In this document: positions 1 through 27,601 of the stretch, one piece after another
Layout: the number at the start of each line of letters is the position of its first letter
How positions within the stretch are numbered: the stretch's first letter is position 1
Source of the DNA: a virus
Length of the DNA: 27,601 bases
Strand: one strand, 5' to 3'
IMG/VR virus record: IMGVR_UViG_3300008448_007198
Span: 1-27,601 of that record
Program-made: the position numbers and the translations under genes
Notes under the pieces: generated by a model
What the model saw: the letters and a program-made list of their open reading frames with translations, nothing else
The model's database searches: none
Told to the model about the DNA's origin: nothing

Positions 1-22
1 GGAATGAACAAAGGAACTGATT

Positions 23-322
23 ATGACTGCATTTGCTAAAACCAACTTCGAATCTGGCAACGGTGGATACCTCCACTATAACACTGGTACGGAACGTAAG
101 TTCGTTGCTCGGTTTAAGCATCGTGGTCCAGTTACCAAAGCTAAGTTCATCAAGACTCTGATCAAGCACTACACCGTCGAAGAATATTTCGCTCGCCTCG
201 GTGGTGCTTACAACGCTCAAGGTGAAGCTCCTCTGCAAATTCTCATGAACGATGAGATCCTGGTTTTCGATCGTGACGATCTCGGTCGTGGTTACTTTGT
301 TCTTGATGGAAAGGTTCTCTAA
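23..322 (+). CDS. Unknown small phage protein (99 aa)
   Basis: I do not recognise this family. The start is supported by a Shine-Dalgarno AAGGAA at 11-16, seven bases upstream of the ATG. The product is soluble and mixed-charge, with an aromatic-rich N-terminal third (residues 9-30) and an acidic C-terminal stretch around FDRDDLGRGYF. No signal peptide, membrane segment or catalytic motif is visible. Its stop overlaps the start of the next gene (TAATG), so the two are probably translationally coupled. Base composition is more GC-rich than the block that begins at 637. The reading frame is convincing, but the function is unknown. Confidence 0.75.
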   Translation: MTAFAKTNFESGNGGYLHYNTGTERKFVARFKHRGPVTKAKFIKTLIKHYTVEEYFARLGGAYNAQGEAPLQILMNDEILVFDRDDLGRGYFVLDGKVL

Positions 323-492
323 TGCAAGAGCGTGTTGGATATGCAATTGTTGGTGATGGCAAGTTCGGATTCAAGTATTTCGGTGAAACGTTCGAGAGCG
401 ATAACCCAGACTACTGGGAAGCTCGTGGATATCAAGCGATTCCTGTGTATGTTGATATGACTGCCGAACTAAAAGAGTTTTACTTCTACTAA
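322..492 (+). CDS. Unknown small phage protein (56 aa)
   Basis: This short reading frame starts on the ATG that overlaps the stop of the preceding gene (TAATG). It encodes a small acidic, aromatic-rich protein ending in EFYFY. No motif, membrane helix or cysteine pair is visible. Start/stop coupling and codon use like the upstream gene support it as real. It ends 9 bases before the promoter at 502-530, so it closes the first transcription unit in view. Function unknown. Confidence 0.65.
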   Translation: MQERVGYAIVGDGKFGFKYFGETFESDNPDYWEARGYQAIPVYVDMTAELKEFYFY

Positions 493-501
493 AAATAACT
501 G

Positions 502-530
502 TGTACATTATTTTCAATATAGTATAGACT
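502..530 (+). promoter_or_regulatory. Sigma70-like promoter upstream of structured RNA
   Basis: The -35 is TGTACA (502-507) and the -10 is TAGACT (525-530), with a 17-base spacer. The flanks resemble the other TTGACA promoters of the window (AACTG before the -35, T-rich spacer). The expected start, near 537, is one base inside the left arm of the long inverted repeat that follows. Confidence 0.55.
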
Positions 531-536
531 AAACTA

Positions 537-620
537 TCAGATGGTGATGGACCTCGAATGGTCTTTCGTAAATTGCTAGATATTGCAGGGTGGACTGGTC
601 CATTACCATCTGATCTTTTT
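537..620 (+). ncRNA. Candidate structured small RNA or 5' leader with 18-bp stem
   Basis: Left arm 536-553 and right arm 597-614 form 18 consecutive pairs, one of them G-U, and are followed by CTTTTT (615-620). The 43-base loop can form a smaller hairpin (CGAA 555-558 with TTCG 565-568). The promoter at 502-530 would start RNA at the first bases of the stem, giving a transcript of about 84 nt ending in a U-tract. It could be a free small RNA, or a leader or attenuator for the glycosyltransferase gene that starts 17 bases after the U-tract. It does not fold as a tRNA. Confidence 0.5.
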
Positions 621-636
621 ATAAATCGCAGGTCAT

Positions 637-1713
637 ATGAAAGAATGCATTCTTATACCGGCACACAATGAAGAAGTAGTACTACAGACTACTCTTAATT
701 CTTTATACGAAGAAGGATTTAATCCGGCACACATTTATTGTGTTGATGATTTTTCTACAGACGATACGTATAACATATGTGTAGCCAATAAAGTAAATAT
801 TTGTAAGACTCCAACTAATTTAGGCAAAGCTTGCGCGCAAGAATATGCTATAAAACACTTTAAGTTGTGTGATAAATATAAGCATGTTATAATGATGGAT
901 GCTGACACAAAAGTAGATAAAAATTTTAGAGATACTGTTCTAATTAATTTAATGATATATTCTAATGTTGATTTGTTCGTCGGACAAGTTATTAGTTCAA
1001 ATGCTAATCACATATATTCTGCATACAGAGCTATAGAATACACGTTTTCACATGAAATAATTAAACGGGGGCAAGATAATTTTGGTGTTATCTACGTAGC
1101 CCCTGGCTGCGTTTCAATATATTCTACAGCGATATTGAGATACTTAAGTTTTGATTCATCTATATTAACAGAAGATATGGACTTTACAATTCAAGTTCAT
1201 AGACTTGGCGGAAAAATAAAATACTTACACGATGTAAAAGTTATAACTCAAGATCCTTGTAACTTAAAAGATTATCATCAGCAGATGCTAAGATGGTCTA
1301 GAGGATTTTGGCAGGTTGTTTCGAAATACTGCCATGTACTCATGCGCCCTAAAAAAGTAGATTTATATCTATTATATGTAGTATTGTACTCTCTTGTATT
1401 CAATAGAGTTACTATATTAGCTATAAGTTTATTTGTATTATCATCCATTGCAATATTACTTGCATTGTTTATTGATATATGCATTTTTGCTCTTATTGGA
1501 TTATATACTTCATATAAAACAAAAAGAAACGATTTAATGTATAGACTTCCAGTGTTATACTTTTTATCGTTTTTTAATACATATGTTTATATTCGAAGCT
1601 TTTTTGAAATTATTATATTTGGTAAGAAAAAAGTTGATTGGAATAAAGTTAGTAGATACGGAGAAGACGATGAAGAAGTACATGTTAGTAGCACTGGCTA
1701 TGTTAACACCTAG
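637..1713 (+). CDS. Family 2 membrane glycosyltransferase (processive type)
   Basis: This is a GT-A fold glycosyltransferase of the PgaC/NodC/cellulose-synthase type, which builds polysaccharide from nucleotide sugars at the inner membrane. Visible motifs are the N-terminal strand and PAHNEE (8-13), VDD (36-38), the metal-binding DAD (88-90), the catalytic TED (178-180) and QMLRW (216-220), the QxxRW signature of processive synthases. About three hydrophobic segments follow (roughly 243-262, 263-290, 306-330), then a basic tail. At 358 aa it is shorter than typical PgaC or NodC (about 410-440), and it lacks N-terminal helices. The gene is visibly AT-richer than its neighbours on both sides, which suggests separate acquisition. 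A weak CAGG precedes the start. Enzyme class is confident; sugar and product are unknown. Confidence 0.88.
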   Translation: MKECILIPAHNEEVVLQTTLNSLYEEGFNPAHIYCVDDFSTDDTYNICVANKVNICKTPTNLGKACAQEYAIKHFKLCDKYKHVIMMDADTKVDKNFRDTVLINLMIYSNVDLFVGQVISSNANHIYSAYRAIEYTFSHEIIKRGQDNFGVIYVAPGCVSIYSTAILRYLSFDSSILTEDMDFTIQVHRLGGKIKYLHDVKVITQDPCNLKDYHQQMLRWSRGFWQVVSKYCHVLMRPKKVDLYLLYVVLYSLVFNRVTILAISLFVLSSIAILLALFIDICIFALIGLYTSYKTKRNDLMYRLPVLYFLSFFNTYVYIRSFFEIIIFGKKKVDWNKVSRYGEDDEEVHVSSTGYVNT

Positions 1714-2095
1714 TTATGCCTATGCTGAAGAAGGAAATTTTCCTGGCACTCTCTGGGTTAATGTAACTGGACCATATCATGGAAATCAAGAAAATGGAAA
1801 TTGGGTTGTGTCTGGTAAAGTGACTCAAGACGCGGTCATCACAGATATATCTGATTGGAAACTCAGCGCAACTACTAGCATCGGGTTCAGTAAGGATACT
1901 AAAGGTTTTGATTGGAATAATAAAGTAGTTCCATCAGCCGGCTTAAAATTATCAACTATTAAAAATAATAATTATTTTGATATTATTGTGCAATATGCTC
2001 ATGAGCAATCACTCGGCAAATTAACAAACGGCTCTCAGCGATCAGCTGGAGGTGTACAAGTTTCGGTTAATTATTGGACTGGATGGGGTAGATAA
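1670..2095 (+). CDS. Secreted protein with signal peptide (141 aa)
   Basis: I chose the ATG at 1670, preceded by GGAG at 1660-1663, because it gives a classic signal peptide: basic MKK, a hydrophobic core and an AYA/E cleavage site near residue 19. An upstream in-frame start at 1583 would bury this signal. The gene overlaps the end of the glycosyltransferase by 44 bases. The mature part is rich in Gly, Asn, Trp and Ser with alternating polar and hydrophobic residues, suggesting a beta-rich periplasmic or outer-membrane-associated protein. No catalytic motif or cysteine pair is seen. Its position suggests a role in the same surface process, which is inference only. Confidence 0.8.
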   Translation: MKKYMLVALAMLTPSYAYAEEGNFPGTLWVNVTGPYHGNQENGNWVVSGKVTQDAVITDISDWKLSATTSIGFSKDTKGFDWNNKVVPSAGLKLSTIKNNNYFDIIVQYAHEQSLGKLTNGSQRSAGGVQVSVNYWTGWGR

Positions 2096-2484
2096 TGTAC
2101 AATATAGCATCAAATGGATTAGTCGCAACAATAATGCGCTGGCCAATTCTTGGTGGAATCATATCAGGAATCACAGCAATAAACACGACTGGTTGGATTT
2201 CTAGTATAGCTATATTTATAGCTGGAAGCACAATTGGTGCCTATGCACTATCGAAGTACTTTAAAAATATGTTGTGTGATTGTGAAAACTATGATTTCGT
2301 CGACAAGATAAGCTGGGTAGTTGAACACAGTCCAGAAACTGGCGCTGAACGGCCATGGGATGTGTATTCAATGTTTGCTGGAAATGAATCTACTAAGCAA
2401 CATTATGCTTCATATGCGACTGAAGAATCCGCTCTTAATAAGATTGCAAAACTGAAAGATATTTTGATAACTAAAGAAAAATAA
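2095..2484 (+). CDS. Membrane protein with two hydrophobic segments (129 aa)
   Basis: The start overlaps the previous stop (TAATG). Residues about 17-30 and 33-55 are hydrophobic and glycine-rich, with small-residue spacing that suggests helix packing. The rest (about 57-129) is soluble, with CDC at about 61-63 and an SPETGAERPWD stretch. Family not recognised. It belongs to the AT-rich block with the glycosyltransferase and the secreted protein, so all members of this block are membrane or export proteins. It could be a partner of the synthase or an independent superinfection-type membrane protein; the sequence does not decide. Confidence 0.75.
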   Translation: MYNIASNGLVATIMRWPILGGIISGITAINTTGWISSIAIFIAGSTIGAYALSKYFKNMLCDCENYDFVDKISWVVEHSPETGAERPWDVYSMFAGNESTKQHYASYATEESALNKIAKLKDILITKEK

Positions 2485-2544
2485 TATACTGGTAAAGAAT
2501 ACATTCATTTTGGTTATAAGATAAATATATTATCTGAAGGTCAC

Positions 2545-2580
2545 AATGTTTCATCTTGATATTTGTAAATCTGAAACATT
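2545..2580 (+). repeat. Hairpin followed by an eight-G run
   Basis: AATGTTTCA (2545-2553) and TGAAACATT (2572-2580) are perfect 9-bp inverted arms around an 18-base loop. AA and then eight consecutive G (2583-2590) follow at once, then the palindrome GTAGATCTAC (2590-2599). There is no U-tract, so this is not a normal terminator. It lies just upstream of the ATG at 2603. Confidence 0.5.
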
Positions 2581-2602
2581 AAGGGGGGGGTAGATCTACC
2601 AG

Positions 2603-2734
2603 ATGAAAACTAAATATAAACTTATAGCAGTTAAAATTACTTTTATTGGGTGTATTGCTTTAATTCTTTCTACAGAAGTTGGTAAGCAATATGCCGATCA
2701 AATTAAACCATTGATTGAGCTAATTCTTCAATAA
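2603..2734 (+). CDS. Small single-pass membrane protein (43 aa)
   Basis: This short gene encodes a basic N-terminus (MKTKYK), one hydrophobic helix at about 7-24 and a short mixed-charge tail. AAGGGGGGGG (2581-2590) is the only ribosome-binding-like sequence and lies 12 bases upstream, which is long spacing. It closes the AT-rich block, six bases before the promoter at 2741. Such small phage membrane peptides can be exclusion or toxin-like factors, but nothing in the sequence proves this. Function unknown. Confidence 0.55.
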   Translation: MKTKYKLIAVKITFIGCIALILSTEVGKQYADQIKPLIELILQ

Positions 2735-2740
2735 TAATTG

Positions 2741-2769
2741 TTGACATTTATCGAGTGGTGGTGTATAAC
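2741..2769 (+). promoter_or_regulatory. Sigma70-like promoter, TTGACA/TATAAC
   Basis: The -35 is TTGACA (2741-2746), the spacer 17 bases and the -10 TATAAC (2764-2769). Predicted start near 2776, at the AGGAG of the gene at 2789. The left arm of a 13-bp inverted repeat (2753-2765) lies inside the promoter, so it is absent from RNA made here. Confidence 0.7.
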
Positions 2770-2828
2770 AAAATCAGGAGATTTCGTTATGACAATGCAT
2801 CTTTTAGGTCCTGCTTACACCACCACTC
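2753..2828 (+). repeat. 13-bp inverted repeat enclosing a ribosome-binding site
   Basis: GAGTGGTGGTGTA (2753-2765) and TACACCACCACTC (2816-2828) are perfectly complementary. The 50-base loop holds AGGAG (2776-2780) and the ATG at 2789. Read-through RNA from upstream contains both arms, while RNA from the local promoter lacks the left one. Confidence 0.65.
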
Positions 2829-3208
2829 AAAATACTAAACGCAAATCTAAAATGACAACACCCAAGTATACTAAAATAGCCATAGACTGGCTAGAATACA
2901 ATAGGCAAATGAAGCGCCTCGGTTGTAAGACTAAAACGTTCGAAGAATATAAGCAATATCGATCGGGCAACTATAAACCCAAGCTTCGTGGCACTCAGAT
3001 GCCTAACTATAAGGTCTCAAACCATCGTGAGCAATACCCGTCTCAAAATCAGATAGGTACTCATTACACGAAAGATCTTGCTTATGAGCAAGAAAAACTC
3101 CAAGTAAGTAGCAATTATATCGTCGGCCAAGCCTATAACAAAGGCGGACTTGTTGTCCTTTCTAAGTCTGATGCGGCCGACCCGGCAACTGGCAAAAGAC
3201 GGTGTTAA
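2789..3208 (+). CDS. Conserved phage protein of unknown function (139 aa)
   Basis: I chose the ATG at 2789 because AGGAG (2776-2780) precedes it and it lies downstream of the predicted transcription start; the earlier in-frame TTG at 2738 lies before the promoter. The N-terminus (MHLLGP followed by a TTT run) and the C-terminal SKSDAADPATGKRR resemble a family that I recall being common in T4-like and marine phages, with no known role. The protein is basic, has no membrane segment and carries a central region of Tyr, Lys and Arg residues. The codons for YTTT form the right arm of the inverted repeat. The last seven bases overlap the next gene. Confidence 0.75.
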   Translation: MTMHLLGPAYTTTQNTKRKSKMTTPKYTKIAIDWLEYNRQMKRLGCKTKTFEEYKQYRSGNYKPKLRGTQMPNYKVSNHREQYPSQNQIGTHYTKDLAYEQEKLQVSSNYIVGQAYNKGGLVVLSKSDAADPATGKRRC

Positions 3209-3354
3209 CCATTCTTCTCCTTCTTCTGTCAGTGCCGTTCTTGGCGGTCTTGGGTCTCTTTCTTTGGATCGGACTCAAGGCCGCCAAGTATATTTTTCAT
3301 TTTGCACTCTATGGCTTCATATTTTTATGCCTAATTGCTCTACTTTTCAGTTGA
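3202..3354 (+). CDS. Tiny two-helix membrane protein with GTG start (50 aa)
   Basis: This frame opens with GTG at 3202, overlapping the previous stop by seven bases (GTGTTAA). It encodes an almost entirely hydrophobic peptide with two probable helices (about 2-24 and 30-50), joined by a short basic turn (GLKAAKY). The stop codon lies inside the -35 box of the next promoter. There is no other start in the frame, so translation probably depends on coupling to the upstream gene. A competing frame through the same DNA (3150-3392) is less protein-like. Function unknown. Confidence 0.55.
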   Translation: MLTILLLLLSVPFLAVLGLFLWIGLKAAKYIFHFALYGFIFLCLIALLFS

Positions 3355-3379
3355 CATTTTTATCAAACAATGGTAGACT
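3351..3379 (+). promoter_or_regulatory. Sigma70-like promoter at a probably leaderless gene
   Basis: TTGACA (3351-3356), a 17-base spacer and TAGACT (3374-3379). The predicted start is 3385-3386, on the ATG itself. TTCAGT (3346-3351) and ACTGAA (3377-3382) form a small inverted repeat across the two boxes, which could be an operator. Confidence 0.7.
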
Positions 3380-3384
3380 GAATC

Positions 3385-3555
3385 ATGGTTAGAACATATC
3401 TCACAAATTTCGACCGCATTATCTATGAAGGCGTAAGCCTTTATGATGCAATGGAAGCCGCTGAAAAGGCCGGTTTTGAGGCTACGATCTATAATGATTT
3501 TGACAAGACTGTCATGACTTATAGTCCTATTGGTGGATGGATCTTTAATGATTGA
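3385..3555 (+). CDS. Unknown small protein, probably from a leaderless mRNA (56 aa)
   Basis: The ATG coincides with the predicted transcription start of the promoter at 3351-3379, and no Shine-Dalgarno lies upstream, so the mRNA is probably leaderless. The product is a soluble 56-residue alpha/beta-like protein with an amphipathic middle (YDAMEAAEKAGFEATIY). The stop overlaps the start of the SWIM-type gene (ATGATTGA), which implies coupling. Family not recognised. Confidence 0.65.
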   Translation: MVRTYLTNFDRIIYEGVSLYDAMEAAEKAGFEATIYNDFDKTVMTYSPIGGWIFND

Positions 3556-3775
3556 TCTTCATGGCGTCAGCCCATTCAAGACTCCGCTCAGAATGGCAGG
3601 GGTTAACTTCGATAACCATCATCTCATTGGTTTCTCATGGCCATACACCAACTCACAAGGTAAGACATATTACACCACGATGACAGATCGTGGTTGGGTT
3701 TGCAATTGCACCGGTTTTAATTTCCATGGCAAGTGCAAGCACATTCGTGGTGTGCATGAAAGGCTAGTAGCATGA
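3548..3775 (+). CDS. SWIM-type zinc finger protein (75 aa)
   Basis: The C-terminal half has the SWIM zinc finger pattern CxCx(n)CxH: C52, C54, C63 and H65, within VCNCTGF and GKCKHIRGVH. SWIM fingers usually bind DNA or proteins and are found as modules of nucleases, helicases and transposases; here the finger is almost the whole protein. I chose the ATG at 3548, which overlaps the previous stop, over an in-frame ATG at 3530. The stop overlaps the next gene through ATGA. It may act as a small DNA-binding or adaptor protein, which is inference from the fold. Confidence 0.7.
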   Translation: MIDLHGVSPFKTPLRMAGVNFDNHHLIGFSWPYTNSQGKTYYTTMTDRGWVCNCTGFNFHGKCKHIRGVHERLVA

Positions 3776-4173
3776 TCGTTCAGAATGCAGTAATTTGTAA
3801 CAAGTGCGATGACTTCATTGTCTCAAAGCACCGCCATGACTTTGTCGAATGTAAGTGTGGCAACATCGCTGTTGATGGCGGACAGGAGTATCTGCGTCGT
3901 GTTGGAACAATGAATTCGTATATTGATATGAGTTGGTCATTGCCTGATGAAGTGTATAACGAATGTGCCAAGGCGGTTCAAGAAGCGATGAATACCAATC
4001 GTAACCGGTTTGGTATTGCCAATGCCGTGATGCGCATTCTTCGTGAATATAACCACATCATTGCAGAAGGCGAACAGCGAGTAATCGCAAAGAATGAAAA
4101 TTTGAATGAAGTGTTAATTGTTGAAGAAGACGGCAGCTATGCCCGTTATAGAAAGGTGGATATCAATGAGTAA
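3772..4173 (+). CDS. Small zinc-ribbon-like phage protein (133 aa)
   Basis: The N-terminal 40 residues carry CNKC (C9, C12) and CKC (C27, C29), a probable zinc ribbon, followed by GGQEYLRRVG. This combination matches a family I recall as widespread in phages (DUF7695-like; the name needs checking). The rest is helical and charged. It starts by an ATGA overlap with the SWIM gene and ends overlapping the next start, so it sits in the middle of a tightly coupled run. Role unknown; zinc-binding regulatory or nucleic-acid-binding functions are plausible. Confidence 0.7.
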   Translation: MIVQNAVICNKCDDFIVSKHRHDFVECKCGNIAVDGGQEYLRRVGTMNSYIDMSWSLPDEVYNECAKAVQEAMNTNRNRFGIANAVMRILREYNHIIAEGEQRVIAKNENLNEVLIVEEDGSYARYRKVDINE

Positions 4174-4399
4174 GATTTCTGTAGAACTTGATTGGGAAAC
4201 TATCGATAATATCGTTGTCGGTCAACTCCGTGATACTTGGGAAGGGCTCAAGAAGGACCTCGGTGCTAACAACCATGTATTTGTATGGGGTGATCAGGAA
4301 GCTGATGATGCCGAGATCCAAAAGCATATTGATGCTCTCGAGGTAGTCCTGAAGTGGTATACGACTCCTGATCAACGCAAGGAGCTGGGTCTTGAGTGA
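4166..4399 (+). CDS. Small acidic phage protein (77 aa)
   Basis: The ATG at 4166 overlaps the upstream stop (ATGAGTAA) and has an AGGTGG-like site about six bases before it; the earlier in-frame start at 4118 would lie deep in the upstream gene. The product is acidic and mostly helical, with no cysteines or membrane segment. The pattern of a short helix, Asp/Glu-rich middle and amphipathic end (HIDALEVVLKWY) resembles small proteins common in T4-like phages. Function unknown. Its 3' end carries the AAGGAG used by the next gene. Confidence 0.7.
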   Translation: MSKISVELDWETIDNIVVGQLRDTWEGLKKDLGANNHVFVWGDQEADDAEIQKHIDALEVVLKWYTTPDQRKELGLE

Positions 4400-4532
4400 A
4401 CTGCTTTATGTTGCGGTATCAGTCGTAGTTGTGTCTGTAGCATACCTGGTGTATCTTCTTAAGACTGCGCCTGAAGGCTATGAAGATGAAAACGGATTCC
4501 ATTACGGAAAGGATCCAAGAGACAATGGCTAA
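4392..4532 (+). CDS. Tiny membrane protein with TTG start (46 aa)
   Basis: The TTG at 4392 has a strong AAGGAG at 4379-4384, seven bases upstream, and overlaps the previous stop. The product has a valine-rich helix at about 5-23, then a short acidic and aromatic cytoplasmic or periplasmic tail (YEDENGFHYGKDPRDNG). No ATG is available in the frame near this site. Composition, spacing and overlaps on both sides support it as a real gene. Function unknown; its setting is like that of the other tiny membrane protein at 3202. Confidence 0.6.
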   Translation: MSELLYVAVSVVVVSVAYLVYLLKTAPEGYEDENGFHYGKDPRDNG

Positions 4533-4794
4533 ATATCTTGTCGAAACTATTAGCATGTTTCGTATTCGTTACGTCGTTGACTGTGAATCTGCTGGCCATG
4601 CCAAGGACGTTGTTACGATGAACGAGGCTGAAGAGTTTAGTCAGCTTCACATCGACGAGATGATTACCTCCGCTCGCGAGATCGATGATGCAGAGTATCT
4701 TCGGCTGTTTAATGAGGATAATGACTATCTTCAGGGATGGGATGACGATCAGAAATTTAAATTTGTACACAAGGTGAATTATGGAACAGAATAA
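4525..4794 (+). CDS. Acidic small phage protein (89 aa)
   Basis: I chose the ATG at 4525, which overlaps the stop of the preceding gene, over an in-frame ATG at 4480. An AAGGA lies at 4509-4513. The product starts with a beta-like segment (YLVETISMFRIRYVVDCES), then becomes strongly acidic with repeated Asp/Glu pairs. The pattern of a sensor-like strand followed by acidic helices recurs in phage proteins of unknown role. It overlaps the next gene by 14 bases. Confidence 0.7.
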   Translation: MAKYLVETISMFRIRYVVDCESAGHAKDVVTMNEAEEFSQLHIDEMITSAREIDDAEYLRLFNEDNDYLQGWDDDQKFKFVHKVNYGTE

Positions 4795-5047
4795 GGTTTA
4801 TACGATCAAGCTCATCTCTGGTGAGGAGATTATCGCTCGAGTGAAGCAGGAAGGTGGGGTGACTGAACTCATCAAGCCCCGTGCAATTGCCATGAATGCT
4901 ACCGGTGGATTCGGTATGATGCCTTGGCTGGTGTCTGCTCCAGATAGCAACGTACTGATTGCTGACACGACTATTGTTGGTGCTGTTGAAACCGGTAATA
5001 TTGTCAGCACACAATACATCAAGCAGACTACAGGGATCCAGATTTAA
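4781..5047 (+). CDS. Possible Sm-like small protein (88 aa)
   Basis: An AAGGTG (4771-4776) precedes the ATG. The N-terminal YTIKLISGEEIIARV resembles the Sm1 strand pattern (hydrophobic strand, x-G-E, strand), and a later IADTTIVGAVET resembles an Sm2-type segment. LSm/Hfq-like proteins of similar length are known in T4-like marine phages and bind RNA as rings. The match is by pattern only, with an unusual glycine-rich insert (NATGGFGMMPW). It could equally be an unrelated small beta-barrel. Fold assignment is tentative, gene reality is good. Confidence 0.7.
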   Translation: MEQNKVYTIKLISGEEIIARVKQEGGVTELIKPRAIAMNATGGFGMMPWLVSAPDSNVLIADTTIVGAVETGNIVSTQYIKQTTGIQI

Positions 5048-5050
5048 ACT

Positions 5051-5614
5051 ATGAACCTCTTTGTTCTCGATACATGTCCAATCAAAGCTGCTCAATTGCA
5101 GTGCGACAAGCATGTGGTGAAGATGATCGTCGAGTCGGCTCAGATGCTCTCGACGGTTCACCGTATGCTTGATGGTGTGCAAACTCGTGTGCCATCAAAG
5201 TCTGGCAAGACCATGTCCAAGGCATGGACCTTGCCAGATAGCCGTGAGGATGTTATGTATCGTGCAGTGCACATGCATCATCCTTGCACCATCTGGACTG
5301 CTGAGAGCAACAACAACTACAACTGGCACTATGTGCACTTTGTAGCTCTGTGTGACGAGTATACGTACCGTTACGGCAAGGTCCACAGTACCGATACGTT
5401 GCTTCGTGAGGTTCTCAAGAGTCCTCCACTGAACATTCCGGTCGGTTACAAGACTCCACAGCCTCTGGCTATGAAGTCAAATCCAGAGTGTATGGACTAT
5501 CGTGACATCGTAGGTTCATACCGCAAGTTTTACCAGACTAAGCAAGATCGCTTCAAGATGGTCTGGACAAAAAGACCAGTACCTGAGTGGTTTAATTATA
5601 TAAATAACTCATAA
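5051..5614 (+). CDS. Conserved phage protein, CDKHVVKM family (187 aa)
   Basis: The N-terminus (MNLFVLDTCPIKAAQ, then CDKHVVKMIVESAQMLST) matches a protein family I recall as common in T4-like phages and without a settled function. Later conserved blocks are HHPCTIWTAESNNNYNW and LCDEYTYRYGKVH, rich in His, Trp and Tyr, which look like an enzyme active-site core. C18, H21 and K24 in the first helix and the HP pair near residue 75 are candidate functional residues. No clear Shine-Dalgarno is present; the start is three bases after the previous stop. Its last bases overlap an 11-bp inverted repeat. Confidence 0.8.
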   Translation: MNLFVLDTCPIKAAQLQCDKHVVKMIVESAQMLSTVHRMLDGVQTRVPSKSGKTMSKAWTLPDSREDVMYRAVHMHHPCTIWTAESNNNYNWHYVHFVALCDEYTYRYGKVHSTDTLLREVLKSPPLNIPVGYKTPQPLAMKSNPECMDYRDIVGSYRKFYQTKQDRFKMVWTKRPVPEWFNYINNS

Positions 5615-5628
5615 TAATAAACCACTCA
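5584..5628 (+). repeat. 11-bp inverted repeat around a late promoter box
   Basis: TGAGTGGTTTA (5584-5594) and TAAACCACTCA (5618-5628) are perfectly complementary, with a 23-base loop that contains TATAAATA (5599-5606). The right arm ends two bases before the TGGAGA of the next gene. No U-tract follows, so it is not a standard terminator. Confidence 0.6.
5599..5606 (+). promoter_or_regulatory. T4-type late promoter box TATAAATA
   Basis: This is an exact match to the T4 late promoter core recognised by gp55. Transcription would start near 5612, inside the loop of the inverted repeat and 30 bases before the ATG at 5642. Confidence 0.55.
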
Positions 5629-5641
5629 ATTGGAGATTCCA

Positions 5642-6028
5642 ATGTCGACAGATATCTATGCTAAGTTTATTTCAGAACAAATCAATAAAGAAAGAGTTCG
5701 CGGACTGAGAAACAGTTCTCTTCACGAAGAACTAGAACTTACTTTAGAAGATTATGTCGACATGCTTCATACATATATTGAAAATCTAGAATCTCACTTT
5801 GAAACAGAAGACCTACAGCAGATCCAAGAACTTTCAGTGGATAAATTAAGAGCATATAATGCAAAGATCCGTGAAAAAGGCGGCGCTGAAAAGCTAGGAA
5901 GAGAAAAAGGTCAAAAGCTGGCTGCTGACAAAGCTCACGCTGCAATGGGACAACAGGTTGCTCCTTCCACTAAGAAAAAGCCACTTGGTGTAGTTCCGGC
6001 AAGCGGAAGCTGGGTAACAAAAAAATAA
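5642..6028 (+). CDS. Helical acidic protein with basic Ala/Lys-rich tail (128 aa)
   Basis: TGGAGA (5631-5636) supports the ATG at 5642. The first 80 residues are amphipathic and helical (ELELTLEDYVDMLHTYIENL), probably a coiled coil. The tail (about 82-128) is rich in Lys, Ala and Gly and ends SWVTKK. No known domain. It lies between a late promoter box and a strong terminator, so it may form its own late transcription unit. Composition resembles small head-associated or assembly-scaffold proteins, but that is inference. Confidence 0.72.
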   Translation: MSTDIYAKFISEQINKERVRGLRNSSLHEELELTLEDYVDMLHTYIENLESHFETEDLQQIQELSVDKLRAYNAKIREKGGAEKLGREKGQKLAADKAHAAMGQQVAPSTKKKPLGVVPASGSWVTKK

Positions 6029-6030
6029 TA

Positions 6031-6038
6031 TATAAATA
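6031..6038 (+). promoter_or_regulatory. TATAAATA box just before a terminator
   Basis: Exact T4-type late core, three bases after the preceding stop codon. Transcription would start near 6044, only a few bases before the terminator stem. It may be a chance match in AT-rich DNA or may give a very short hairpin RNA. Confidence 0.35.
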
Positions 6039-6048
6039 AGAATAACAC

Positions 6049-6091
6049 GGCCTTCCCCTCTGATGCTGCGGCTCAAGGGAAGGCCTTTTTT
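6049..6091 (+). terminator. Rho-independent terminator
   Basis: GGCCTTCCC (6049-6057) pairs perfectly with GGGAAGGCC (6077-6085), followed by TTTTTT (6086-6091). This is the strongest terminator in the window and separates the upstream gene from the nuclease gene at 6120. Confidence 0.92.
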
Positions 6092-6119
6092 GTCTGATAA
6101 ATAGGCAAAAGGAGTTTTT

Positions 6120-6896
6120 ATGAGTGCAGCATCAGACAAATATGAAAAAGATGTAGCAGAAAACATACACAATTCTGCTCCAAAAACTCTCACTGCTAAT
6201 AGACCAAAAGTGTCTACATCATATCCAGACGTTCTTGTTGAATACGGTAGATACAGAGGCACTCAGAATGGTGTCTGGGTTGAAGTCAAAATGAATCATA
6301 CAGACAATATGATGAATCCACGATTTCAATACGTCAAAGGAGAATGGCAAGTCATTCCTTCATACGAATCAGAAGCTACTAAAAAACTTGCGAAAATATT
6401 TAATGATTCAAAAGAAGCTCAAGAATGGATAAAAGGGCTAAAAAAATATTTGATTGATAAAAACTGGAGTGGAGATATTAATAATATTTCACTTCATTCT
6501 ACTACTACGGCAAGAAACGCTGATAAAAATTCTGTTCCATTAATGATGATGAAGGGATATCTATCTTCTCTTCCAAATAAAAACGTGTGTAAAGTTCCGA
6601 ACGTTGATATCGGCAATCTGGTTTCTTTACATTATTTAAAAGGTAAAGCGGCAACAGCATATTATCTTTCTTCTGGAGACGATTTTTATCAATTTGGAAA
6701 TGAAAATCCACTTAAGATCCCAGACGTACCTAAGTTTGAATCCGCTGCCGGATTAAATCAAGTTGTTCTAAGAATTGGTGATCGCTCTGCCAATTTTGAA
6801 ATTCAAGCTGAAGTAAAAGCAAAAACGTTGGCTAACAGCAAATATAGTGTAAAACCAGGTTCTTCGAAGATCAACCCATTTAAATTTGTAAAATAA
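6120..6896 (+). CDS. Putative PD-(D/E)XK nuclease (258 aa)
   Basis: A strong AAAAGGAG (6107-6114) supports the start. The segment YPDVLVEYGRYRG followed by VWVEVKM gives D37, E55, K57, matching the PD-(D/E)XK core in which Asp, Glu and Lys bind the catalytic metal. A conserved MNHTDN follows. The C-terminal two-thirds has no recognised domain. Similar proteins occur in T4-like marine phages, from memory. Possible roles are DNA repair, recombination or host DNA degradation; none is shown here. It follows the terminator and is the first gene of a new unit, with GATAAATA at 6096-6103 as a weak late-like box. Confidence 0.7.
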   Translation: MSAASDKYEKDVAENIHNSAPKTLTANRPKVSTSYPDVLVEYGRYRGTQNGVWVEVKMNHTDNMMNPRFQYVKGEWQVIPSYESEATKKLAKIFNDSKEAQEWIKGLKKYLIDKNWSGDINNISLHSTTTARNADKNSVPLMMMKGYLSSLPNKNVCKVPNVDIGNLVSLHYLKGKAATAYYLSSGDDFYQFGNENPLKIPDVPKFESAAGLNQVVLRIGDRSANFEIQAEVKAKTLANSKYSVKPGSSKINPFKFVK

Positions 6897-6899
6897 CTG

Positions 6900-6928
6900 T
6901 TGACATTTTTTTCATAACAATATAAGAT
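6900..6928 (+). promoter_or_regulatory. Sigma70-like promoter at a probably leaderless gene
   Basis: TTGACA (6900-6905), a 17-base T-rich spacer and TAAGAT (6923-6928). The predicted start is 6935, the A of the HAD gene's ATG. Confidence 0.7.
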
Positions 6929-6934
6929 AACAAT

Positions 6935-7543
6935 ATGAAGAAGATTAATCGATTTAGAAATTTTGTAGGCTCGGGAACTCTCACGATCTTTGATATCGAT
7001 GAGACTCTTTTTCATACGTATGCCAAAGTTACTGTTGTAAAAGATGGTAAGACTGTTCGGTCGCTAGACAATCAAGAGTTCAATACCTACAAGCGTAAGA
7101 AGGGTGAAACTTACGATTTTGGAGAATTTGCAAATGCTGAAGTGTTTCGCAATTCATCTAAACCAATCACTCGAATGGTTGCTAAAACTAAAGCTATTTT
7201 TGCTAACTCGAAAAAGAATCCTCACAGCCGAGTGATTATGTGTACTGCTCGATCTGACTTTGATAATAAAGATATTTTTCTTCAGACGTTCCGTGATCAT
7301 GGTTTGCCTATTGACAATATTCATGTGGAGCGCGCCGGGAACCTCAAGATTGACTCTTCCGCTGAAGCCAAGAAGATTATCTTTCGTAAATATATAAATA
7401 CACAGAACTATATAAAACTTAGGTTGTTTGATGATGCTCCTAGCAATCTTCATGCATTCCTTTCTTTACAAAAAGAATATCCAAATATTAAGTTCGAAGC
7501 CTATTTTGTAAATCCTGATGGATCGGTAAAGACAGTACGATGA
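6935..7543 (+). CDS. HAD-superfamily phosphatase (202 aa)
   Basis: Haloacid dehalogenase motifs are present in order: motif I DIDET (D20 nucleophile, D22 acid), motif II TAR (T104), a motif III lysine around 146-147, and motif IV FDDAPSN (D166, D167). Length and motif spacing suit a small phosphatase such as the 3'-phosphatase part of T4 polynucleotide kinase, but no kinase P-loop is present. The substrate could be a nucleotide or a nucleic-acid 3' end. The promoter at 6900-6928 starts on the ATG and there is no Shine-Dalgarno, so a leaderless mRNA is likely. The stop overlaps the next start (ATGA). Confidence 0.85.
   Translation: MKKINRFRNFVGSGTLTIFDIDETLFHTYAKVTVVKDGKTVRSLDNQEFNTYKRKKGETYDFGEFANAEVFRNSSKPITRMVAKTKAIFANSKKNPHSRVIMCTARSDFDNKDIFLQTFRDHGLPIDNIHVERAGNLKIDSSAEAKKIIFRKYINTQNYIKLRLFDDAPSNLHAFLSLQKEYPNIKFEAYFVNPDGSVKTVR
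7393..7400 (+). promoter_or_regulatory. Possible late promoter box inside the HAD gene
   Basis: An exact TATAAATA about 140 bases before the gene at 7540. It could start late transcription of the head block, with initiation near 7406. It lies within coding DNA, so a chance match is possible. Confidence 0.35.
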
Positions 7544-8535
7544 AATCTTTTAAGAGTTATATTAGAGAAGCTCGCATGACCACCGTGAGTGAGATTACGG
7601 CTGCTATTGCTGGCCATAAGAAGGCTGGTGAGATTCTAAATCCGGTGTATCAAGATCTTGTTGACCAAGCCAAGCGCGTGATGAGAAATGATACGTATTC
7701 ATCAAAGCCTGATGAATTGCTTGATCTAGTGCGTGCTGACCGTGATGATCCAGACCTGACTGAATTGTATTATACTAGTTTTGATGGGTTTGTGAGCCAT
7801 GGTAAAATTGAAAAACTAGTGAATAAACTTGAAAAAAAGAATAAGCCACAATATAAGCATATGATTAAGAGTGTTCGTGATTATCTTAAAATCTGGAAAC
7901 CTATTGGCGAAGATCTTAAGTATCTTAAAGGCAAAGTTGTTAAGGTAACACAAAAGCGTGCTGAAGCTAAGGCTGTTGCAACTACTGCGCTACAAAAGAA
8001 GTTCAGTGATTCATCGACGCTTATTAAGATCTTAGAGAGCCATCTCAATGAGTATAAGAAGATGGCTGAAACACGAGCTCGTGAGTTTGTTAAGAAGCGC
8101 CTTGATTATTTTAAAAGTCACGAGTGGAATCTTGACAAAGCTGCTCCTAATCCTTCGAGCTTTTATGGTGGAACAGATTATAAGATGAAGAAAGCAGCTC
8201 GTGATGCGCTGGAAGCCTTCACAAAATCAAAGAATACAAATCGTCGGCATGGTGAGCCAGATATTCGTGAGCCCGATCAAGCCAAGATTGAACATTACGT
8301 TAAGTTAAATGTTCAGGGTGCAGAAGATGCGTATCGTAGTTTCATGCAAAAGATGATCGAAAAGATTGGTAAGCCAGTAGTCAATGCTAATATGGCCGGT
8401 AACATTTGGACTAATGCTGTTCTTACGGTAACTACTAATGACGGTGAGGAGCAAATTTGGAATACAAAGATGATTCTGAATTTCTCTAAGTATCAAACCA
8501 TGTTTAATCAATTCCCTTCTCGTAGGAAAAAATAA
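7540..8535 (+). CDS. Putative internal head protein with capsid-targeting-like start (331 aa)
   Basis: The N-terminus MKSFKSYIREAR closely resembles the capsid-targeting peptide of T4 internal proteins (MKTYQEFIAEA), which gp21 protease cuts after I-x-E. The matching cut here would be after E10 (I8-R9-E10). The remaining protein is basic and largely helical, with a long charged middle (about 110-200) and a C-terminal beta-rich part with TNDGEEQIWNTKM. No known enzymatic domain. It starts through ATGA overlap with the HAD gene and leads the head block. Packaging with DNA is inference from the N-terminal motif. Confidence 0.75.
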   Translation: MKSFKSYIREARMTTVSEITAAIAGHKKAGEILNPVYQDLVDQAKRVMRNDTYSSKPDELLDLVRADRDDPDLTELYYTSFDGFVSHGKIEKLVNKLEKKNKPQYKHMIKSVRDYLKIWKPIGEDLKYLKGKVVKVTQKRAEAKAVATTALQKKFSDSSTLIKILESHLNEYKKMAETRAREFVKKRLDYFKSHEWNLDKAAPNPSSFYGGTDYKMKKAARDALEAFTKSKNTNRRHGEPDIREPDQAKIEHYVKLNVQGAEDAYRSFMQKMIEKIGKPVVNANMAGNIWTNAVLTVTTNDGEEQIWNTKMILNFSKYQTMFNQFPSRRKK

Positions 8536-9704
8536 TGACTGCATTTAAAAGTTTTCTTGCTGAAGAAACTAGCGAAGAAAAACTTAAACATCTTGAACAT
8601 GCTGAAGATCATGTAATTAATGCTGGTGCAGAAGGTTTCTCGCACGCATATCATAATTTAAAAGATGTACATGATAAGCTTTCTGGTAAAGAAAATGCTA
8701 CAAAAGTAACTATGAAGTATGATGGTTCGCCTTCTGTTGTATTTGGGCGACATCCACAAACTGGTAAGTTCTTTGTTGCTTCGAAGTCTGCTTTCAATAA
8801 GAATCCTAAGATCAACTATACTGAAGAAGACATTCAGCGTAATCATGGTCATGCTCCTGGCCTAGTTCAAAAGCTCAAAGCAGCTCTTCATCATTTGCCT
8901 AAGGTGACTCCAAAGAAGGGAGTTTTCCAGGGTGATATCATGCATACACCGAATGATGTACATCAGACTGGTGCAAAGGTACATTTCACTCCAAACACCA
9001 TTACATATTCAGCTAATAAAAATTCACCTCATGGAAAAGCTGCAGTTCGTTCTAAAATTGGTGTAGCAGTTCATACTAAATATAATGGCAAAAATCTTGA
9101 AGATATGAAAGCCGAATATGCTCCTAATTTAGATGAATTTGGTGCTCATAAAGATGTGCATTTAATTTCTACAGAACATGATACTTCTGGTATTAATTAT
9201 AAACCACAACATCAAGCTAAGTTTATTAAGCATATGGCAGCAGCCGCAAAATTGCATTCAAAGACAAATCCTGAAACTCATGCTGCAATTGAGAATCATC
9301 GTATTCCTTTAAAGACTTATATCAACCACACCGTTCGTACTGGTACAAAGCCTAATACGAATGAGTTTATAGCTCATCTTGCGAAGTCTCATCAGAGAAA
9401 GATAGACGCTGTAAAAACAGATAAAACAAAAGCTTCAAAAGCAAGTGCTATGGAACGTGATGTATCTCATGTTCAGAATAATCGTAAACACTTTGAACGC
9501 GTTCTTCAAATGCATACTCATTTACAAAAAGCTAAAGATGTATTAGCTAACACACTCTCGAGCCACGCTGAGTTTGATCATAGTATTAGTGGTAAGAAAT
9601 CTAAGCCTGAAGGATTTGTAGTGGTAAGACACAATCGTCCTACTAAGATTGTTGATCGTGCTGAGTTCTCGGCTGCTAACTTCAATAAGGACAAAAATCT
9701 GTGA
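8535..9704 (+). CDS. Ligase-family nucleotidyltransferase with capsid-targeting-like start (389 aa)
   Basis: The N-terminus MTAFKSFLAEET fits the head-protease site L-x-E after E10. The body carries nucleotidyltransferase motifs of the DNA/RNA ligase superfamily: KYDG (61-64; K61 would take the AMP), FQGD (131-134; motif III) and PEGFVV (358-363; motif IV), then TKIVD with K371 (motif V). About 225 residues, His- and Lys-rich, separate motifs III and IV, far more than in ordinary ligases, so the fold has an insertion. I recall similar phage proteins labelled DUF6267 (unchecked). The start overlaps the previous stop (TAATG) and the end overlaps the HxGH gene (GTGA). Ligase, capping or transfer activity are all possible. 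Confidence 0.78.
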   Translation: MTAFKSFLAEETSEEKLKHLEHAEDHVINAGAEGFSHAYHNLKDVHDKLSGKENATKVTMKYDGSPSVVFGRHPQTGKFFVASKSAFNKNPKINYTEEDIQRNHGHAPGLVQKLKAALHHLPKVTPKKGVFQGDIMHTPNDVHQTGAKVHFTPNTITYSANKNSPHGKAAVRSKIGVAVHTKYNGKNLEDMKAEYAPNLDEFGAHKDVHLISTEHDTSGINYKPQHQAKFIKHMAAAAKLHSKTNPETHAAIENHRIPLKTYINHTVRTGTKPNTNEFIAHLAKSHQRKIDAVKTDKTKASKASAMERDVSHVQNNRKHFERVLQMHTHLQKAKDVLANTLSSHAEFDHSISGKKSKPEGFVVVRHNRPTKIVDRAEFSAANFNKDKNL

Positions 9705-10312
9705 AGGCAATCCATATCACTCAAGGAAGATTTAACCCTGTACATGCTGGCCACGAGATGGTGGTGAAGCATGTAATGGATGCTGCGAAGAAAGAAGGAG
9801 CCGATCATAAGATTCTGACTACTGGATCTCATGATGCCAAGAAGAATCCCCTGACTCCGGAACAGAAGGTGAAGCATCTTTCTCGTGCTGTCAAAGGTGC
9901 GAAGGTTGAAGCTATGTCTAAAGAACATCCTACGCTTCTGCACCAAATGACAAAGCTACACAAGGCTGGTTACACTCACGTAACAATGCATGTTGGTTCT
10001 GACCGCGTCAATGAATTTCATAAGCTCCTTCATCAATATAATGGTAAGGATCTGAAACACGGTCACTATAACTTTAAAAGTATTAAAGTCAAGTCAGTAG
10101 GCGGTGAACGTAAAGAAGGTGGTGGTGGAATCGAATCTGCTTCTGGTACTGCAATGCGTAAACACGCTACTGCTGGAGATAAAGAATCATTCCATAAGAT
10201 GGCTCCGTCTGGAATGAGTAAATCTCATAAGGATGAACTATATCATGATGTTCGTAAGGGTATGGGAATTCACGAGTCCTTTATTGCCAGATTTAAGAAC
10301 TGGATTAACTAA
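9701..10312 (+). CDS. HxGH-type nucleotidylyltransferase (203 aa)
   Basis: The start is GTG, overlapping the ligase-family stop (GTGA). GRFNPVHAGH (9-18) is the HxGH nucleotide-binding signature of the cytidylyl/adenylyltransferase family (NMN adenylyltransferase, phosphopantetheine adenylyltransferase), and SGTAMRK near residue 150 matches the second SxTxxR-type signature. The length suits a single catalytic domain. The C-terminus, GIHESFIARFKNWIN, contains an I-x-E site 11 residues from the end, so it too could be trimmed by the head protease. Coupling to the KxDG gene suggests a joint pathway such as NAD, RNA-end or cofactor chemistry; substrates cannot be read from the sequence. Confidence 0.82.
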   Translation: MKAIHITQGRFNPVHAGHEMVVKHVMDAAKKEGADHKILTTGSHDAKKNPLTPEQKVKHLSRAVKGAKVEAMSKEHPTLLHQMTKLHKAGYTHVTMHVGSDRVNEFHKLLHQYNGKDLKHGHYNFKSIKVKSVGGERKEGGGGIESASGTAMRKHATAGDKESFHKMAPSGMSKSHKDELYHDVRKGMGIHESFIARFKNWIN

Positions 10313-11580
10313 TGGCTCAATATAGAACTGACAAAAAAATCATCGATTCTGGGCAAGTAACAACTCGTTACGAAGTTATGATGCTTGCAGACCAGCTCAC
10401 CACAGCTGGTTCAATGGTCGATGCTTTTGGTCGGCTCCGCACTTCGCAACCACACACCCTTTTTGATAATACTTTTCGCTTTACAGATGATACACGAAAC
10501 TGGTCAATAGCTACAACTGGAGCTGCTAATACCGCACACAGTCCATATGCCTCTTCTGTGCAAATGAATGTCGGTACGACTTCAGGCGATAAAGTAGTGC
10601 GTCAGACTTCGAGATATTTTCACTATCAGCCTGGCAAAAGTTTACTTGTTATTAACTCGTTTTGTATGCAGCCTAAAGCCAATGTTCGTCAGAGGGTCGG
10701 CTACTTTGATACAAACACCGGTTTCTTTCTCGAGCATGATGGAACAACTGCATATATTGTTAAAAGAACTGCAGTCACAGGATTAGTCACGGAATTAAGA
10801 ATTCCTCAGTCTGAATGGTCTGAAGACGCGTTTGATGGTACTGGTTATTCAAAAATAACCCTCGATTTTTCAAAATCTCAAATTCAATGGATGGATATCG
10901 AGTGGTTGGGTGCTGGTACTACACGAATGGGGTTCGTCGTAAACGGTGTATTCTATACTGCGCACAAGTTTCACCATGCAAATCTGATTACATCTGTTTA
11001 TATTACATCAGCAAGTTTGCCGATTCGTTATGAGATTGAAAACACCGGTGCTACAGCAAGCAATACGATGTTTGAGCATATCTGTAACACTGTGATTTCA
11101 GAAGGCGGCCATACACCACTCGTGTCCACAAGATCGGCTTCAACTCCTCTCATAGGAGTAAATGTTTCGAACACAACTGACACTCCTGTTATTGCAATTC
11201 GTTTGAAATCTGATAGAGTTGGAGGAGTGGCTGTACCTGTTACAATGAACTTATACGGTATTCAAAGTACGCCATTCAGATACACAGTTACGCAAGCTGC
11301 AAACGTTGTAGGCGGAACTTGGGTAACGCCCGAAGCAGAAAGTCACGTAGAATATAATATCACTCCTACATCTTATACTGGAGGAAAAAACTTACTGCAA
11401 GGAATGTTTACCGGGGGCACCGGTGTTTCTGTTATAGATGTAGATTTTAAGAGATTTAACTCTAGCTATCAACTCAGAACGAATCTGGATGGTTCTATGG
11501 ATACGTTCTTAATTTCTGTTATTGCAACAACAAATAACGACGATGCTGTTGCTTCTATCACTTGGGAAGAATACAATTAA
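10312..11580 (+). CDS. Virion structural protein (422 aa)
   Basis: The region MVDAFGRLRTSQPHTLFDN (residues about 36-54) and RYFHYQPGKSLLV resemble a structural protein I recall from many marine T4-like phages. The sequence is beta-rich, Thr/Ser/Gly-rich, with no signal peptide or membrane segment, as expected of a surface or fibre-like virion component. The exact position in the particle (head appendage, tail or fibre) is not known. The start overlaps the previous stop (TAATG), and a TATAAATA box follows its stop directly, so it ends one late unit. Confidence 0.8.
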   Translation: MAQYRTDKKIIDSGQVTTRYEVMMLADQLTTAGSMVDAFGRLRTSQPHTLFDNTFRFTDDTRNWSIATTGAANTAHSPYASSVQMNVGTTSGDKVVRQTSRYFHYQPGKSLLVINSFCMQPKANVRQRVGYFDTNTGFFLEHDGTTAYIVKRTAVTGLVTELRIPQSEWSEDAFDGTGYSKITLDFSKSQIQWMDIEWLGAGTTRMGFVVNGVFYTAHKFHHANLITSVYITSASLPIRYEIENTGATASNTMFEHICNTVISEGGHTPLVSTRSASTPLIGVNVSNTTDTPVIAIRLKSDRVGGVAVPVTMNLYGIQSTPFRYTVTQAANVVGGTWVTPEAESHVEYNITPTSYTGGKNLLQGMFTGGTGVSVIDVDFKRFNSSYQLRTNLDGSMDTFLISVIATTNNDDAVASITWEEYN

Positions 11581-11588
11581 TATAAATA
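11581..11588 (+). promoter_or_regulatory. T4-type late promoter box TATAAATA
   Basis: It lies immediately after the preceding stop codon, with initiation expected near 11594. That excludes the in-frame ATG at 11592 and favours the ATG at 11649. CTTGGG (11561-11566) and CCCAAG (11633-11638) form a weak 6-bp inverted repeat around it, the second arm overlapping the AAGGGA ribosome-binding site. Confidence 0.6.
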
Positions 11589-11648
11589 ACAATGCGGTTA
11601 GGCTACGGCAATCCCGTTTGTTTACAGATAAGCCCAAGGGAAACTCTG

Positions 11649-13172
11649 ATGGAAGATAAGAAGAAACCGGTACCAGAAAAGAATATTAAGAAGCCTACGG
11701 GCAAGTCTGCAACTGGTAAACCACTAGATGGCATTGACATCAATCCTCAGCTAGATGACAAGAGCCGTACAAACGAGGACTTTGCCGTCCTAACCGCGTC
11801 CCTTCAGGAACGCAAGGCTCTTACGCTTGCTCAACGCCAACAAAGAGGCCGACAACTCAAGCGTATTCAACCAAAGCTTCAGAGAGCCAAAGAGATCTCA
11901 CAGGGCCGGTTAGCCGGCACGGAAAAATTACAGAGGCGCGCCGAAGCCAAGGCGCGAGCATTACTGAAATCAAGAATTTCTGCTCGAAAGGATATTCCCT
12001 ATTCTAAGCTTACAACATCTGAAAAGATTCAGGTAGATACCGCAGTCGCCAAGAAGACAAAGCTGATTAAGCGTATCGCTGCGCGTCTTCTACCAAAGCT
12101 GAGAAAGGCAGAGTTTGAAAGACTGAAATCTTACCACAGTGGCGAACCAATGAAGAGTCTCCACACGGTGGTTGCCGCTGAAGATTTCTCTGGTCTTTTC
12201 AATGATCTCAATGCCAAGTCAACACTTGAACTTGTAGACATCATTGAGAACGCGATTACCAAGTTCGAAAAAGAAGGTAATCCGATTAGCATTACTCTAC
12301 GTAGAATGCTAAACTCGACGGTTGGTACAGATCCAATCATAGAGACCCTGATCAAAAAAGCTGAAAAGACTGGCATACCGTTCTCGACTCTCAAGGAAGT
12401 GTTCGAGCGCGGTCTTTCGTTGTATGTAAATGAATCGACACAAACACCCGAACAAATTGCATTCAATCGAGTCAATAGCTACATTGCCAAGGGCAGAGCT
12501 TGGACTCTTGATGCGGATCTTCGCGAAGAGAAGATTGTTAACGAAGAACTTGATATTGCGTTTAAAGAATTGCTTGAAAAAAATAATATGTGCAGCAAAG
12601 AGATTGTGGATCGTAAGCCTGCAGAATCAAATGTAAAAAAGCGCCAGCAGGAAGTTCAGAAAAAGATTATTGACGAAGGCGAGATGAAGCCATATGTAAA
12701 GCCACACTATGGGTCAAGCGATCCAAAGAAACAAACAGCATGGGTTGCTTCGAATAAGTGGGGCAAGAAGAAATATTTTGGAATGGACTTCAAGAAGTCG
12801 GCCGAGAAGCATGCTAAGATTAATGAAGACTCTCCATCTCAAAGAGAGATTGGCACAAACACACTAGTTAAGAAGTATAAAAAAGAAACACCGGGTCAAG
12901 AGAAATCAGATCTTAACGAAACATTCAACATGGCTTGGACTGCTGGCATCGGTGTGACTCTTTCAGCTGAAGAATGCGGTATCAAGATGAAGCCGGCATT
13001 TGAACTTCATCCTGATGTAGTTGATGCGATGGAGGAAGTTCGTTCTTCGGATGTTGAAGGCGTAATTGTTCGCACTGCTGATGGTAAAACTATAGTGCGC
13101 AGACAAAAAAGAAACAAAAAGATCATTGGATCCGGAAATGTAAACGATGGGAAGCCAGATGATACGCTTTAA
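11649..13172 (+). CDS. Basic helical virion-associated protein (507 aa)
   Basis: AAGGGA (11636-11641) supports the ATG at 11649. Residues about 45-160 are extremely rich in Lys, Arg, Ala and Gln (RQQRGRQLKRIQPKL, RRAEAKARALLKSR), a long helical region I recall from many marine phage structural-block proteins. A later basic stretch has KPHYGSSDPKKQTAW and KKKYFGMDF. KKIIDEGEMK contains an I-x-E/G site compatible with head-protease cutting. It could bind DNA inside the head. No enzymatic motif. Its last 14 bases overlap the next gene. Confidence 0.75.
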   Translation: MEDKKKPVPEKNIKKPTGKSATGKPLDGIDINPQLDDKSRTNEDFAVLTASLQERKALTLAQRQQRGRQLKRIQPKLQRAKEISQGRLAGTEKLQRRAEAKARALLKSRISARKDIPYSKLTTSEKIQVDTAVAKKTKLIKRIAARLLPKLRKAEFERLKSYHSGEPMKSLHTVVAAEDFSGLFNDLNAKSTLELVDIIENAITKFEKEGNPISITLRRMLNSTVGTDPIIETLIKKAEKTGIPFSTLKEVFERGLSLYVNESTQTPEQIAFNRVNSYIAKGRAWTLDADLREEKIVNEELDIAFKELLEKNNMCSKEIVDRKPAESNVKKRQQEVQKKIIDEGEMKPYVKPHYGSSDPKKQTAWVASNKWGKKKYFGMDFKKSAEKHAKINEDSPSQREIGTNTLVKKYKKETPGQEKSDLNETFNMAWTAGIGVTLSAEECGIKMKPAFELHPDVVDAMEEVRSSDVEGVIVRTADGKTIVRRQKRNKKIIGSGNVNDGKPDDTL

Positions 13173-13455
13173 GGAATTCATTTCAGAAGCCCGCGGCGAA
13201 GATTCAAAGGGGCATTTTATTGCAACAGAGAAGGGTGCTGGAATGACAGCAAAGGGCGTCAAAGCCTTTCGTGCCAAAAATCCAGGATCAAAGCTTCAAA
13301 CTGCTGTGACCGGTAAAGTAAAGCCTGGATCAAAGGATGCTAAGAGACGTAAGTCTTTTTGTGCACGCATGAGTGGCATGCCGGGTCCTATGAAAGATGA
13401 GAAGGGTAGACCAACACGCAAAGCAATGTCATTGCGCAGGTGGAGATGTAGATAA
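13159..13455 (+). CDS. Small basic protein with capsid-targeting-like start (98 aa)
   Basis: I chose the ATG at 13159, giving MIRFKEFISEARG; an in-frame ATG at 13147 adds only four residues. The motif has an I-x-E/A cut site after E10, like T4 internal proteins. The rest (ATEKGAGMTAKGVKAFRAK, then GKVKPGSKDAKRRKSFCAR) is a very basic phage family that I recall as DUF6321 (unchecked), ending in RRWRCR. A small, basic, head-targeted protein may be injected with the DNA or help condense it. It overlaps its upstream neighbour by 14 bases and the Dps start by one. Confidence 0.82.
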   Translation: MIRFKEFISEARGEDSKGHFIATEKGAGMTAKGVKAFRAKNPGSKLQTAVTGKVKPGSKDAKRRKSFCARMSGMPGPMKDEKGRPTRKAMSLRRWRCR

Positions 13456-13889
13456 TGGAAGAGATTACTAACCCTTTGAAGATCGCATTTGCAGACACCT
13501 ATGCATTTTATGTGAAGGCACAGAACTATCACTGGAATGTTGAAGGACCGCTGTTTGCGATGTATCATGACTTCTTTGGTAAGATCTACGAAGAGGTAGG
13601 TGGAGCAATTGATACGTTCGCCGAAGAAATTCGTGCACAGAATGCATACGCACCAGCAGCATTTGGTAGATTCTCTGAACTTACAAATATTCAAGATGAA
13701 GTTTTGATCATTAAGCCAGAGCAAATGGTTGCAATACTGTTCTCGGATAATGCAACGGTGCTTGCTTCTCTTCAGCGTGCACGAGATGCGGCTGACAAGT
13801 ATGGTGAAAATGGACTTGTAAACTTCATTGAAGAAAGACTTGATCGCCACAAGAAACATGCATGGATGTTAAGGGCTTCAATGAAATGA
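13455..13889 (+). CDS. dps: Dps-like ferritin (144 aa)
   Basis: This is a Dps-family ferritin-like protein. Dps forms 12-subunit shells that oxidise and store iron and protect DNA. The ferroxidase residues are present with exact family spacing: H26 (in NYHWNVEGP), H38, D53 and E57 (in DTFAEEIRAQ). They correspond to the Listeria Dps sites 31, 43, 58 and 62. It lacks the N-terminal capsid motif of its neighbours and a long basic tail, so DNA binding is uncertain. It sits between two genes with head-targeting motifs, and its stop overlaps the next start (ATGA). Phage Dps homologues are known but uncommon. Confidence 0.9.
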   Translation: MEEITNPLKIAFADTYAFYVKAQNYHWNVEGPLFAMYHDFFGKIYEEVGGAIDTFAEEIRAQNAYAPAAFGRFSELTNIQDEVLIIKPEQMVAILFSDNATVLASLQRARDAADKYGENGLVNFIEERLDRHKKHAWMLRASMK

Positions 13890-14476
13890 AATATAGATCC
13901 TTAGAGTCTAAGATCCGAGATATCTTTGAAGCTAATCATATTGCTATGGGTGCTATTGAATCTGATCAGAACGATCAGATCGCTGTTGGTTCGTATACAA
14001 CAAAAGCATTCGAAGTATCTCCTCAAGCTCAGAAGCTTTATGCAGATCTTCCAAAAGATACAAATGCAGATGACGCTCAAACCGCAGCAGAGAACTTAGA
14101 TAAATTATTTGATATTGTTAAGGATGTGCACCATACCGGCAAAGCGACCGCGGCTCATATTGCTCGGGCTACAATGCATGGTGAGATCGTAATGAGACAT
14201 GCTGCTGGGATGAAGCTTGAAAAAGAACATGAGGCAATTGTAAAGGCTGCTATGGATTCGTTACATAGAGTGGCAGGCGAACATAAAAAAGAACTCAATC
14301 CAGATGATGATTACCATCCGGCAGATGACAAAAGATTTCACAACCCGCCAAAGGGATACACACCAGATCCTATTCCTGGGCCCCAAGGTGACAAAGATAT
14401 AGATAACCTAAAAAGATACCTTATTAAAAGGTCTCGTGCGGCAGAACGCAAAATTAAAATCATAGATGCAGACTAA
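13886..14476 (+). CDS. Putative head-associated helical protein (196 aa)
   Basis: The start at 13886 overlaps the Dps stop (ATGA); an AAGGG lies upstream at 13871-13875. An in-frame start at 13862 would sit inside Dps. The N-terminus MKYRSLESKIRDIFEANH contains I-F-E/A, a head-protease-like site after E15. The middle is helical with several His pairs (VKDVHHTGKATAAHIARATMHGEIVMRHAAG), and the tail is proline- and lysine-rich. No family recognised with confidence. A role in the prohead core or as an internal protein is inference from the motif and neighbours. Confidence 0.75.
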   Translation: MKYRSLESKIRDIFEANHIAMGAIESDQNDQIAVGSYTTKAFEVSPQAQKLYADLPKDTNADDAQTAAENLDKLFDIVKDVHHTGKATAAHIARATMHGEIVMRHAAGMKLEKEHEAIVKAAMDSLHRVAGEHKKELNPDDDYHPADDKRFHNPPKGYTPDPIPGPQGDKDIDNLKRYLIKRSRAAERKIKIIDAD

Positions 14477-14488
14477 AGGACTACCACA

Positions 14489-16696
14489 ATGTTTACAAAG
14501 AAACTCGAAGATCAATTTTCTGCCGACCTTCTGAACACCGTTCGTGGTGTTCTAGGCGAGGCAAAACACGACAAAGAATGTGAATGCGAAAAGTGTGAAA
14601 AAGAAGAAGAAGATGATGAAGACGAAGATGAAGAGAATGAAAAAGAAGATAAAAAGAAAGAGATGAAGGAAGGCAAAACCGGTCTCTGGGCAAATATCCA
14701 TGCAAAGCGCAAGAGAATCAAAGCCGGTTCTGGCGAGCGCATGCGTAAGCCTGGATCGAAGGGCGCTCCAACCGATGCTGACTTCAAGGCTGCTAGCGAA
14801 AGCGTAGAGATTGAAGAAGCTGAAAACAAGACTGGTCTGCCTAAGTCGACCGCTGAAAAGAACAAGCAACACATTGAAATTACATCTTTACTTGGTCACA
14901 AGCGTCGTGTTCCTGTTCATCCAACAAATACTTATAAGGCATTGAATCGCTATCGTAACGATCCTTCGACAAAGAGCGCTCGTATTGTTTCAGAAGAAAC
15001 CGAGCTTGAAGAAGGTAAGATGAAGGATCTAGTCACCAAGCACATGGATGCTGGTCACGACTATGAGACTGCTCTGAAGAAAGCTAAGAAACATTTAGAT
15101 GTTCCTTTCGATGGTCCTTATAGAAAGCCTGGAACTCGTAAAGATGAATATGGTAATGTTGTAAAGAACGTTGCTAAACATCTTGCTAGAAAAGCAATGG
15201 CTAAGGAAGAAATAGACCCTGATCTTGAAGATGAATTGAAAGCTACACGCCAGACAAAGAAGTCTGTTGCTGATGCTAAGAAAAAGTATGGCATGAAAGA
15301 AGATTCAGAACACACCAATTGCGGAACTCCGGAATGCTGCGGACAGTGTGATACAGCCGAGCAGATCGATGAGCTTTCGAAGAAGACTCTTGGATCCTAT
15401 GTAAAGAAAGCTAAGAAAGAATTAAGCTCTTCAGACTATCATGTTGGCCGGGCTGTTGGCGCTCGTGAAACAGGGGGCAAATCTAATTTTTCTCCAGAGC
15501 TTGAACGCAAGCTAGCTAACCGTGGTAAGAAACGCTATCATGGCATTGATAAAGCTGTTGATAAAATGATGACTAAGGAAGAAGCCGAGCAGATCGATGA
15601 GCTTTCAAAGAAGACTCTTAAGAATTATCTCAACAAGAGAAGCGTACAAACAACTCAGAGCAAATTGGTTGGAGCCAATCTTCGCCACGCAATGTCACAC
15701 GACGTTGGACTAAGAGGTACTAAGCCATTGATATCACCTGAGACAACCAAAGAGTTGGAAAAGGTTAGCAAACAAGCTCTTGATTTTTCAACTAAAAAGG
15801 GAAAGTCAATTGAGTTAGCAAGAAAAAAAATAGGAGTTGCTTCTGATTATAGAAAGAAACTTAAAGTTCCTGCAAATGAAGAAGTAGAGCAGATCGATGA
15901 GCTCTCGAAGGGAACGATGGGTCGTTATATTAATAAAGCTGCCGATCGCATGAGCACTCAAGGTGTTACTGCTGGTTTAAAAATTGCTGCTGATGAAAAG
16001 TCGAGCAAGAACTTTAAGAACATTGCTAAGCGCCAAAAGGGAGTTGCTACAGCAGTATCTAAGTTAACCAAGGAAGAGCAAGACTTTATCGATTCATTGA
16101 ATGACGTTGATCAGATCGACGAATTGTCAGGTGCAACACTCGGTTCTTACGTTGTTAAATCAAGAAAAGATGAAACAGATCGCCGCGAAGCTGGAATTAA
16201 GACGCGTGACGAGATTCGTAAGCAAACTGGTCTAAGAGTCGGCACTCCTATTGATCGCAAGCTATATAGCCCAACGGCTAGCCGTGGTGCAGGACAGAAG
16301 ATGGCAGTAAAGAAGCTTACTGGTCAAGCACGAGTGAATGCTAAGGAAGAAGTAGAGCTTGAAGAAGGTCGTGGTCGTCCTCCGAAAGAAGGTTCGGCAG
16401 CTTGGAAGGCTCGTCAAAATCAAGCTAATGATGATATGACAGCTCTTGGCGTACAACTTCGTAAAGCTAAATCAATGAACAAAAAAGTTCGTTTCATGAA
16501 TGGCAAAGAACACGAAGTTCATCCTAATCATGTAGATCGATTTGAAGATCATATGGCTGCTCGTAAGACTTCACAAGATAAGGGTGAATTTCAAAAGCAT
16601 GCTCATAAATCACATGAAGACTTCGTGAAGGCTGTTACCGCACCAGTTCCTAAAGTATCAAAAGATACTGGTGAGATTGTAAAATATAGGCATTGA
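14489..16696 (+). CDS. Large repeat protein with many head-protease-like sites (735 aa)
   Basis: AAAGGA (14475-14480) supports the start. The N-terminus has VLGEAK (cut-like site after E24), then CECEKCEKEE and a long Glu/Asp/Lys tract (about 32-60). Four repeats of QIDELS followed by T-x-G/N-x-Y-x-x-K begin at residues 292, 368, 468 and 542, each an I-D-E/L site. Further I-E-E/A and L-E-E/G sites occur near residues 108, 174 and 623. A cysteine-rich patch, CGTPECCGQC, precedes the first repeat. Such QIDELSKKT repeats occur in marine phage proteins, from memory. The whole resembles a scaffold-like or polyprotein precursor of internal head peptides; this is inference. Confidence 0.8.
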   Translation: MFTKKLEDQFSADLLNTVRGVLGEAKHDKECECEKCEKEEEDDEDEDEENEKEDKKKEMKEGKTGLWANIHAKRKRIKAGSGERMRKPGSKGAPTDADFKAASESVEIEEAENKTGLPKSTAEKNKQHIEITSLLGHKRRVPVHPTNTYKALNRYRNDPSTKSARIVSEETELEEGKMKDLVTKHMDAGHDYETALKKAKKHLDVPFDGPYRKPGTRKDEYGNVVKNVAKHLARKAMAKEEIDPDLEDELKATRQTKKSVADAKKKYGMKEDSEHTNCGTPECCGQCDTAEQIDELSKKTLGSYVKKAKKELSSSDYHVGRAVGARETGGKSNFSPELERKLANRGKKRYHGIDKAVDKMMTKEEAEQIDELSKKTLKNYLNKRSVQTTQSKLVGANLRHAMSHDVGLRGTKPLISPETTKELEKVSKQALDFSTKKGKSIELARKKIGVASDYRKKLKVPANEEVEQIDELSKGTMGRYINKAADRMSTQGVTAGLKIAADEKSSKNFKNIAKRQKGVATAVSKLTKEEQDFIDSLNDVDQIDELSGATLGSYVVKSRKDETDRREAGIKTRDEIRKQTGLRVGTPIDRKLYSPTASRGAGQKMAVKKLTGQARVNAKEEVELEEGRGRPPKEGSAAWKARQNQANDDMTALGVQLRKAKSMNKKVRFMNGKEHEVHPNHVDRFEDHMAARKTSQDKGEFQKHAHKSHEDFVKAVTAPVPKVSKDTGEIVKYRH
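15356..16160 (+). repeat. Four coding repeats of the QIDELSKKTLGSY type
   Basis: Copies start at 15356, 15584, 15884 and about 16106, spaced 74 to 100 codons. The first two share 36 bases (15356-15391 and 15584-15619) with a single silent difference. The later copies differ more at the DNA level but keep the peptide core. Confidence 0.85.
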
Positions 16697-16697
16697 C

Positions 16698-16820
16698 ATG
16701 AAAGAAAAACAGTTAGAAGAAGAAGTCTTAGACGAAAAGAGAAATAAGAAATATATTGATCTCTTTCATAAAAAGAGTTCTCGCTATTTAGATGATATGT
16801 TAACTACACAAAAAGAATAA
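16698..16820 (+). CDS. Small charged peptide (40 aa)
   Basis: This short frame begins one base after the stop of the repeat gene. It encodes a strongly charged, helical peptide (MKEKQLEEEVLDEKRNKKY) with no hydrophobic segment. VLDEKR contains another L-x-E site. No Shine-Dalgarno is obvious, so translation may rely on coupling to the upstream stop. Being short and low-complexity, it could be a chance frame, although its start position is suggestive. Function unknown. Confidence 0.45.
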   Translation: MKEKQLEEEVLDEKRNKKYIDLFHKKSSRYLDDMLTTQKE

Positions 16821-16849
16821 ATAAAAGAAAGCTTTTAGGAGGAAATAAA

Positions 16850-17713
16850 ATGGCTCAATGGGGCAATACAGACGACGCTGCAAACTCGGTCCTATGGGCC
16901 ACTACGCACGTTAATTTAACACCAAATACTACTAACCAAACTACATTGTTTGGAAATACAACTATTGGCGGGATTGTTCCTAACAGAGCAGTAGGTCAAT
17001 TTGGCTTAGATGCTACAGAAATTGGTGTTTCTGGTAATGCTGCTATTCAGCAGTATATTATTACCAGCAGCGGCTCAGGTTATGGTGCCAATGCTGCTGT
17101 AACTGTTGCAAACTCAGCAGGTGGTTCAAATACAGTTGCTGCTAACTCAACAGTTACACTCGGTCGTGTAACTGCAGTTACTGCTAATGTTACAATTGCT
17201 GGCTATAACACAGCATTAGGTGCACCTGCTGTTACAATCGCGGCACCAGTAGCAATCAATATTGTATCAAATACTGCTGGATTCAGCAACACTCTAGACA
17301 CCTTTATTGTATCTTCTGCAAACTCACGTTTCCAGGTTGGTGATCGCCTTTATTATGCAGTTCCAGCTGGTAATACTGCGATCGCTCCTCTTACTGCTAA
17401 CACATTTTATTATGTTCAAGCAGCAAATACAACAACTCTTAAACTTACAGCAACTCCAAATGGAACTCCTATTGATTTAACAGATACTCGCAACCTTTCT
17501 TCACCAGAAACACACACTATTGTTGGTGATACTGCAACAGCTGTAGCTGAACTTACTGAAGTTGGTTATACTAAGGGTGCAGCTCATACTGGTTGGGTAC
17601 TACGCACAGTAGGTAGTGGTGGCCGAGCCGGCCGGGTTCAGTATGAAACATTGGTTGCGTTTGGTGGTAACTTCTCGAATGACGCTGAAGATGTAATTCT
17701 ACCTGACGCTTAA
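16850..17713 (+). CDS. Virion structural protein (287 aa)
   Basis: A near-perfect AGGAGG (16838-16843) marks strong translation. The N-terminus (MAQWGNTDDAANSVLWA) and the C-terminal TGWVLRTVGSGGRAGRVQYE are conserved features of a structural protein I recall from many marine T4-like phages. The body is Ala-, Thr- and Asn-rich and beta-like, with no cysteines, suiting a repetitive virion surface. AATAAATA (16817-16824) could be a weak late box. The strong ribosome site implies high copy number, as for a decoration, tail or fibre protein; which one is not shown. Confidence 0.82.
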   Translation: MAQWGNTDDAANSVLWATTHVNLTPNTTNQTTLFGNTTIGGIVPNRAVGQFGLDATEIGVSGNAAIQQYIITSSGSGYGANAAVTVANSAGGSNTVAANSTVTLGRVTAVTANVTIAGYNTALGAPAVTIAAPVAINIVSNTAGFSNTLDTFIVSSANSRFQVGDRLYYAVPAGNTAIAPLTANTFYYVQAANTTTLKLTATPNGTPIDLTDTRNLSSPETHTIVGDTATAVAELTEVGYTKGAAHTGWVLRTVGSGGRAGRVQYETLVAFGGNFSNDAEDVILPDA

Positions 17714-17723
17714 GGAATAATAT

Positions 17724-17975
17724 ATGTCTGATCGTGCTAAAAAGATTACAGAACTGACATCAATTGGCACGGCCAACACGTCGATTGTTAGCGGAGACCT
17801 CTTCATTGTTGAGGACGTTTCCGCTAACACGACAAAGTCTGCTACATTATCCACGCTACGTAAAGCTATTGTACAAGGTCCCTATGCAGACGATACAGCA
17901 GCAAACACCGCGGGTGTTGCTCTAGGACAACTATACTATACTGTTGCGGGAGCTGTAAAAGTAAGAATTGTATAA
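17724..17975 (+). CDS. Small structural or fibre-associated protein (83 aa)
   Basis: AAGGAA (17712-17717) supports the ATG. KITELTSIGTANTSIVSGD and the C-terminal GPYADDTAANTAGVALGQLYY resemble short segments found in phage tail-fibre and structural proteins. The product is beta-rich, lacks cysteines and ends KVRIV, as do many phage structural modules. It lies 10 bases after the preceding structural gene and overlaps the next start (TAATG). It is probably a virion or fibre attachment component. Confidence 0.72.
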   Translation: MSDRAKKITELTSIGTANTSIVSGDLFIVEDVSANTTKSATLSTLRKAIVQGPYADDTAANTAGVALGQLYYTVAGAVKVRIV

Positions 17976-18364
17976 TGATTGATAAACTTGATGAAACAAA
18001 TTTTGTTATATATGCAGCGAAACATTATGATAACCCACAGTGTTTTGATACATTAGAATTTTATGAAGATTTAGCTAGATTTAAATATATCAAAAGATTA
18101 TTCAATAGATATGAAGAAGCTGGTGAATTAAAAGAAAGATTAGTACTTAATCATCTTACTATTCTTTATAATGTGTTTGGTGTTGCTGCTACTAGATTAC
18201 TATTTTTTAAACTCGATGGCTATTATCATATGTTGAAGCCGTTTGTTATTTTGCTTGGACAAATGCCAGATAGTATTCATGGAATTGGAATAGAAAACAA
18301 AACTATACGAAGTTCAGATATATCAATGGACTTAAATATCGTAGAAATACTGAGGAAGATTTAA
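17975..18364 (+). CDS. Conserved phage protein of unknown function (129 aa)
   Basis: The blocks NFVIYAAKHYDNPQC, FYEDLARFKYIKRLFNRYEE and ELKERLVLNHLTILYNVFG mark a compact family that I recall from T4-like and marine phages, where it has no known role. The protein is mostly helical and basic, with hydrophobic helices but no clear membrane anchor. It begins and ends in TAATG overlaps with its neighbours, so it is coupled into the structural operon. The conserved KxxxRLxxRYE helix suggests nucleic-acid or protein binding, which is inference. Confidence 0.78.
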   Translation: MIDKLDETNFVIYAAKHYDNPQCFDTLEFYEDLARFKYIKRLFNRYEEAGELKERLVLNHLTILYNVFGVAATRLLFFKLDGYYHMLKPFVILLGQMPDSIHGIGIENKTIRSSDISMDLNIVEILRKI

Positions 18365-18780
18365 TGCAAAAGGCGCTTGGTAAACACATTGGTACTGTAA
18401 ACGGTTATCATATTCATGATCTCGGTGCTAATACTCCACACAAAGACAAGAGGTTCTTAGCTTATCACAATGAGTATGCATTTATTAGTCATACAGCTCC
18501 TACTAAAACTGAAGTAGCTAAAAAATCTAAAGAACACAAAAAGAGTGAACCTGCTCCAAAGCGCACCGAACATGATGATTGGCGCGATAGTATGAAACAC
18601 CGTGTTCAGTCTGGCGAAATTCGTCGAGCAGTTATGAGTAAAAGACTTGGTGAAGAAGTTGCTGTGAATTCCGCAGGAGCTGGTAATGTTGCCGGACTTG
18701 GTGTAGGTCCACAGGGCGAACCGGGTGTGAAGAAAAAGAAAAAGAACATCATGACTTTCAGTAGATTTGCGAGAAAATAA
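18364..18780 (+). CDS. Phage protein with Gly-rich GPQGEPG tail (138 aa)
   Basis: The first 55 residues are alpha/beta-like (MQKALGKHIGTVNGYHIHD). A basic linker of Lys, Glu and Pro follows (about 55-75), then RLGEEVAVNSAGAGNVAG and GVGPQGEPGVKKKKK. The GNVAGLGVGPQGEPGV-type tail recurs in proteins of marine phage structural blocks, from memory. RLGEE is an L-x-E site and the last residues (MTFSRFARK) recall the F-x-x-F of the head-targeting motif. A late or virion role is probable; its function is unknown. Confidence 0.75.
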   Translation: MQKALGKHIGTVNGYHIHDLGANTPHKDKRFLAYHNEYAFISHTAPTKTEVAKKSKEHKKSEPAPKRTEHDDWRDSMKHRVQSGEIRRAVMSKRLGEEVAVNSAGAGNVAGLGVGPQGEPGVKKKKKNIMTFSRFARK

Positions 18781-18781
18781 T

Positions 18782-19297
18782 ATGTTTAGTTTGATTCCTT
18801 TTCCATATAAGCTGCTAGCGGGCGCTGCACTTATAATTGGTATTTTCTTTTATGGATATACTAAGGGATCTGCTCATGCTGAAACACAACTTGCTAGATA
18901 TGCTGCTAAAGCTAATGCACAAATCGCAGAGCTTGAAAAAAAGAATTCTCAAATTTCAAATAAAATACAAGTTGAATATGTTGATAGAGTTAACACAATT
19001 AGAGAGAAAGAATATGTATATCGCGACGTCGCTAAAAACTCTGTTCCTAGTCAGCACGATATGTCTAACGGCTGGGTGTACACGCACGATGCTAGTGCCA
19101 CTTCCAGTAATGCCGACCCCACCAGAGCTTCTGATGCGACCTCCTCAGGAATTAAAGACAATCAGATCCTCCTCACCGTCCTCACCAACTACTCAACCTG
19201 CTTGCAAAATAATCAACAACTTATTGGTTTGCAACGATGGGTCAACGACAGTAAGGCCGCAGTAGATAAAGCTGCTGAAGAAAAGAATAAAAAATGA
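18782..19297 (+). CDS. Rz: i-spanin (Rz-like inner-membrane lysis protein, 171 aa)
   Basis: I chose the ATG at 18782; an in-frame start at 18767 lies in the upstream gene. Residues about 10-27 form an N-terminal membrane anchor (LLAGAALIIGIFFYGYTKG), followed by a long charged periplasmic helix with coiled-coil character (AQIAELEKKNSQISNKIQ) and a C-terminal region with one cysteine (STCLQ). This is the topology of Rz: anchored in the inner membrane and bridging to Rz1. The overlapping second frame with a lipobox (19014-19265) strongly supports this. Its role is fusing inner and outer membranes in the last lysis step of a Gram-negative host. Confidence 0.88.
   Translation: MFSLIPFPYKLLAGAALIIGIFFYGYTKGSAHAETQLARYAAKANAQIAELEKKNSQISNKIQVEYVDRVNTIREKEYVYRDVAKNSVPSQHDMSNGWVYTHDASATSSNADPTRASDATSSGIKDNQILLTVLTNYSTCLQNNQQLIGLQRWVNDSKAAVDKAAEEKNKK
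19014..19265 (+). CDS. Rz1: Nested o-spanin lipoprotein (Rz1-like, 83 aa)
   Basis: This gene lies entirely inside Rz in another frame. It starts at the ATG at 19014 after a purine-rich AGAGAAAG. It has a short N-terminal region, a hydrophobic core (LKTLFLVSTICLTAGC) and a clear lipobox LTAGC with lipidated C22. The mature part is proline-rich (LPVMPTPPELLMRPPQE), typical of Rz1 outer-membrane lipoproteins. It carries C-terminal cysteines (QPACKIINNLLVC) that could form intermolecular disulphides. It pairs with the i-spanin for outer-membrane disruption. Confidence 0.9.
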   Translation: MYIATSLKTLFLVSTICLTAGCTRTMLVPLPVMPTPPELLMRPPQELKTIRSSSPSSPTTQPACKIINNLLVCNDGSTTVRPQ

Positions 19298-19521
19298 AAA
19301 AGTTTAAAGAATTTGATAAATCGAAGTCAGATGACTCAGAAGAAACTCCTTCCAGAGATAACATTGCTAACGTCATTGCAAATTCTTTGAATCGTCTCGG
19401 TGGAAAAGACGATTCTAAAACTATGCTTACATTAATTGCGGCTCTCGGTTTATTAAATACTAATAAAGATGGTCTTCCATTAAGTGTTGCTAGAAGACTT
19501 GCTACAACTATTAAGAAATAA
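19294..19521 (+). CDS. Small charged protein near the lysis genes (75 aa)
   Basis: The start overlaps the Rz stop (ATGA). The N-terminus MKKFKEFDKSKSDDSEE shows the F-K-x-F pattern of the head-targeting motif but lacks the I/L-x-E site, so I do not count it as one. The C-terminal half has a short hydrophobic helix (MLTLIAALGLLN) and a basic amphipathic end. No family recognised. Possible roles include a virion component or a lysis regulator; neither is shown. Confidence 0.68.
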   Translation: MKKFKEFDKSKSDDSEETPSRDNIANVIANSLNRLGGKDDSKTMLTLIAALGLLNTNKDGLPLSVARRLATTIKK

Positions 19522-19533
19522 TGGAGAACTATT

Positions 19534-19806
19534 ATGTGGCAGAAATTTATAAACTGGTTTAAAGTTTTTGATTTAAATAAAGACGATAGAGTTACAGCAG
19601 AAGATTTAGAGTTTGCAAAAGCAATTGCTGACAAGAATCTAAAAGAAGCAAATCAACTTATCAATGAAGCTAAAGTTAGCGCTAAAAGAGTTAAAGAAGA
19701 ACTTGTTGATGTCGGCAAATCAGTAAAAGAAGTTCTTAATCAGGCTGATGATATTATCGATGCTGCTAAAGGTAAAAAAAGACGCGGTAGGAAAAGCAAG
19801 CAATGA
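19534..19806 (+). CDS. Small protein with one EF-hand-like calcium loop (90 aa)
   Basis: TGGAGA (19522-19527) supports the start. Residues 13-24 (DLNKDDRVTAED) fit an EF-hand loop: D13, N15, D17, R19 by backbone, T21 and D24 as ligands. The flanks, WQKFINWFKVF before and LEFAKAIAD after, are helical. A long charged coiled coil follows and a basic KKRRGRKSKQ tail ends it. I recall EF-hand proteins of this kind in other T4-like phages. Calcium binding is a prediction from the loop alone. The role is unknown; it is coupled (ATGA) to the next membrane protein. Confidence 0.75.
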   Translation: MWQKFINWFKVFDLNKDDRVTAEDLEFAKAIADKNLKEANQLINEAKVSAKRVKEELVDVGKSVKEVLNQADDIIDAAKGKKRRGRKSKQ

Positions 19807-20234
19807 GATTATTAAATTTTTTCTCAATACCAAAAGAAATTGATACATTACAAGAACTCGAAATTGAAAAAGGAAGAGTTCAATTAATGATCATGAAAAT
19901 AGCCGCGATTTCGCTTGGCTTTATCATGACGTCAGTTGTACTGATGATGTTAGTCGGTCTTTTCATGCCAAACAACGTTATCGATAACAATGAGATTTTC
20001 AAAATAATCGGTCCTGCATTTTCCACAATTGTCGGAGCTTTTGTCGGAGCTTTTGCTACAATGATGGGAATGAAGATCTATGATTTTGATCCTAATGTTA
20101 AATCACAAGAAATGGGCAAAACAGATTATAAATCTATAGCGGAAGCAGATTCACTAAAAATAAGTGATGATATTAGAATGTTAGAAGCTATAAACAAATA
20201 TCGTAATTCAGATGAAGATCTGGGTCCATTTTAA
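19803..20234 (+). CDS. Two-helix membrane protein, holin candidate (143 aa)
   Basis: The ATGA start overlap couples it to the EF-hand gene. Hydrophobic segments at about 32-54 (IAAISLGFIMTSVVLMMLVGLFM) and 66-90 (GPAFSTIVGAFVGAFATMMG) are joined by a short polar turn. The cytoplasmic N-terminus is acidic and helical and the C-terminal 50 residues are charged. Size and helices suit a class II-like holin, and the gene is next to the spanins. No endolysin is nearby and no known holin family is recognised, so it might instead be another membrane protein of the late region. Confidence 0.7.
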   Translation: MRLLNFFSIPKEIDTLQELEIEKGRVQLMIMKIAAISLGFIMTSVVLMMLVGLFMPNNVIDNNEIFKIIGPAFSTIVGAFVGAFATMMGMKIYDFDPNVKSQEMGKTDYKSIAEADSLKISDDIRMLEAINKYRNSDEDLGPF

Positions 20235-20689
20235 TGAGTGATATTAATGAAATAACCAATCTTGTTAAAGATATAGCAGTTATTAGTTCTTTAGTAGACA
20301 GATTAGATACTACTATTGATAAGCTAACAGTTATTTCTAGTAGTGTATCAAGTTTGTTAGCAGTACATGAAGCCAAACTTGATGCACATGAACTTACAAC
20401 TAAGAGCTTAATTGAAACTGTAGAAATAAGAAGAATGGAAACAGAAGATAAATTGGAATCGATTCAAGAGCGCATTTTTTTAGGAGAACGTCAATTTTCA
20501 GAGAAAATTGATGATCAATATGATGAGATCATGAAAGAAATTAAAGAAATGAGAGTAGAAGGCAATCTGTGGCGCAACGGTTTCAGTGAAAGAATTGCTA
20601 CTATAGAAAAATGGCAATGGATTGTTGTTGGTGGCTCTACTGTAATTGGTAGCATTCTTGCTCTTATTCCATGGGATAAATTATTCTAA
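20234..20689 (+). CDS. Coiled-coil protein with C-terminal membrane anchor (151 aa)
   Basis: The start overlaps the previous stop (TAATG). The first 120 residues form long amphipathic helices with heptad-like spacing (ELTTKSLIETVEIRRMETED), ending in a hydrophobic, glycine-rich C-terminal segment of about 127-151 (WIVVGGSTVIGSILALIP). This tail-anchored layout resembles XhlA-type proteins, which act with holins. With the two-helix neighbour it could form a lysis pair, but the assignment rests on topology only. Confidence 0.7.
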   Translation: MSDINEITNLVKDIAVISSLVDRLDTTIDKLTVISSSVSSLLAVHEAKLDAHELTTKSLIETVEIRRMETEDKLESIQERIFLGERQFSEKIDDQYDEIMKEIKEMRVEGNLWRNGFSERIATIEKWQWIVVGGSTVIGSILALIPWDKLF

Positions 20690-20705
20690 TTACAACATTT
20701 TTTTG

Positions 20706-20733
20706 TGTACTTATTTTCCAATCTTGATATAAT
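20706..20733 (+). promoter_or_regulatory. Promoter upstream of the primase gene
   Basis: The -35-like box is TGTACT (20706-20711), followed by a 16-base spacer and a perfect TATAAT (20728-20733). Start near 20740. TGATAT (20725-20730) and ATATCA (20738-20743) form a small inverted repeat across the -10. It marks the change from the lysis to the replication block. Confidence 0.62.
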
Positions 20734-20764
20734 GATAATATCAGATTTGGAGTAGTACATTATA

Positions 20765-21784
20765 ATGATTTGGTTAGATCACAAATACGTTAATCTATTA
20801 TCCGGTAGATTAGAAAGATTTGCTCGAGTCGGGGCAGAGACGTATCGATTCCGCTGTCCAATCTGCGGTGACTCCGAAAAAGATAAAAGAAAGACTCGTG
20901 GTTATGTCTTTCAACGAGGTGGCCAACTTCGTTACTTTTGTCATAACTGTGGCGCTTCTATGCGATTCCAGTATCTGATCAAGTCTATTGATCCTACACT
21001 ATATCTGGAGTATGTCAAGGAAAAAATCAAAGAAAACAATCAAGCAAACGAGACGCACGTATTTGCTCAAAAGATGAAGCCACCAGTCTTTGTTAAAGAA
21101 ACACAACTCTCGGAACTTATTAAAGTAAGTAAGTTGAAGCCAGAGCATCCTGTAAAGCAATGGGTTGAACGTAGACAGATTCCAAGTAATTCTCATTATA
21201 AGCTGTTCTACTGCAAGAAGTTTGCTTCATGGGTAAACTCTATTATCCCTGACAAATTTAATGCTACTGTAGAAGATGAACCTCGACTTATCATTCCATT
21301 CCTCGACGAAGACAAGAAACTCTTTGGTTTCCAAGGGCGATCATTCAAGAAGAATGGTTTAAGATATATTACCATCATGCTCGATGAAAGTAAACCAAAG
21401 ATTTTTGGAATGGATACTATTGATCGATCGAAAGATATATATTTAGTCGAGGGTCCAATTGATTCTTTATTTATTCCTAATGCTATAGCTTCTGCCGGGA
21501 GCGATTTGATTAGTCAATTGTTGTTGACAGATTTACCAAAAGATAGTATGATTATAGTATACGACAATGAACCACGCAATAAAGAAATTGTAAAGAAGAT
21601 TGAAAAAACAATTAATGCCGGATATCGTGTCTGTGTCTGGCCAACAAGTATCGAGCATAAAGACATCAATGATATGGTCTTGGCCGGATACACACCAGAG
21701 CAAGTGAAGGATATAATCGATGATTGCACCTACTCCGGACCAACAGCAAAACTTCACTTTACCTTGTGGAGAAAAGACCGTTGA
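20765..21784 (+). CDS. 61: DNA primase (T4 gp61-like, 339 aa)
   Basis: The N-terminal zinc-binding domain has CPIC (C31, C34) and CHNC (C59, C62), as in gp61/DnaG-type primases. The Toprim domain follows with the catalytic glutamate in VEGPIDS (E229) and metal-binding Asp in VYDNEPR (D267). Length matches T4 gp61 (about 340 aa). It synthesises RNA primers for lagging-strand replication with a partner helicase, which is not in the window. TTGGAG (20747-20752) lies 12 bases before the ATG. The C-terminal WRKDR end and the next gene's start are only a base apart. Confidence 0.93.
   Translation: MIWLDHKYVNLLSGRLERFARVGAETYRFRCPICGDSEKDKRKTRGYVFQRGGQLRYFCHNCGASMRFQYLIKSIDPTLYLEYVKEKIKENNQANETHVFAQKMKPPVFVKETQLSELIKVSKLKPEHPVKQWVERRQIPSNSHYKLFYCKKFASWVNSIIPDKFNATVEDEPRLIIPFLDEDKKLFGFQGRSFKKNGLRYITIMLDESKPKIFGMDTIDRSKDIYLVEGPIDSLFIPNAIASAGSDLISQLLLTDLPKDSMIIVYDNEPRNKEIVKKIEKTINAGYRVCVWPTSIEHKDINDMVLAGYTPEQVKDIIDDCTYSGPTAKLHFTLWRKDR
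21524..21552 (+). promoter_or_regulatory. Possible internal promoter in the primase gene
   Basis: TTGACA (21524-21529), a 17-base spacer and TATGAT (21547-21552). It could add transcription of the small genes and thyX downstream. Coding sequence can produce such matches, so this is tentative. Confidence 0.35.
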
Positions 21785-21785
21785 G

Positions 21786-21998
21786 ATGATTCAAAAGTTA
21801 CCAGAGCAAGATTTAACTTGGGTAGTCTATAATGCTAATATGATTAGCTATGCTCAGATGTTGATTATTCAGTATCGTGGACTTCAATTCTTTGATAGTT
21901 ATGTGAAGGTTGTTTCGCGAGATAATGTTGATGGAGCAAAAGGTATTATGTACTTTGATCCAGATTTATTTAATTTAATAGGAAATGGATATGGTTGA
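21786..21998 (+). CDS. Small phage protein (70 aa)
   Basis: I propose the ATG at 21786, one base after the primase stop. An in-frame ATG at 21720, with AAGGA upstream at 21707-21711, would give 92 residues overlapping the primase by 65 bases and is possible. The product is soluble and alpha/beta-like (DLTWVVYNANMISYAQML) with no cysteine or membrane segment in the shorter form. Family not recognised. It is coupled to the next gene by overlap. Confidence 0.6.
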   Translation: MIQKLPEQDLTWVVYNANMISYAQMLIIQYRGLQFFDSYVKVVSRDNVDGAKGIMYFDPDLFNLIGNGYG

Positions 21999-22248
21999 TA
22001 ATGAATACGGTGTAGAGTTTGAGTGGATTGAAATTAAGCAATTAAGAATCAATCGGACTGATGGCAAATGGCTTATTGAATATCGCCGTGAACCTCGCCT
22101 CTGGGCGGTTTGGGATAAGTGGTGGTGGTATAATGATGGCATATATTCAGAATATACTGACGCACTGAATAGAATTAAAGTTCTAAAGAATAATAAAGCC
22201 GTGAAGTTTGCTCGGTTTCGCAAAGTTTCAACAATTATTGTAGAATAA
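21991..22248 (+). CDS. Tryptophan-rich small protein (85 aa)
   Basis: AGGA (21980-21983) favours the ATG at 21991 over the in-frame ATG at 21985. The product is basic and rich in Trp and Tyr (RLWAVWDKWWWYND). The pattern of short strands and aromatics suggests a small OB-like or adaptor fold, but I recognise no family. It sits between the primase-linked gene and the SLOG-like gene and is part of the same tight run. Function unknown. Confidence 0.68.
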   Translation: MVDNEYGVEFEWIEIKQLRINRTDGKWLIEYRREPRLWAVWDKWWWYNDGIYSEYTDALNRIKVLKNNKAVKFARFRKVSTIIVE

Positions 22249-22257
22249 AGGTGTTTT

Positions 22258-22623
22258 ATGAAAGTAGTGATTGCCGGCTCAAGAAATATTGATGATTACA
22301 AGTTAGTTGTTGACACTATTAGTAAATCAGGATATAGTATAACTGAGGTTGTGAGTGGTTGCGCTGTTGGAGTCGATCGACTCGGTGAACAGTGGGCTCG
22401 AGCGAACAACATTCCAATTAAAGAAATGCCGGCCGATTGGTCTAATTACGGCAACTCCGCAGGTCCACAACGAAATAGAGCAATGGCAGAATATGCTGAT
22501 GCTGCTGTTGTTATTTGGGATGGACAATCTCGAGGATCTCGTAATATGATTGAGAACATGATTCGCAGAAAGAAGCCTTATCATATTGGTATGACTTCTA
22601 CAACACTTGAGGATTTTGTATGA
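22258..22623 (+). CDS. SLOG-domain (DUF2493-like) nucleotide-binding protein (121 aa)
   Basis: An AAAGGTG (22247-22253) supports the start. The Rossmann-like motifs are MKVVIAGSRN (1-10), VSGCAVGVDRLGEQWARAN (33-51) and PQRNRAMAEYADAAVVIWDG (69-88), which fit the SLOG superfamily (YspA/DprA-related) that binds nucleotides or signalling nucleotides. The length matches a single domain. Next to thyX, nrdA and nrdB it may sense or handle nucleotides; a role against host nucleotide-signal defences is also conceivable. Neither is shown. Its stop overlaps the next start (ATGA). Confidence 0.82.
   Translation: MKVVIAGSRNIDDYKLVVDTISKSGYSITEVVSGCAVGVDRLGEQWARANNIPIKEMPADWSNYGNSAGPQRNRAMAEYADAAVVIWDGQSRGSRNMIENMIRRKKPYHIGMTSTTLEDFV
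22310..22338 (+). promoter_or_regulatory. Possible internal promoter in the SLOG-like gene
   Basis: TTGACA (22310-22315), a 17-base spacer and TATAGT (22333-22338). It lies about 425 bases before thyX and could add transcription of the nucleotide-metabolism genes. A chance match within coding DNA is possible. Confidence 0.38.
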
Positions 22624-22763
22624 ATGATGCCTATCAAGAAGCTATGCGCTGGCTTGAAGAAAAGTATAATGAAGCTCTGAATAAAGACGATAAAGGTGAG
22701 ATGCTTACAATCGAGTGGATCATCAATACAGTTTATTTTGATAATGATATGAGGAATAGTTAA
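22620..22763 (+). CDS. Small acidic helical protein (47 aa)
   Basis: This short frame begins on an ATGA overlap with the SLOG-like gene and ends in a TAATG overlap with thyX, so it fits exactly between two coupled genes. It encodes a charged helical peptide (MNDAYQEAMRWLEEKYNEAL) with no membrane segment. The double coupling is good evidence that it is translated. Function unknown. Confidence 0.65.
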   Translation: MNDAYQEAMRWLEEKYNEALNKDDKGEMLTIEWIINTVYFDNDMRNS

Positions 22764-23467
22764 TGTCTAGAGTGAATTTGATTGGTATTACTAAACCCAG
22801 TGCGTATACAGAATGCACTAGTGCTAATGAACTTGTTGCTTGGGCAGCGCGAGTATCGAATCCTTCTAATCAGAATAATACTGCTACAGCATCTAAGCTT
22901 GTACAGTATCTTATCAAGAACCAGCATTGGTCACCTTTGGAGATAGTTCATGTTTCTATGGAAATTAAAACAACACGCGATATCGCTCGGCAAATTCTAC
23001 GCCACCGCTCCTTTGCATTCCAGGAATACTCTCAGCGCTACGCCGATCCAACAAAAGATCTTGGATTCGTTACAAGAGAAGCTCGTTTACAGGACACTAA
23101 GAACCGGCAAAACTCGGTAGAACTAGGACCAGACGAAAACCGGCTGGCTGAGGAATGGAACATTGTTCAAAAGCAAGCATTGAATGCTGCTAACTTTGCT
23201 TATCAATGGGCTACTGAACGTGGTATTGCTAAGGAACAAGCTCGTGTGGTTTTGCCTGAAGGTTGCACCGAATCGGTTATGATCATGTCGGGTTCGTTGC
23301 GCTCGTGGGTTCACTACTGCCAGCTTCGTATGGACAAGGCAACTCAGAAAGAGCACAGAATTATTGCAGAACAATGCTGGGATATTATTGGCCAACATTT
23401 CCCAGATGTGAAGAAAGCTCTTGATGATCTTGTAGCACATCAAGAATTTAAAAACAAGTTACCATAA
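22763..23467 (+). CDS. thyX: FAD-dependent thymidylate synthase ThyX (234 aa)
   Basis: The ThyX signature RHRx7SxR is present at residues 80-92 (RHRSFAFQEYSQR). It forms the dUMP and FAD binding site. A second conserved region is LPEGCTESVMIMSGSLRSW, followed by a C-terminal helix with DLVAHQEF. The length is within the usual 220-250 aa. It converts dUMP to dTMP using methylenetetrahydrofolate and NADPH. It replaces the ThyA-type enzyme (td) of T4 and, with NrdA/NrdB downstream, supplies dTTP for phage replication. The start overlaps the previous stop (TAATG). Confidence 0.95.
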   Translation: MSRVNLIGITKPSAYTECTSANELVAWAARVSNPSNQNNTATASKLVQYLIKNQHWSPLEIVHVSMEIKTTRDIARQILRHRSFAFQEYSQRYADPTKDLGFVTREARLQDTKNRQNSVELGPDENRLAEEWNIVQKQALNAANFAYQWATERGIAKEQARVVLPEGCTESVMIMSGSLRSWVHYCQLRMDKATQKEHRIIAEQCWDIIGQHFPDVKKALDDLVAHQEFKNKLP

Positions 23468-23531
23468 AAGAACTTATATATAAAGTTACTATGTAAAATG
23501 ATTGAAGCTATTGTAGCATTAGGAAGAGTGT

Positions 23532-25805
23532 ATGATAACAGTAATGAAGCGTGACGGAACACGCGAGCCACTAGACATTAATAAATTCCACAAAGTCGCT
23601 ATGTATGCATGTGAAGGTCTATCTGGCGTTTCTGTATCTGATCTCGAAATTAAAACTCATATTCAATTTTACGATAAGATCAAGTCGACTGACATTCAAG
23701 AGACTTTGATCAAGGCTGCTGCTGAGCTTATTACTGAAGAAGCACCGAATTATCAGTATGTTGCTGGTAGACTAATCAACTATAATCTTCGCAAAGAAGT
23801 TTATGGCGAGTATGAGCCCTGGCATCTATGGAAGCATTATAGCAAGGTTGTCATCGATGGATACTATGATAATGCTCTTGTAACTGCATATAATCAAGAA
23901 GATTGGAACGAACTAGCTGATTACATCGATCATGAACGTGATGGTCTTCTAACATACGCTGCCATGGAACAGTTCCGTGGCAAGTATCTCATCAAGAACC
24001 GTGTAACAGGAAAGTTTTACGAAACTCCACAGATGGCTTTCATGCTTATTGCCATGACTCTCTTCCAGAATTATACTAAAGACCGAATCAAGTGGGTAAA
24101 GGATCTCTATGATGCAATCAGTACTTTTGATATTAGTTTGCCTACTCCTATTATGGCAGGCGTCCGCTCACCTCAACGTCAATTTAGTTCGTGTGTACTT
24201 ATCGAAACTGATGACTCGCTGGATTCGATAAATGCTACAACATCAGCCATCGTCAAATATGTTAGTCAGAAAGCTGGAATTGGTATCGGTGGGGGTCGTA
24301 TTAGGGCTATTGGATCTCCTATACGCCGCGGCGATGCTTCTCACACTGGTGTTATTCCTTTTTGGAAGCATTTTCAGTCTGCTGTTAAATCTTGTAGCCA
24401 AGGCGGTGTCCGTGGTGGAGCAGCGACACTCTATTACCCCCTTTGGCATTACGAAGTGGAGGATCTACTTGTCCTAAAGAACAACAAGGGAACTGAAGAT
24501 AATCGTATTCGTCATTTAGATTATGGTGTTCAGTTTAATAAGGTAATGTATGAAAGACTTCTATCTGGAGATAATATCACTCTCTTCTCGCCTAGTGATG
24601 TCCCGGATCTCTACGAAGCGTTTTATACAGACAATGAAAAATTTAGAGAACTCTATGAAAAATATGAGCGCTCTACCAAAATCAGAAAAAAAACCATTTC
24701 TGCGATTGATCTCTTCTCAACCTTTATGCAAGAGCGAAAAGACACCGGACGAATCTATCTAATGAATGTTGACCATGTAAATGATCATGGATCGTTTATA
24801 AAAAATGTAGCTCCTATTCGTATGAGTAATCTGTGTTGTGAGATCACTCTTCCTACCACACCATTAAAGGACATTAATGATGAACATGGAGAGATTAGTC
24901 TCTGTACTCTTGCTGCTATCAACTGGGGAAAGATACGGAAGCCTAGCGACTTTGAAAAACCCTGCACCGTCGCGGTCCGCGCACTTGACGCTTTACTTGA
25001 TTATCAATCATATCCTGTTAGAGCCGCTGAAGTGGGTACTCACAACCGCCGCCCTCTTGGTGTGGGGATTATTAATTTTGCTTATTGGCTTGCTCGTAAT
25101 GATTCCACTTATTCCTCTCCTCATCTTGAGTTGGTTCATGAGTATGCTGAAGCCTGGTCGTATTACCTAATTAAAGCTTCGGTCGATCTCGCAGAAGAAA
25201 CGGGAGCCTGTCCGAAATCTAATGAGACAAAGTATCATCATGGTCTTATGCCAATTCATACTTACAAGAAAGAAGTTGATGAATTAGTCGACCCTAGTTA
25301 TAAAATGGACTGGGACTCTTTGAGTATAAGAGCAAATGTACTTGGAATTCGTAACTCGACTCTGATGGCTCTGATGCCGGCTGAAACCTCAGCTCAGATT
25401 AGCAATTCAACTAATGGTATTGAACCTCCTCGAGCTCTCATCTCGATCAAACAGTCAAAGGATGGCGTGCTCAAGCAGGTTGTTCCTGAGCTAAAGAGAT
25501 TAAAGAATAAATACGAGCTACTGTGGGATCAAAAGTCTCCAGAAGGATATCTGAAGATTATGGCAGTCTTACAAAAGTTTATTGATCAGGCAATTTCAGT
25601 AAACACTTCTTATAATCCTCTTTGCTATGATGATGAGAAGATTCCAATGTCTGAAATGATTAAGCATGTTCTTATGCATTATAAGTATGGTGGTAAAACA
25701 CTATACTATTTCAACACCTTTGATGGTGCTGGTGAAATTGAAGATTCTAAACCACTAGCACAAGGGCAATTAGATGATGAGGACTGTGACTCTTGTACAA
25801 TTTAA
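23532..25805 (+). CDS. nrdA: Ribonucleotide reductase class Ia large subunit NrdA (757 aa)
   Basis: Close in sequence and length to E. coli NrdA (761 aa). It has an N-terminal ATP-cone (VMKRDGTREPLDINKFHKVA), the active-site C221 in FSSC, NLCCE and GEISLCT carrying the other catalytic cysteines, and KTLYY, the radical-transfer tyrosine pair. It ends in DCDSCTI, the shuttle dithiol. It reduces ribonucleoside diphosphates together with NrdB at 26155. AGGAAG (23521-23526) precedes the ATG. Two small genes separate it from nrdB. No intein or intron is seen. Confidence 0.97.
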   Translation: MITVMKRDGTREPLDINKFHKVAMYACEGLSGVSVSDLEIKTHIQFYDKIKSTDIQETLIKAAAELITEEAPNYQYVAGRLINYNLRKEVYGEYEPWHLWKHYSKVVIDGYYDNALVTAYNQEDWNELADYIDHERDGLLTYAAMEQFRGKYLIKNRVTGKFYETPQMAFMLIAMTLFQNYTKDRIKWVKDLYDAISTFDISLPTPIMAGVRSPQRQFSSCVLIETDDSLDSINATTSAIVKYVSQKAGIGIGGGRIRAIGSPIRRGDASHTGVIPFWKHFQSAVKSCSQGGVRGGAATLYYPLWHYEVEDLLVLKNNKGTEDNRIRHLDYGVQFNKVMYERLLSGDNITLFSPSDVPDLYEAFYTDNEKFRELYEKYERSTKIRKKTISAIDLFSTFMQERKDTGRIYLMNVDHVNDHGSFIKNVAPIRMSNLCCEITLPTTPLKDINDEHGEISLCTLAAINWGKIRKPSDFEKPCTVAVRALDALLDYQSYPVRAAEVGTHNRRPLGVGIINFAYWLARNDSTYSSPHLELVHEYAEAWSYYLIKASVDLAEETGACPKSNETKYHHGLMPIHTYKKEVDELVDPSYKMDWDSLSIRANVLGIRNSTLMALMPAETSAQISNSTNGIEPPRALISIKQSKDGVLKQVVPELKRLKNKYELLWDQKSPEGYLKIMAVLQKFIDQAISVNTSYNPLCYDDEKIPMSEMIKHVLMHYKYGGKTLYYFNTFDGAGEIEDSKPLAQGQLDDEDCDSCTI

Positions 25806-25817
25806 CAGGAGTATTAA

Positions 25818-25961
25818 ATGGCAAAATCTGTTTCATCAAAAGACGCACATGTAAAAATTACAACTGGAACCTCACAAGACATAAGACGTCCTAAATTTTC
25901 TACTATGAATAAACACAAGAAGAGATCCTTCAAAGCATATCGAGGCCAAGGTCGCCGATAA
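25818..25961 (+). CDS. Small basic protein (47 aa)
   Basis: CAGGA lies just upstream, as expected for a real start. The protein is very basic and ends in STMNKHKKRSFKAYRGQGRR, a tail I recall from small proteins in other phages; its role is not known. It has no acidic segment and no membrane helix. It may bind nucleic acid. It sits between nrdA and the next small gene. Confidence 0.7.
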   Translation: MAKSVSSKDAHVKITTGTSQDIRRPKFSTMNKHKKRSFKAYRGQGRR

Positions 25962-25973
25962 CAGGAGTTGATT

Positions 25974-26150
25974 ATGAATTATATCATGTTGAACACGGAC
26001 AATTGGGAAGATGTTGGTAAATGGTATCGACTTGTTTCTTTAAATAGACGTACTAATAGTACTGCTACTGAATTGGTTTTAGAATATAATGGAAAAACAT
26101 TTGAACGAGTCGTGGCTTATCACCAAATTGAATGGGAAGAAGAAAGCTAA
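25974..26150 (+). CDS. Small acidic protein (58 aa)
   Basis: AGGAG (25963-25967) supports the ATG at 25974; an in-frame TTG at 25968 adds only two residues. It encodes an alpha/beta-like acidic protein (NTDNWEDVGKWYRLV, then EWEEES). No motif recognised. It lies four bases before nrdB in the same operon. Function unknown. Confidence 0.66.
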   Translation: MNYIMLNTDNWEDVGKWYRLVSLNRRTNSTATELVLEYNGKTFERVVAYHQIEWEEES

Positions 26151-26154
26151 TTAA

Positions 26155-27240
26155 ATGAGTGTGTTTACACAAAATAAAATTGATAATACTGAGCAACCGT
26201 GTTTCTTCGGAGAACCGGTTAATATTGCTCGCTATGATAAACAGCGGTATAATATTTTTGAAAAGTTAACTGAAAAACAACTTGGGTTTTTCTGGAGACC
26301 AGAAGAAATAGATCTTTCTCGTGATGGTAAAGACTTTAAAGGACTGAACGATCATGAAAAGCATATCTTTACATCTAATCTCAAGCGGCAAATTCTTCTT
26401 GACTCTGTACAGGGACGCGCGCCTAGCTTGGCTTTTCTTCCGATATGTTCGCTCCCCGAACTCGAAACCTGGATCCAAACTTGGGCATTTTCCGAGACGA
26501 TTCATAGTAGATCCTACACTCACATCATTCGAAACGTATATTCAGATCCGTCGCGGGTATTTGATGAAATGCTCGACATTGAAGAAATCTCAGAGTGCGC
26601 CGGAGACATCTCAAAACACTACGATCGATTAATCAAATCCAACAATCAGTACTCTCTCTTCCAACATGACAAGAAGCATATGTATGACCATAAGAAGGCA
26701 CTGTGGCTGTGTCTCAATGCAGTGAATGCACTGGAAGGAGTAAGATTCTATGTGTCCTTTGCGTGTTCATGGGCGTTTGCTGAAGTCAAGAAAATGGAAG
26801 GTAACGCTAAGATCATCAAACTCATTGCCAGAGATGAGAACATTCATCTTGCCTCTACTCAGCAACTCCTCAAAATTCTGCCGAAAGAAGATGAGGACTT
26901 TGCTCGCATACAAGAAGAGACTCGTGAAGAGTGCATTAAGATGTTCTATTCTGTAGTTGAACAGGAGAAAGAGTGGGCACGATATCTGTTTAAAGATGGG
27001 TCTATGATAGGACTGAATGAGCAATTGCTTTGCGACTACGTAGACCATATTGCAGCTAAGCGTATGGGTGCTATTGGATTAAATGGTAAACCTGGAGTTA
27101 ACCCTCTTCCATGGACACAGAAATGGATTGCAGGATCTGACGTACAAGTTGCTCCTCAAGAAACAGAAATCACCAGCTATATCAATGGTGGTGTTAAAAA
27201 AGATTTAGATGAAAATACTTTTAAGGGATTTCAATTATAA
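26155..27240 (+). CDS. nrdB: Ribonucleotide reductase class Ia small subunit NrdB (361 aa)
   Basis: Close to E. coli NrdB (376 aa). The di-iron and radical residues are in place: D83 in LLDSVQG, E114 and H117 in SETIHSRSY, the radical-bearing Y121, then LEGVRFYVSF and ARDENIH, which carry the other iron ligands. The C-terminus (GFQL) matches the tail that docks into NrdA. It makes the tyrosyl radical needed by NrdA. The C-terminus overlaps the next start (TAATG). Confidence 0.97.
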   Translation: MSVFTQNKIDNTEQPCFFGEPVNIARYDKQRYNIFEKLTEKQLGFFWRPEEIDLSRDGKDFKGLNDHEKHIFTSNLKRQILLDSVQGRAPSLAFLPICSLPELETWIQTWAFSETIHSRSYTHIIRNVYSDPSRVFDEMLDIEEISECAGDISKHYDRLIKSNNQYSLFQHDKKHMYDHKKALWLCLNAVNALEGVRFYVSFACSWAFAEVKKMEGNAKIIKLIARDENIHLASTQQLLKILPKEDEDFARIQEETREECIKMFYSVVEQEKEWARYLFKDGSMIGLNEQLLCDYVDHIAAKRMGAIGLNGKPGVNPLPWTQKWIAGSDVQVAPQETEITSYINGGVKKDLDENTFKGFQL

Positions 27241-27377
27241 TGGATTGGACAACATGCTCCTCGTGTGAGGAAGAATTTAAAATACTTACTGATACTACAA
27301 CTCGGCCTACGTTCTGTCCATTTTGTGCAGAGGAACTTGATCTTAAAGATCTTTTTGATGAAGAAGAAGATGAATAA
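27240..27377 (+). CDS. Small zinc-ribbon protein (45 aa)
   Basis: The start overlaps the nrdB stop (TAATG). C6xxC9 and C26xxC29 form a compact zinc ribbon, followed by a strongly acidic tail (EELDLKDLFDEEEDE). This layout is frequent in small phage proteins near nucleotide or replication genes. It may bind a protein partner through the acidic tail. Function unknown. Confidence 0.72.
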   Translation: MDWTTCSSCEEEFKILTDTTTRPTFCPFCAEELDLKDLFDEEEDE

Positions 27378-27409
27378 ATAAATCTTTCCGCTTGTTATGG
27401 AATAGATTT

Positions 27410-27601
27410 ATGTGGTTATTCGAAGACAAAGAATTTGTTCATGATGGCGAATGGTATGGTTTCGTATACCTTATTGAAAATCTGACCAATGGTAAGAAAT
27501 ACATAGGTCGTAAGTATCTTACAAAAGCTGGATACAAGACTGTCAAAGGTAAAAGGAAGAAGATCCGTGTAGAGTCCGATTGGGACGACTATTACGGGTC
27601 T
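27410..27601 (+). CDS. GIY-YIG family protein, 5' part only
   Basis: The frame runs off the window edge. The N-terminal region has GFVYLIENLTNGKKYIGRKY, the GIY-YIG nuclease signature (here G-F-V-Y and Y-I-G with R), followed by a basic region (KGKRKKIRVESDWDDYYGS). I recall this SDWxDYYGS block from a T4-like phage family labelled as putative endonucleases. Catalytic Glu and other downstream motifs lie outside the window. No clear Shine-Dalgarno precedes it; an AATAAATA lies at 27373-27380. Confidence 0.78.
   Translation, partial: MWLFEDKEFVHDGEWYGFVYLIENLTNGKKYIGRKYLTKAGYKTVKGKRKKIRVESDWDDYYGS

Follow-up and report, generated by a model that had tools for sequence, protein, structure and literature searches.

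A probable modular polyprotein with candidate prohead-protease sites at its module joints in a marine T4-like phage

A 735-aa protein (P0001) of a marine T4-like virus that infects bacteria is probably a polyprotein, cut in the prohead by gp21 at [IL]-x-E joints between its modules. We infer this cleavage from the motif, its context and the co-occurrence of the protease; that P0001 is present in the prohead is likewise deduced, and the fate of the pieces is proposed by analogy only. The source DNA is a 27.6-kb fragment (IMG/VR record IMGVR_UViG_3300008448_007198, positions 1 to 27,601), the whole of which is referred to here as the window. Pfam and PHROGs recognise genes for DUF6267, cytidylyltransferase-like, DUF6321, Dps/ferritin-like and gp61-like primase proteins in the window, and ThyX-, NrdA- and NrdB-like ORFs, identified by reading alone, lie farther downstream. 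The gene of P0001 sits between the cytidylyltransferase region and gp61, outside a gp20-gp23 operon, and the gp21 gene is absent from this fragment, which is not the whole genome.

The ORF starts with ATG, and stops are abundant on the opposite strand. Its translation contains exactly eight [IL]-x-E tripeptides, all of which coincide with module boundaries. The gene and the sites are as follows, the arrow marking the predicted cut.

14489..16696, + strand: modular polyprotein gene, 735 aa (ORF, translation, module architecture)
14552..14560, + strand: site LGE↓A, residues 22-24, predicted cut after 24
14810..14818, + strand: site IEE↓A, residues 108-110, predicted cut after 110
15005..15013, + strand: site LEE↓G, residues 173-175, predicted cut after 175
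15365..15373, + strand: site IDE↓L, residues 293-295, predicted cut after 295
15593..15601, + strand: site IDE↓L, residues 369-371, predicted cut after 371
15893..15901, + strand: site IDE↓L, residues 469-471, predicted cut after 471
16115..16123, + strand: site IDE↓L, residues 543-545, predicted cut after 545
16358..16366, + strand: site LEE↓G, residues 624-626, predicted cut after 626

The sequence-only reading from which this analysis started had reported at least eight such sites, among them four QIDE repeats 74-100 residues apart; the repeats are indeed spaced by 76, 100 and 74 residues, and the count of eight is correct, although the number itself is at chance (8 versus 6.9 in a composition shuffle, p=0.37). 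The narrower pattern [IL][DE]E is found seven times against 1.2 expected, a value that 0 of 5000 shuffles reached, while no such excess exists among the window's 20 other main proteins (8 versus 5.7). Stray sites within the modules are weakly depleted (1 versus 4.5 expected outside acidic linkers, P=0.047), a signal too weak to be retained as added evidence for cutting. The P1' residue of T4 cleavage sites is mostly Ala, and Leu is atypical there; at the joints of P0001, Leu is prominent at P1' (the four IDE↓L sites), a point against cutting, with Ala and Gly at the others. The shortness of the L/I-x-E motif is another such point. Searches of Pfam and NCBIfam with P0001 returned no curated family, no peptidase and no effector domain, and comparison with PHROG and Pfam gave no prohead match and no homology to gp67 or gp68.

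Cutting at every site would divide P0001 into nine pieces of 24, 86, 65, 120, 76, 100, 74, 81 and 109 aa, six of which have a pI of at least 9.

14489..14560, + strand: putative N-terminal targeting propeptide, residues 1-24, MFTKKLEDQFSADLLNTVRGVLGE↓A, ending in the LGE↓A site
14561..14818, + strand: predicted piece 2, residues 25-110, acidic tail followed by the LWANIHAKRKRIKAGSGERMRKPGSKGAPT module (phrog_16028)
14819..15013, + strand: predicted piece 3, residues 111-175, beginning AENKTGLPKSTAEK, pI 9.5
15014..15373, + strand: predicted piece 4, residues 176-295, beginning GKMKDLVTKHMDAGHDYETALKKAKKH, pI 7.1
15374..15601, + strand: predicted piece 5, repeat module 1, residues 296-371, beginning LSKKTLGSYVKKA
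15602..15901, + strand: predicted piece 6, repeat module 2, residues 372-471, beginning LSKKTLKNYLNKR
15902..16123, + strand: predicted piece 7, repeat module 3, residues 472-545, beginning LSKGTMGRYINKAADRM, two helices predicted
16124..16366, + strand: predicted piece 8, repeat module 4, residues 546-626, beginning LSGATLGSYVVKSRKD
16367..16693, + strand: predicted piece 9, residues 627-735, beginning GRGRPPKEGSAAW, with a folded C-terminal module at 637-720

The leader is kept in nine relatives as FSADLL[ND]TV[RK][GS][IV]LGE↓A, and its LGE↓A matches the L-G-E↓[AG] of the major-capsid N-termini in the relatives G001, G002 and G007. The phrog_16028 module LWANIHAKRKRIKAGSGERMRKPGSKGAPT of piece 2 (window 14675-14797, residues 63-103) has matches among the ORFs of T7-like cyano-, pelagi- and roseophages as well, phages which, to our knowledge, are not expected to have a gp21-type protease.

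Each of the four QIDE↓L sites opens a related helical module of about 75-100 aa that ends at the next joint, with the consensus [LI]SKxTLx[SR]YxxKA ... KRxxGIxxAxxKLxKEE. The sequence-only reading had described a T-x-G/N-x-Y-x-x-K helix behind each repeat and a series of related peptides as the outcome of cutting. The helix motif stands, but its 'G/N' position is variable and [LI]-S-K-x-T-[LM]-x-[SRN]-Y-x-x-K-[AS] describes it better; mutual relationship holds for four of the nine pieces and not for the other five, which comprise the 24-residue leader, an acidic/basic piece and unrelated modules.

The repeat module was modelled as two helices (pLDDT 65), with the joint in a low-confidence stretch before helix 1. 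This helix is predicted to start two residues past the joint, and because it begins right after it, the IDE↓L joint may double as a helix cap. The full-length model of P0001 is mostly disordered (mean pLDDT 44), and the C-terminal module 637-720 is the sole confidently predicted domain (block pLDDT about 76-89). A fold search of the repeat module against the PDB gave nothing below E=1.9, and PDB sequences searched with a profile gave no hit below E=0.5; the full-length model had no useful match in the PDB. Two uncharacterised phage proteins that matched the full-length model in BFVD (E about 1e-5) were set aside because that model is poor.

A scan of viral contigs yielded 80 loci and, together with named phages (P-TIM68, protein AIR93496; Cr30, protein AGS80949; S-SKS1, P-RSM6 and BUCT-ZZ01), 88 module-bearing ORFs, 63 of them non-redundant, that encode proteins of up to 1431 aa. 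A comparison of repeat number among related phages, which the sequence-only reading had proposed, reveals that module number and order vary and that close relatives of the window gene are separated by whole modules gained or lost at joints. Over the 63 relatives, [IL]xE is found 416 times against 279 (SD 14) in shuffles, [IL][DEN]E 249 times against 54 expected and [IL]DE 181 times against 18 expected, with no excess for [IL]xD (176 versus 209) or [IL]xQ (115 versus 116). The patterns [IL]xK and E.[IL] are enriched too, which we attribute to the repeated sequence itself. Sites are also spaced more evenly in the relatives than at random (CV 0.73 versus 0.96).

A first count of conservation upstream of the joint was biased, as NEEVEQID had been among the fetching patterns, and the test was therefore repeated with a profile of the residues downstream of the joint only. 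This profile retrieved 29 diverged copies (<70% identity) with E at P1 in 90% and I or L at P3 in 93%, the two best-kept upstream positions, above P2, P4 and P5. The motif is in register in 26 of the 29; in the other three, by reading, it is shifted 2-4 residues further upstream. Where unrelated modules stand behind new upstream sequence, [ILVM]xE lies no more than two residues from the joint at 217 of 353 places, compared with 38 (SD 6) at random positions, the query pieces themselves being delimited by [IL]xE and the places not fully independent. From the downstream-only profile and the unrelated-module test together, it follows that the motif belongs to the joint and not to one module. Among the modules of the relatives, a HicA toxin domain (PF07927) lies directly behind an I/L-x-E joint in L056:5453-9745 (residues 75-125, E=2e-11), and a second one in L067:3403-5877 (residues 313-364, E=2e-9), both above the cut-off. 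A putatively EF-hand-like module (KGNQHKIDKNKNNKIDAQDFKILR) follows several joints in L035:9509-11206, L043:9869-10927 and L058:4759-5469.

T4 gp21 cleaves after L/I-X-E and splits gp22, gp67 and gp68 into several fragments (PMC9026906; PMC9958956). Among the module-bearing IMG/VR records tested, all eight that exceed 100 kb have a gp21 gene (Peptidase_S77, PF03420), as do the ten named phage records tested, five of which bear the module and two of which (S-SZBM1 and S-CREM2) lack it; a gp21-type prohead protease was thus found in 13 of the 13 near-complete module-bearing records searched. In at least eight loci (L018, L020, L034, L060, G001, G002, G006 and BUCT-ZZ01), module-bearing ORFs are located within the head block itself, between gp67 and gp21 in the order gp20-gp67-[here]-gp21-gp22-gp23, and G007 has a weaker module copy in the same gp67-gp21 interval. 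Fusions of the module with a gp67-like N-terminus occur in L018, L060 and BUCT-ZZ01, the gp67 assignment being based on position, sequence appearance and a single weak PHROG hit, to phrog_1064 'prohead', which the BUCT-ZZ01 fusion alone gives (E=0.003). In G001, a window-type gene some 5 kb past DUF6267 coexists with a head-block polyprotein. Distant relatives of the C-terminal module of P0001 also lie between gp67 and gp21 (E 3e-5 to 4e-4, second profile round). The major capsid proteins of module-bearing genomes carry L-[GS]-E↓[AG] at the presumed end of the propeptide, which was placed by analogy with T4 gp23. The motif at joints in any context, the variation of module number and order at those joints, the co-occurrence of gp21 and the occurrence in prohead-core genes all lend good support to the proposal, made from the sequence alone, that P0001 is a polyprotein with head-protease sites.

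The genes upstream of P0001 in the window include the following.

8535..9704, + strand: DUF6267 neighbour with short N-terminal FLAE↓E (PF19782, E=9e-102; N-terminus read)
9701..10312, + strand: cytidylyltransferase-like neighbour, with relatives found in cyanophage virions (PMC10665884 Table 3; PMC9146016)
13147..13455, + strand: DUF6321 neighbour, its N-terminal RFKEFISE↓A similar to a capsid-targeting propeptide (PF19846, E=4e-21; N-terminus read)
13862..14476, + strand: neighbour immediately 5' of the 735-aa gene, N-terminus ..ESKIRDIFE↓A

DUF6267 is likewise present in seven of eight relatives' records. Short N-termini are seen in four neighbours, namely YIRE↓A (7540-8535), FLAE↓E (8535-9704), FISE↓A (13147-13455) and IFE↓A (13862-14476), and these endings suggest an island of head-targeted proteins. 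Elsewhere in the window, a small ORF at 5630-6028 with QIQE↓LSVDKLRAYNAK may, judged by eye, contain a diverged repeat module, and the product of 18364-18780 has a C-terminal tail LGE↓EVAVNSAGAGNVAGLGVGPQGEPGVKKKKKN, to which tails in L003, L005 and L008 are closely similar.

Indirect evidence comes from the virion proteomics of two phages, S-SZBM1 and S-CREM2, in both of which the window-type module is absent. In S-SZBM1, SSZBM1_139 (457 aa), encoded after the cytidylyltransferase gene, was detected in virions with four peptides (PMC9146016); it contains many I/L-x-E sites. In S-CREM2 virions, gp155 and gp160 were detected (PMC10665884 Table 3), and the genes of both lie downstream of the cytidylyltransferase. 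Two modules of gp160 are shared with the P-TIM68 polyprotein (80% and 66% identity), which bears the window-type module. Residues 17-70 of gp160 (L099:13843-14736) match phrog_696 'major head protein' and resemble the S-CREM2 major capsid protein at its mature N-terminus. A search of the open-access literature yielded no virion proteome of P-TIM68 or Cr30, nor of any other phage with exactly this module.

In the mechanism that we propose, the leader would direct P0001 into the assembling prohead core, and the gp21-type serine protease would cut after the E of the eight joints once the prohead is complete. This would yield the 24-residue leader together with eight small pieces of 7-14 kDa, most of them basic and four of them copies of a single helical-hairpin module. 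The basic pieces may then remain with the DNA and be injected; that at least some pieces accompany the DNA into the host, like T4 internal proteins, is less certain than the cutting, and by analogy we give it slightly less than even weight. The same reserve applies to the internal head peptides that the sequence-only reading had expected as products. Module number and order would differ between phages because the joints are interchangeable.

P0001 might instead be a prohead-core component destroyed by gp21, all pieces leaving the head with no later function and the repeats setting core size or binding valency. Such a fate would resemble that of T4 gp22, gp67 and gp68, which end up as small peptides that presumably leave the head (PMC9958956; PMC9026906), and it is in keeping with the fusion of the module to gp67-like proteins, its presence in the gp67-gp21 interval and the disorder of the full-length model. 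We nevertheless regard it as rather unlikely, given the detection of related or position-equivalent proteins in mature virions, the conservation of the pieces well past the joints, the toxin-like domains such as HicA in relatives, the basic character of most pieces, and the setting of the window gene, which is not the core operon but a region with cytidylyltransferase relatives carried in virions. A repeat protein that is never cut, in which I-D-E-L serves as a helix cap, hydrophobic staple or docking motif, would account for the predicted helix start two residues past the joint and for the conservation of the downstream L-S-K-x-T-L as well. The [IL]xE joint, however, also precedes unrelated modules without the LSKxTL helix, diverged copies keep P3 and P1 while P2, P4 and P5 vary more, insertions of 2-4 residues are tolerated ahead of the helix, and an excess of I/L-x-E without one of the D or Q variants fits the specificity of gp21; this explanation is therefore improbable.

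Still less probable is an anti-host effector of several domains that reaches the host intact or is cleaved there by a different protease. The multi-domain architecture and the toxin-like modules of relatives would suit it, as would the parallel to the polyvalent proteins that phage heads package (PMC5512222), but neither P0001 nor its relatives yielded a peptidase domain, and the joints fit the phage's own head protease, itself found together with the module. Finally, the raw [IL]xE count of P0001, equal to the shuffle expectation, would be compatible with meaningless sites in a Lys/Glu-rich protein, a view that the strong, context-independent conservation of the motif across dozens of proteins makes scarcely credible.

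Many genomes of marine T4-like phages encode long, fast-changing 'hypothetical proteins' of this type, which carry no functional annotation. Should these be head-protease polyproteins, a single rule, to cut after I/L-x-E with modules between, would explain their architecture and predict mature products overlooked by ordinary annotation and by tryptic-only proteomics; the phage would vary its injected or core proteins through module shuffling at protease sites. Marine T4-like phages could, as a tentative extension that we think rather doubtful, possess a general 'cassette' system of gp21-cleavable polyproteins, in which dozens of small, freely shuffled modules provide for the delivery of many small proteins into the host at a fixed ratio. 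The pool of such modules would, just as tentatively, include helical hairpins, EF-hand-like, HicA-like, Cys-rich and others. No earlier description of such a phage polyprotein was found in the open-access literature, to which the search was confined.

Several known systems share features with P0001. Polyvalent proteins of phages and plasmids (Iyer et al. 2017) resemble its family in combining several domains per packaged polypeptide in a mosaic with toxin-like modules. They have large conserved effector domains, and a peptidase, often embedded in the chain, is proposed to free their domains, whereas in P0001 none was found, the joints fit the head protease and the modules are much shorter. The ejection-protein propeptides of phiKZ and SPN3US, which gp175/gp245 cut several times, likewise have multiple prohead-protease sites in a single head protein (PMC10052503); there, however, the repeated cuts are made in a propeptide that precedes one mature domain and is discarded, and the motif is other than L/I-x-E. 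T4 IPI-IPIII and Alt have a short capsid-targeting N-terminal leader ending in L/I-x-E↓A and small basic products; a leader with such an ending and small basic products are predicted for P0001, and window neighbours similarly carry leaders of the FISE↓A type. One or two cuts in a T4 internal protein give one mature protein, compared with eight predicted cuts giving eight products and a leader in P0001, the leader of which is by eye unlike that of the T4 internal proteins.

The T4 core proteins gp22, gp67 and gp68 have L/I-x-E sites along the whole chain and an acidic segment, as does P0001, the relatives of which have the same prohead-core neighbourhood and include the module-gp67 fusions of L018, L060 and BUCT-ZZ01. 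By contrast with these proteins, P0001 is made of discrete modules that can be reused, has a single site at each joint and contains four copies of one module; it is long, with 735 aa and up to 1431 aa in relatives, and its gene is outside the gp20-gp23 operon in the window. Unlike those of gp67 and gp68, the gene of P0001 is not placed between portal gp20 and protease gp21, a position that the module does occupy in relatives. The principle would thus be that of the T4 core proteins, and what is new is the modular, repeat-expanded and shuffled architecture over several loci per genome.
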